A program made the position numbers and the translations under genes. The notes beneath the pieces were generated by a model. The model ran no database searches. It was not told the DNA's origin and worked only from the letters and a program-made list of their open reading frames with translations. Below, in pieces: positions 1-46,877 of a stretch of DNA of 46,877 nt; within the stretch, counting starts at the first letter, position 1, and every line of letters begins with the position of its first letter. This DNA comes from Flavobacteriales bacterium (GTDB lineage: Bacteria > Bacteroidota > Bacteroidia > Flavobacteriales > BACL11), in the NCBI GenBank assembly GCA_002711125.1, contig PAHN01000007.1:136987-183863 (forward strand), given 5' to 3'.

Positions 1-532
1 ATAGTCCTTTTTCTCTTGCCCACTGAGCATCGAACCATTTTGTTGCGTTAATTGTCATTGATGAAAATGCTGAATTTCCTATTTTTCTTTCTACTGCTGG
101 ACCAACAACAAAAGGCCCTATTCCTATCGCTAATTCTGATAATTTAACTGATGCATATTTTGTTGCAAAACAATAGTCAGTTGCTGAAGCCATACCTACA
201 CCACCACCTACTGCTTTTCCTTGAATACGTCCTAAAATAAATTTAGGGCATTTTCTTGCTGCATTTATAACATTTGCAAATCCAGAAAAAAAATCTTTTC
301 CACTTTTTTCATTTTTAATTGCTATTAGCTCATCAAATGAAGCTCCAGCACAAAATGCTCTATCACCACCACTTTTTAGAATAATCACTTTTATGTCATT
401 ATCTTCTCCTGCATTTTGAATAGTGTTTGCTAATTCGCTTAATATATTTCCAGGTAATGCATTACTTTGAGGATGATAAAATTCTATTGTTCCAATACTA
501 TTTTTAACATCTAATTTTACGTATTCTTTCAT
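1..532 (-). CDS. enoyl-CoA hydratase/isomerase, PaaF-like (3' end outside window)
   Basis: Reading leftward from an ATG at 532, 177 codons remain open to the window edge, so the C-terminus is missing. The crotonase fold is clear: an oxyanion-hole motif (RAFCAGASFDEL) is followed by the second one (GRIQGKAVGGGVGMASATDY). It lies directly downstream of paaZ in the same direction. By context it is probably the 2,3-dehydroadipyl-CoA hydratase of phenylacetate breakdown. Methylglutaconyl-CoA hydratases look similar, so the family is certain but the substrate is inferred from the operon. Confidence 0.8.
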   Translation of the reverse strand, partial: MKEYVKLDVKNSIGTIEFYHPQSNALPGNILSELANTIQNAGEDNDIKVIILKSGGDRAFCAGASFDELIAIKNEKSGKDFFSGFANVINAARKCPKFILGRIQGKAVGGGVGMASATDYCFATKYASVKLSELAIGIGPFVVGPAVERKIGNSAFSSMTINATKWFDAQWAREKGL

Positions 533-610
533 TTGCTATTTATTTAAAAGTTCATCTATTTTTGACTTCCATGCGCTACGTCCTGCAATAACAAAATTTT
601 ATTTTCTTTA

Positions 611-2659
611 TTAATTTTGATTTAATTTTTTAACCATTGTCAGTATTGTAGCTAGCATAACTGTATCTCCTTCATCATCATATACATCTACAAGAAACTT
701 GACAATTCCTTTAGCTATATCATCTTCATCTCTTTTTTCTTGTTCAATTTTTTCTTTTGCAGTAAAACGTACTCCAATAGTCATTCCAGGATATACGGGT
801 TTGGTGAATCTACATTCATCGATTCCATAGTTTAATAATACAGGACCTTTTGGTGGATCTACAAATAAACCCGCAGCCTTAGACATTATAAAGTATCCAT
901 GCGCTACTCTTTCAGTGAAAATTGTTCCCTCCAAAGAATTTTCATCCATATGTGCATAGAATTTATCTCCACTTAATTCTGCAAAATCTTTAATATTATC
1001 CAAAGTAACCAGATGTTTTTCTGTAATTACAGTATCTCCGATTTCAATTTCTTCAAAATGCTTTCTAAATACATGTGGTCCTTTAGTATTTTGTTGTCCA
1101 CCTACTTGATATTGTTTTGTAAGGGCTGTTATTGTTGTAGGATGACCTTGAATAGCAGTTCTTTGAAGATAGTGCTTTATTCCTCTTGTTCCACCCATTT
1201 CTTCACCACCACCAGCACGACCAGGGCCACCATGTGTTAGTAGAGGCATGGGTGAACCATGTCCTGTGCTTTCTTTTGCACATGCTTCATTTAACACTAA
1301 TATTCTTCCATGCATCGATGCAGCTCCTGTAACAAATTCTTCAGCGGCTTTCATGTTATTAGTTACAATCGAGCAAACTAATGATCCTTTTCCCATTCTT
1401 GCAAGTTCTATAGCTTCACTTATATTTTTATAGGGTAATATGGTAGATACAGGTCCAAAAGCTTCAATATTGTGGCAATCTGTATTGATAAAAGGATCAT
1501 TATTTAAAAATAGGATAGGAGAGAAGAAGGCACCTTTATTTTTGTCAGCACCAGTTACTTCAAACCCTTCTAAACTTCCAAATACTATCTCCTGCGTTTT
1601 TGAAAGTTGTTTTACTTTTTCTGTTACTTCTTCTTTTTGTTCATTACCAGCAAGTGATCCCATTCTTACTCCTTCAATTTGCGGATCTCCTATTGTAGTT
1701 TTTGATAATCTTTGACCTAGAGAAATTTGAACATCTTCTACTAATTTTTCAGGAACAATTATTCTTCTAACTGCAGTACATTTTTGTCCAGCTTTAACAG
1801 TCATTTCTTTTTGTACCTCTTTGATAAATAAATCAAATTCTGCTGTTCCAGGAGTAGAATCTTCACCTAGTACACAGCAATTTAATGAATCAGCTTCCAT
1901 ATTAAAAGGTACTGCTTCTTCAACAATTCTAGGATGTGATTTTAATATTTTTCCAGTGGAAGCACTACCTGTAAAGGTTACAACATCTTCAGATGTAATA
2001 GAATCTAATATCCCCCTAGCACTACCACAAATTAGTTGCAGGCTTCCTTCTGGAAGTATTTTAGAATCTATAATTTCCCTAGCCATAAATTCAGTTAGGT
2101 ATGAAGTTAGTGTAGCGGGTTTGACAATAGCAGGAACTCCTGCCATTAGATTAACAGCAATCTTTTCTAACATTCCCCAAATAGGGAAATTGAATGCATT
2201 AATGTGAATTGCTACACCTTGTCTTGGGACCATTATATGATGTCCAATAAAGGTTCCATTTTTAGATAATGGTGCTGCACTTCCTTCTACATGATAAGGA
2301 AGGTCAGGAAATTGTCTCCTGAGGGATGCATTTGTAAATAAATTTCCTATTCCTCCTTCAATATCTATCCAACTATCAATTTTTGTTGCCCCTGTTTGAA
2401 AACTTATTGGATAAAATTTTCCTTTTATTGAATGTAGATGAAGTGCTAATCTTTTTAACATTAGTCCTCTTTCTTGAAATGTCATTTTTCTAAGAGCAGG
2501 CCCTCCAGTTTTTCTTGCATAATCCATCATTTGAGAAAAATCTAACCCTTTAGAACTAGCTCTTCCAATTTCTTCACCTGTTATTGCATTATAAAGCGGT
2601 GTTCCTTCACCATCTCCTTTTATCCATTTGCCTAAGGCGTAATTATTATAATTTTTCAT
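611..2659 (-). CDS. paaZ: PaaZ: oxepin-CoA hydrolase / 3-oxo-5,6-dehydrosuberyl-CoA semialdehyde dehydrogenase
   Basis: Bifunctional ring-opening enzyme of phenylacetate catabolism. The N-terminal ~520 residues are an NADP-dependent aldehyde dehydrogenase. The catalytic Cys lies in GQKCTAVRR (residue 294) and the Glu in FNMEADS (residue 255), next to the known E. coli positions 295 and 256. The C-terminal ~150 residues are a MaoC-type hydratase with the SGDKFYAHMDE motif. The ATG at 2659 is preferred over an in-frame TTG at 2674 because it overlaps the paaY stop as ATGA and gives 682 residues, against 681 in E. coli. The tight overlap indicates translational coupling with paaY. Confidence 0.95.
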   Translation of the reverse strand: MKNYNNYALGKWIKGDGEGTPLYNAITGEEIGRASSKGLDFSQMMDYARKTGGPALRKMTFQERGLMLKRLALHLHSIKGKFYPISFQTGATKIDSWIDIEGGIGNLFTNASLRRQFPDLPYHVEGSAAPLSKNGTFIGHHIMVPRQGVAIHINAFNFPIWGMLEKIAVNLMAGVPAIVKPATLTSYLTEFMAREIIDSKILPEGSLQLICGSARGILDSITSEDVVTFTGSASTGKILKSHPRIVEEAVPFNMEADSLNCCVLGEDSTPGTAEFDLFIKEVQKEMTVKAGQKCTAVRRIIVPEKLVEDVQISLGQRLSKTTIGDPQIEGVRMGSLAGNEQKEEVTEKVKQLSKTQEIVFGSLEGFEVTGADKNKGAFFSPILFLNNDPFINTDCHNIEAFGPVSTILPYKNISEAIELARMGKGSLVCSIVTNNMKAAEEFVTGAASMHGRILVLNEACAKESTGHGSPMPLLTHGGPGRAGGGEEMGGTRGIKHYLQRTAIQGHPTTITALTKQYQVGGQQNTKGPHVFRKHFEEIEIGDTVITEKHLVTLDNIKDFAELSGDKFYAHMDENSLEGTIFTERVAHGYFIMSKAAGLFVDPPKGPVLLNYGIDECRFTKPVYPGMTIGVRFTAKEKIEQEKRDEDDIAKGIVKFLVDVYDDEGDTVMLATILTMVKKLNQN

Positions 2660-3249
2660 TGTGTTCTTTTCCAAGTATTAAAAATTAATTCTTGTTTTTC
2701 TTTTCTATTTTCCTCTATTTCAGTAAGTGGTGAGCACTCCTTCATTAATTGTTTGCATTCATCTGGTAGTTGCTGATATAGTTCAGTTCCTTTCGTTTTC
2801 CATTTAATCATATCATCAGAAACATTGTCTTTTATTTGTGCAGGGTTTCCTACTACAATCTTTCTATTTGGTATTTCCATTTCTCCTTTGACAAAACATA
2901 AAGCCCCAATAATACACTCATCTCCAATATTTGCATCATCCATAATAACAGCATTCATGCCAATTAATGTGTTCTTACCAATATTTGCTCCATGAATAAT
3001 TGCCCCATGGCCAATATGTGCATTTTCTTCTAATATGACATCTTTTCCTGGAAATATATGTACAATGCAATTATCTTGTATGTTGCAGCCATCTTTAACT
3101 ATTATTTGTCCCCAGTCTCCTCTCAGTGATGCCCCTGGTCCTATATAAACATTTTTACCAATAATAACATTTCCAATGATAGTCGCTTCTTTGTGAACAA
3201 ATGAAGAGGGGTCAATTACTGGCTTATATCCGTCAAATTCATAAATCAT
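2656..3249 (-). CDS. paaY: PaaY: hexapeptide-repeat (gamma-carbonic-anhydrase fold) thioesterase
   Basis: A left-handed beta-helix protein of 197 residues; E. coli PaaY has 196. Hexapeptide repeats run from about residue 20 to 140. The metal-binding histidines are visible in VHIFPG and in AHIGHGAIIHG. PaaY is known to hydrolyse dead-end CoA thioesters formed in the paa pathway and so protects the CoA pool. The ATG at 3249 follows the thiolase stop (3251) by one base. An upstream in-frame TTG would force a longer overlap and is less likely. Confidence 0.9.
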   Translation of the reverse strand: MIYEFDGYKPVIDPSSFVHKEATIIGNVIIGKNVYIGPGASLRGDWGQIIVKDGCNIQDNCIVHIFPGKDVILEENAHIGHGAIIHGANIGKNTLIGMNAVIMDDANIGDECIIGALCFVKGEMEIPNRKIVVGNPAQIKDNVSDDMIKWKTKGTELYQQLPDECKQLMKECSPLTEIEENRKEKQELIFNTWKRTQ

Positions 3250-3250
3250 A

Positions 3251-4453
3251 TTATACTCTTTCAATTATCGTTGCATATCCTTGTCCTACACCTATACACA
3301 TAGTTATTAGTGCATATTTTTTATTTTGTTTTTGTAGTTCAATGGCAGCTGTTTGGATAATTCTTGTTCCACTAGCTCCAAGTGGATGACCAATCGCAAT
3401 AGCTCCACCATTTGGATTTATTCTTTCATCATCATCTTTTAGTCCCAACTCTCTAATACAAGCTAATGCTTGTGCCGAGAAAGCCTCATTTAACTCAATT
3501 ATATCCATATCAGCCAATGTTAAACCAGCTTTTGCAAGAGCTTTATTTGAAGCCATAACGGGTCCAATACCCATTATTCTTGGTTCAACACCAACAACAG
3601 CAGAACTGACAATTTTTGCAATAGGAGTAAGGTTATTTTCTTCAATACCTTTTTTAGATGATAAAAGCATTGCTGCAGCGCCATCATTAAGTCCAGAAGA
3701 ATTTCCTGCTGTAACAGAACCACCTTCTTTTTTAAATGCTGTTCTTAGCTTTGCTAAAACTTCTAGAGATGTCTTACCTTTAATAAACTCATCGTGTTCA
3801 AATATTATAGGGTCTTTTTTTCTTTGAGGAATCTCAACGGCAATTATTTCTTCAGCTAATCTTCCTGAACACTGTGCATTTGTTGCTTTCATTTGAGAAT
3901 GATAAGCAAATTTATCTTGATCTTCTCTAGAAATATTATATTTATCAGCTAGATTTTCTGCAGTAACTCCCATGCCATCTACACCATACAACTCTTTCAT
4001 TTTAGGATTTACAAAACGCCATCCAAAGGAAGAGTCAAACATTTGAGCATCTCTTCCGAATGCTTTAGATGCTTTTGAAATAACCCAAGGTCCTCTAGTC
4101 ATATTTTCTACTCCTCCAGCAATAAATAAATCTCCATCACCAGCTGCTATAGCTCTATGAGCATGTATGACAGCTGACATGCCAGATGAACACAGTCTAT
4201 TCACTGTTTCTCCTGGTACACTAAAAGGAATTCCTGCTAGCAATAATGACATACGTGCAATATTACGATTATCTTCTCCTGCTTGATTTGCACATCCGAG
4301 TATTACATCATCTATTTTGCTTGCATCAACTTTAGTTCTTTTAATCAATTCTTTAATTGGAATTGCACCTAAATCATCAGTTCTTATATTTTTAAGTGTT
4401 CCGCCAAAGTTTCCTATTGCTGTTCTAACAGCATCTATAATATATGTACTCAT
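3251..4453 (-). CDS. paaJ: PaaJ-type thiolase (3-oxoadipyl-CoA / 3-oxo-5,6-didehydrosuberyl-CoA thiolase)
   Basis: A 400-residue thiolase, the usual length for PaaJ/PcaF. The nucleophilic Cys88 is in RLCSSGMSAV, His356 in GHPLGASGTR and the second Cys386 in MCIGVGQG. In the pathway it cleaves both C8 and C6 beta-keto-acyl-CoA intermediates to release acetyl-CoA and finally succinyl-CoA. It is the only thiolase in the cluster, so it probably serves both steps. The 99 bp between paaI and this gene is the widest gap between paaI and paaZ. Confidence 0.92.
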   Translation of the reverse strand: MSTYIIDAVRTAIGNFGGTLKNIRTDDLGAIPIKELIKRTKVDASKIDDVILGCANQAGEDNRNIARMSLLLAGIPFSVPGETVNRLCSSGMSAVIHAHRAIAAGDGDLFIAGGVENMTRGPWVISKASKAFGRDAQMFDSSFGWRFVNPKMKELYGVDGMGVTAENLADKYNISREDQDKFAYHSQMKATNAQCSGRLAEEIIAVEIPQRKKDPIIFEHDEFIKGKTSLEVLAKLRTAFKKEGGSVTAGNSSGLNDGAAAMLLSSKKGIEENNLTPIAKIVSSAVVGVEPRIMGIGPVMASNKALAKAGLTLADMDIIELNEAFSAQALACIRELGLKDDDERINPNGGAIAIGHPLGASGTRIIQTAAIELQKQNKKYALITMCIGVGQGYATIIERV

Positions 4454-4552
4454 TTTAAATCTTATTTGTTAAAGCTATAACCAAGTTTTAAACTTAATTT
4501 TGGAATAAAAATATTTTCTTCATTGTTATTAAATGTATTATTTTCTTCATTT

Positions 4553-4966
4553 TTATTTGAACCATTTTTTTTTTGTTATATGTACTTTACCATTAAATTC
4601 TGCTACTTCGATTCCTTCTTGATTTACTATTTTTATTAAATAAGAAGAGGTTTTTTCTTTTTGCTCTAATTCTTTTGTTTCAGCAATTAATATATCACCG
4701 TTCATCACTTTTTTTCTATGGTTAATTGATGTTTCAACTGACAACGATTGAATACCATATGAATTAGCTGCAAAAGCTAAAGCACTATCAGCAAGTGAAT
4801 ATGTTATTCCTCCGTGTGCTATATCAAATCCATTTGTCATTTCTTTTCTAACTTGCATTTTGAGTTTACAATATCCGCTAGAAATCTCTAATATTTCAAT
4901 TCCAAGCCATTTGCTAAACGCATCACCACTTAACATTTTATCAACTACTTTACTTGCTAAATCCAT
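4553..4966 (-). CDS. paaI: PaaI: hotdog-fold acyl-CoA thioesterase
   Basis: Small hotdog thioesterase of 137 residues (E. coli PaaI is 140). The active-site helix carries the AHGGITYSLADSALAFAAN pattern with Asp60, matching Asp61 of the E. coli enzyme. It removes CoA from aromatic pathway intermediates that would otherwise trap CoA. Its ATG overlaps the paaH stop as TAATG, so the two are likely translationally coupled. Confidence 0.92.
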   Translation of the reverse strand: MDLASKVVDKMLSGDAFSKWLGIEILEISSGYCKLKMQVRKEMTNGFDIAHGGITYSLADSALAFAANSYGIQSLSVETSINHRKKVMNGDILIAETKELEQKEKTSSYLIKIVNQEGIEVAEFNGKVHITKKKWFK

Positions 4967-6117
4967 TAGAAAAATTTTTTATTTTCTTTTACCATTATTT
5001 TAAGCATTGGAGAGGGTCTATATCTATCTTCACCATATTTTTTATATAAATCTTCTAATTCACTAAGAATTTTATTTATGCCTATTTCATCAGCCCAGGC
5101 CAATAGTCCTTTTGGATAATTCACTCCCTTGGTCATGGCTAAATCAATGTCTTTTTTGGTTGCAATATTTAGAAATACTGCATCAGCTGCCTCATTAATA
5201 AGCATTGAAAGTATTCTAAATAATATTTTTTCTCCAAGTTCATAGTTTTTTTTAGGTTCTGGTAACCCTAAAGAATAGTCATAAAAACCTATTCCAGTTT
5301 TTCTTCCCAGATAACCAGCTTCTTTCATTCTTTTTTGAGTAAATGATGGTTTGTATCTAGGATCAAAATAAAAAGCAGTGAATACAGTTTCTGTTACTGT
5401 ATAATTGATATCATTTCCTATGTAATCCATTAATTCAAATGGACCCATTCTAAATCCTCCAATATCTTTCATTGCCCAGTCAATGGTTGCAAAATCTGCA
5501 ATTCCTTCTTCATATATTCTTAAAGCTTCTCCATAAAAAGGTCTTGCCACTCTATTAACAATAAATCCTGGTGTATCTTTTACAATAACAGTTACCTTAT
5601 CCCAACTATCAATCACTTCTTTAGTTTTTTTATTTGTTTCCTCAGATGTTTGTACTGCAGGAATAATTTCTACTAAAGGCATAAGAGGTGCTGGATTAAA
5701 AAAATGTATTCCAATGACTCTATCTGCTTTTTCACAAGCTCCTGCAATTGATGCAATAGAAAGCGAAGAAGTATTTGTTGCAATTATGCAATTTTTATCA
5801 ACAATTGATTCTATTTCTTGAAATAGTTTTTGTTTAATACTAAGATCTTCTATTATTGCTTCTATCACTAAGGAACTTTTTTGTATATCTTCTAAATTAT
5901 TTGAGAATTTAATTCTTGAAATAATTTGTTCTTTTATTTCATTATTAATTTTTTCTTTCTCTACTAATCGGTTAAGTATTTTATTGAGTTTATTTTTGGA
6001 ATTTTCTAAAGAATCATTAAAGGAATCATAAAGGCATACTTCATGGCCTTTAGTGGCAGCTATTTGAGCAATTCCAGAACCCATTGTTCCAGCACCAATT
6101 ACACTTACTTTAATCAT
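4966..6117 (-). CDS. paaH: PaaH: 3-hydroxyadipyl-CoA dehydrogenase
   Basis: NAD-dependent 3-hydroxyacyl-CoA dehydrogenase of 383 residues. The Rossmann motif VIGAGTMGSGIAQIAA starts at residue 6. The catalytic His is in GIHFFNPAPLMPLVEII, and the substrate domain contains DTPGFIVNRVARPF and GRKTGIGFYDY. A second 3HCDH C-terminal domain follows (from about residue 290). At 383 residues it is shorter than E. coli PaaH (475), mostly in the region between the two C-terminal domains. It follows paaG by a single base. Confidence 0.9.
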   Translation of the reverse strand: MIKVSVIGAGTMGSGIAQIAATKGHEVCLYDSFNDSLENSKNKLNKILNRLVEKEKINNEIKEQIISRIKFSNNLEDIQKSSLVIEAIIEDLSIKQKLFQEIESIVDKNCIIATNTSSLSIASIAGACEKADRVIGIHFFNPAPLMPLVEIIPAVQTSEETNKKTKEVIDSWDKVTVIVKDTPGFIVNRVARPFYGEALRIYEEGIADFATIDWAMKDIGGFRMGPFELMDYIGNDINYTVTETVFTAFYFDPRYKPSFTQKRMKEAGYLGRKTGIGFYDYSLGLPEPKKNYELGEKILFRILSMLINEAADAVFLNIATKKDIDLAMTKGVNYPKGLLAWADEIGINKILSELEDLYKKYGEDRYRPSPMLKIMVKENKKFF

Positions 6118-6118
6118 T

Positions 6119-6889
6119 TTAATTTCCTTTAAAATTTGGTTTTCTTTTTTCTAAAAAAGCCTGTACACCTTCTTTATAGTCGTTAGTGTTGGCAGCTATT
6201 GTTTGATATTCTTTTTCTAATTCAAGTTGTTCTTCAAGATTATTATTTAAAGAGGAATTAAGTGCTTTTTTTGTTAGACCTAGACCTCTAGTTGGCATCT
6301 TAGCTAGTTTTTCAGATAGCTTAATGCTTTCTTCTACAAAAATATCTGATTCATAAACTTTGTAAATCATGCCCATTTTTTGTGCATCATTTGCTGAAAT
6401 AGGATCTCCAGTTAACATTAAAGATATGGCTCTTTGCATCCCAATTAATCTAGGAAGTATAAAAGTAGCACCACTATCTGGTATAAGTCCAATTTTACCA
6501 AAAGCTTGAATAAAACTTGCCTTTTCACTTGCTATAATAATATCACAGGCAATAGCTATACTTGCTCCTGCACCAGCAGCTACTCCATTTACAGCAGCAA
6601 TAATCGGTTTTTCAATACTTCTTATTATTCTAATAATTGGATTATAGTGTTCTTCAATAATTTGCGTTATATCTGGTTGATTTGGATCAATAGCTTCATT
6701 AAGATCTTGACCAGCACAAAAGGCTTTTCCTTCAGCAGTAATTAGAATAGATCTCACATCATCATTATTCTTATAGTTTTTAAGAACATCCTGAAGTTTT
6801 AGTGCCATTTCTCTTATAAATGAATGATATTTATTAGGTCTGTTTAAGTATATTTTTCCTACGTTATTTATTATTTCAGATTTTATCAT
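6119..6889 (-). CDS. paaG: PaaG: 1,2-epoxyphenylacetyl-CoA isomerase
   Basis: Crotonase-superfamily protein of 256 residues. It has AFCAGQDLNEA and AAVNGVAAGAGASIAIACD oxyanion motifs and Asp138 in GLIPDSGATFILPRL, the acidic residue expected in PaaG-type isomerases. It converts the ring epoxide to oxepin-CoA and also moves a double bond later in the pathway. It sits 38 bp downstream of paaD and one base before paaH. The presence of the Asp makes PaaG a better fit than the paralogous hydratase at the window's left edge. Confidence 0.92.
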   Translation of the reverse strand: MIKSEIINNVGKIYLNRPNKYHSFIREMALKLQDVLKNYKNNDDVRSILITAEGKAFCAGQDLNEAIDPNQPDITQIIEEHYNPIIRIIRSIEKPIIAAVNGVAAGAGASIAIACDIIIASEKASFIQAFGKIGLIPDSGATFILPRLIGMQRAISLMLTGDPISANDAQKMGMIYKVYESDIFVEESIKLSEKLAKMPTRGLGLTKKALNSSLNNNLEEQLELEKEYQTIAANTNDYKEGVQAFLEKRKPNFKGN

Positions 6890-6927
6890 ACTCTATATTT
6901 ATTTAAGCTAAAATAATAAATTTAATC

Positions 6928-7380
6928 TTAGATGCATTTAAAAGCTTCGAATGGTTCTAAACAATCAACACATTTGTGCATTGCTTTGCATGCAGTTGCT
7001 CCAAATTCACTAATTAGCTTTGTGTTTTCAGATAAACATAATGGACATGCAATAACTTTAGATGGAGGAGCTATGCCATATTTTTGTAATTTTTCTTTAG
7101 TTTTTTCTGACATCCAATCAGTTGTCCAAGCTGGTGAATAAACTAATTCTATTTTGAAATTATCAATACCATTTTTTAATAGGCATGTTTCAATATCGTC
7201 TGTAAATGTTTTAACTGCCGGACATCCAGAATAAGTTGGTGTTACACATATTTTATATGAATTATTATTATATGAAACTTCTCTTACTACTCCAAGTTCT
7301 ACAACAGAGATGACAGGTATCTCTGGGTCAGGCACCGTATTTAGTATTTTCCAAATATGTTGTATTTTACCACTTTGCAT
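6928..7380 (-). CDS. paaD: PaaD: MIP18/DUF59-family Fe-S assembly factor for the epoxidase
   Basis: 150 residues from an ATG at 7380. A DUF59 core (VPDPEIPVISVVELGVVR, then TPTYSGCPAV) is followed by a C-terminal four-Cys zinc-ribbon-like tail (CPLC, ACKAMHKC, CVDC). PaaD is needed for phenylacetyl-CoA epoxidase activity and is thought to help mature its Fe-S cluster. The ATG lies inside the end of paaC (14-bp overlap). A longer reading exists only from a TTG at 7416, which is less likely. Confidence 0.92.
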   Translation of the reverse strand: MQSGKIQHIWKILNTVPDPEIPVISVVELGVVREVSYNNNSYKICVTPTYSGCPAVKTFTDDIETCLLKNGIDNFKIELVYSPAWTTDWMSEKTKEKLQKYGIAPPSKVIACPLCLSENTKLISEFGATACKAMHKCVDCLEPFEAFKCI

Positions 7381-8113
7381 CAGGGTATGCTCTAGGTAAA
7401 TATTGCATTTCAGCAAGTAAGAAACCTAAGTGTTCTGTATGAATTCCTTTTTTACTTCCAGAAGCCATATATCCGTCTTCAGGTTTATTTAGCTTTCCTT
7501 TATTTAGAGTATCAATAATAATTTTATTCCATTCATTCTTTAATTTTTTATTATCTACTCCAATTCCTTCTTGCAACATTTTATTATCAATTTCATCCAT
7601 TTCAAAAAACTCTCCTGTAAATTGCCATAAAAAATCGAGAGATTTTTGAACTTTTTCATTACTTTCATTTGTTCCATCTCCCAATCTTATTATCCAGTTA
7701 CTAGAGTGGCGTAAATGATATTTTACTTCTTTAATGGATTTAGAAGCTAATGCAGCAAGTGTTTCATCTTTACTCTTTGATAATTCGTTATAAAAAAGAT
7801 ATTTAAAAGCATCTCTTAGAAAATTACGAACCATTGTGGTGCCAAAATGTCCATTTTTTTGCTCGGAAATTTGATAATTAAAAAATTCTCTTTCATTTCT
7901 TTTAAATGCTAATTCATCGGCAGATTTATTTCCATCTATTTTACTAGCATATTCATAGAAGCCATTAGCTTGGCCAAATAAGTCTAGTCCAATATTTGAT
8001 AATGCAATATCTTCTTCTAATGTTGGTCCTTTTGAACACCATTCAGACATTCTTTGACCTAAGATTAAAGAACAATCTGCAATTCTTAAAATGTAAATAA
8101 ATAAATTATCCAT
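7367..8113 (-). CDS. paaC: PaaC: structural subunit of phenylacetyl-CoA 1,2-epoxidase
   Basis: Ferritin-like four-helix protein of 248 residues, the same length as E. coli PaaC. It pairs with PaaA in the catalytic core but lacks a complete di-iron ligand set, as expected for the structural partner. Recognisable stretches are the N-terminal LADCSLILGQRMSEW-like helix and the ELAFKRNEREFFN and HLRHSSNWIIRLGDG segments. It starts two bases after the paaB stop and overlaps paaD by 14 bp. Confidence 0.92.
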   Translation of the reverse strand: MDNLFIYILRIADCSLILGQRMSEWCSKGPTLEEDIALSNIGLDLFGQANGFYEYASKIDGNKSADELAFKRNEREFFNYQISEQKNGHFGTTMVRNFLRDAFKYLFYNELSKSKDETLAALASKSIKEVKYHLRHSSNWIIRLGDGTNESNEKVQKSLDFLWQFTGEFFEMDEIDNKMLQEGIGVDNKKLKNEWNKIIIDTLNKGKLNKPEDGYMASGSKKGIHTEHLGFLLAEMQYLPRAYPDAKW

Positions 8114-8115
8114 AT

Positions 8116-8400
8116 TTAAATATGTTTTGCTCCATCTGGCATGGTGTAAAAAGTTGGATGTCTATACATTTTGTCATTTGACGGATCAAAAAAAGCTTCA
8201 CTATCTTCTGATTCAGAAGAAATAATTTCACTTGACTTTACAACCCATATACATGAACCTTCATTTCTTCTAGTGTATAGGTCTCTTGCATTTTCAAGAG
8301 CCATTATTTTGTCAGCTGCATGAACATTTCCAACATGTTTATGCGCTAAACCATTTTTAGTTTGTATGAACACTTCCCATACTGTTGCTTTTTCTGTCAT
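8116..8400 (-). CDS. paaB: PaaB: small subunit of phenylacetyl-CoA 1,2-epoxidase
   Basis: 94 residues, compared with 95 in E. coli. It has the family start WEVFIQTKNGLAHKHVGNVHA followed by ALENARDLYTRRNEGSCIWVV and a C-terminal KMYRHPTFYTMPDGAKHI. PaaB bridges PaaAC heterodimers into the active assembly. It lies 10 bp downstream of paaA and 2 bp upstream of paaC, in the standard paaABC order. Confidence 0.95.
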   Translation of the reverse strand: MTEKATVWEVFIQTKNGLAHKHVGNVHAADKIMALENARDLYTRRNEGSCIWVVKSSEIISSESEDSEAFFDPSNDKMYRHPTFYTMPDGAKHI

Positions 8401-8410
8401 TATTATTTAA

Positions 8411-9328
8411 TTAGTTTATTGTATTTTTTTTAGCATATTCTCTAGCTGCTTTTCTTACCCAAGCGCCATCTTCATGTGCCTTTTTGTGATGATCCAATCT
8501 TTGCTGATTACACGGGCCATTTCCATTAACAACATTCCAAAATTCATCCCAATCCATTTCTCCAAAATCATAGTGTCCTCTCTCTTCGTTCCACTTCAAA
8601 TCTGGGTCAGGAATTGTAAGTCCAATTACTTCGGCTTGCCCTACGGTTTTATCAATAAAATTTTGACGTAATTCATCGTTAGTTTGTCTTTTAATTTTCC
8701 ATTTCATTGCATTCCCAGATCTAGGAGATTCGGAGTCTTGAGGACCAAACATCATTATTGAGGGCCACCAGAATCTGTTCAATGCATCTTGTGCCATTGC
8801 TTTTTGTTCTGCTGTTCCTTTTGCCATTTCTGCCATTATCTCATACCCTTGTCTTTGATGAAAACTTTCTTCTTTACATATTTTTATCATTGCTCTTGAG
8901 TATGGTCCATATGATGTTCGTTGAAGAGAAACCTGATTAACAATAGCTGCACCATCAACAAGCCAACCAATCGCTCCCATGTCTGCCCATGTTAATGTGG
9001 GATAGTTAAAAATAGAAGAGTATTTTGCTTTTTCATCGTGTAATTGTTGTACAAGCTCTTCTCTAGAAATGCCTAATGTTTCACAGGCTGAATATAGGTA
9101 CAATCCATGACCAGCTTCATCTTGCACTTTTGCTAAAAGAATCATTTTAGCTCTTAGTGATGGTGCTCTTGTTATCCAGTTTCCCTCTGGCTGCATACCA
9201 ATAACTTCTGAGTGAGCGTGTTGAGACATCTGTCTAATCAAATGATTTCTATAACCATCTGGCATCCAGTCTTTTGGTTCAATTTTTTGTTCTTTTTCTA
9301 TTTTTTCTTGAAAGTTTTTTTCATTCAT
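8411..9328 (-). CDS. paaA: PaaA: catalytic di-iron subunit of phenylacetyl-CoA 1,2-epoxidase
   Basis: Ferritin-like oxygenase subunit of 305 residues (E. coli 309). The di-iron ligands are visible as two E-x-x-H pairs, Glu71/His74 in QDEAGHG and Glu154/His157 in KEESFHQ, with Glu41 in the first helix. With PaaB, PaaC and the reductase PaaE it epoxidises the aromatic ring of phenylacetyl-CoA using O2. It is the first gene of the leftward operon and is transcribed divergently from paaE. Confidence 0.97.
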
Positions 9329-9346
9329 TGGATTATATTATAGTTG

Positions 9347-9354
9347 CAAATTTA
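9347..9354 (-). promoter_or_regulatory. TAnnTTTG promoter element for the leftward paa operon
   Basis: On the minus strand the bases read TAAATTTG, an exact match to the Bacteroidota -7 consensus TAnnTTTG. It lies 18 bases upstream of the paaA ATG. No well-spaced -33 TTTG is visible (one occurs 13 bp upstream instead of about 19), so the call rests on the -7 box and its position. Confidence 0.5.
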
Positions 9355-9413
9355 TTAAATTCTATTTCAAAAATTATGATATTTAGGTCTTAAATTATTT
9401 ACTTATAAATTGG

Positions 9414-9421
9414 TATTTTTG
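9414..9421 (+). promoter_or_regulatory. TAnnTTTG promoter element for paaE
   Basis: TATTTTTG matches the Bacteroidota -7 box and ends 15 bases before the paaE ATG at 9437. Together with the opposite box at 9347-9354 it makes the 108-bp paaA-paaE spacer a divergent promoter region, where a shared regulator could act. Confidence 0.45.
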
Positions 9422-9436
9422 CAAAAAAAAATAGAA

Positions 9437-10468
9437 ATGAGTAAATTCCAAAGTTTAATAGTTACAGACATTAATAACTTGACACCAGATTCAGTTGAAA
9501 TAAATTTTGATATATCTAATACAAGCAATTTTGATTTTGTTCCAGGTCAATATATTACTATTAAACATGAGATTAATGGAGAAGATGTTAGAAGAGCATA
9601 CTCTATATGTTCTGCTCCTTCTGAAGGTTTATCTATTGGTGTTAAGAGAGTAGAAGGAGGAAAGATGTCTACATTTTTAGTAAATCGTTTAAATATTGGT
9701 GATACTTTAGAAGTGATGCCTCCCTCAGGTAACTTTATTTATAATGAAGCTAAAAAACATGTTGTTGCTATATGTGCTGGTAGTGGTATTACTCCTATTT
9801 TTTCTATGATTAAATCAATAGATTCAAATACTAAATTTTCTCTCCTGTATGGAAATAGATCTGAAAATTCTGTAATGTTTTCTACTAAACTAAAAGATAT
9901 TCAAGAATCTGATACAAAAGATTTAGATATACATTGGTTCTTTTCTAAAGAAAAAGTATCATCTTCAATTTATGGAAGAATTGATAAAAATAATTTACAA
10001 CAATTATTAAATACATTTAATAGTTTGAAGGATGCAGATGACTTTTATATATGTGGTCCTGGGGATTTAATAGATAATGTAAAGGAATTATTACTACTTA
10101 ATAAAGTTAACGAGTCAAAAATCCACTTTGAGCGTTTCACAGCTGCAGAAAAAACTGATAATGATTCTAATAATAATAAAGACATAATGTCAAATGTAAC
10201 TGTATGTGTTGATGGAGATGATTTTGAATTTACTCTTTCATCAAAAGGACAATATATTTTAGATGCTGCTATGGAGCATGGGGCAGATGTTCCATATTCT
10301 TGCAAGGGAGCAGTTTGTTGTACTTGTAAGGGAAAGGTCATGGAAGGAAAGGTGACAATGGATGCCAACTACTCATTATCAGAAGATGAGGTTTCTCAAG
10401 GTTATATTTTAGGTTGTCAAGCTAGACCTGCTTCACCAAATGTTGTGGTTGATTTTGATGAAATGTAA
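9437..10468 (+). CDS. paaE: PaaE: epoxidase reductase (FAD/NADPH + [2Fe-2S])
   Basis: Electron-transfer component of phenylacetyl-CoA epoxidase, 343 residues from the ATG at 9437. An upstream TTG at 9410 is in frame but lies before the promoter-like box and is rejected. An N-terminal FAD domain (DVRRAYSICSAP) is followed by an NAD(P) domain (VVAICAGSGITPIFSMIKS, ending near FYICGPG). A C-terminal plant-type ferredoxin carries the Cys pattern C-x4-C-x2-C in SCKGAVCCTC plus a fourth Cys in LGCQARP. It is transcribed away from paaABCD, whereas E. coli has it in the same operon. Confidence 0.93.
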   Translation: MSKFQSLIVTDINNLTPDSVEINFDISNTSNFDFVPGQYITIKHEINGEDVRRAYSICSAPSEGLSIGVKRVEGGKMSTFLVNRLNIGDTLEVMPPSGNFIYNEAKKHVVAICAGSGITPIFSMIKSIDSNTKFSLLYGNRSENSVMFSTKLKDIQESDTKDLDIHWFFSKEKVSSSIYGRIDKNNLQQLLNTFNSLKDADDFYICGPGDLIDNVKELLLLNKVNESKIHFERFTAAEKTDNDSNNNKDIMSNVTVCVDGDDFEFTLSSKGQYILDAAMEHGADVPYSCKGAVCCTCKGKVMEGKVTMDANYSLSEDEVSQGYILGCQARPASPNVVVDFDEM

Positions 10469-10471
10469 CTT

Positions 10472-11818
10472 TTAACTTTTTAACTTAGGGTCTAATGCAT
10501 CCCTCATTGCTTCAGCAATTGTGTTGTATACTGTAATTGTTATAAAAATTGCTATTCCAGGAAATACTATTACCCACCATGCTTCTAAATTAGACCTACC
10601 TTGATTTAGTTGTGATCCCCAAGTTACCATGTCTGCTGGCACCCCAATTCCTAAAAATGAAAGTCCAGACTCAATTAAAATTGCTGATGCAATTCCAAAT
10701 GCAATACTAACAAAAACTGGTGCTAACGCATTTGGAAGAGCATGCTTAAAAATTGTCCTTATTGATGAAAAACCTAAAGATTGTGCTGCTTGCACATATT
10801 CTAAAGAACGAATTCTGAAAAATTCAGCTCTAGTAAATCGAGCTATACCAGTCCAACTAGTTAAGCCAATAATCACCATCACAATCCATATACTTCTAGT
10901 TACAATAGAAGAGATGGTAATTATTAAAAGAAGTCTTGGTATAGAGTTTAAAAGTTCAATACCTCTTGATACAAATGAATCAATAGGTACATCGACTTCC
11001 TTTTTAAGAAAACCAAATAGTAATAATCTACTAAACAATCTAAATAAAATAATAACTCCTATTATCACTCCAAAACTAATTAATAGTTGCACAAGTCCAC
11101 TACTAACACTTTGTCCAAATGCTTCCCCGAGTTCATATTTTCTACTTCCAAAGCCATAAAACATTCCAAAAAACACACCTATTATGGTAAACCAATATTT
11201 AACTCTTGGCATTTTTAATCTTGTATCACCAAAAAATCCAGCAAGAGCACCTAAAATAATTCCAATAATTGAAGCTATTCCCATTGATATTAATCCTACT
11301 AATAGGGCTATTCTTGATCCATGAATTAGTCCAGCTGCTAAATCTCTTCCAATATTGTCAGTACCTAAATAATGTCTAAATTTATTTGGTATCTTGGTAA
11401 TTTCCCCTTTACTATTTTTATATCTTTGATTTCCTCCTGGAGAAACATAATTTCTATTGTATTTGTCTTGAAATGTATTGTCATATGTTATTGGAGCCCA
11501 AATAACCTTTTCATATTCTAGTGTTCTCCAATCTGTTATATCATATTGTAATACAGACTCAAATTCTCCCTTTTCATTAAAAATCGAATCTCTTTGTGTC
11601 TCATCTGCAAATGCAGGGTAAATTGTTTTCCCTTTGTATTTAGCATATAACGGTCTTTCATTAGCTAAATAGGGAGCAAATATGGCAATAATGATGATTA
11701 ATATTAATAAATATAAGGAGAATTTCGCAGGCTTATTTTTTTTAAATTGACTCCATGCATATTTCTTGAAAGAAAAATTTTCAACGTTTGTTTTTTCTGA
11801 TTTTCTTACTTTATTCAT
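10472..11818 (-). CDS. peptide/nickel-type ABC transporter permease (OppC/DppC-like)
   Basis: Inner-membrane permease of 448 residues, against about 300 for ordinary OppC. One N-terminal helix (residues ~35-52) is followed by a ~100-residue periplasmic insertion with many charged residues. Next comes LGTDNIGRDLAAGLIHGSRIAL, typical of OppC, and then an extra hydrophobic segment pair (~205-270). The conserved EAA-like loop is near FIRSLEYVQAAQSLG and is followed by HALPNALAPV. It is third in the operon, 6 bp after the OppB-like gene. No ATPase is encoded nearby. Confidence 0.85.
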   Translation of the reverse strand: MNKVRKSEKTNVENFSFKKYAWSQFKKNKPAKFSLYLLILIIIIAIFAPYLANERPLYAKYKGKTIYPAFADETQRDSIFNEKGEFESVLQYDITDWRTLEYEKVIWAPITYDNTFQDKYNRNYVSPGGNQRYKNSKGEITKIPNKFRHYLGTDNIGRDLAAGLIHGSRIALLVGLISMGIASIIGIILGALAGFFGDTRLKMPRVKYWFTIIGVFFGMFYGFGSRKYELGEAFGQSVSSGLVQLLISFGVIIGVIILFRLFSRLLLFGFLKKEVDVPIDSFVSRGIELLNSIPRLLLIITISSIVTRSIWIVMVIIGLTSWTGIARFTRAEFFRIRSLEYVQAAQSLGFSSIRTIFKHALPNALAPVFVSIAFGIASAILIESGLSFLGIGVPADMVTWGSQLNQGRSNLEAWWVIVFPGIAIFITITVYNTIAEAMRDALDPKLKS

Positions 11819-11824
11819 AATGTT

Positions 11825-13309
11825 TTATTTATACGAAATTCTTGGGTCTGCTACAGCATAAAGTAAATCTGATACAAGATAGCCTACCATAGTTAAAAAA
11901 CCTGAAATTGTAAATATTGTAATAATCATTGGGTAATCACCACCTGTTAAAGAGTTTAAAATTTCTACTCCTATTCCTGGTATCGAGAATATAACTTCAA
12001 TAATTATACTCCCTCCTATAGCCATAGGAAAAATTGCTGCAAAAACTGTTATTATTGGAAGTAATGAATTTCTTAACGCATGCTTAAGAATAACGGTTTT
12101 TTCTGATAAACCTTTTGCTCTTGCAGTTCTAATATAATCTTGATTTATTACATCTATCATTCCAATTCTCATAATTCTACTTAAAAATGCAAAGGAGCTA
12201 TAAGTATATGTAATAATAGGTAATATTAAATATGGAATAGTGTGTTCAATTGCATCCCAATGCCACCATTTCCAGTCTGGATTCCATGTAGTTGGATCTT
12301 TAAGCCCCCCAACAGGAAAAAAGCTATATGTATCTGGGTTTGCAAACGCGAATAATAATAATAATCCTACAAAAAATGAAGGCATTGCATATAAGACAAA
12401 AAGCACCACTGATATAGTTCTATCTGCTGTGGAGTCTTTTTTGTATGCAGAAAAGATTCCAAGAGGAATACTAACTAAGTAAGCTATTAAAATAGATATA
12501 AGTGAAAATTTAAAAGAAACTTCAATTTTTTCCCAAATTTTATCTTCAACTTTTTTTTGATCTCTATATGAAAAACCAAAATCTCCTCTTATTAATCCTT
12601 TTCTTTCATTTCCATTACCAAATAACCATGTATGATATTGATTTTTGAATCCATACCAGTTTAAACTAGGAATATATGTTTTCCATTTTGTTTTATTAGC
12701 TTCTAAAAAATTTTTTGATTTTTTTACTTTGTTTACATGTGGTTTAAGAGGTGTTAAGAAATCATTATTATTGATTAAGCTATATAGCGTACTTAAACCA
12801 TTATTTATTATTCTAGAATCTGAATTAGCTAAAAGATTTTTAACAGTGCTTCCAAACTGATTTTTTGCTTCATTTAACACATTAATATCTAGTGAGGAGT
12901 CTTGTTTGTAAAGTTCCTTAATATCTATTTTTTCGTATTTTCTTTCTAGCTTTATCAAACTATTAAAGTAATTAGAAACAGCATTCCAATTACCGGTTTC
13001 ATGTGTTAGTTTACTTAAGTTTTTTTGATGATCTCTATCTTGAACTTTATATAGTGTATCGGTTGTAGCAAAATTTGAAATACTAAAATAAAAAATAGGT
13101 AAATCTAATCCTAGCTTTTTCCTCCATTCTTGCTTTTGAATTTTTGTGGCTACTGAAGATGATCCTGCTTCTCCTTCGCTTTCAGCAGATCTAGTTAATT
13201 TTTCAATTGGGTCAACAGGAGCATTTATACTAATGATAAAAGCTAATAAAGATATCCCTATTAGCATAGGTATCATAGTTAATATTCTTTTCACTGTATA
13301 CTTTAACAT
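11825..13309 (-). CDS. peptide/nickel-type ABC transporter permease (OppB/DppB-like)
   Basis: Inner-membrane permease of 494 residues, where OppB normally has about 310. After the first helix (residues 8-28) there is a ~180-residue soluble insertion (about 60-240), rich in Lys and Asn. The normal OppB core then begins with GDFGFSYRDQKKVEDKIWE. The EAA loop motif is seen in DYIRTARAKGLSEKTVILKHALRNSLLPI. It starts three bases after the binding-protein stop, so the two are co-transcribed. Confidence 0.87.
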   Translation of the reverse strand: MLKYTVKRILTMIPMLIGISLLAFIISINAPVDPIEKLTRSAESEGEAGSSSVATKIQKQEWRKKLGLDLPIFYFSISNFATTDTLYKVQDRDHQKNLSKLTHETGNWNAVSNYFNSLIKLERKYEKIDIKELYKQDSSLDINVLNEAKNQFGSTVKNLLANSDSRIINNGLSTLYSLINNNDFLTPLKPHVNKVKKSKNFLEANKTKWKTYIPSLNWYGFKNQYHTWLFGNGNERKGLIRGDFGFSYRDQKKVEDKIWEKIEVSFKFSLISILIAYLVSIPLGIFSAYKKDSTADRTISVVLFVLYAMPSFFVGLLLLFAFANPDTYSFFPVGGLKDPTTWNPDWKWWHWDAIEHTIPYLILPIITYTYSSFAFLSRIMRIGMIDVINQDYIRTARAKGLSEKTVILKHALRNSLLPIITVFAAIFPMAIGGSIIIEVIFSIPGIGVEILNSLTGGDYPMIITIFTISGFLTMVGYLVSDLLYAVADPRISYK

Positions 13310-13312
13310 TTC

Positions 13313-15043
13313 TTAATTTAGTTCAAGATTATTTAATAAAACACCTGGTCTTTCAAAAAACATATCCCTATTGTTAAATCTTTTATGAATTGCAAATTTT
13401 CTTTTAGAACAATATAAGAATACATAAGGTTGATCTTCATAAATTCTAGCTTGTAATTTTAATAAAGCATTTCTATGTGTTTCGTAATCTAATGTGTTAT
13501 TTGCCTCTTCTATTAATGCGTCACTTTCTGCATCACCAAATCCGCAAAAATTAGAACCTTTATTTACCCATGATGTAGTATGCCATAGCTGCATTGGGTT
13601 TGAGTAAGCTGCACTACTTCCCCAACCAGCTAACATCGCATCAAATTTATGATCTGCAGCGTTTTTATAAAACAAATTAAAATCCATTCCTGCAGGCTCA
13701 GCTACTATACCTGCCTTATACAGACTTTCTTTCATTATTAAAACTATCTCTGTTGACGTTGGACTTTGCATGTAGCTAAATTTAAATTTAAATGGTGTTT
13801 TTACGCCATTAATTATTTTATCTCTTATATTATCTCCATCTGTATCTATCCATCCAGCCTCATCTAGTAACTTATTAGCTTTGTTAATATCTAGTTCTAT
13901 TAGTTTAAGAGTATCATTATAGGTTTTTTTTAAAGGTGAAATATTAGCTGCTTGTCTTGTTGCATGACCAAACATAACAAAATCTATAATTTCATTAACA
14001 GGTATTAAATGTGCAAATGCTCGTCTTACTTTTTTGTCAACAAAAAATGGTTTATGATTTGTGCCATCTGGTTTCATGTTTAATCCAATGTAAGAAATTC
14101 CGTATCTATCTTTAAAATCAGAATCATAATTTTTATTAAAGTAATCCCTCTCTTGAAGTTTCATAAGATCTAAAGTTCCTAAATTAGTTGTTACATCAAG
14201 ATCTTGTTTTTTTAGCGCCAAATAAGCAGAAGCACTTTCTTTAATTACACGATAAATTATTTTTTCTGGAAATGAATTATTATAAATTGATTTTTCATTT
14301 GATCCCCACCAGTCTTTCTTTTTTCTTAAAATTATATATTGTTCTGTTTCCCATTCACTAACTTCATAAGGGCCAAGACCTTTTAGATTTTTAACTTCAA
14401 ATCCATTTTTTGCATCGTTAAAATTATTAAACCAATTAGCTATTTGCTGAGTTTCTTCAAAACTCTTATTTAAAATCTGATCAAATGTTATATTATCAAA
14501 AATCCCTTGTGGATCCCAATGGTTTTTTTGTTGAATATATATGCCACCCATAATTGTTTTAGCAGTCCATTTAATATCTTGTGCGGTCATACTAAATTTA
14601 AACGGATTATCTGGGTCTAAATCAACAGATTTAATTACTGAGCTGTATACTGGTCTTATTTGAGCATTATTTGTCAAGTGACATAACATAATCTTAGTTG
14701 AAAAAACTACATCTTTTGCAGTAAGTGTTGATCCGTCATCCCATTTAATATTTTCTTTTAATTCAAAATAAAATGTTTTGTTATCTTCTGAAGAAGATGG
14801 TAGTTCTTTTAGAAGTGTTGGAATATATTCTAATGTTTCTATATCAAGTTGAAGAAGTGTTCTTTGTGTATATGCAAAGATCTCTGAACGCATGACAGAA
14901 TTATTATTAAATGGATGTAAACCATCTGGTTCACTAAGCATATGAGCAACAACTGTATTTTGCTTTAAACGTTTACTATTATCATTTTCACTGCAACTTA
15001 AAAAAAAGCAAATAGTAAATAAAAGTATAATTTTTTGCGTCAT
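13313..15043 (-). CDS. peptide-binding lipoprotein of ABC transporter (SBP family 5)
   Basis: 576-residue extracytoplasmic solute-binding protein. The N-terminus is a lipoprotein signal with Cys17 in FFLSC. SBP_bac_5 hallmarks follow: LSEPDGLHPFNNN, KENIKWDDGSTLTAKDVVFS, DVTTNLG, and AFAHLIPVNEIIDFVMFGHATRQAANISP. It presumably captures oligopeptides or similar ligands and delivers them to the two permeases downstream. A TAnnTTTG box lies 16 bp upstream of its ATG. The ATP-binding subunits must be elsewhere. Confidence 0.88.
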   Translation of the reverse strand: MTQKIILLFTICFFLSCSENDNSKRLKQNTVVAHMLSEPDGLHPFNNNSVMRSEIFAYTQRTLLQLDIETLEYIPTLLKELPSSSEDNKTFYFELKENIKWDDGSTLTAKDVVFSTKIMLCHLTNNAQIRPVYSSVIKSVDLDPDNPFKFSMTAQDIKWTAKTIMGGIYIQQKNHWDPQGIFDNITFDQILNKSFEETQQIANWFNNFNDAKNGFEVKNLKGLGPYEVSEWETEQYIILRKKKDWWGSNEKSIYNNSFPEKIIYRVIKESASAYLALKKQDLDVTTNLGTLDLMKLQERDYFNKNYDSDFKDRYGISYIGLNMKPDGTNHKPFFVDKKVRRAFAHLIPVNEIIDFVMFGHATRQAANISPLKKTYNDTLKLIELDINKANKLLDEAGWIDTDGDNIRDKIINGVKTPFKFKFSYMQSPTSTEIVLIMKESLYKAGIVAEPAGMDFNLFYKNAADHKFDAMLAGWGSSAAYSNPMQLWHTTSWVNKGSNFCGFGDAESDALIEEANNTLDYETHRNALLKLQARIYEDQPYVFLYCSKRKFAIHKRFNNRDMFFERPGVLLNNLELN

Positions 15044-15059
15044 AAATAAATTTGTTTTG

Positions 15060-15067
15060 CAAATATA
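15060..15067 (-). promoter_or_regulatory. TAnnTTTG promoter element for the ABC importer operon
   Basis: The minus strand reads TATATTTG, an exact -7 consensus match, ending 16 bases upstream of the binding-protein ATG. This is the likely start of the three-gene operon. Confidence 0.5.
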
Positions 15068-15122
15068 ACATTTGAATAAAATTATAGCTTAAATAATCTA
15101 ATTAAATAATTTAATAATAAAG

Positions 15123-15153
15123 TTTGCTATAAATTGATATTAGTATACATTTG
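15123..15153 (+). promoter_or_regulatory. complete Bacteroidota promoter for the tRNA genes
   Basis: TTTG at 15123-15126, a 19-bp spacer and TACATTTG at 15146-15153 match the TTTG-N19-TAnnTTTG consensus of the primary sigma factor in this phylum. It lies 23 bp upstream of tRNA-Ser and is the best-formed promoter in the window. Confidence 0.7.
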
Positions 15154-15176
15154 CAAACTCAATGTTTTTTGAAATA

Positions 15177-15263
15177 GGAGAGGTGCCGGAGTGGCCGAAC
15201 GGGGCTCCCTGCTAAGGAGTTGTGCGCTTACGCGTACCGGGGGTTCGAATCCCTTCCTCTCCG
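15177..15263 (+). tRNA. tRNA-Ser(GCU)
   Basis: 87-nt class II tRNA with a long variable arm. The 5' GGAGAGG pairs with 3' CCTCTCC, and the discriminator base is G. Anticodon GCT is at 15211-15213 in the loop CTGCTAA closed by CTCC/GGAG. The T arm contains GGTTCGAATCC. The CCA end is not encoded. Confidence 0.95.
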
Positions 15264-15290
15264 CAGATTTTTATGATTGTAAAAGTTTTA

Positions 15291-15298
15291 TATTTTTG
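15291..15298 (+). promoter_or_regulatory. possible separate promoter box for tRNA-Pro
   Basis: TATTTTTG matches TAnnTTTG and lies 13 bp upstream of tRNA-Pro. The tRNA may also be co-transcribed with tRNA-Ser, 48 bp upstream. Confidence 0.35.
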
Positions 15299-15311
15299 CA
15301 TTCTTAAATTT

Positions 15312-15386
15312 CGGGGTATAGCGTAGCCCGGTTATCGCGCCTGCTTTGGGAGCAGGAGGTCGCAGGTTCGAATCCTGCTACCCCGA
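15312..15386 (+). tRNA. tRNA-Pro(UGG), integration target
   Basis: 75-nt tRNA. The acceptor is CGGGGTA/TACCCCG with discriminator A. Anticodon TGG at 15347-15349 sits in the loop TTTGGGA closed by CCTGC/GCAGG. CCA is not encoded. The last 16 nt plus the next base (AATCCTGCTACCCCGAC, 15371-15387) recur exactly at 22736-22752 and 23093-23109 and with two changes at 23811-23827. The 3' end of this gene is therefore the attachment site of the mobile array downstream. The gene itself appears intact. Confidence 0.95.
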
Positions 15387-15387
15387 C

Positions 15388-15714
15388 ATTTTTCTCCACC
15401 AAAATCGACGATTTTAAGGAGTAACACACTGATTACCAAACCCAAGAACATAAAATTTTAAAATTATTTTAGAAAATAATTTTTAACCCCCTTTTATCAG
15501 ATGATGCCACCAAAAAAAATGTAAAACGGTGCAAATTCTGGTGCAAATTTTGGGAGTAAAAATTTTGTTCTTTTTTTAAGATCAAAAATTTCATCCATTT
15601 ACATCCGTAAGTTCATATTTCTAAAGATATATTGCTTTATATCTTTAAATATAACTTATTGAAAATCAGTTTATTAAATACATTTTGTATTGTAAAATTT
15701 AATAAATTTGTAAG
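15388..15714 (+). promoter_or_regulatory. gene-free left end of element with paired arm-type repeats
   Basis: 327 bp without a gene. It holds two direct GGTGCAAA octamers at 15528-15535 and 15540-15547, 12 bp apart. The same paired arrangement is found in the right terminus at 22668-22687, 23025-23044 and 23743-23762. An ATTTTAGAAAAT-type near-palindrome at about 15464-15480 resembles sequence near the right end (about 22592-22606). By analogy with other tyrosine recombinases these may be arm-binding sites. No protein-coding signal is seen here. Confidence 0.6.
15703..15710 (+). promoter_or_regulatory. TAnnTTTG box for the recombinase, four bases before its ATG
   Basis: TAAATTTG ends four bases before the ATG at 15715. 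With the usual distance from -7 box to start site, transcription would begin at or next to the start codon, so the message may be leaderless. The same geometry recurs at 22786, 23143, and 35328. Confidence 0.5.
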
Positions 15715-16908
15715 ATGAAAAAACAATTATTTGTAAGCTTTTTTGCAAGAAAAGCATTAACCAAGAAAACTGGGATGGTTCCTATATACTGTAAAGTGAG
15801 GTATAACGATACCACAGTCCAGTTTTACACCCAAATAGATGTACTATATATAAATTGGGATTCCAAAAGAACACGCGTTAGGGGAAATAGTAAAAAAGCG
15901 CTGAATTTAGAGTTAGAAACTATACGCGTTGATATAATAGATAAATATAATGCATTAATAAAAACCAATGTCATTATAACAGCCAAGACTGTTCTTGATT
16001 TTTATAAAAATGATACACTTATAATGAATAGTATTATAAATGTGTTTAAACAGCATAATGAAAATATGAAATCGCTTATTGGAATACAATATAGTTATGG
16101 TTCATATAAAAATTATATAACGACAATAAAACATTTAAAAAATTATATAAAAAAAATATATAACGCTAATGATATTTCACTCACTCAAATAAACTATAAT
16201 TTTATATATAATTTTTCACAGTTTATATTATTAAATACTGAATGTACACATAATGGAATGATGAAACATATTCAGCGTTTTAAGAAGATAACTAACTTTT
16301 GTATAAAGAACAATTATATAACAAAAGATCCTTTTATTGGGTTTAAAATTTCATTTAAAAAAACGAATCGTGTTTATATAAATAAAGACGAATTATATAT
16401 ACTAAAAAATATAAAATTAAATAGCAGTTTAAATAAAGTGCGTGATATATTTTTATTTGCGTGTTACACTGGACTTTCATATATAGATTTATATAATTTA
16501 AATATAAAAAACATACAAAAAGGTAATGATGGCCTTAAATGGATTTATATAAAAAGACATAAAACTGATATACCTTCAAATGTTCCTATTTTACCATATG
16601 CCTTATATATTTTAGATATATATAAAAAGCATAAAACTACAAATAGAATTTTTCCAATGATAAGTAACCAAAAAACAAATAAAGCATTAAAGGAAATAGC
16701 GCGTTTATGTAATTTTAATAAAAAATTAACTTTTCATAGTGCAAGACATACGTTTGCAACAACTATTACATTAACTAATGGTGTTCCTATAGAAACTGTT
16801 TCTAAAATGCTTGGGCATAATAATATAAAAACTACTCAAATATATGCTCAAGTTTTAGACTCTAAAACAAGTTCTGATATGCTTATTTTAAGAAATAAAT
16901 TAATTTAA
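15715..16908 (+). CDS. tyrosine recombinase (Bacteroidota integrase family)
   Basis: 397-residue site-specific recombinase. The N-terminal ~100 residues resemble the arm-binding domain of Bacteroidota integrases. A SAM-like core-binding domain spans ~105-215. The catalytic domain has HSARHTF (His341, Arg344), LGH (His368) and nucleophile Tyr377 in TQIYAQ. The first catalytic Arg is replaced by Ser255 in TGLSYIDLYNL; the CTnDOT integrase likewise lacks this Arg. Ile is encoded very often by ATA, unlike the flanking paa and tRNA-linked regions, consistent with horizontal origin. It adjoins attL and probably acts on all copies of the shared terminus. Confidence 0.93.
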   Translation: MKKQLFVSFFARKALTKKTGMVPIYCKVRYNDTTVQFYTQIDVLYINWDSKRTRVRGNSKKALNLELETIRVDIIDKYNALIKTNVIITAKTVLDFYKNDTLIMNSIINVFKQHNENMKSLIGIQYSYGSYKNYITTIKHLKNYIKKIYNANDISLTQINYNFIYNFSQFILLNTECTHNGMMKHIQRFKKITNFCIKNNYITKDPFIGFKISFKKTNRVYINKDELYILKNIKLNSSLNKVRDIFLFACYTGLSYIDLYNLNIKNIQKGNDGLKWIYIKRHKTDIPSNVPILPYALYILDIYKKHKTTNRIFPMISNQKTNKALKEIARLCNFNKKLTFHSARHTFATTITLTNGVPIETVSKMLGHNNIKTTQIYAQVLDSKTSSDMLILRNKLI

Positions 16909-16964
16909 TTATTAACAACATTTATTTTGCAGAATGTATTTATATAATAAAGCTATTAAAATTA

Positions 16965-16972
16965 TAAATTTG
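16965..16972 (+). promoter_or_regulatory. TAnnTTTG box for the C5 methyltransferase, five bases before its ATG
   Basis: TAAATTTG within TATAAATTTG ends five bases before the ATG at 16978, implying a very short or absent 5' leader. The 69-bp spacer after the recombinase stop supports an independent promoter. Confidence 0.5.
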
Positions 16973-16977
16973 CTGAT

Positions 16978-18207
16978 ATGCAAAAAAAAATAAAAGTCGT
17001 TGAATTATTCGCAGGAGTTGGTGGATTTCGTATTGGATTAGAGAAGAGTAATTATAAAATTGTTTGGAGTAACCAATGGGAACCGTCAACAAAGATTCAA
17101 CATGCTTCAATGGTTTATGAAGCACGTTTTGGAAAAGCAAATCACTCAAACGAAGACATCAATGAGATTGTGACTAGAAATGTAGAGGAAATACCAGATC
17201 ATGATTTATTAGTTGGTGGATTCCCTTGTCAGGATTATTCTGTTGCAACTACATTACATAATTCAAAAGGATTAAAAGGTAAAAAAGGAGTTCTTTGGTG
17301 GGCAATTCATAAGATTCTAGAAAACAAAAAGAATAAACCAAAATATTTATTATTAGAAAATGTTGATAGGCTTCTTAAATCACCTGTAGGTCAAAGAGGT
17401 CGTGACTTTGCAGTAATGTTACAGAGTCTAAATAACTTGGGTTATGCAGTTGAATGGAGAGTAATAAATGCAGCAGAATACGGAATGCCACAAAGAAGAA
17501 AAAGAATTTTTTTTCTTGCTTATCATAAATCTTCAAAAGTTTACAAAACAATTAAAAATTGCAATAAAAAAGATTGGCTTATAGAAGAGGGTACTATTGC
17601 TAGGGCTTTCCCAGTTATACAAACAAATAGAATTGAAGAACTTCAGTTAAAGGGAGATTTAGTTAAGCTAACTAAAGAATTCAATAAGGATGGAAAGGTA
17701 TCACCTTTCTTAAATACTGGTTTAATGTTTAAGGCAAAAGTTATAACAATGAAAACTGAGTCTGCATACGAAGGTAAGAAAACTGTATTGGGAGATATTT
17801 TACAGAAAGGAGAAGTGAGTTCTGAGTTCTTTATTGATGAAAATGACAAGCCTAAATGGGAATACTTAAAAGGTGCTAAAAAAGAAAAAAGGAAAACTAA
17901 AAATGGATTTGAATACAATTATACTGAAGGTGCAATGATTTACCCTGATGCATTAGATAATGCTTCAAGAACTATAATTACAGGAGAAGGAGGGAAATCA
18001 CCATCAAGGTTTAAGCATGTAGTTAAGACGGGTAGAGGGCTAAGAAGATTAACACCTATTGAATTAGAAAAGTTAAATCTATTTCCTATAAATCATACTA
18101 AACTTGATAATATTACTGATGCTAAAAGAGCTTTTTTTATGGGGAATGCTTTAGTTGTTGGTATCGTTGAAAAACTTGGTTTTTGTTTGCATGAAAAAAT
18201 AAAGTAA
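16978..18207 (+). CDS. DNA (cytosine-5-)-methyltransferase
   Basis: 409 residues with the C5-methyltransferase motifs in order: I (VELFAGVGGFRIGLE, residues 8-22), IV with catalytic Cys84 (GGFPCQDYSVA), VI (LLENVDRL), VIII (PQRRKRIFF, residues 171-179), a target-recognition region about 190-340, then IX (RRLTPIE) and X (MGNALVVGIVEKLG). It methylates cytosine in an unknown target sequence. No cognate type II endonuclease adjoins it. It is convergent with the DUF262 gene (one base between stops). It may provide self-marking for the neighbouring nuclease, or act as an orphan or anti-restriction enzyme. Confidence 0.92.
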   Translation: MQKKIKVVELFAGVGGFRIGLEKSNYKIVWSNQWEPSTKIQHASMVYEARFGKANHSNEDINEIVTRNVEEIPDHDLLVGGFPCQDYSVATTLHNSKGLKGKKGVLWWAIHKILENKKNKPKYLLLENVDRLLKSPVGQRGRDFAVMLQSLNNLGYAVEWRVINAAEYGMPQRRKRIFFLAYHKSSKVYKTIKNCNKKDWLIEEGTIARAFPVIQTNRIEELQLKGDLVKLTKEFNKDGKVSPFLNTGLMFKAKVITMKTESAYEGKKTVLGDILQKGEVSSEFFIDENDKPKWEYLKGAKKEKRKTKNGFEYNYTEGAMIYPDALDNASRTIITGEGGKSPSRFKHVVKTGRGLRRLTPIELEKLNLFPINHTKLDNITDAKRAFFMGNALVVGIVEKLGFCLHEKIK

Positions 18208-18208
18208 T

Positions 18209-20284
18209 TTATATGTCCTCCCATGTATTATAAAATTTTCCAAATATTCCGTCAACTATTCTTAAAGATCTTGTAATTATTTCCTTGTAGGTGAAATCTT
18301 CAAATTGGTTTAAACCTATCTCGCTATTCTCATTTTTTGGTAATTTTATAATGTTACTATCGTTTTGGTAGTTGTCTTTCTTGAACTCGAAGTTTTTATT
18401 TGATGCTTTAATATTACTAGCTGCGTGTAATACCCATTTATTCCCAATAAACTGTAATAAACTATCTTTTTGTTTATGATTAGGTGCATCAATTAATTCT
18501 AGATTTTCTTTCTGTAATATTTCGATTTTTATATTTTCGAAGTTAATATTTTTAAATTGACTTTTTTCTAGTTCATTTTCAATATATGAAGTAATTTCTT
18601 CTTTTGTAAAATATTTGTCTTCCCAATAATTCTTCCAACTACTTGGGAACATATGTTCAAGTTCATTTTCTTTATATTGTTTTTGATTATAAGATTGTAA
18701 TGTCTCGTGCTCATTTAAATAACAATATAAATAGATAATAAATTTTGACTCTTCATTGTCTTTTGGTTGTAAAGCATCATTAATTAAATTTTTTTTAATC
18801 AGATAATCTGTATCTTTTCTATCATTAAAGTATTTTAAAAGATTCCAATCTTTGTTTAAATCTTTTATTATTTTCAGCATATTATTTCTAATAATATTTG
18901 ATTTATTACTAATAAGAGTTTCTTCTATATAAACAATTCTTATCAGGCACCATATCTCTTGTATGATTTGAAAATTAGCTTGAAGGTTTCTCATATTGTG
19001 AGATTCTAATATAATTTTAAATAATAAGAATCTGCTATTACTTGAGATCTTCTGAGCATAAAATAAAACTTGTAATAATGATTCTACTTTCTTTTTCTGA
19101 TTATTTTGATTAAACAAATTAGTAAATGTATTATTCTCGTGCAATCTATTATTTAGAACATTAATATAAAAGTCAAGTATTTTGCCAACAATATCTAGAA
19201 AATTAAATATCCCATCATTGCCTTTTTCTTTAAAATCCTGTTCAAATAAATCCATCATATCTTCTTCAGAAGATATGCTTTCAGCATTTAATGTGTTAAA
19301 TAGAACTTTAAAGAAATCTTCATCATTTTTAAAGAATTTTTTATCAATACAAAAATCTAGGTTTTTATAAATTTCTTTCCAGAGTAGCCTAATTTTTGTC
19401 CTTTTTATTTCATCTTCACAAGTAATTAGACATTTATATCTTAATTTATCTGTTAATGTTAAGCTTTTTCCTCGATTATTTAGAGATTCAAATATTTGAA
19501 TAGAATCATCAATACTTTGCAAAGGAACTTCAATAATCCAACATTTCTTTAGTATTGCATCCATAAATTTTTCAAAAGCGATTAACCCTTCAATCAACTG
19601 CGGTTTTATAAATTTCTCACTAAGGTATTTTTTTATAATTTTTCTTGCTATCTTTAGGTTGTTTGCTGTTTTTGATCCCTTTTTCCATTCTTCTTCAGCC
19701 TTATTCTCAAATTCATATTCTTTCTTTTCATAGTCTTCCAAAGTCTCTATTTGATCAAATTCACATATGTATGAGTGAAATAATTGTTTAATAGATTCCT
19801 CTGTTATAAACTTTGGTTCTGGAACATCATTATTGCCGTAATCAATAACACATTTTTTAGATTCATCTATTCTTCTTGTAAGCTTATTTTTTAATTTTGT
19901 TTCTGATGATAATTCAAGATCTTGTATTCTTTTAAGAAGTACAGAAGCTTCTCTGAAAATAATTTGTATTGTAGTCACTCTTTGTTGTCCATCTAAAAGT
20001 TGTGACTCAATATCATTCGGAGTTAATTTTGTAGTAAATATTGGGCCTAAGAACCATGATTCCCTATCTCCTTCAGCGATTTTTCTTATATCATTTAATA
20101 AATCCAGAATATGCTGTTCACTCCAAGAGTATGGCCTCTGATAATCGGGAATCTTTCTAACATTATGTTTTTTGAAAAAATCATAAATAGAACTAGGTTC
20201 AATTAAAAATTGGACTCTATCTCTTTCAGCAGTTAGACCAGTTAGTATTGATTGATAAACAGGTTGATTGTTTTTATTTTGCAT
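18209..20284 (-). CDS. DUF262-DUF1524 protein, GmrSD-like (type IV restriction family)
   Basis: 691 residues. The N-terminal DUF262 (ParB/sulfiredoxin-like NTPase) has DYQRPYSW at 47-54, FLGPIF and LLDGQQRVTTIQ at 97-107. The C-terminal DUF1524 is an HNH-like nuclease with ELEHMFPSSW (His544) and IGNKWVLHAASNIKASN. All key residues are present. GmrSD-type enzymes cut modified phage DNA, and related DUF262 proteins occur in several defence systems. It is probably first translated after the small unknown gene (6 bp apart) in a leftward three-gene group, beside a C5 methyltransferase. Activity against particular DNA modifications is not predictable from sequence. Confidence 0.88.
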   Translation of the reverse strand: MQNKNNQPVYQSILTGLTAERDRVQFLIEPSSIYDFFKKHNVRKIPDYQRPYSWSEQHILDLLNDIRKIAEGDRESWFLGPIFTTKLTPNDIESQLLDGQQRVTTIQIIFREASVLLKRIQDLELSSETKLKNKLTRRIDESKKCVIDYGNNDVPEPKFITEESIKQLFHSYICEFDQIETLEDYEKKEYEFENKAEEEWKKGSKTANNLKIARKIIKKYLSEKFIKPQLIEGLIAFEKFMDAILKKCWIIEVPLQSIDDSIQIFESLNNRGKSLTLTDKLRYKCLITCEDEIKRTKIRLLWKEIYKNLDFCIDKKFFKNDEDFFKVLFNTLNAESISSEEDMMDLFEQDFKEKGNDGIFNFLDIVGKILDFYINVLNNRLHENNTFTNLFNQNNQKKKVESLLQVLFYAQKISSNSRFLLFKIILESHNMRNLQANFQIIQEIWCLIRIVYIEETLISNKSNIIRNNMLKIIKDLNKDWNLLKYFNDRKDTDYLIKKNLINDALQPKDNEESKFIIYLYCYLNEHETLQSYNQKQYKENELEHMFPSSWKNYWEDKYFTKEEITSYIENELEKSQFKNINFENIKIEILQKENLELIDAPNHKQKDSLLQFIGNKWVLHAASNIKASNKNFEFKKDNYQNDSNIIKLPKNENSEIGLNQFEDFTYKEIITRSLRIVDGIFGKFYNTWEDI

Positions 20285-20289
20285 AATTA

Positions 20290-20814
20290 TTATAGTTTAT
20301 ATAATTTAGAAGTTATATTTGTTACTTGCTCAAAATCATACCCTTGAAAAGCGGTGATTTCAATAAAAAATATATTGGTTAAATTATTTTTTGAATTAAA
20401 ATATTTAAAGAATAAAGATAAGTTTTTTCTAATATCTGAAATATCTGCAAAACTTTTATCAACTAAATTGCTTTTATTGCCAAAATCTCTTTGAAGTATC
20501 ATGTAAAATAGACTTTTATCGTTTTGATTATACAAATTCTCAATAAAAACTTTAATAAAAGATCTTCTGTTTTCAGTCATTTTAATTAACACATTCTTGT
20601 CTTCTTTCGAAAAAATATTTTTTATAATTTTGTTTTGTCTAATCTCCTTTCCAAGACTCCTAATTCCAATTCTTCCTTCTTGCTTTCTTTTATATTCTGC
20701 AATAATCTCAATTTGAATTTTTTCTAGTTTTATTTTTATAGACTCCTCTAAATCTTCTGATTCTATTTTCTGGATACTGGAATCTTTTGTTAATGTGTAT
20801 AGATTATATTTCAT
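20290..20814 (-). CDS. unknown protein between two defence-type genes
   Basis: 174 residues, not recognised. It is Lys- and Ile-rich, mostly helical by composition, with no signal peptide or clear motif. The segment GRIGIRSLGKEIRQNKIIKNIF is basic and may bind nucleic acid. It lies 17 bp downstream of the methyltransferase-like/AlbA gene and 5 bp upstream of the DUF262 gene, so it is very likely co-transcribed and part of the same system. Confidence 0.75.
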   Translation of the reverse strand: MKYNLYTLTKDSSIQKIESEDLEESIKIKLEKIQIEIIAEYKRKQEGRIGIRSLGKEIRQNKIIKNIFSKEDKNVLIKMTENRRSFIKVFIENLYNQNDKSLFYMILQRDFGNKSNLVDKSFADISDIRKNLSLFFKYFNSKNNLTNIFFIEITAFQGYDFEQVTNITSKLYKL

Positions 20815-20831
20815 ATTTTGAAATTTGTATT

Positions 20832-22550
20832 TTATTTATCTAAAGATTCTCTGAATTTCTTTTTTCTTTGTTCTACATATGCTATTAGACTACTAGCTTG
20901 AAGTTGAATTGCACTTGGATTAGTTCTTATGTAGTATTCTTCGCCATTTCTAGTTTTAAGATATATAGGTTCTTTTGATTCCTTACATTCAATAAGCAAA
21001 ACTAATTTAGAGTCAATTTCTACTAATTCATAATTGATTAGACTAAAATAAGCGGTACCTATCTTATCCTTTATTAGATTGTTAAGGTGTAATAAATATC
21101 TATCTTTATTATTAAATTTATCTTTTTCGACTCCTATAATTTTTCCATTGTCATCCACACCAATTAATAGTGTTCCTCCATCTGAGTTGAAAAATGCAAC
21201 AATATTCTTTAATACTGACTTTTCTATTTCAGGGTCAGCTTTTTTTGTGTGAATATTTAATATTAGAGTTTCTTTGAATTCAATTTTTTTGTTTTCCCCT
21301 TCAGTTATCAATCTTCTTATTTCATCAGCTTTGGTTAACTTGACAAACGGTAAATGTAATTTCTCCCATTTAAGTAATACTTCATTTTTTGTATTTGGAT
21401 TTAAGCTAAGCTCATTTTTTAGTGATTGAATTGAATCTTCAAGTTTTGTCAACTTTTCATGCGCATCAATAAAGCTATCCTGTTCATTTATTGATGGTAT
21501 TAGAACTAAAGATGATAATAAATCTTCCTGATATATTCTTTCTAGCGTTAGGCCTTTTTTTAGGCTTTTCAGTATTTCTACTCCTAACTCCGACATATAG
21601 AAGAACGAAAGGAACTTTGAGGAAACAATTTGAGTATTAATAATTAATTGAATATAATTTTGATGTTTTTCAATTTCATCGTATTTATATTGTACAGATA
21701 TTTTGCCAATTGATTTAATATAGATAGCATCTTTTATATCCTCAAATTTTCCTCGTGATATTATGTTGATTCCATCTTTTAAAATGATTTCTGAGACTTT
21801 TAATTCTTTATAATTTTTATAATATTTTCGTATCACCTCAAATTTTCGTTGAAAAATATAATGTGAAAATGATATAAACTTTAATCTTTCTTCCCAGAAT
21901 CCATTAATAAAATCTTCGTCTGTTCTTAATTGATAGTTTGATATAATATTTTGATAATTATTTGTTTTGTTATCATAATCAACTTCTATCTGTGCAATAA
22001 ACTGCTTATCAGTTATTTTTTTTTGAAAACCTAATAAGTAAGTTTTAATTCCAGTTTGAGGATTAATTCTTTCAGGTATATTTAGAATAATATTGCAATA
22101 GTATCCATGTTCTCTTAAATCCTTTAATAAATTAACCCCTCTGTTATGCATTATTGTTGTAGGTAGAATTACTAATAATGTCCCATTATCAGTCATATTC
22201 TGAAGTAGTGATATTAAGATGTTCCAGCTTCTAAATACTTTTTTTAATTTATCGAAATGGTATGGTTCTTTTTTTCCAAGATTTAATGGAAGATCAGCAA
22301 CAATTAAATCGTTATTTGAGAATTCTAGATTATCAAAATTAGAAACAGAGCTATTATGTTTGAAGTTTAGAAGATCCCCGCATACCCACCCTTGAACATT
22401 TCTATAGAAATCATCTTTAGGTCTTTCTGACGACTGTTTACTTGTTTCTTCAGTATAATTACTACTAATTAATAAGGTGTTTTTTGCTTTGAATATACTT
22501 GAGAAATTCTTTATAAACTTTGTGAATTCTTTTCTTCTGTCATTTATCAT
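20832..22550 (-). CDS. N6-methyltransferase-like + specificity-like + AlbA_2 fusion protein
   Basis: 572 residues. Residues ~45-190 resemble the back half of a type I/IIG adenine methyltransferase: VADLPLNLGKKEPYHF at the catalytic-motif position, then NGTLLVILPTTIMHNRGVNLLKDLRE. The catalytic box reads DLPL instead of (N/D)PP(Y/F), and no SAM-binding motif I precedes it, so it is probably inactive. The middle (~225-400) looks like a type I specificity region ending in a coiled coil (KLTKLEDSIQSLKNEL). The C-terminus (~408-572) is an AlbA_2 (Schlafen-type) domain with IEFKETL and GGTLLIGVDDNGKIIGV. It is first in the leftward defence operon. Confidence 0.7.
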   Translation of the reverse strand: MINDRRKEFTKFIKNFSSIFKAKNTLLISSNYTEETSKQSSERPKDDFYRNVQGWVCGDLLNFKHNSSVSNFDNLEFSNNDLIVADLPLNLGKKEPYHFDKLKKVFRSWNILISLLQNMTDNGTLLVILPTTIMHNRGVNLLKDLREHGYYCNIILNIPERINPQTGIKTYLLGFQKKITDKQFIAQIEVDYDNKTNNYQNIISNYQLRTDEDFINGFWEERLKFISFSHYIFQRKFEVIRKYYKNYKELKVSEIILKDGINIISRGKFEDIKDAIYIKSIGKISVQYKYDEIEKHQNYIQLIINTQIVSSKFLSFFYMSELGVEILKSLKKGLTLERIYQEDLLSSLVLIPSINEQDSFIDAHEKLTKLEDSIQSLKNELSLNPNTKNEVLLKWEKLHLPFVKLTKADEIRRLITEGENKKIEFKETLILNIHTKKADPEIEKSVLKNIVAFFNSDGGTLLIGVDDNGKIIGVEKDKFNNKDRYLLHLNNLIKDKIGTAYFSLINYELVEIDSKLVLLIECKESKEPIYLKTRNGEEYYIRTNPSAIQLQASSLIAYVEQRKKKFRESLDK

Positions 22551-22645
22551 TATGCTAAAATAATATTAATTTCCAGATAATTATTGTAAATATTTATTTT
22601 AGAAAATAACTCATTTCTCTGAAAATAAAATAAAATTTCTTAATT

Positions 22646-22752
22646 TTGTTTTAGTAGATTGATTAGCGGTGCAAAAAGCGGAGCAATTTTTAGTTTGAAA
22701 GCTTGTTGTAATCATGTAAATAGGTGTTGGGTTGTAATCCTGCTACCCCGAC
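22646..22752 (+). repeat. shared terminus, copy A (right end of large element, attR)
   Basis: 107-bp block, 102/107 identical to copy B by hand count. It contains the octamer pair GGTGCAAA/GGAGCAAT (22668-22687, 12-bp period) and ends in the tRNA-Pro 3' core at 22736-22752. The 31 bp at its end match the tRNA 3' end (15357-15387) at 26 positions, with the mismatches outside the core. Confidence 0.9.
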
Positions 22753-22785
22753 TTTTTTCTTTTATATTTTCCTGTTAATTTTTTG

Positions 22786-22793
22786 TAAGTTTG
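22786..22793 (+). promoter_or_regulatory. TAnnTTTG box of cassette unit 1
   Basis: TAAGTTTG ends four bases before the ATG at 22798, the same geometry as for the recombinase. The unit thus carries its own promoter and probably yields a leaderless message. Confidence 0.5.
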
Positions 22794-22797
22794 CTTT

Positions 22798-22950
22798 ATG
22801 AGAAAACTAAATTATATATCAATAGCATTATTATGTGTTGGGGGATTTTTTAAGCATAATTCATATCCATACGCTAATGTTCTTGTTTCAATTGGATTCG
22901 CTGCAGTAGCTATCACGTTTTTAGCTATGGCTATTTCTAAAGAAAAATAA
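22798..22950 (+). CDS. small two-helix membrane protein (50 aa) in cassette unit 1
   Basis: 50 codons from ATG to TAA. It begins MRKLNYISIALLCVGGFF. There are two hydrophobic segments (about residues 6-17 and 27-44) separated by a short polar turn (KHNSYPYAN), and a charged C-terminus SKEK. It reads as an integral membrane hairpin of unknown function. A consensus promoter box sits four bases upstream, and the shared right terminus follows directly, so it is the only gene of this 357-bp unit. It could be a toxin-like or superinfection peptide, but nothing in the sequence proves this. Confidence 0.65.
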   Translation: MRKLNYISIALLCVGGFFKHNSYPYANVLVSIGFAAVAITFLAMAISKEK

Positions 22951-23002
22951 AATTATTTTTAAAAGTAATTTCTAATCAGAAAATCCAATTAATTTTTTAA
23001 GT

Positions 23003-23109
23003 TTGTTTTAGTAGATTGATTAGCGGTGCAAAAAGCGGAGCAACTTTTAGTTTGAAAGATTGCTGTAATCATGTAAAAAGGTGTTAGGTTGTAATCCTGC
23101 TACCCCGAC
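23003..23109 (+). repeat. shared terminus, copy B
   Basis: 107 bp. The octamer pair GGTGCAAA/GGAGCAAC is at 23025-23044. The tRNA-Pro core at 23093-23109 is identical to that of the tRNA. Similarity to copy C continues about 50 bp upstream, back to the stop codon of each unit's gene, and includes an inverted repeat of the type TTTCT-AATC-AGAAA (22970-22982). Confidence 0.9.
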
Positions 23110-23154
23110 TTTTTTCTCTTCATCTTTTCTATAAATTTTCTGTATTATTGTAGT

Positions 23155-23670
23155 ATGAAAAAACTATTACTAATAAATACTATGAAAAAAGCTTTATTTT
23201 TTATTTCTATCTTAATAAGTTTTAATTGTTACTCACAGGGTAATATAGGTTGTTGGGCAGGTTTTACTTATACCCAAAATGGCTCTACAACTATATTTAC
23301 AGACAATTCTTTTGTTGCTCCTGCGAATAGTTGGGCTAATGATTACTCGTTGAGTTGGTTCTGGGACTTTGGTGATGGTAATACATCAAATTTACAAAAT
23401 CCAACGCATAATTATAGTAATGGAACTTATATACCGTGTCTTACATTGATAATGTTTGATTCAACAGTTATGAGTACTTGTACTTCTTCTACATGTGATA
23501 CTATAATAAGTGGAAATACTACTTCTTTAATTGATTACATGCAAAATAATATTAATAAAAAGATAATTTATACTGTAGATATTTTTGGTAGAGAAACAAA
23601 AAAAAGCAACCAGCTACTTTTTTACATCTATTCTGACGGAACAGTAGAAAAGAAGATAATTATTGAATAA
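23155..23670 (+). CDS. secreted PKD-domain protein with T9SS-like sorting tail
   Basis: 171 residues. A signal peptide (the start may instead be the second Met, MKKALFFISILISFNCYSQG, at 23182) is followed by one PKD domain with the hallmark WFWDFGDGNTSNLQNPTHNY. The C-terminal ~35-residue sorting tail contains VDIFGRE and LFYIYSDGTVEKKIIIE. PKD domains bind surfaces or polysaccharides; the tail suggests export by the type IX system and attachment to the cell surface. It is the only gene of cassette unit 2, and similar tails occur in four more proteins of this window. Confidence 0.75.
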   Translation: MKKLLLINTMKKALFFISILISFNCYSQGNIGCWAGFTYTQNGSTTIFTDNSFVAPANSWANDYSLSWFWDFGDGNTSNLQNPTHNYSNGTYIPCLTLIMFDSTVMSTCTSSTCDTIISGNTTSLIDYMQNNINKKIIYTVDIFGRETKKSNQLLFYIYSDGTVEKKIIIE

Positions 23671-23720
23671 ATTATTTTAAAAAGTATTTTCTGATTAGAA
23701 AATCGAAATAATTCCTAATT

Positions 23721-23827
23721 TTTTTTTAGTAGATTGGTTAGCGGTGTAAAAAGTGGTGTAAATTTTAGTTTTAAAGCTTACTATAATCATGTAAATAGAG
23801 TATAGGTTGTAATCCTGCTAACCCAAC
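23721..23827 (+). repeat. shared terminus, copy C (most diverged)
   Basis: 107 bp, about 89/107 identical to copy B by hand count. The octamer pair is a perfect direct repeat here (GGTGTAAA twice, 23743-23762). The tRNA-Pro core at 23811-23827 has two changes. It is the copy farthest from tRNA-Pro and the most decayed. Confidence 0.85.
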
Positions 23828-23840
23828 TTTTCTCTCTTAT

Positions 23841-23857
23841 ATTATGCTTAGCATAAT
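23841..23857 (+). repeat. perfect palindrome upstream of the LRR gene
   Basis: ATTATGCT-T-AGCATAAT, 8-bp arms around one base, 30 bp upstream of the LRR gene ATG. A related but weaker palindrome (TATGC-TTG-GCATA, 26251-26263) lies upstream of the lipoprotein gene at 26310. Possible operator; function unknown. Confidence 0.4.
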
Positions 23858-23887
23858 TATTCCTTTTTATTTCCTTTTATTTGTTTT

Positions 23888-25081
23888 ATGAAAAAAATAA
23901 TATTTATATTATGTTTTATACCTCTTTTTGGGTTTGGACAACAAACTTATATTCCAGATGATAATTTTGAATCTTACTTAGAATCTAATGGTATGGGAAA
24001 TGGAATTCCTAATGATGATTATGTTTTAAGTTCTAATATTTATATGGTAACTAATTTAGATGTTAGTAATCAAAATATTTCTGATCTAACTGGAATAGAG
24101 AGTTTTTACTCATTAGAATATCTATACTGTTATTCAAATCAATTAATTAGTATTGATATAACTCAGAATATTTTTTTAGAAGAATTAGCTTGTAACGATA
24201 ATAATCTTTCAAGTTTGGATATAACTCAGAATATATTTTTAAATTACCTTGATTGTAAAAATAATAATCTTTCAAGTCTTGATGTAACTCAGAATGATTC
24301 ATTAAGTGCTCTGTATTGTTCTAACAATCAATTAACAACTTTAGATGTTTCCAACAATATTTTTTTAGAAGGGTTAAATTGCTCAAATAATCTTTTATCT
24401 TCTATAGATGTTAGTCAAAATATTTGGCTGCATTGGTTCCCATGTCATGACAATTTTTTAACTACAATTGATGTAAGTAATAATTTTAATCTCCACACCT
24501 TTATGTGTTATAATAATTTATTAACTTCTTTAGATTTGACAAATAATTTTTATTTAGAATATCTAGGATGTTCTGGAAATCAAATTAGTTCAATAAATCT
24601 TCCTTTGTTTTCACAGATAATTGATTTAGTATGCCATGATAATAATTTAACTAGTTTAGATTTGTCTAATCATAGTGAATTATCTCTATTAGTTTGTTAC
24701 GACAATAATTTAGAGATATTAGATTTAAGTTCAAATATAAATTTAACATCATTACGGTGTGAGAATAATCAACTAACCCTCCTTGATGTATCTAATGGAA
24801 ATAATACAAATTTTACTCATTTCTCTGTTCAAAATAATTCTATGCTTACTTGTATTAATGTTGATGTCCCTAACTATTCATTTTTAAATTGGACAAGTAT
24901 AGATCCTCAACATTATTTTAGCGATAACTGTCCCCCAGCTTCAATAGAAAATCATAACACAATAAAAGAAACTTTTAAAGTTATAGACATTTTTGGAAGG
25001 GAGGTTAACGAAAAACGAAATATATTACTATTTTACATATATGATGATGGAGCATTAGAAAAGAGAATAATTGTTGAATAA
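23888..25081 (+). CDS. secreted leucine-rich-repeat protein with Cys ladder and T9SS-like tail
   Basis: 397 residues. A signal peptide (MKKIIFILCFIPLFGFGQ) is followed by about 12 LRRs of 21 residues (~50-340) of the type LxxLxCxxNxLxxLDVSxN. Eleven consecutive repeats have Cys at the same position, as in the cysteine ladder of internalin-J-like LRRs. The sorting tail carries IDIFGREV and LFYIYDDGALEKRIIVE. It is probably a surface protein for binding. It follows copy C of the shared terminus directly, so it may belong to the array, but no right terminus is found after it. TTTATTTG ends four bases before its ATG. Confidence 0.85.
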   Translation: MKKIIFILCFIPLFGFGQQTYIPDDNFESYLESNGMGNGIPNDDYVLSSNIYMVTNLDVSNQNISDLTGIESFYSLEYLYCYSNQLISIDITQNIFLEELACNDNNLSSLDITQNIFLNYLDCKNNNLSSLDVTQNDSLSALYCSNNQLTTLDVSNNIFLEGLNCSNNLLSSIDVSQNIWLHWFPCHDNFLTTIDVSNNFNLHTFMCYNNLLTSLDLTNNFYLEYLGCSGNQISSINLPLFSQIIDLVCHDNNLTSLDLSNHSELSLLVCYDNNLEILDLSSNINLTSLRCENNQLTLLDVSNGNNTNFTHFSVQNNSMLTCINVDVPNYSFLNWTSIDPQHYFSDNCPPASIENHNTIKETFKVIDIFGREVNEKRNILLFYIYDDGALEKRIIVE

Positions 25082-25094
25082 ATTTTTTTGTCTT

Positions 25095-25628
25095 ATGAAT
25101 TTAAAATTAATATTTCTATTTCTATTTCTTTTGTTAAGTAATAAAGTAGTTTGGACACAAGATAGGCCATTAAATAATATCAGTCTAAATTTATTAGGTG
25201 ATGCATCAAGAATATCAATTAATTATGAGAAACAATATTTAGTTGGAAAATCTAATTTTCTCAGTACTAAGCTTGGCTTAGGGTATAATCAGGAATTTTG
25301 TATTTCCTTTTGGGGAATATCTTGTTCTCCAATAGAAGATTATTTAACAATACCTCATCATTTTACAGCAAATATTGGCAAAAGAAGAAGTTTTTTTGAA
25401 TTTGGATTAGGAGGTACAATGCTATATGGAAAAACAACCTGGCCTTATATTTTGTATGGGGTCATAGGTTATAGATTTCAACCACTACAGTCAAACAAAT
25501 TTAATTTTAGGATATATTTACAGCCTCCTATACCTATTAGAAAATTAAAGAAGCCTGTTGATAATGATTTTCCTCATCCTGATATTCTTTATATTCCTTT
25601 TGGAGTAAGTGTTGGATATAGTTTTTAG
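25095..25628 (+). CDS. probable small outer-membrane beta-barrel protein
   Basis: 177 residues from the ATG at 25095. The upstream in-frame start at 25071 would overlap the LRR gene and spoil the signal peptide. A signal sequence (MNLKLIFLFLFLLLSNKVVWTQ) is followed by alternating polar/aromatic strands, and the protein ends GVSVGYSF with a terminal Phe, typical of barrels inserted by BamA. Family not identified. It starts 13 bp after the LRR stop and may be co-expressed with it. Confidence 0.7.
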   Translation: MNLKLIFLFLFLLLSNKVVWTQDRPLNNISLNLLGDASRISINYEKQYLVGKSNFLSTKLGLGYNQEFCISFWGISCSPIEDYLTIPHHFTANIGKRRSFFEFGLGGTMLYGKTTWPYILYGVIGYRFQPLQSNKFNFRIYLQPPIPIRKLKKPVDNDFPHPDILYIPFGVSVGYSF

Positions 25629-25665
25629 CAAATTATAAAATCTAATTATTCAGAAAACGTTTTAA

Positions 25666-26163
25666 TTAATTTCTGTTAATTAGGTAGTATCCGACACAAA
25701 TCGCTAAAATTGAAAGACTAAATAAAATTAAGTCGTCAGGAGTTGTGAAATTATGAGATAACTTCAAAACTTTTTCAAAAAATTTAACAATTAGAACTAT
25801 AATAATAACTTTGATTATCTTATTTTTTAGTTGGTCTAGACTTTTTATTTTTAATGTAGAATCAGTAAATTTATTTTTCGCGAATTCAATTTCACTAATA
25901 AAAAGTTCATATACACCAAATCCAAATATTAATAAAACTATACCAATCAAGAATAAATCAATAGATGAAATAATTTGGAATAATAATTCATTATTATTAT
26001 TAATGTTTTCATTAAAAAGGGCATTCTTAGAAATTATAGCTTGAATAATATCCCATCCACCTAATAAAAACATAATAATTGAAGATATAATAGAAAGGAT
26101 TACCGAAATTAAAACTACATATCTTGAGTTCCAAAGAATCTTTTCAAATTTATTTTCTGCCAT
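25666..26163 (-). CDS. UPF0114 / YqhA-family membrane protein
   Basis: 165 residues with four hydrophobic helices. The family signature IDLFLIGIVLLIFGFGVYELFIS lies near the middle. The function of the family is not known; it may be an ion channel-like inner-membrane protein. It is encoded opposite to its neighbours and looks like an independent gene. Confidence 0.8.
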   Translation of the reverse strand: MAENKFEKILWNSRYVVLISVILSIISSIIMFLLGGWDIIQAIISKNALFNENINNNNELLFQIISSIDLFLIGIVLLIFGFGVYELFISEIEFAKNKFTDSTLKIKSLDQLKNKIIKVIIIVLIVKFFEKVLKLSHNFTTPDDLILFSLSILAICVGYYLINRN

Positions 26164-26309
26164 AATATTTTATTCTTTTTGTGGCAATAATAGAGAGAAT
26201 TATTTAAATAGTATAATTATTATATGATTATAAATATATATATAGTTTAGTATGCTTGGCATAATATTTTATTTTATAAGTTTTTTATTTGTATAAAAAT
26301 TATATAATT

Positions 26310-26921
26310 ATGAAAAAGTTTTTATCTAGTACTTTGATATTTTGTTTTATTTTTTCTTCATGTGAAAAGGAGTATGATTTTGATTTAAATAGCTCTAGTA
26401 GCTCTTCTACTGTATCACTTGGGAACTGTGGAGATGAATGTAACGAATGGGAGAGATGTACAAATGTAAGTCAAGATTTTTTTGGCTTTAATTGGCAATG
26501 TAGACCAAAGTTAAACTTATATACTAATCATGGTAATTGGGATGCTGCGGTGACTGTAGTTAATCAGTATGGAAATTCATATTTTTATGAGTTAGAAGAT
26601 CTTCGTGCTCACACAGTAGATTTACAGTATATTAATATTGATTTTCCTGTCAATACTCTTGCTTATAATTATGAACATGGATTTTTTCCTGATTCTGATA
26701 CATATCATCTTACTTTTGAGTTTACTGATTCTAAAACTTTAGAATTTACTGTTAATGACATGGTTTATGACCCTCATGTTGAATCAAGTGTATTATACAA
26801 TGGTACTGGGCAATTAATTCATACTGGAGGAAGTGCAGATGCAGTTATAGAATTCAATTGTAATTACTCTTTTGAAGGAAAAAATTATTCTGTTTCTTTT
26901 TCTGCTATTCGTTATAATTAG
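26310..26921 (+). CDS. lipoprotein of unknown function
   Basis: 203 residues. The ATG at 26310 is chosen because it gives a clean lipoprotein signal (MKKFLSSTLIFCFIFSSC); the longer reading starts with TTG. After the lipidated Cys comes a Ser-rich linker, then four Cys within ~35 residues (GNCGDECNEWERC and WQC), then a beta-rich region. No family recognised. It may be surface-exposed. Confidence 0.7.
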   Translation: MKKFLSSTLIFCFIFSSCEKEYDFDLNSSSSSSTVSLGNCGDECNEWERCTNVSQDFFGFNWQCRPKLNLYTNHGNWDAAVTVVNQYGNSYFYELEDLRAHTVDLQYINIDFPVNTLAYNYEHGFFPDSDTYHLTFEFTDSKTLEFTVNDMVYDPHVESSVLYNGTGQLIHTGGSADAVIEFNCNYSFEGKNYSVSFSAIRYN

Positions 26922-26984
26922 TGACATACGTTTTTCTATAAATTTTTTTAAATTTGTTTCTAACTTAACTAAAAAAATATTATT

Positions 26985-27289
26985 ATGAAGACAAATAAAA
27001 CGAATGTCTTATTATTTATCATTGCAGTTAACTTAACCATTATATCATTAGTCCAATTAGAAATATGGCCTGCTAAAGCGAAAGCTAATCAATTAGGACT
27101 TGATCCCTCTGTTAATTACGGATTGGTTCCTTTAGACAAAATGGAAGTATTAATGTTAATGTTTCTTCCTATTCTGGCACACAAGATGTTAATATTAAAT
27201 ATATTAATGGATGGAATGCTGCCAATTATGAAGCATATAGGATTGATGGTGAGAAGTATAGTTCACTAGGTGTGGTTTATACAAACTAA
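26985..27289 (+). pseudogene. small secreted-protein gene with a one-base frameshift
   Basis: The first ~51 codons (MKTNKTNVLLFIIAVNLTII..., ending near GLVPLDK) encode a membrane/signal segment and a short linker. In the original frame the rest becomes hydrophobic nonsense ending at 27269. If one A is added to the run AAAA at 27138-27141, the frame continues KNGSINVNVSSYSGTQDVN to YSSLGVVYTN and a stop at 27287-27289, giving about 101 residues. It resembles a common small Bacteroidota secreted family with NYGLVPLNEDGSI-type sequence. It is either a real pseudogene or a homopolymer sequencing error. TAAATTTG lies upstream. Confidence 0.75.
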
Positions 27290-27315
27290 AATAATAGTTT
27301 AGTTAAGAAGTAATT

Positions 27316-27612
27316 TTATTCTTCTCTAATAAATGTTCCGTTTACTGTTTTTCCTTTACGATTTTTAATTTCATTCCAAGCTTTTTGAAGACAGTCTTTA
27401 GGCTCAAGATTTAGTTGATAACACAGAATTATTAATGTAACAAAACTATCTCCTAAACCATCAATGATTTCTTGATCTTTCTTTTTTAATATTGCTCCTG
27501 CGGTTTCACCAACTTCTTCTAAAACTTTTAACATTTGAGCATGTATATTTTCTTCCTTAAGAAGGTTTTTATCTGATGCCCATGTTTTTACGTTACTAAT
27601 TAATTTATCCAT
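27316..27612 (-). CDS. MazG-like nucleotide pyrophosphohydrolase
   Basis: 98 residues, all-alpha NTP-PPase. Metal-binding acidic motifs KVLEEVGETAGAI (~29-41) and IIDGLGDSFVTLIIL (~49-63) are spaced as in the MazG superfamily. The C-terminal AWNEIKNRKGKTVNGTFIREE is typical of the short phage-type members. It probably hydrolyses a non-canonical or excess NTP in the cytoplasm. It is an isolated gene opposite to its neighbours. Confidence 0.82.
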   Translation of the reverse strand: MDKLISNVKTWASDKNLLKEENIHAQMLKVLEEVGETAGAILKKKDQEIIDGLGDSFVTLIILCYQLNLEPKDCLQKAWNEIKNRKGKTVNGTFIREE

Positions 27613-27716
27613 AGTTAGTTTTTTTTTGGTGAATATACATATTTATTTGTTTTTCATTTTTTTATTATAAAACTAAATATTTGCATAACTTTGTAAATAA
27701 TTAATTATACAAAAGA

Positions 27717-27977
27717 ATGGAGATAGTAATGATTAAGAAAAAAGGGTGTATGCCTTGTAAAGTATACGAGCCTTTTGTGAAAAAAACTGCAGAATTAAAT
27801 AAAATTAATTTTAGAACTGTTCAGGCAGAGGATATGCCTGAGAAGCTAAGACCAGATATTTTTCCATATTTCTATTTAATGAAAGAAAAAAAATTGTTGG
27901 AGAATTGGGCTGGTAATAATGAAAGGAAAATGCAAAGTGTATTAAAAAGACATATTAAAGGTTTTATTATTAAATGA
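27717..27977 (+). CDS. thioredoxin-like CxxC protein
   Basis: 86 residues. The redox motif is GCMPCK (residues 10-15), and a cis-Pro loop appears in DIFPYFYL. There is no signal peptide, so it is cytoplasmic unless exported in another way. It overlaps msrB by ATGA (27974-27977), suggesting translational coupling. It could supply reducing equivalents connected with methionine sulfoxide repair, although MsrB appears to be exported. Confidence 0.75.
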   Translation: MEIVMIKKKGCMPCKVYEPFVKKTAELNKINFRTVQAEDMPEKLRPDIFPYFYLMKEKKLLENWAGNNERKMQSVLKRHIKGFIIK

Positions 27978-28459
27978 AAAGAGTTAATTTTTCTTTAATT
28001 CTAATTCTAATATTTCACTTCCCGATTATTTGTTTAGCTCAAAACTATATAGTCAAAAAAAGTAATTTTTTTGATAAATTAACAAAAGAAGAAAAAAGGA
28101 TCATCGTAAACAAGGGTACTGAAAAAAAATGGTCAGGGAAATATATTAATCATTCTAAAGTAGGTGTTTATATTTGTAAGGCTTGTAATAATCCATTATT
28201 TAAATCAATACACAAGTTTAATTCAAATTGTGGATGGCCTTCTTTTGATGATGAAATTAAGGGGGCTTTAATTAGAGTTCGCGATTATAGTTATAATATG
28301 CAAAGAACAGAAATAATTTGTTCTAATTGTAAAGGTCATCTCGGTCATGTTTTTGAAGGGGAGGGGTATACTAATAAGAATGTACGTCATTGTGTGAATT
28401 CAATTAGTTTAGATTTTATTGATATTGATACATTCTTAAAGATTCGTTCAAAGCCATAA
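27974..28459 (+). CDS. msrB: peptide-methionine (R)-S-oxide reductase MsrB, probably exported
   Basis: 161 residues. Signal peptide (~1-23, ending CLAQ). The MsrB core has two zinc-binding CxxC pairs (CKAC, CSNC), NCGWPSF, and the catalytic Cys in VRHCVNS. GHLGHVFEGEG is the family motif. It reduces Met-R-sulfoxide in proteins of the cell envelope. It overlaps the thioredoxin-like gene by four bases. A membrane-anchored SOUL-MsrA fusion, the partner for the S form, is encoded about 2.2 kb away. Confidence 0.9.
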   Translation: MKRVNFSLILILIFHFPIICLAQNYIVKKSNFFDKLTKEEKRIIVNKGTEKKWSGKYINHSKVGVYICKACNNPLFKSIHKFNSNCGWPSFDDEIKGALIRVRDYSYNMQRTEIICSNCKGHLGHVFEGEGYTNKNVRHCVNSISLDFIDIDTFLKIRSKP

Positions 28460-28505
28460 TTTAATATTTTAAATTAAACTATATTAGCCAATATTAATAA
28501 TTTTA

Positions 28506-30200
28506 ATGTATAGGCTTTTTTTCTTTTTTCTAATATTTGTTCAGTACTCATCTTTGTCACAAGAATTTACTGTTAAACCTTATTTGCAAAATGCAGAACC
28601 AAATAGCATGGTTGTAATGTGGGAGTATAGTAAGTTTGATTCTTCTTTTTTAGAATGGGGCGAATCAACAGATTTAGGAAATACTGTTTCAGTAACATAT
28701 GAATTTACAAATTATCCGGCCTGTATTTACACGGCTAATATCTTTGGTTTGGAAGCTAATAAACAATATTTTTATAGAGTAGTTTCAGGTAATTCGGTTT
28801 CTAATATTTATGATTTTAAAACTCCTGCTATCAGCTCACAAGAGGAACCTATAAATATTGTTGTGATGAGTGATATGCAAAGGGATGGAAATAATCCTAA
28901 TAAGTTTCATCAGATTGTACATGATGGAATATTTGAATATATACATACTCATTATGACACTAGTATAAGTGAAGGTCTTAATATGCTAATGATTCCTGGT
29001 GATTTAGTTAATACTGGTACTGATTATTATCATTGGAAAGATCAGTTTTTTGGTCCTGCTTACCCATTGTTCTCTTCAGTGCCATTTTATCCTGTTCTAG
29101 GTAATCATGAAATGAATTCTGATTTTTTCTTTCAGTATTTTGATTTGCCAAAAAATGGTACTCAAGGTTTTGAAGAACATTGGTGGTACAAGGATAATTC
29201 TAATGTTAGAATAATTGGCTTAAATTCTAATTCGGGTTATAGAATACAAAAGCAACTTGATTGGCTTGATAGTGTACTTTATTTAACGTCAATTGATAAT
29301 TCTATTGATTTTGTTTTTGCTCAATTACATCACCCTCATAAATCGGAACAATGGACTCCGGGAAATACTGACTTTACTGGTGAAATAGTGAAATTACTTG
29401 AGGGATTTACAAGTAGTAGCGGTAAGCCATCTGTGCATTTTTATGGTCATACACATGGATATTCTAGAGGTCAATCCAGAGATCATACTCATCTTATGGT
29501 TAATGTTGCTACATCTGGAGGATATATAGACTATTGGGGTGAATGGCCTCAGCAGGATTATTTAGAATATAGTGTAAGTCAGGACGAATGGGGTTATGTT
29601 TTTTTAGAAATTGAGGCAGGTAATAATCCTCAATTTACTTTAAGAAGATTAAGTCTTGGAGATGATAACATTACTAAAAATAATAGTGTTGAAGATAGCG
29701 TTGTAATACGTTTTTATAATAATTCTCCCAATACTCCAATTGGAATTTTTCCTCTTCCAAATGATACAATAAGTTCAAATACTATGTATTTAGTTGCTGA
29801 TAATTTTTTTGATATTGACGGAGATTTGCATGGTGCTTCTCATTGGCAAATTAGTAATTATTGTAATGATTTTTCTAACCTTATTTTTGATAGTTGGAAA
29901 CAGTATGAAAATTGGTATTTTGATATAAATACGCAAGCTAATGATAACTTAATTGATGAAGAAATAGATTACTTAGAGCCTAATAGTCGTTATTGTTGGA
30001 GAGTTAGATTTAGAGATAGAAGCCTTGCATGGTCTGAATGGTCTTTGCCTATACCTTTTTATACTGACGCCTCTATTGAATCAAATAAAATTGTCAAAAT
30101 TGTTGATATTTTAGGAAGGGATACTAATTTAAAAAACAATACTATTATTTTTTATATTTACGAAAACGGTTCAGTAGAGAAAAAAATATTGTTAGATTAA
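28506..30200 (+). CDS. secreted purple-acid-phosphatase-like metallophosphoesterase with T9SS-like tail
   Basis: 564 residues. After the signal peptide, an FN3-like domain (~20-100) starts with FTVKPYLQNAEPNSMVVMWE, as in purple acid phosphatases. The metallophosphoesterase domain (~115-380) has MSDMQ, IPGDLVNTG, LGNHEM, LHHPH and FYGHTHGYSRG, so all five metal-binding blocks are present. A second FN3-like region (~400-520) precedes the sorting tail (VDILGRD, IFYIYENGSVEKKILLD). It probably releases phosphate from organic esters at the cell surface. Confidence 0.87.
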   Translation: MYRLFFFFLIFVQYSSLSQEFTVKPYLQNAEPNSMVVMWEYSKFDSSFLEWGESTDLGNTVSVTYEFTNYPACIYTANIFGLEANKQYFYRVVSGNSVSNIYDFKTPAISSQEEPINIVVMSDMQRDGNNPNKFHQIVHDGIFEYIHTHYDTSISEGLNMLMIPGDLVNTGTDYYHWKDQFFGPAYPLFSSVPFYPVLGNHEMNSDFFFQYFDLPKNGTQGFEEHWWYKDNSNVRIIGLNSNSGYRIQKQLDWLDSVLYLTSIDNSIDFVFAQLHHPHKSEQWTPGNTDFTGEIVKLLEGFTSSSGKPSVHFYGHTHGYSRGQSRDHTHLMVNVATSGGYIDYWGEWPQQDYLEYSVSQDEWGYVFLEIEAGNNPQFTLRRLSLGDDNITKNNSVEDSVVIRFYNNSPNTPIGIFPLPNDTISSNTMYLVADNFFDIDGDLHGASHWQISNYCNDFSNLIFDSWKQYENWYFDINTQANDNLIDEEIDYLEPNSRYCWRVRFRDRSLAWSEWSLPIPFYTDASIESNKIVKIVDILGRDTNLKNNTIIFYIYENGSVEKKILLD

Positions 30201-30222
30201 TTTTTTATGTATTGCGTAATAT

Positions 30223-30684
30223 TTATTTTTTATTAAATAATTGATCAATAATTTTTTTTCTATGGTCAAAAATATTATTAACTTTTTTATTAATAAATAG
30301 AAAGTTTGCTATTTTTCCTAAAACACCCATCGGAGGGACATAGGTTATTATATCTGTCATTAATATCCCATCCTCTTTTTGCTCAAAAATATGTTCATGA
30401 TGCCACATTTTGTACGGGCCAATTCTTTGTTCATCTACGAAGTATTTATTTTTTTTTATGTGTGTGATTTCCGTTATCCAGTTCAAAGGAATATTTAATA
30501 ACGGAGTTATTGTGTAAGTTATAATCATCCCTTCATACATTTTTTTGTTTCCATTATTTGATTTAATATTAAATTTCATTTCTTTAGGAGTTATCATATC
30601 TAAATTTTTAGGTGATGACATAAAATCCCATAAATTATCTATATCTGTTTTTATAAGTTGTTTTTTAATTATTTGTGTGTGCAT
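30223..30684 (-). CDS. SRPBCC-fold (START/cyclase-like) protein
   Basis: 153 residues. The SRPBCC pattern includes LWDFMSSPKNLDMITPKEMKF, a central GPYKMWHHEHIFEQKEDGILMTDIITYVPP and a C-terminal helix ending in FDHRKKIIDQLF. Such proteins bind hydrophobic ligands. It starts one base after the SOUL-MsrA stop, so the two are probably co-transcribed. Confidence 0.8.
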   Translation of the reverse strand: MHTQIIKKQLIKTDIDNLWDFMSSPKNLDMITPKEMKFNIKSNNGNKKMYEGMIITYTITPLLNIPLNWITEITHIKKNKYFVDEQRIGPYKMWHHEHIFEQKEDGILMTDIITYVPPMGVLGKIANFLFINKKVNNIFDHRKKIIDQLFNKK

Positions 30685-30685
30685 T

Positions 30686-31798
30686 TTAATAGTATTTACT
30701 TAACTCTTTTCTTGCTTTATTTAACTTTGGAGTTATAACTAATTTGCAATATCCAGCTGATGTATTTTGTTTGTAATAGTTTTGATGATATGACTCAGCT
30801 TTATAAAATTTATCAAATTTTTTCAGTTCTGTCACTATTTCTCCATTAAAAAGACTATCATTTATATTTTTAATATAATTAGAAATGACATTTTTTTCTT
30901 GATCATTATTATATAATATAATCGATCTATAGTGTTCGCCAACATCATTTCCTTGTCTATTTAATGTAGTTGGGTCATGTGATAAGAAAAAAATCTCTAA
31001 TAATTCATTTAAATTTATAATATCGCTATCATAGCTTATTTCACATACTTCAGCATGTTTTGTTAATCCTCTTGATACCTCTTTGTATGATGGGTTTTTT
31101 ATTTTTCCTCCAGAGTATCCGTTTTTTACATTCTTTACTCCAATTACATCTTCAAAAACAGCTTCTACACACCAAAAACATCCACCTCCAAAATAGGCTT
31201 TATATAGCTTCTTATTTTTTTTTTCATTCATATTATTATATTTAATAGTTACACGAATTTCATTTTTTCTATTAATTACTTTCCATGGGGAATTGTATAC
31301 AAGAACTTCAAAGTCATTAAAATGTTGAATGTTATGCTTATCAAGTGTTTTTTTAAGTTCTGCAATCTTTCTTTTTTCAATTTTTTCATTTGAATAACCA
31401 GAATACTGAATACATGCACTGACATTACTTTTTTCTGTATATATATTTAAATTTTTGTTATTTGGTTTTGGGAGTGTTTCAAGGTTATATTTTTCAGGCA
31501 TGATAAAAGCCATTTCATTTTTATTATGTAGTTTGATCACTACAGGTGATGTCATTGCAATTTTTTCTTTTTTTGAATTATTTCCAAATATAAAATCTGC
31601 AACATTTCTAAATGAATTATCTCGGTCAGATACATTTCTTGGAGTATATGTTGCGTATATCAATTCTTTATATTTTCTAATTTCAACATTTTCTATTTTT
31701 TTTATTAGTGTATAATGATTTTCTTCTAAAGCATTACTTGTTTTATAGACTAACAAGTATGCTATAAATAAAGTGATACCTATAATTGTTATTTTCAT
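30686..31798 (-). CDS. fusion of SOUL haem-binding-like domain and MsrA
   Basis: 370 residues from the ATG at 31798 (a TTG at 31813 is also in frame). An N-terminal membrane helix (~3-20) is followed by a SOUL domain (~25-185, with VEIRKYKE and KEKIAMTSPV). The C-terminal domain is peptide-methionine (S)-S-oxide reductase, MsrA: GGGCFWCVEAVFEDV with the catalytic Cys, NGYSGG, HAEVCEISYD, FFLSHDPTTLNRQGNDVGEHYRS. An internal ATG at 31231 would give a free 181-residue MsrA, so both forms may be made. If fused, MsrA would face the periplasm. Confidence 0.85.
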   Translation of the reverse strand: MKITIIGITLFIAYLLVYKTSNALEENHYTLIKKIENVEIRKYKELIYATYTPRNVSDRDNSFRNVADFIFGNNSKKEKIAMTSPVVIKLHNKNEMAFIMPEKYNLETLPKPNNKNLNIYTEKSNVSACIQYSGYSNEKIEKRKIAELKKTLDKHNIQHFNDFEVLVYNSPWKVINRKNEIRVTIKYNNMNEKKNKKLYKAYFGGGCFWCVEAVFEDVIGVKNVKNGYSGGKIKNPSYKEVSRGLTKHAEVCEISYDSDIINLNELLEIFFLSHDPTTLNRQGNDVGEHYRSIILYNNDQEKNVISNYIKNINDSLFNGEIVTELKKFDKFYKAESYHQNYYKQNTSAGYCKLVITPKLNKARKELSKYY

Positions 31799-31810
31799 AA
31801 TTTTTTTGTG

Positions 31811-31818
31811 CAAAATTA
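31811..31818 (-). promoter_or_regulatory. TAnnTTTG box for the SOUL-MsrA / SRPBCC pair
   Basis: The minus strand reads TAATTTTG, a consensus match ending 12 bases before the ATG at 31798. Its position downstream of the TTG at 31813 argues for the ATG start. Confidence 0.45.
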
Positions 31819-31963
31819 CTCTATTTTCTTATTATTTTTCTCCATTTAAACTTCTTTTTTTTCTTCTTATTTTTATTTATTCTAAATTTAAATTACTCAT
31901 AATCAGTCATTTATGTTTTTTTATTTTGATTTTTTTCTTAAATTTGTATAAAAATTAAATATT

Positions 31964-32200
31964 ATGAAATTACAAACTGTAAACAGTTGTCTAAACTGCG
32001 AAAATTTAATTAGAGATTTTATTTGTAAAAAACATAATCAAACTGTAGCAATGAATAATTTTTGTGAAAGCCATTCTTTAGGTTCCTCATTCAATAAAAA
32101 CTCATCATGTTCAAATTGTTATCACTTTGGTGTAGAAAGTTGTTCAAAACCTGAAGAGGCAAGTGATTCTATGTTTTGTTTTGATTGGAAGGTTAAATAA
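31964..32200 (+). CDS. small cysteine-rich protein, possible zinc ribbon
   Basis: 78 residues with eight Cys and several His: SCLNCENL, FICKKH, FCESH, SCSNCYHFG, ESCS and FCFDW. The paired CxxC motifs suggest two metal-binding sites. No signal peptide is seen. TAAATTTG at 31939-31946 lies 17 bases before the ATG. The function is not known. Confidence 0.75.
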   Translation: MKLQTVNSCLNCENLIRDFICKKHNQTVAMNNFCESHSLGSSFNKNSSCSNCYHFGVESCSKPEEASDSMFCFDWKVK

Positions 32201-32205
32201 TTTTT

Positions 32206-32751
32206 TTATCTAATAATTATCTTTTTTTCAAAAGTTCCATCATCATAAACATAAATTAGAAATGAATTTTGACTAATTTTTGTTTGTTTCCCAACTATGT
32301 TTATTATGTTAACTATTTCTTTGTTTTTGTTAGAATATATGCTATTAGTTGATGTAAATACGTCAACTGTTCCTGTCCATTTTATTGTGTCAATCACTTG
32401 ATTGTTTGTTGTTATTTCCATTTCTACAATACCAAACCCAGGAGTTCCATAATGATACATATGACAGTTTAAGTATTCAGATACGTTTGGATAAAAAATA
32501 TCTTGTCCATTTGTAATTCCAATTGGGAAACAGTCAGGGAAACAAATTGAATAATCCCAGCCATTTGGCATTGAGTCATTAATTATATTCCAAGAAATAT
32601 AGCACGTATCTTGGGCATTATAAAATGTGTTTTCGGTTAAATCCGCATCATTTGTTGTTCCAGTCATTTGTATTAAATGCTCATCTATTGTATGAGATTG
32701 TCCAAATACTATAAAGGGAATACAAAATATTATAAGAAGATATTTTCTCAT
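32206..32751 (-). CDS. secreted protein with T9SS-like sorting tail
   Basis: 181 residues. A signal peptide (MRKYLLIIFCIPFIVFGQ) is followed by a ~115-residue beta-rich domain with four Cys (DTCYISW, YSICFPDCF, YLNCHMYH) and a shortened sorting tail (INIVGKQT, FLIYVYDDGTFEKKIIIR). The domain is not recognised, though it is reminiscent of small fibronectin/cupredoxin-like modules. Surface location is inferred from the tail. Confidence 0.75.
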   Translation of the reverse strand: MRKYLLIIFCIPFIVFGQSHTIDEHLIQMTGTTNDADLTENTFYNAQDTCYISWNIINDSMPNGWDYSICFPDCFPIGITNGQDIFYPNVSEYLNCHMYHYGTPGFGIVEMEITTNNQVIDTIKWTGTVDVFTSTNSIYSNKNKEIVNIINIVGKQTKISQNSFLIYVYDDGTFEKKIIIR

Positions 32752-32787
32752 TTAAATTTTTATAACAAATATATAAAATTACTTAAA

Positions 32788-33009
32788 TTAAATTTCTTTT
32801 AAAACATAATTCCAGTGCTTGAAGAAAGATGTAAATGGTTTTTCTACTTTGCATATCCATTCTCTTTGATCTTTTATTCCCTTATAATTGTAATTTAATG
32901 GGTGCTCTTTAAAATAAACTTTTGAATTTTTAATTGGTATTTGATCGAATTCTCCAACAAACACTTTTATTTTATTTATGTTTTTAGATAAATCTAGCAT
33001 AAATTTCAT
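32788..33009 (-). CDS. small unknown protein
   Basis: 73 residues from the ATG at 33009; a longer form begins with TTG at 33024. Basic, no signal peptide, one Cys (EWICKV), aromatic C-terminus (SFFKHWNYVLKEI). It is not recognised. It is shorter than most nearby genes, but codon use looks normal and there is no overlapping alternative. Confidence 0.5.
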   Translation of the reverse strand: MKFMLDLSKNINKIKVFVGEFDQIPIKNSKVYFKEHPLNYNYKGIKDQREWICKVEKPFTSFFKHWNYVLKEI

Positions 33010-33147
33010 AATTGTCTGGCGCAATTGGTATAACTTTTAATAACATAATTTATATTTGTTTTTGGTTAATATGGTGCAAAAGTATAAACATTTTTAAAAT
33101 TAGTATAACTTTTTTAAAAAAAAACTATACAATGTTGAAAAAATTTA

Positions 33148-33155
33148 TAAATTTG
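33148..33155 (+). promoter_or_regulatory. TAnnTTTG box for the QueD-like / FolE2 operon
   Basis: TAAATTTG lies 14 bases upstream of the ATG at 33170, followed by a run of 12 A residues before the start codon. Confidence 0.45.
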
Positions 33156-33169
33156 TCAAAAAAAAAAAA

Positions 33170-33676
33170 ATGACTGAATTTAAAAGTACTAAACTATTTG
33201 ACGGCTACAGTGTAGCATTTAGACAGTGGAGAGCAAAACATTCACATTGTCAATATTTACATGGCTATGCTATGAAATTTAAAGTAACATTTATGGGTCA
33301 ACTTGATCCATTAAACTGGGTATGTGATTTTGGATCGTTCAAAAGAAATGGAATTAAGAAGCACATGGCATACCTATTTGATCATACTACTATAGTTGCA
33401 AAAGATGACCCGATGCTTCCCCATTTCAAATCACTTGCAAAAAATAATTTAATTCAACTAAGAATTTTTGATGATGTTGGATGTGAAAAGTTTGCTAAGT
33501 ATGTTTATGAATATATAAATAAAAAAGTTCAAATTGAAACTGATGGCAGAGTAAAAGTACTGAAAGTTGAAAGTTTTGAGGGAGGTACAAACAATTCAGC
33601 TATATACCAGCCTGAAATGAAATCCGATCTCACATATAAATATGAAGAAAATAATAACCAAAAATTAATTAATTAA
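33170..33676 (+). CDS. 6-pyruvoyl-tetrahydropterin synthase / QueD-family protein (HGY variant)
   Basis: 168 residues of the PTPS/QueD fold: VAFRQWRAKHSHCQYLHGYAMKF with Cys27 and His31, WVCDFGSFK, LFDHTTIVAKDDP and VESFEGGTNNSAIY. The usual CxxxHGH zinc motif reads CxxxHGY, so one ordinary zinc ligand is Tyr here; HSH just before it may compensate. It probably acts on dihydroneopterin triphosphate to make 6-carboxy-tetrahydropterin (queuosine route) or a related pterin. The FolE2 gene one base downstream, which makes that substrate, supports this. Confidence 0.82.
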   Translation: MTEFKSTKLFDGYSVAFRQWRAKHSHCQYLHGYAMKFKVTFMGQLDPLNWVCDFGSFKRNGIKKHMAYLFDHTTIVAKDDPMLPHFKSLAKNNLIQLRIFDDVGCEKFAKYVYEYINKKVQIETDGRVKVLKVESFEGGTNNSAIYQPEMKSDLTYKYEENNNQKLIN

Positions 33677-33677
33677 A

Positions 33678-34730
33678 ATGGAAGATTTTTTAAGAAACGA
33701 AGATGGTTCTAATAACATTTCAGAAAATAGCTTCAAAAACTCTAATCATTCACAAGTAGATTATTCTAATAAAAATAATACTGGTCAAATTTTTGAGGAT
33801 TTTCAGTTTGATAGACAATATGATGTCTCATATAAACCAACCAAAGAAGAGATTAAATCTTTTCCTGATCTTCAAAATGGTCCCTCATCGCTAATTCAGG
33901 GAGCTTCAGTTAATATTCAACAAGTAGGTATACATAATTTTCGTCTTCCACTTAAATATAGAACAAGAGATGGGGATGATATAACTCTTGAAACAAAAGT
34001 CACAGGAGCGGTTTCATTAGCTGCACACAAAAAAGGAATAAATATGTCACGAATTATGAGATCTTTTTATGAGTTTAAGGATGACTACGTTTTTAATAAC
34101 TTAGAAAATATTCTACTAAAGTATAAAAATAATTTAGATTCATTTGATGCCAAAATAGGACTTAATTTTTCTTATCCCATTCTTAAACCATCATTAAGGT
34201 CAAACAACAAAGGATATCAGTATTATAAAGTTACTCTAGAAGGTAATCTGAAAAATGACGGTAAATTTAGAAAATATCTACATTTTGACTTTGTTTATTC
34301 TTCTGCATGTCCCTGTTCTTATGAACTTGCTGAACATGCAAGAAAAACAAGAAATAAGGCTACAGTTTCTCATTCACAAAGGTCTGTAGCTCGAATCTCT
34401 ATAGAATTTAATGATACTGTTTGGATTGAGGATTTACAAGATTTATGTGTTAGAGCTCTTCGTACTGAAACTCAGGTAGTAGTTAAAAGAGAAGACGAAA
34501 TGGCCTTTGCTGAGCTTAATGGTTCGTATTTAAAATTTGTTGAGGATGCTGCCAGATTAATGTATGAGAAGTTGGAATCTGATAAAAGAATTTTAGATTT
34601 TAGAGTTATATGCTCTCATCAGGAATCACTTCATTCTCATGATGCGATTTCAGTGATAACTGCCCCTAATAGTAATTTTTGCACTGATATTCCACATGAA
34701 TTATGGTCAAGTCTAATTCATACATCTTAA
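33678..34730 (+). CDS. folE2: GTP cyclohydrolase FolE2 (type IB, MptA-like)
   Basis: 350 residues. A ~60-residue polar N-terminal extension precedes the FolE2 core: VNIQQVGIHNFRLPLKY, then the catalytic Cys in SSACPCSYELAEHARK, SHSQRSVARISIEF, and DFRVICSHQESLHSHDA. The enzyme opens GTP to dihydroneopterin triphosphate, the first step of folate and queuosine synthesis. It starts one base after the QueD-like stop, giving a two-gene pterin operon. The N-terminal extension is unusual for FolE2 and has no recognised domain. Confidence 0.9.
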   Translation: MEDFLRNEDGSNNISENSFKNSNHSQVDYSNKNNTGQIFEDFQFDRQYDVSYKPTKEEIKSFPDLQNGPSSLIQGASVNIQQVGIHNFRLPLKYRTRDGDDITLETKVTGAVSLAAHKKGINMSRIMRSFYEFKDDYVFNNLENILLKYKNNLDSFDAKIGLNFSYPILKPSLRSNNKGYQYYKVTLEGNLKNDGKFRKYLHFDFVYSSACPCSYELAEHARKTRNKATVSHSQRSVARISIEFNDTVWIEDLQDLCVRALRTETQVVVKREDEMAFAELNGSYLKFVEDAARLMYEKLESDKRILDFRVICSHQESLHSHDAISVITAPNSNFCTDIPHELWSSLIHTS

Positions 34731-34759
34731 AAATTAATAATAACTAAATTTATAAAAAA

Positions 34760-35254
34760 ATGAAAACAACAAAAAAAATAATAGGAGTTTTATCAATTGC
34801 ATTGCTTTTTTCTTGTGGTTCATCTGAAAATCCAAAGAATCCAGATAATAGTAATGAAAACATGAAAGCAAATGCGAATATAGTATCAATTGATACTATT
34901 AGAGCTGTTGGAAATACTATGTCTGAAATGTCTTTTAATATTAAGGAAATAAATGTAAAAGAAGGAAGTCTAGTTAAAATTACTTTAGTTAACGATGGAA
35001 TGGATAAATCAATGATTCATAATATTGTTTTTATAGAGCAAGAATCAGCAGATAAAGTTGCTTTTGAATGTCAAATGGCAGGAGAAGAAAACGATTTTGT
35101 AGTAAAAAATAAAGTGTTAGCATATTCTCCTTTAGCATATCCTGGAGAGACTGTTAGTTTTAAATTTAGAGCACCAAAAAAAGGTAATTACAGGTATTTT
35201 TGCACGTACCCTGGACATAGCGAAAAGATGCAGGGATGGCTTTACGTAGAGTAG
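34760..35254 (+). CDS. azurin/plastocyanin-like cupredoxin lipoprotein
   Basis: 164 residues. Lipoprotein signal (ALLFSC) then an Asn/Lys linker. The cupredoxin domain has HNIVFIE with the first His ligand and a C-terminal CTYPGHSEKMQGWLYVE, giving the Cys-x4-His-x4-Met set of type 1 copper sites. It is probably a membrane-anchored periplasmic electron carrier. A strong hairpin terminator follows its stop. Confidence 0.85.
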   Translation: MKTTKKIIGVLSIALLFSCGSSENPKNPDNSNENMKANANIVSIDTIRAVGNTMSEMSFNIKEINVKEGSLVKITLVNDGMDKSMIHNIVFIEQESADKVAFECQMAGEENDFVVKNKVLAYSPLAYPGETVSFKFRAPKKGNYRYFCTYPGHSEKMQGWLYVE

Positions 35255-35290
35255 TTTATAGTTAGTTTTAATTGTTGTAATTACCTTTTT

Positions 35291-35320
35291 AAAGCTCCCT
35301 TTTTTAAAAAAGGGAGCTTT
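35291..35320 (+). terminator. rho-independent terminator after the cupredoxin gene
   Basis: Perfect inverted repeat AAAGCTCCCTTTTTT / AAAAAAGGGAGCTTT followed by AATTTT. The stem is 15 bp including the A/T parts. Confidence 0.85.
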
Positions 35321-35327
35321 AATTTTA

Positions 35328-35335
35328 TAAATTTG
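35328..35335 (+). promoter_or_regulatory. TAnnTTTG box four bases before a start codon
   Basis: TAAATTTG ends four bases before the ATG at 35340, just after the terminator. Likely leaderless transcription of the DUF3817 gene. Confidence 0.5.
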
Positions 35336-35339
35336 TTAT

Positions 35340-35618
35340 ATGAAAATTATTTTTAAAATTATTGCATTTATTGAAGGTATATCTTATATTTTATTAATGA
35401 CTTTAGGGCTTTATTTTAAATATTTTTTAAATAACGAATTATATGTTAAGCTTTTAGGCATGCCCCATGGTATTCTTTTTGTTTTGTATATTATTTTAGC
35501 ATTTATATTAAGAAAACAGGAAGATTGGGCTAAAAAAGATTTTACAATAATACTTTTTGCATCTTTAGTTCCTTTTGGCACTTTTTATATAGATAAAAAA
35601 TATTTAAGAAAAAATTAA
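35340..35618 (+). CDS. DUF3817-family membrane protein
   Basis: 92 residues, three hydrophobic helices. The family pattern is present: IAFIEGISYILLMTLGLYFKY then LLGMPHGILFVLYIIL. Function unknown; an inner-membrane protein. One base separates its stop from the broken gene that follows. Confidence 0.8.
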   Translation: MKIIFKIIAFIEGISYILLMTLGLYFKYFLNNELYVKLLGMPHGILFVLYIILAFILRKQEDWAKKDFTIILFASLVPFGTFYIDKKYLRKN

Positions 35619-35619
35619 T

Positions 35620-35859
35620 ATGAATGCGGATAAGTTAGATAGAATTATTGAAATGGCATGCGAGGATAGGACTCCTTTTGAGGCGATTGAATTTCAATTT
35701 GGGTTAAAGGAGAATGATATATGAGGAATAATGAGGAAATATTTGAGTTTATCTTCTTTTAAAATGTGGAGAAAGAGAGTTAAATCTAGAAAAACTAAGC
35801 ATTCAAGAAATTTATTAGGTTTAAGATTTAAAAGTAAGAATCAAAGAGCTAATCGTTAA
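35620..35859 (+). pseudogene. TIGR03643-like small protein interrupted by an in-frame TGA
   Basis: An 80-codon reading frame resembling the TIGR03643 family, with DRIIEMACEDRTPFEAIEFQFGL in the first half and SSFKMWRKRVKSRKTKH in the second. A TGA at 35722-35724 interrupts it after 34 codons, without any change of frame or spacing, at the place where relatives have a hydrophobic residue before MR. The usual Trp in MAWEDR is Cys here. An ATG at 35731 (MRKYLSL...) could restart translation. TGA is clearly a stop elsewhere in the window. It is either a recent nonsense mutation or a sequence error. Confidence 0.7.
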
Positions 35860-35886
35860 ATATTTTTAAATTTGAACTAAAAAAAC

Positions 35887-36375
35887 ATGAAAAAAATACT
35901 TTTACTACTCATCTTTCCCTCTTTTATTTTGGCACAATCTTCTCATATCATTAATGCAGGGATGATGTATTATAGCCCTTCAGTTCTCACTATTAATATA
36001 GGGGATACAGTTCATTGGATTAATGATGGTGGATTTCATAATGTAAATTTTGATATAAATTCAATATCTGGTTTAAGTTTTAATAATCCTGAATCTTTTA
36101 TTTCAGACCCAACATCTGATACTGAAATTTATACTCATGTTTTTAATATACCTGGTAATTATGAGTATGATTGCTCTGTTTATGGGCATGCATCATCAGG
36201 TATGACGGGAACAATTATTGTTAATAGTGTTAATCAAATATTTGAATATGTTTCAAATAAAAAATTATTAGGGGTTTTTAGCTTTTTAGGGAATAACGTA
36301 AAATCTACAAAAAATAAAATTCTTATATACAGGTATAATGATGGAACAGTTGTAAAAAAAGTAGTTTTAGATTAA
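35887..36375 (+). CDS. secreted cupredoxin-like protein with T9SS-like tail
   Basis: 162 residues. The signal peptide ends SFILAQ. The plastocyanin-like domain (~20-120) has HWINDGGFHNVNF with the first His and YDCSVYGHASSGMTG with the Cys-x4-His-x4-Met copper ligands. A short divergent sorting tail (FSFLGNNV, ILIYRYNDGTVVKKVVLD) follows. It is probably a copper protein on the cell surface. TAAATTTG lies 12 bases upstream of the ATG. Confidence 0.8.
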   Translation: MKKILLLLIFPSFILAQSSHIINAGMMYYSPSVLTINIGDTVHWINDGGFHNVNFDINSISGLSFNNPESFISDPTSDTEIYTHVFNIPGNYEYDCSVYGHASSGMTGTIIVNSVNQIFEYVSNKKLLGVFSFLGNNVKSTKNKILIYRYNDGTVVKKVVLD

Positions 36376-36413
36376 TATCTTTTTTCTGTCTTTATTTTAA
36401 AAAATTATTATAA

Positions 36414-37667
36414 ATGATTAATGAGCATGATCCTTATGCTGCACTAAGATTTCGAGAGTTTAATATTTTTTTACTTATTAGATTTCTTCTGGTTTTTGGT
36501 TGGTCTATGCAATTTATAATAATTGAATGGGAAGTTTATAATATTACTAAGGATCCTTTAGCTTTAGGCTTAATTGGATTAGTTGAAATTATTCCCGCAA
36601 TATCAATGGCACTTTTTGCAGGTCATATTGTTGATCAAAAAGAGAAAAAAAAATTATTTGTTTATGCAATTTTTGCTTTTTTAATAGTATCATTTGCATT
36701 TTTTGTTGTTACAAGTAAATATTGTTATTCTAATTTTTCATCAAATAAGATTTTATATGCTATATATTTTTTAGTTTTTATTGGTGGATTTATTAGAGCT
36801 TTTTTTGGTCCAATTATCTTTTCTTTAGTTGCATTAATTGTTCCAAAAAAAAGTTATCCTAATGCGGCTTCATGGAGTAGTTCAACATGGCAGTTAGCTG
36901 CTGTAATTGGACCTGCTGTTGCCGGTTTTTCTATAGCCTATAACGGAGTACATATTTCAATGTTATATGTACTTGTTTCTGTTTTTATATCTTTAATTTT
37001 AACATTTTTATTGAAAAAGAAACCAATATTAAATCCAAAAATTGGTGAACCTATTCTTGATAGCTTAAAGCAGGGTCTTTCTTTTGTTTTTAGAACAAAA
37101 GCAATATTTGTATCCATAAGTTTAGATATGGTTGCTGTATTATTTGGAGGAGCTATAGCACTTTTACCAATTTATGCTCAAGATATTTTACATGTTGGCT
37201 CAGAAGGTTTTGGAATTCTTAGAGCGGCTCCTGCTGTCGGGGCATTGATAGTAATGTTTACTTCTGCTTATATACCTGTAACAAAGAATGCGGGAAAAAA
37301 ATTACTAATAGCTATTTTATGTTTTGGAGTTTCAATAATTGTTTTTGGAGTTTCTTCTATGTTTTACTTATCATTGTTAGCCCTTTTTATTTATGGATTA
37401 ACAGATGGTATATCAATGATTATTAGACAAACAATACTTCAATTAAAAACTCCAGATGAAGTTAGAGGCAGAGTAGCTTCAGTAAATTCTATTTTCATTG
37501 GTTCATCAAATGAGTTAGGTGCCTTTGAAAGTGGATTGACTGCTAGATTAATGGGGACTGTTCCCGCAGTTGTTTTTGGAGGATTGATGACTATTTTTTC
37601 AGTTGTTTTTACAAATTTTAAGTTTCCTCAATTCAGGGAATTAGATTTGACAGATGATATTAAATAA
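36414..37667 (+). CDS. MFS transporter (EntS/transmembrane-effector-like)
   Basis: 417 residues with about 12 membrane helices. It has EWEVYNITKDPLALGLIGLVEIIPAISMALFAGHIVDQKEKKKL, the cytoplasmic GHIVDQ-type loop of MFS_3 exporters, and GLTDGISMIIRQTILQLKTPDEVRGRVASVNSIFIG in the second half. It is likely an exporter of a small molecule in the inner membrane; substrate unknown. Confidence 0.85.
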   Translation: MINEHDPYAALRFREFNIFLLIRFLLVFGWSMQFIIIEWEVYNITKDPLALGLIGLVEIIPAISMALFAGHIVDQKEKKKLFVYAIFAFLIVSFAFFVVTSKYCYSNFSSNKILYAIYFLVFIGGFIRAFFGPIIFSLVALIVPKKSYPNAASWSSSTWQLAAVIGPAVAGFSIAYNGVHISMLYVLVSVFISLILTFLLKKKPILNPKIGEPILDSLKQGLSFVFRTKAIFVSISLDMVAVLFGGAIALLPIYAQDILHVGSEGFGILRAAPAVGALIVMFTSAYIPVTKNAGKKLLIAILCFGVSIIVFGVSSMFYLSLLALFIYGLTDGISMIIRQTILQLKTPDEVRGRVASVNSIFIGSSNELGAFESGLTARLMGTVPAVVFGGLMTIFSVVFTNFKFPQFRELDLTDDIK

Positions 37668-37701
37668 AATCTTTAATAATTAATTATTTTAAAATAGATC
37701 T

Positions 37702-38604
37702 ATGTTAAAAATTGCTAACGATTTAATTTATAATCACCCATTAAAAGAAAATCATAGGTTTCCAATGATTAAATATAAACTTTTGCCAGATATATTAATT
37801 AATGAAGGTACATGTATTAATGATAATTTTTTTGTTCCTAGTAATATAAACTATGATGATATACTTTTAACTCATAGTAATTTATATTTTCAAAAATTAA
37901 TTAATTTAAAATTAAATGAAAGGGAGTTAAGAGCAATAGGCTTTCCGATGTCTAATGAACTTATACAAAGAGAAATGAAAATTGTTCAAGGAACTATAGA
38001 AAGCTCCTTATATAGCCTTAAAAACAAGGTTTCACTAAATATAGCTGGAGGAACTCATCATGCTTTTTCAAATAAGGCTGAAGCTTTTTGCTTATTAAAT
38101 GACCAGTCAGTTGCTGCAAATTATTTAATTCATAATCAATTATGTCAAAGAATATTTATTTTAGATTTGGATGTTCACCAGGGTAATGGAACAGCTGAAA
38201 TATTTCGAAAAAATAAATATGTATATACTGCTTCATTTCATGGTGAAAAAAATTATCCATTTAGAAAAGAAATTAGTGATTTTGATTACGGTTTTAACGA
38301 TGGAGTTAGCGATTTTGAATATTTAAAAGTTATTAAGTATGAAGTCCCAAGATTAATTGAAAAATTTCAGCCAGATTTTATTTTTTACTTATCAGGAGTT
38401 GATATTTTAGAAGAAGATAAGCTTGGAAGACTTTCAGTTTCAATTAACGGATGTAAAAGCAGAGATAGATTTGTCCTAAATTATTGTAAAAAAAATAATA
38501 TTCCAATACAAATAAGTATGGGTGGTGGATATTCTCCTAATGTAAATAATATAGTTGAAGCTCATGCAAATACTTTTAGATTAGCTCAAGAAATCTTTTT
38601 TTGA
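37702..38604 (+). CDS. histone deacetylase / acetoin-utilisation (AcuC)-like amidohydrolase
   Basis: 300 residues of the arginase/deacetylase fold: GGTHHAFSNKAEAFCLLND with the charge-relay His pair, FILDLDVHQGNGTAEIF with zinc-binding Asp and His, and LSGVDILEEDKLGRLSVS with the third zinc Asp, then SMGGGYSP. It is closest in style to class IV (HDAC11-like) bacterial deacetylases. The substrate is probably an acetylated small molecule or protein lysine. Its 3' end overlaps the convergent helicase gene by 19 bp. Confidence 0.87.
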   Translation: MLKIANDLIYNHPLKENHRFPMIKYKLLPDILINEGTCINDNFFVPSNINYDDILLTHSNLYFQKLINLKLNERELRAIGFPMSNELIQREMKIVQGTIESSLYSLKNKVSLNIAGGTHHAFSNKAEAFCLLNDQSVAANYLIHNQLCQRIFILDLDVHQGNGTAEIFRKNKYVYTASFHGEKNYPFRKEISDFDYGFNDGVSDFEYLKVIKYEVPRLIEKFQPDFIFYLSGVDILEEDKLGRLSVSINGCKSRDRFVLNYCKKNNIPIQISMGGGYSPNVNNIVEAHANTFRLAQEIFF

Positions 38605-40004
38605 AAGAAGTTATTATTAAAATTAATAAGATATAATTTTTTACTTGCTCTAGTAAAAGCAGTGTATATCCATCTAAGGAATGATTTATCTAGCATATCT
38701 TCAGTAAAATACCCGATATCTACAAATACATTTTGCCATTGTCCTCCTTGGGATTTATGACATGTCATAGCATAAGAAAACTTAATTTGTAAGGCATTAA
38801 AAAAAGGATTTTCTTTTATTTTTTTATTTATCTCTTTTTCTCCTTTGTAATCTAATCCAACTTCTTTGTATAGTTGCTGATATTGCTCGTATGTTATAGC
38901 AGGATTTTCACTTTTTAAAGTATCTAATAACAATATTACATCTAATTCTTTTTCATCATTATAGTCTGTCATTCGAATACTGGCTTTTGCAAAACGGAAT
39001 CCATATCGTTCTATTATTTCTTTAATTTTAATGACATCAATTATATCTCCATTTGCAATAAATTTTGTATTACTTATTTCCTTTAGCCAAAAGTAATTAT
39101 TTCTAACAACCATTAACTTATCTCCTGCAGATATCTCATTTTCTTGCCATCTAATTTTTATTCTTACTTGTTGATTATATTGATTTGCTCTCTTATTTGA
39201 CCGGCAAAGTATAGCTGTATGATTTATTCCTTCATTAGCATAAACATCTTCTAGTGCTTCTTGCAGATCTTCTCCTGTATTAATACGTATAACTTCTTTA
39301 CTAGTTAAGAATTTTGGATAGGAGTAGTCATTATTTGATATTTTTTCTCTAATTTTTGTGGCATTTGCTAAAATAAATGAGTCTTTTTTCTGTCTTACTA
39401 CTTTTGTAAGCTCTTTGCAGATAACTTGTTTATTATAATTTAAATTTAGTGTCTCTTCATTTAAAGCAGGACTTATATCTAAATGAACTGGTGGAAGTTG
39501 AGCTCTATCTCCAATAAGTATTAATTTACAATTAATGCCATTATATACGTATTTAATTAAATCTTCTAAAAGTGATCTGTTGCCAAATCCCTTATCAGAA
39601 TTTTCAGGAATCATAGAAGCTTCATCAACTATAAATACTGTATTACAATGAGTATTTTCTTTAAGTTTAATAAAGGTGTTCCCATTTTTATTTGTTCTTA
39701 TCCAATATATTTTTCTATGTATAGTACTTGTTGATTTTTTAGAGTATTTTGAAAGTACTTTTGCAGCCCTTCCAGTTGGTGCAATTAAGACGGATCGTTT
39801 TCCTATAACTGGCAATGCCTTTACAAGCGCAGCAACCAGAGTAGTTTTTCCTGTTCCAGCATACCCCTTAAGCATAAAGATACTTCTATTACCTATTGTT
39901 GTTACAAATTCAGATATATAGTTGATGATTTCAACTTGCTCACTTGTTGGTTTAAAAAGAAAATGATGTCTTGTTTTCTCTTGTAATTTTTTACAGTTCA
40001 TCAT
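38586..40004 (-). CDS. RecD-like SF1B DNA helicase (AAA_30 / UvrD_C_2)
   Basis: 472 residues. Walker A in LKGYAGTGKTTLVAAL (~44-59), GRAAKVLSK, Walker B VFIVDEASMI, GDRAQLPPV, and C-terminal UvrD_C_2 with YAMTCHKSQGGQW and YTAFTRASKKLYLI. It matches the short RecD/Dda-like helicases common in Bacteroidota, acting in DNA repair or replication. It reads toward the deacetylase gene. Confidence 0.9.
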   Translation of the reverse strand: MMNCKKLQEKTRHHFLFKPTSEQVEIINYISEFVTTIGNRSIFMLKGYAGTGKTTLVAALVKALPVIGKRSVLIAPTGRAAKVLSKYSKKSTSTIHRKIYWIRTNKNGNTFIKLKENTHCNTVFIVDEASMIPENSDKGFGNRSLLEDLIKYVYNGINCKLILIGDRAQLPPVHLDISPALNEETLNLNYNKQVICKELTKVVRQKKDSFILANATKIREKISNNDYSYPKFLTSKEVIRINTGEDLQEALEDVYANEGINHTAILCRSNKRANQYNQQVRIKIRWQENEISAGDKLMVVRNNYFWLKEISNTKFIANGDIIDVIKIKEIIERYGFRFAKASIRMTDYNDEKELDVILLLDTLKSENPAITYEQYQQLYKEVGLDYKGEKEINKKIKENPFFNALQIKFSYAMTCHKSQGGQWQNVFVDIGYFTEDMLDKSFLRWIYTAFTRASKKLYLINFNNNFFQKKIS

Positions 40005-40006
40005 GG

Positions 40007-40186
40007 TTAAAATGTAATTAACCTGACATTTTTTTCATTATTAATATTTAATGGACCACACAATAATAAATTCATTTCATAAAATTGACCCATCAAAGCA
40101 TTTGTACAATTGTATTTTGCTAGTATTTTATTTTGCCCTAAACTAATCATAGGCAAGCAAAGTAATATAAGTAGTAGTTTTTTCAT
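40007..40186 (-). CDS. small secreted peptide (59 aa), last gene of the signal-peptide cluster
   Basis: ATG at 40186 to TAA at 40007. It starts MKKLLLILLCLPMISLGQ, a signal peptide encoded by the same DNA as in its upstream neighbours, followed by a ~41-residue mature part with two Cys (NCTNA, LLCGP). It is likely real because the 5' sequence matches six other genes, but it may be the truncated remains of a longer gene. It lies 8 bp after the next gene upstream and ends just before the helicase ATG. Confidence 0.6.
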   Translation of the reverse strand: MKKLLLILLCLPMISLGQNKILAKYNCTNALMGQFYEMNLLLCGPLNINNEKNVRLITF

Positions 40187-40194
40187 TTTATTTT

Positions 40195-40758
40195 CTATTC
40201 GTCTATTCTACAAAATTTAAATTTTTCATCTTTCCATAAAGCAATTACTTCTTTACCTTGATAAACACTATCGCACATCATATAACAATTTTCTTTATCT
40301 TCTATGTATTTTATGTAGTCTTTGTGCTTATTCTTATATCCTATATCACTGACTTTACCAAATTTCCATTCTTTATCAACTTTATTAATATATTTCTGAA
40401 ATCTCATTCCTTTGTATGCTTGTTTATTCTCTAAATATTTAGAAAAAAAATCTTTCAATGTCATATTATTATCTATTTCAACACTAAGTTTTAATTTTTG
40501 CATATCAATGTCATTCTCGTCATAAAAAAATTTAGCAGCAGCATCATAATCTTCTTTGTTCATTTGATAAGCAAAATCATACAGTGTTTTAATTAATAGT
40601 AATCTTGTCGGCTTAATTTTTTTGCTTGAACTAGTTTCTTTTTTATTTTCTTTTTGTTTTGTCTCTTTGGGTTCTAGAAGTTTAATTATTGCATTTGGTT
40701 TACTTAAATAATAAAAAACTAAAGACAAGCAAAGTAATGTGAGTAGTAGTTTTTTCAT
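40195..40758 (-). CDS. exported or membrane-anchored unknown protein
   Basis: 187 residues. The N-terminal hydrophobic segment (MKKLLLTLLCLSLVFYYL) lacks a clear cleavage site, so it may act as a membrane anchor. A Lys/Glu linker (~35-50) follows. Then comes a helical-plus-beta region (LIKTLYDFAYQMNKEDYDAAAKFFYDEND) resembling NTF2-like folds, but this is a weak impression. Two Cys close to CYMMCDS. It is co-oriented and closely spaced with its neighbours. Confidence 0.65.
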   Translation of the reverse strand: MKKLLLTLLCLSLVFYYLSKPNAIIKLLEPKETKQKENKKETSSSKKIKPTRLLLIKTLYDFAYQMNKEDYDAAAKFFYDENDIDMQKLKLSVEIDNNMTLKDFFSKYLENKQAYKGMRFQKYINKVDKEWKFGKVSDIGYKNKHKDYIKYIEDKENCYMMCDSVYQGKEVIALWKDEKFKFCRIDE

Positions 40759-40760
40759 TT

Positions 40761-41132
40761 TTAATAACGTATTGTACTGACTAAAATACCATTAAGATAG
40801 ATTTGTTTATATTTAATTGTTCCATCTTCATAGTAACAAATATGATTGCCATTTCTTCTTCCATTAACATACTGAGATTGAAACCATAATTCTCCTGTTC
40901 CATAAAATGATGTTGTAGAGTCTAATTTATTATTTAAATATATGTGTTCGTATTCAAGTACTGAATCCTTGAGGTCATATTTTTCAACTATTCTTCCATC
41001 AATAATTTCTGAGTGAATTAATTTTGGACCGTAACCTCTTTCTATATAAATACTATCATTAACTTTTTGCTTATATACCTGCCCAAACCCAATAAAGGGC
41101 AAGCAAAGTAATATAAGTAGTAGTTTTTTCAT
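40761..41132 (-). CDS. secreted MORN-like repeat protein
   Basis: 123 residues from the ATG at 41132, which matches the conserved cluster start; a second ATG four codons upstream overlaps the preceding gene. The signal peptide ends GFGQ. The mature part has MORN-variant repeats (FYGTGELWFQSQYVNGRRNGNHICYYEDGTIKYKQIYLNG). Such repeats are seen in Bacteroidota envelope and toxin-associated proteins. Function unknown. Confidence 0.72.
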   Translation of the reverse strand: MKKLLLILLCLPFIGFGQVYKQKVNDSIYIERGYGPKLIHSEIIDGRIVEKYDLKDSVLEYEHIYLNNKLDSTTSFYGTGELWFQSQYVNGRRNGNHICYYEDGTIKYKQIYLNGILVSTIRY

Positions 41133-41136
41133 TTTT

Positions 41137-41730
41137 TTATTCATTTAATTTAGATATTCTTGAACGGAATTCATCCATATTTAAAAATCTAAGTGCAGAA
41201 TCTACAATACTTTGACTCTTATTTTTTTCTGTTATTTTTACATTACCATCTCCATTATCAACAAGTACTTTTTCAATCTCTCCATCCGATTTAAAATATA
41301 ATCTAATTTCACTATCTACAATTCCATTTTTTGGCCATATAAAATCTTCAAATAATCCTGTAACAGGGTCATAAGATTCTGTTCTTAAGAATTTATTTAT
41401 TATATGAGCAAAGTATAACTTGTTATCTTTATAATAATAATAAGCATTAAATGCAGGGGAAGGTCCACAATGTGTCTCTTCAAAGTATATAGATATCGTA
41501 CTGTATCGTTTCGGATACGAACATCTAGTAATTTTTCTCTTGTGACTATTTTCGTAAGTAGCGCCTTCTGGTTCCATTGAATCAAACCATCTTATTGTTT
41601 TACAATCTTTCTTTTTCTCATATGATATTGTTTCTTTATACATTTTCTTAATTTCTAAAACTCTATCTGAATACTGAGCATAGATCAAGAAGGGTTGCAA
41701 GCAAAGTAATATAAGTAGTAGTTTTTTCAT
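41137..41730 (-). CDS. secreted unknown protein
   Basis: 197 residues. Signal peptide MKKLLLILLCLQPFLIYAQ, then a beta-rich domain with three Cys (KDCKT, TRCSYP, THCGP). No family recognised. It adjoins the lipoprotein gene upstream directly, with no spacer, and overlaps the longer reading of the MORN gene, so it is part of the same operon. Confidence 0.68.
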   Translation of the reverse strand: MKKLLLILLCLQPFLIYAQYSDRVLEIKKMYKETISYEKKKDCKTIRWFDSMEPEGATYENSHKRKITRCSYPKRYSTISIYFEETHCGPSPAFNAYYYYKDNKLYFAHIINKFLRTESYDPVTGLFEDFIWPKNGIVDSEIRLYFKSDGEIEKVLVDNGDGNVKITEKNKSQSIVDSALRFLNMDEFRSRISKLNE

Positions 41731-42051
41731 TTAGTTGATTTTTTTCTTAATAATAACATCTTCATTATTTTTTTTTATAAGGAATTTGTCTTTAGCACTT
41801 CTTTCTTGTTCATTAACATCATTTTCTAAAAGTACTTTTTTAATACTATCTTCTTTTATTTGATTTTTGAGGGAATTTTTTTCTTTTTGCAGAAAATTAA
41901 TTTCCTTTTTTTTATTACTAATACTGTCTATTTCTTTTATTATACCCGTAGTTGACTCTTTTAATAAAGTTTCATCATCATCTTCCATCTCTTTATCCCC
42001 ACAAGAATAAACCAAAGGCAAGCAAAGTACTATAATTAGTAGTTTTTTCAT
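41731..42051 (-). CDS. small coiled-coil lipoprotein
   Basis: 106 residues. Lipoprotein signal with lipobox VYSC. The mature part is highly charged and helical, with a likely coiled coil (about residues 38-85, KEIDSISNKKKEINFLQKEK...). Its first ~25 codons match the lipoprotein gene at 43374-44150 almost base for base, although the rest is unrelated. Confidence 0.68.
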   Translation of the reverse strand: MKKLLIIVLCLPLVYSCGDKEMEDDDETLLKESTTGIIKEIDSISNKKKEINFLQKEKNSLKNQIKEDSIKKVLLENDVNEQERSAKDKFLIKKNNEDVIIKKKIN

Positions 42052-42068
42052 TTTGGTTTATTGTTAAT

Positions 42069-43367
42069 CTATTTAATTGCTTGCGGAGTTGTTGTTCTAT
42101 ATTGATGGTGGTAAGGACACCAAGAATCACATTTTGCTTCAATGAAGCGAAATAGTTGTTTGCATTTAAAATTACTACAATAATGATTTAAATTCACATC
42201 TTTAGCCTCTAAAGCAAACCTAAAGTATTTTATGTTTCCATTTCTTGATTTCCAACTAGACATTTTATTGCAAATTTCCTGATGTATTTTAGATGTTATT
42301 TTGTAATCATTACCATTTTTAAAACAGAAACCATTACTTAAATCGTGATTTATTTTAACAACTATGGCTTGAAACTCTCCTTTAAAATCTGTACAATTAT
42401 TTCCAGAAATATCAGTATTATTAAAATATTTTTTTGCAAAACTTTTAAAAGACATATTTGTAAATTTAGCGTACTTTCCATTAGTTGGTTCATATTTAAG
42501 TCTATTATATAGTCTTTTTTGTTTCCAAGTATATTGGAATTCATTAATGAAACAAGCTTCAGGAGCACTTGTAATTTCCTCAAGGCCAGTACCGTTTTTA
42601 TCAATGTAATTACTGTAGCGTTTGTTATAGTCCTTATTAAGAACTAAAGTATTCCATAATAAATATTTTTCTGTTGTACTTGCAATTAACTCCGAACTTT
42701 TCGATGTTGGTCCCTGTGGGTTTGAAAGCCAAGCAATTTCATCTTTTAAACCATTTCGTTCAATAGATTTTCTACTGTTATAGCCATTCTCGATAGCTTT
42801 TAATCTTTTACTTAATTTAGGATGTGTTTTGTAAGTGTCATCCATATTATTTACAAATTTATAATAAACACTTTGAGCTTCTTCTAATGTGAATCCATCT
42901 TTTGCCATACAATATCCCATAAAAAAATCAGCTTCTAATTCGTTACTTCTACTAATTTCTAGATATTTTAACTTATTTCCCGTGTTGCTAGCAAGTAGCT
43001 TGTCAAATGTTGGAGAAAGATGGTTATACTTATGATGACCTATTTCGTGATAAAATACTGCAATTTGTTCTGCGCTATTATTAAGAAGATTAGTCATAAA
43101 ACTTTGATTATATCCAATATATTTAATTCCATTTTTCTGATAAGCAGCGGCATTTGGAAATAAATCACAACGAACAAGCTTAATGTTTGTATTATACCCT
43201 AATCCATTAGTTCTGTTTACCATTCCTTCAAAATAGATTTTTGCTTTAGTAGGAGCAGTATTCTCATTATACATACAACTGTTTACACTATTTGTGCCCC
43301 CAAATCCGCAAATTTGTCCAAAGCCAAACATAGGCAAGCTAAGTAATATAAGTAGTAGTTTTTTCAT
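42069..43367 (-). CDS. secreted M48-like zinc metalloprotease
   Basis: 432 residues. Signal peptide ending GFGQ, then a peptidase domain with His107-Glu-Ile-Gly-His111 in FYHEIGHHKYNH and the third-ligand helix SNELEADFFMGY (Glu143). This is the ExxAD arrangement of M48 (Ste24/BepA-like) peptidases, here without membrane helices. The C-terminal ~230 residues are novel to me, ending in a Cys/His-rich tail (HYCSNFKCKQL, KCDSWCPYHHQY). It probably acts in the periplasm on envelope proteins, perhaps on its lipoprotein neighbours. Confidence 0.82.
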   Translation of the reverse strand: MKKLLLILLSLPMFGFGQICGFGGTNSVNSCMYNENTAPTKAKIYFEGMVNRTNGLGYNTNIKLVRCDLFPNAAAYQKNGIKYIGYNQSFMTNLLNNSAEQIAVFYHEIGHHKYNHLSPTFDKLLASNTGNKLKYLEISRSNELEADFFMGYCMAKDGFTLEEAQSVYYKFVNNMDDTYKTHPKLSKRLKAIENGYNSRKSIERNGLKDEIAWLSNPQGPTSKSSELIASTTEKYLLWNTLVLNKDYNKRYSNYIDKNGTGLEEITSAPEACFINEFQYTWKQKRLYNRLKYEPTNGKYAKFTNMSFKSFAKKYFNNTDISGNNCTDFKGEFQAIVVKINHDLSNGFCFKNGNDYKITSKIHQEICNKMSSWKSRNGNIKYFRFALEAKDVNLNHYCSNFKCKQLFRFIEAKCDSWCPYHHQYRTTTPQAIK

Positions 43368-43373
43368 TTTAGT

Positions 43374-44150
43374 TTATTGTTTTTCAATTGATATTAATTC
43401 ATAATTATAACTTACGTAAGGAGCAATGTCAGAATCAACAACTCTATATATATAATTGTAGCACTCGAAATCAATTTCTTTTTCAATTATGCGTTTAGAA
43501 TAAATCCAACGGTTATTGTAAATATATTCATCATATGTTCCTGCACAAACACCATTCGACCCATAAATTTCAATTTTTTTATTTTCTAAATCGATATTTG
43601 ACATATCATCTAAAGAATTAAACGGTTTATAATTTATTTTATCCCAAAAATCAGCATAATCGCTATACATTCCAAATGAATATTCATATACTTTAATAGC
43701 GTTTACACCTCTTTGACCTACGCCTGCTTCTTTGATTAGTATTTCTTTTTTATTATCAAAATTAATATCTTGAAAATAAAATGAAGAATTATTAGAATCA
43801 TAATCAATTTTAAAATTATAATCTTTTTCTAAACTTAAATACTCACCTTTTTTTTTCACTTTAATTTTCTTAATAATCTCATTTTCTATAGAACAGAAAT
43901 TATTTATTATATATGATGTTCTATTGGTTTTTGTATTTGTTAATGCAATTCTTGCAGAACCAATATAACCGTAATTCTCGCTTCTTGGTGTCCAAATAAT
44001 TTTAATTTTGAAATCATTTATAATATCACTATATTTTATTGTTAGCGTATTTTCTAATTTTATTGAAATTTTTTCTTTCTTAATTTTATCTTTATCTCTA
44101 CAAGAATAAACCAATGGCAAGCAAAGTAATATAAGCAGTAGTTTTTTCAT
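43374..44150 (-). CDS. lipoprotein with FG-GAP/VCBS-like segment
   Basis: 258 residues. Lipobox VYSC after MKKLLLILLCLPL. The middle contains SSFYFQDINFDNKKEILIKEAG, resembling the FYFxDxNFDxKxEI pattern of VCBS-like calcium-binding surface proteins. Two more Cys lie near VCAGTYDE and IDFECYN. It is second in the operon, 14 bp after the SHOCT gene and 6 bp before the metalloprotease gene. Function unknown. Confidence 0.7.
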   Translation of the reverse strand: MKKLLLILLCLPLVYSCRDKDKIKKEKISIKLENTLTIKYSDIINDFKIKIIWTPRSENYGYIGSARIALTNTKTNRTSYIINNFCSIENEIIKKIKVKKKGEYLSLEKDYNFKIDYDSNNSSFYFQDINFDNKKEILIKEAGVGQRGVNAIKVYEYSFGMYSDYADFWDKINYKPFNSLDDMSNIDLENKKIEIYGSNGVCAGTYDEYIYNNRWIYSKRIIEKEIDFECYNYIYRVVDSDIAPYVSYNYELISIEKQ

Positions 44151-44164
44151 TTTAGTTTTTCGTT

Positions 44165-44641
44165 TTACAATAGTTTTTTCTTTTGTTCTGTAAATTCCTC
44201 TTCTGTAAGTATTCCCTTCTCTTTTAATTCTTGTAACTTCATTAATTTGTCAGTAATATTATTCAAATCAAAAGCAGGAGCTTCCTCAGTAGCTTCTTCA
44301 TTATGAATTTGAGATGTAGCAATTATAGCTAATGGTAATACTCCAAAAATGAGTCCAAAAATAGGGGATATAATAATACCAACCACCAGAAATATTTTTT
44401 GAAAAATACCTAATTTCCGGTCATTAAAAATTTTAATTGTTAACAAAAGAGTGATTAAAAGCGAGACGATTAAACCGACTATAAATCCACCTCCATAACC
44501 AATCCCATAAAGTCCTCCTAAAATAGCTCCTAAAGTAAAAGCAATCAATAAACCACCGGCAGAAGCACATAAATATAGGACTAACGCATCAACTTTTGTC
44601 TTACTTTTTTTAAAGTTAAATATCTCTTTAATATTTTTCAT
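44165..44641 (-). CDS. membrane protein with C-terminal SHOCT domain
   Basis: 158 residues. Three to four Gly-rich hydrophobic helices (~20-110; LYGIGYGGGFIVGLIVSLLITLLLTI) are followed by a SHOCT motif at the very end (ITDKLMKLQELKEKGILTEEEFTEQKKKLL). SHOCT domains are short oligomerisation or docking motifs. It is the first gene of the leftward cluster and the only one without the shared signal-peptide DNA. Confidence 0.8.
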   Translation of the reverse strand: MKNIKEIFNFKKSKTKVDALVLYLCASAGGLLIAFTLGAILGGLYGIGYGGGFIVGLIVSLLITLLLTIKIFNDRKLGIFQKIFLVVGIIISPIFGLIFGVLPLAIIATSQIHNEEATEEAPAFDLNNITDKLMKLQELKEKGILTEEEFTEQKKKLL

Positions 44642-44859
44642 AATCTTAGTTTATTGTTAATCTATTGTTTTAAAGTCGCTAACTTAATCATTTTTAAGGA
44701 TATTGTAATTTACCTCCTTATCACAGATAAACTTAGGACATATATACTAGATTCTTTTCTGTAGGGTAGATGCTTAACGTGGTCTCCTATAAAATATAAA
44801 TGTAATTTAATTTATAAATAAATAGATTTCCTCCACTTATTCCTCCCTAAGTAACTAAA
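44642..44859. other. non-coding stretch upstream of the SHOCT operon
   Basis: No convincing gene in either direction. It presumably contains the operon promoter, but no exact TAnnTTTG stands out on the minus strand near 44641. Confidence 0.4.
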
Positions 44860-44892
44860 AAACCCCTGTAATCTATTGAATTACAAGGGTTT
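44860..44892 (-). terminator. hairpin terminator downstream of tRNA-Asp
   Basis: Inverted repeat AAACCCCTGTAAT / ATTACAAGGGTTT (one mismatched pair) around CTATTGA. On the minus strand it is followed by TTTTTTAG, as expected for a terminator of the leftward tRNA transcript. Confidence 0.8.
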
Positions 44893-44906
44893 AATATTTT
44901 AAGTTG

Positions 44907-44980
44907 CGGTCTGGACGGGACTCGAACCCGCGACCCCATGCGTGACAGGCATGTATTCTAACCAGCTGAACTACCAGACC
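44907..44980 (-). tRNA. tRNA-Asp(GUC)
   Basis: 74 nt on the minus strand. Acceptor GGTCTGG/CCAGACC, discriminator G. Anticodon GTC (complement of 44944-44946) in the loop CTGTCAC. T arm GGGTTCGAGTCCC. CCA is not encoded. No repeat of its 3' end is found nearby, so this tRNA is not carrying an element here. Confidence 0.95.
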
Positions 44981-45027
44981 GACTTCTTTTTTTAAAGAGG
45001 TGCAAATATAATGTGTTTTTATAAAAT

Positions 45028-45945
45028 TCAAAACATTTTTTGTCTTTTCAGTAGATAGGTGTTAATTATATTATCAAATCCTTTATTAATGTCTACTTCA
45101 ATAAAGTCAATTTTATATTGCACACATTTTAATTTTAATTTTTTAAGAAATGAATCAGTTTGTTGTTGATATTTTTTTTTAAAATTTAAAGGATTAATTT
45201 TAATTTCTTCCTGACTTTCTAAATCAATAAATTTATATGATCTATTTTCAAATTCTAAGTTTTGTTCTGTTTTGGATTCATATAAATAAAATAAGATAAC
45301 TTCATGTTTATTGTATTTTAAATGTTTATATGGTTCAAACAGCATATCTAAAGATTGATTTGGATCTATAAAATCAGTAAATATAACAACCAGAGATCTT
45401 TTTTTTAATAATTCAGAAATTTTATGTAAGACATTATTAGAGTTAGTTAATTGTGGAGATTTAATTGGATTCTTTAATAATAATTTATCAAGTTCGTTAT
45501 ATAGTATTCTATTATGTCTCTGGGTTGTTTTGTTGGGAGTGTGTACTTCTAAGGAGTCTGTGTAGACACTAAGTCCTACAGCGTCTCTTTGTTTTTTTAG
45601 CAAATTAATTAATACTGCTGATGCATATACAGAGAATAATAATTTATTAGGAGTATTTAGAGTTATTTTTTTTCTTAATGGATAATACATTGAAGAGGAT
45701 GCATCAATTATAATTTGACATCTTAAATTTGTTTCTTCTTCAAACCTTTTATTAAATAACTTATTAGTACGCGCGAATAATTTCCAATCAATATGTCTAG
45801 TACTTTCTCCAGAGTTATATAGTCTATGTTCAGCAAATTCAACTGAAAATCCATGATATGGACTTTTATGTTTTCCTGTTATAAATCCTTCTACTACATT
45901 TCTAGCAAAAATTTCAATATTTGATGAAAGATTTGAGTAATCCAT
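45028..45945 (-). CDS. DUF58 (von Willebrand A-like) protein, MoxR/BatA-associated type
   Basis: 305 residues. DUF58 hallmark EHRLYNSGESTRHIDWKLFARTNKLFNKRFEEETNLR, followed by a vWA-like metal site beginning IIIDASSSMYYP and IFTDF. Such proteins are usually encoded beside MoxR AAA+ ATPases and work in protein-complex maturation or aerotolerance (Bat) systems. The partner ATPase is not downstream, since tRNA-Asp follows. It is separated from trxA by a terminator. Confidence 0.88.
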   Translation of the reverse strand: MDYSNLSSNIEIFARNVVEGFITGKHKSPYHGFSVEFAEHRLYNSGESTRHIDWKLFARTNKLFNKRFEEETNLRCQIIIDASSSMYYPLRKKITLNTPNKLLFSVYASAVLINLLKKQRDAVGLSVYTDSLEVHTPNKTTQRHNRILYNELDKLLLKNPIKSPQLTNSNNVLHKISELLKKRSLVVIFTDFIDPNQSLDMLFEPYKHLKYNKHEVILFYLYESKTEQNLEFENRSYKFIDLESQEEIKINPLNFKKKYQQQTDSFLKKLKLKCVQYKIDFIEVDINKGFDNIINTYLLKRQKMF

Positions 45946-45956
45946 AATTCAAAATA

Positions 45957-45980
45957 AAAAAAGGGCTTAAGCCCTTTTTT
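45957..45980 (-). terminator. terminator after trxA
   Basis: Perfect palindrome AAAAAAGGGCTT / AAGCCCTTTTTT, six bases past the trxA stop. It could act in both directions. Confidence 0.85.
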
Positions 45981-45986
45981 ATGATT

Positions 45987-46304
45987 TTACATGTGAGGTT
46001 CTAGAATTTCTAGAAGTTTAGATTTTGGCTGATTTCCTACTACTTTATCTACAACTTCACCATTTTTAAATACAAGTAAAGTTGGGATGTTTCTTACTCC
46101 ATAATTAACAGGAACATCTGAATTCTCGTCAATATTTACTTTTCCAATTACTGCTTTACCTTCAAGTTCATTATGAAGTTCATCAATAACAGGAGCTATT
46201 GCTCTACAAGGACCACACCATGTTGCCCAAAAGTCAACAAGTACAGGTTTGTCTGAATCAAGTACTAGTTTTTGAAAATTATCATCTGTAAATTCTACTG
46301 CCAT
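45987..46304 (-). CDS. trxA: thioredoxin
   Basis: 105 residues, standard length. Active site WATWCGPCRAIAP, cis-Pro in IPTLLVFKNGE, and no signal peptide, so it is the cytoplasmic thioredoxin that reduces protein disulfides, ribonucleotide reductase and methionine sulfoxide reductases. It has its own promoter box and terminator, so it is monocistronic. Confidence 0.96.
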   Translation of the reverse strand: MAVEFTDDNFQKLVLDSDKPVLVDFWATWCGPCRAIAPVIDELHNELEGKAVIGKVNIDENSDVPVNYGVRNIPTLLVFKNGEVVDKVVGNQPKSKLLEILEPHM

Positions 46305-46333
46305 ATTTTTGATTTTTATTAATTTATACTTTA

Positions 46334-46341
46334 CAAATTTA
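46334..46341 (-). promoter_or_regulatory. TAnnTTTG box for trxA
   Basis: The minus strand reads TAAATTTG, ending 29 bases before the trxA ATG. No clear -33 TTTG at the usual spacing. Confidence 0.45.
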
Positions 46342-46361
46342 GATATTATTTTTAAATTTTA

Positions 46362-46877
46362 TTAAACTTTTTTGAAACTTTTATTTAATTGAAATATAAT
46401 AAATATCTGTAAAAATAAAAGGATATAATGTATATAGTATACTAATTTTTGATTGTCTGAAATATTAAAAAAATGTTCAACTACATAATAAAAAATAACT
46501 GCATAAATCATCCCTATTATAAGTCCTGTTTGTCTATTAATATCAATAAATGTAAATATTTTTTTATTTTTTAATATATGAGTTTCTGCTCTTCCTAAAT
46601 AATCTCCAAAAAGGAATGTAATACTTCTACATATATATATTAACAATGCAATTTTATATGAAAAAGTAAATATTAAAAAAGCTAACATCCAGAATAACAT
46701 AATATATTCTACAAAAAGAGATATTTTAAAGAAGTAATTTATATTAATTATTTTTTGGTATTGTTTCGCAATAATGATTGATAAAACTGCAAATATAATT
46801 CCTAAAATAGCAATTTCTAAAATTTTAATTGGTTGATATTGACTGATGTATGATCCTATTCCAATTCCAAGAAAAAG
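46362..46877 (-). CDS. polytopic membrane protein (5' end outside window)
   Basis: The reading frame stays open from 46362 to the right edge (171 codons); an internal Met at 46700 is not necessarily the start. Five to six hydrophobic helices are separated by short basic loops. The loop GDYLGRAETHILKNKKIFTFIDINRQTG and the helix-loop arrangement recall the C-terminal half of an MFS carrier, but I cannot assign it. It is upstream of trxA in the same direction. Confidence 0.65.
   Translation of the reverse strand, partial: LFLGIGIGSYISQYQPIKILEIAILGIIFAVLSIIIAKQYQKIININYFFKISLFVEYIMLFWMLAFLIFTFSYKIALLIYICRSITFLFGDYLGRAETHILKNKKIFTFIDINRQTGLIIGMIYAVIFYYVVEHFFNISDNQKLVYYIHYILLFLQIFIIFQLNKSFKKV

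Follow-up and report, generated by a model that had tools for sequence, protein, structure and literature searches.

A tRNA-Pro island that links a C5 cytosine methyltransferase with a DUF262-HNH nuclease and a 174-aa partner: a candidate restriction-modification-like unit with an optional Schlafen-type fusion protein

DndI and SspE are mark-sensing nickases of the DUF262-DUF1524 type, and most studied enzymes of the GmrSD family cleave DNA that contains modified cytosine. DndI, which acts in the IscS-DndBCDE-DndI system as SspE does in SspABCD-SspE, is held off self DNA by a DNA mark of the host; the host phosphorothioate raises its ATPase activity and frees the enzyme from self DNA, and when the mark is missing the cell itself is damaged (PMC11662687). 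The GmrSD-family enzymes BrxU and TgvAB target phage DNA with modified cytosine, and TgvAB, whose genes lie within a type I restriction-modification (R-M) cluster, requires both of its proteins and works against glucosylated phages (PMC11411939). Three further groups are relevant to the locus described here: the Sau3AI, BglII and BstYI type II R-M systems, the PrrC/EcoprrI guard of type I R-M (PMC12707154), and the Schlafen and SAMD9 tRNases with AlbA_2 domains, including the bacterial Schlafens of a preprint cited in PMC12839542. In Schlafen13, mutation of E205, E210 or D248 diminishes or abolishes RNA cleavage (PMC5862951).

The locus lies in a window of 46,877 nucleotides (the whole stretch of DNA that was analysed) from the 1.69-Mb genome of a small-genome flavobacterium (contig C4 of G000). 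A tRNA-Ser gene and a tRNA-Pro gene are followed by a tyrosine integrase gene and then by four cargo genes, all with intact reading frames (Table 1). The approximate limits of the island were set by the end of the tRNA-Pro gene, which recurs as an exact 17-bp repeat (0.01 matches expected by chance). An earlier note, made from the sequence alone, had described four cargo genes on a mobile element, among them a full C5 methyltransferase and a DUF262 nuclease, and this description holds: the frames are intact with Pfam matches for both enzymes, and the integrase stands beside a tRNA-Pro gene with exact att cores. The three leftward genes are as tightly spaced as the note had it, running on the minus strand in the order fusion, 174-aa gene, DUF262 gene with gaps of 17 bp and 5 bp. 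The methyltransferase gene is convergent with the DUF262 gene, and their stop codons are 1 bp apart.

Table 1. Features of the tRNA-Pro island and its integration site (positions in the window)
Feature	Position	Strand	Basis or remark
tRNA-Pro (TGG)	15312-15387	+	ARAGORN; integration site; last 17 bases (15371-15387) form the left att core
Island	15388-22752		7.4 kb, from the 3' end of tRNA-Pro to the right att core; repeat family D3, spacing 7365
Tyrosine integrase	15715-16908	+	Pfam: Arm-DNA-bind_5, SAM_5, Phage_integrase
C5 cytosine methyltransferase	16978-18207	+	Pfam PF00145, E=6.7e-64
DUF262-HNH (GmrSD-like) nuclease	18209-20284	-	Pfam GmrSD_N, E=7.3e-29
174-aa protein	20290-20814	-	Paired with the DUF262 nuclease gene; its copy in L173 is 41% identical
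572-aa fusion	20832-22550	-	Pfam SLFN_AlbA_2, E=3.5e-22; HsdS-like stretch 278-380, E=7.7e-8
Right att core	22736-22752	+	Repeats the 3' end of tRNA-Pro exactly (pattern search)

Searches of PADLOC and NCBIfam returned no named system that matches the island, in agreement with the earlier note, which knew of none with this composition. The full gene sets of HEC-06, 'Orf5', BREX, DISARM and the other PADLOC systems are absent, and only single genes match (DUF262, methyltransferase and HsdS-like stretches). Scans of viral contigs with the methyltransferase, the DUF262 protein, the 174-aa alignment and the fusion found no relatives, and a two-row DUF262 alignment found distant DUF262 genes only.

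The nuclease resembles DndI and SspE in its apparent domain order, in its QR and DGQQR motifs, in a putative HNH motif, and in a tyrosine at the position of DndI Y25. These two enzymes are also its closest solved structures in a PDB search (E=5e-13 for DndI); the sequence similarity lies mostly in the DUF262 half. The N-terminal motifs QR, DGQQR and FxSLN (FxxxN) are found at positions 47, 98 and 265 of the protein, and the putative DUF1524/HNH part, in which GmrSD_C is matched only at E=0.014 and thus below the Pfam cut-off, has EHMFP (EHxxP) at 543 and IGN at 613. The sensing tyrosine Y25 of DndI aligns with the tyrosine of YQR in the island protein, which is weak evidence for mark sensing because this tyrosine is common among DUF262 proteins. 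As with DndI and SspE, the nuclease is coupled to a gene for the marking of host DNA, here putatively the C5 methyltransferase, whereas the island has neither the Dnd nor the Ssp marking genes (dndBCDE, sspABCD) and has the 174-aa partner in addition. The likeness to GmrSD, BrxU and TgvAB consists of GmrSD_N and EHxxP and, for TgvAB, of a two-part build and an association with R-M. However, the partner protein on the island has no DUF262 domain, and the module includes a cytosine methyltransferase, which would place m5C in a cell whose nuclease is of a class that attacks modified cytosine in many cases.

In the C5 methyltransferase, motifs I, IV (PCQ), VI (ENV), VIII, IX and X are all readable. 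Its plasmid-borne relatives (about 39-47% identity) often adjoin endonucleases of the Sau3AI/MutH or BglII/BstYI families, and because of these pairings it is placed in the Sau3AI/BglII-associated (GATC-core) group, with a GATC-core target likely at the level of the family. Of all 4-base palindromes, GATC falls furthest below expectation in the window (75 seen, 105 expected), a deficit judged too weak to count. The enzyme shares this methyltransferase group with the type II systems (45-58% identity, and 86% to the methyltransferase of sibling island L180), but DUF262, 174-aa and fusion genes occupy the place of a type II endonuclease, which L180 does possess. The proposal of the earlier note that C5 methylation marks self is plausible. 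Another C5 methyltransferase gene is present in the same genome (G000:C16:22224-23168, E=1.8e-99).

The 174-aa protein, unrecognised in the earlier note, has no confident family in Pfam, PADLOC or NCBIfam searches. BrxA (E=0.018) and GldB (E=0.021) were considered as identities and set aside, as the matches are weak and the one homologue matches nothing. A single-sequence model (pLDDT 40) is worthless and no fold was read from it. No match was found on plasmids or in a sample of 395 genomes of the phylum, and a search over 246 genomes of the order found one other genome, G762 (E=2e-32). This genome is from another family, and its locus (L173) adjoins a tRNA-Pro (GGG) gene and has an integrase 41% identical to that of the window. 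The gene order there is integrase, 174-aa homologue (41%), DUF262 gene (48%) and convergent C5 methyltransferase gene (58%), and the 174-aa gene overlaps the DUF262 start by 4 bp. The QR, DGQQR, FxSLN, EHxxP and GN..N..K motifs are common to both DUF262 proteins. Neither on the window island nor in L173 is a recognisable type II endonuclease found beside the methyltransferase; L173 also has no fusion gene, and it continues with genes for a CBS-domain protein and an unassigned protein.

The DUF262, C5 methyltransferase and 174-aa genes are thus genuinely linked, and because the trio recurs without the fusion, the unit of inheritance is these three genes, to which the fusion is an addition. This bears on the suggestion of the earlier note that all four genes may make up a new combination: three of them are found together in L173, the four together nowhere else in the data searched, and the conserved module does not include the fusion. 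Only two genomes are known to have the trio, and dN/dS values of about 0.15-0.45 show purifying selection on all three genes. The ratio for the methyltransferase is about 0.15 against the 86%-identical L180 copy; against L173 it is about 0.2 for the DUF262 gene and about 0.45 for the 174-aa gene, and in both of these comparisons dS is close to saturation or beyond it. The island is probably an anti-virus module (methyltransferase, DUF262 nuclease and 174-aa protein) plus an optional fusion.

The integrase has copies of 70-95% identity on sibling islands, several of them next to tRNA-Pro, and a sample of 52 genomes of the family yielded 13 others with islands of the same integrase family. On L176 and L179 the cargo is type I R-M together with DUF262. 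The differing R-M cargo of the siblings marks the integration site as a small hot spot for restriction cargo. At tRNA-Pro, the sibling islands L176, L177, L179 and L180 have either type I R-M with DUF262 or BglII-type R-M with DUF262. Across the integrase and methyltransferase genes, the DNA of island L180 is collinear with that of the window (79% nucleotide identity; 86% for the methyltransferase protein), as it is again at the right end. Between the collinear parts, L180 has a BglII-family endonuclease gene (PF09195) and an unrelated DUF262 gene (26%), and the window island has the DUF262, 174-aa and fusion genes at the same position. On the alignment, this is a natural swap of the putative restriction arm behind nearly the same methyltransferase, and it amounts to a natural experiment in which two different arms stand behind near-identical enzymes. 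The recognition region is the part of the methyltransferase most diverged from L180 (26-28 of 40 positions identical per block), so its target may differ from that of L180.

The very different cargo of islands with the same integrase (L175, L176, L177, L179 and L180) is what would be seen if one integrase had gathered independent selfish or defensive genes with no mechanism common to the four, and the fusion does usually travel without the other three genes. However, three of the four genes recur in another family with order and orientation kept, and the 174-aa and DUF262 genes of L173 overlap translationally, which makes mere stacking of cargo unlikely. A second possibility is a type IV activity: the DUF262 and 174-aa proteins would form a modification-dependent nuclease, similar to BrxU and two-part like TgvAB, directed against phages with modified cytosine, while the methyltransferase would be the orphan of a Sau3AI/BglII-type system whose endonuclease was replaced, and the fusion would act independently. 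DUF262 genes do stand beside complete R-M systems on L176, L179 and L180 and in type I loci, and TgvAB offers a precedent. Against this, an intact methyltransferase lies tail-to-tail with DUF262 in two islands that have different integrases and no recognisable endonuclease, an arrangement that an unlinked orphan is not expected to keep. The type IV explanation is possible, with considerable doubt attached.

The reading tentatively preferred here, which falls somewhat short of an even chance, is that the island encodes an R-M-like unit in which host m5C gates a nuclease of the DndI/SspE kind, together with an optional tRNase guard. The C5 methyltransferase would mark host DNA, most likely at GATC-containing sites, and the DUF262-HNH nuclease and the 174-aa protein would form the restriction arm. 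The NTPase domain of DUF262 may read host m5C in place of phosphorothioate, as DndI and SspE read their mark, so that marked DNA is spared and unmarked phage DNA is nicked or cut by the nuclease. Gating by a self mark is favoured over the type IV model because the link to the methyltransferase is conserved without an endonuclease, though both models are live. The preferred reading is further consistent with the recurrence of the trio in L173, in the same order with a convergent methyltransferase and a different integrase, with purifying selection on all three genes, with the exchange of the arm in L180, and with DndI and SspE as the nearest solved relatives. It is opposed by several points: the trio comes from two genomes only; m5C could attract the nuclease instead of repelling it, given what most studied GmrSD-family enzymes cut; the DUF262 genes beside complete R-M on three sibling islands allow an unlinked type IV role; the methyltransferase target may have changed; and the YQR tyrosine is widespread in its family. 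If the reading is true, ordinary cytosine methylation can serve DUF262 nucleases as a mark of self, which would join classical R-M with the phosphorothioate systems.

The fusion consists of a gamma-class (M.TaqI/HsdM-like) N6-methyltransferase, an HsdS-type recognition region and an SLFN/SAMD9-type AlbA_2 domain. As the earlier note had read it, the methyltransferase part has DLPL at motif IV and no recognisable motif I, and the HsdS-like region and AlbA_2 domain are kept. When 84,980 species genomes were searched with a profile, 23 full-length relatives of this short form (L053-L075) were found in many bacterial and archaeal phyla, the nearest in the tree being a Saprospiraceae protein (L053, support 99/97). 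NPPF/Y is absent from all 24 full-length short-form rows of the tree, the island fusion included, so the dead state of the methyltransferase is no peculiarity of this locus. In L076 and L093, long forms have a full HsdM_N/N6_Mtase with NPPF kept; since the short forms have lost it, they probably descend from an HsdM-HsdS-AlbA_2 protein in which catalysis was lost long ago. In the flanks examined, type I R-M genes accompany 8 of the 23 relatives, and the rest are mostly solitary, although several contigs are short. The fusion gene lies inside type I R-M operons in L067, L069, L070, L071, L074 and L075, in L069 in the order HsdM-fusion-HsdS-DUF262-HsdR. The examined flanks of the 23 relatives contain no C5 methyltransferase and no 174-aa gene, and most are without DUF262. 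In L056 (7092-11458), a relative of the fusion adjoins a 908-aa STAND protein of the NB-ARC/NACHT type, with an integrase nearby.

In an AlphaFold2 model of the fusion (24 rows, pLDDT 80), residues 2-355 match M.TaqI and HsdM (Z about 15; VIA-align Z 15.7 over 294 residues for M.TaqI), and residues 404-567 match the AlbA_2/tRNase domain of SAMD9 (VIA-align Z 13.4 and 12.9 over 154-155 residues). E419, E424 and D467 align with E205, E210 and D248 of Schlafen13 and are invariant in the short forms. Because this triad is kept and the domain matches the SAMD9 tRNase domain, AlbA_2 looks like an effector itself, and from sequence and model it is probably tRNA-cutting. The fusion differs from the Schlafen and SAMD9 proteins in having one AlbA_2 lobe, where Schlafens have two, and in being joined to a dead methyltransferase with a recognition region. 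The single lobe counts against the RNase role, as does the fact that the E-E-D triad is part of the signature of the AlbA_2 family.

The earlier note proposed that the fusion could sense DNA and direct the DUF262 nuclease, by recruiting or aiming it, while C5 methylation marks self. The operon is tight with the fusion first, both genes occur in the type I R-M loci L069, L076 and L093, and proteins with AlbA_2 fused directly to DUF262 exist, which gives partial support to a link between the two. However, the trio of L173 has no fusion, most relatives have flanks without DUF262, and an AlbA_2 domain with its nuclease triad need not be an adaptor. Such a role is improbable, and the features of the fusion fit an RNase tethered to DNA better than a DUF262 guide. 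In the preferred reading it would be a separable module: its methyltransferase-plus-recognition body, unable to methylate, would act as a sensor bound to DNA or to a complex and would tether an RNase of the Schlafen/SAMD9 type, which would cleave tRNA once the first line fails, like PrrC beside type I R-M. This is consistent with the M.TaqI and SAMD9 folds, the Schlafen13 triad and the residence in type I R-M operons. Like PrrC, the fusion is an RNase-type gene inside such operons, but its nuclease fold is unrelated and its presumed sensor mimics a methyltransferase with a specificity region. The island has no hsd genes, and an N6_Mtase search of the genome gave one weak match, in a 287-aa frame. 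The possibility that the fusion guards a resident type I system here was dropped, as no HsdM was found in the genome. The full proposal of two-layer immunity, with an m5C-gated DUF262 nickase backed by a Schlafen tRNase tethered to DNA recognition on a dead methyltransferase, is rather unlikely to be right in every part. The fusion family itself suggests a way in which bacteria and archaea couple Schlafen-type RNases to the recognition of DNA, and it bears on the origin and triggering of antiviral Schlafen/SAMD9 tRNases. AlbA_2 domains fused to the C terminus of HsdR or to DUF262 nucleases are found in at least L096, L102, L107, L112, L113, L115, L116, L126, L129 and L130, and in L088, L091, L032 and L050, suggesting that restriction enzymes are generally coupled to Schlafen-type domains.

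Around and beyond the right end of the island, a 176-bp repeat occurs in three copies (22634-22809, 22991-23166 and 23709-23884), with att-like cores; each copy either overlaps a small ORF at its start (22798, 23155 and 23888) or ends just upstream of it. These repeats may be cassettes in tandem, or what is left of earlier insertions into this tRNA-Pro site. Three ORFs (23155-23670, 23888-25081 and 28506-30200) have a common C-terminal tail, DI(F/L)GR(E/D)...FYIY.(D/N)G..EK(K/R)I, which is similar to a sorting domain of type IX secretion, and one of the three encodes an LRR-like repeat protein.
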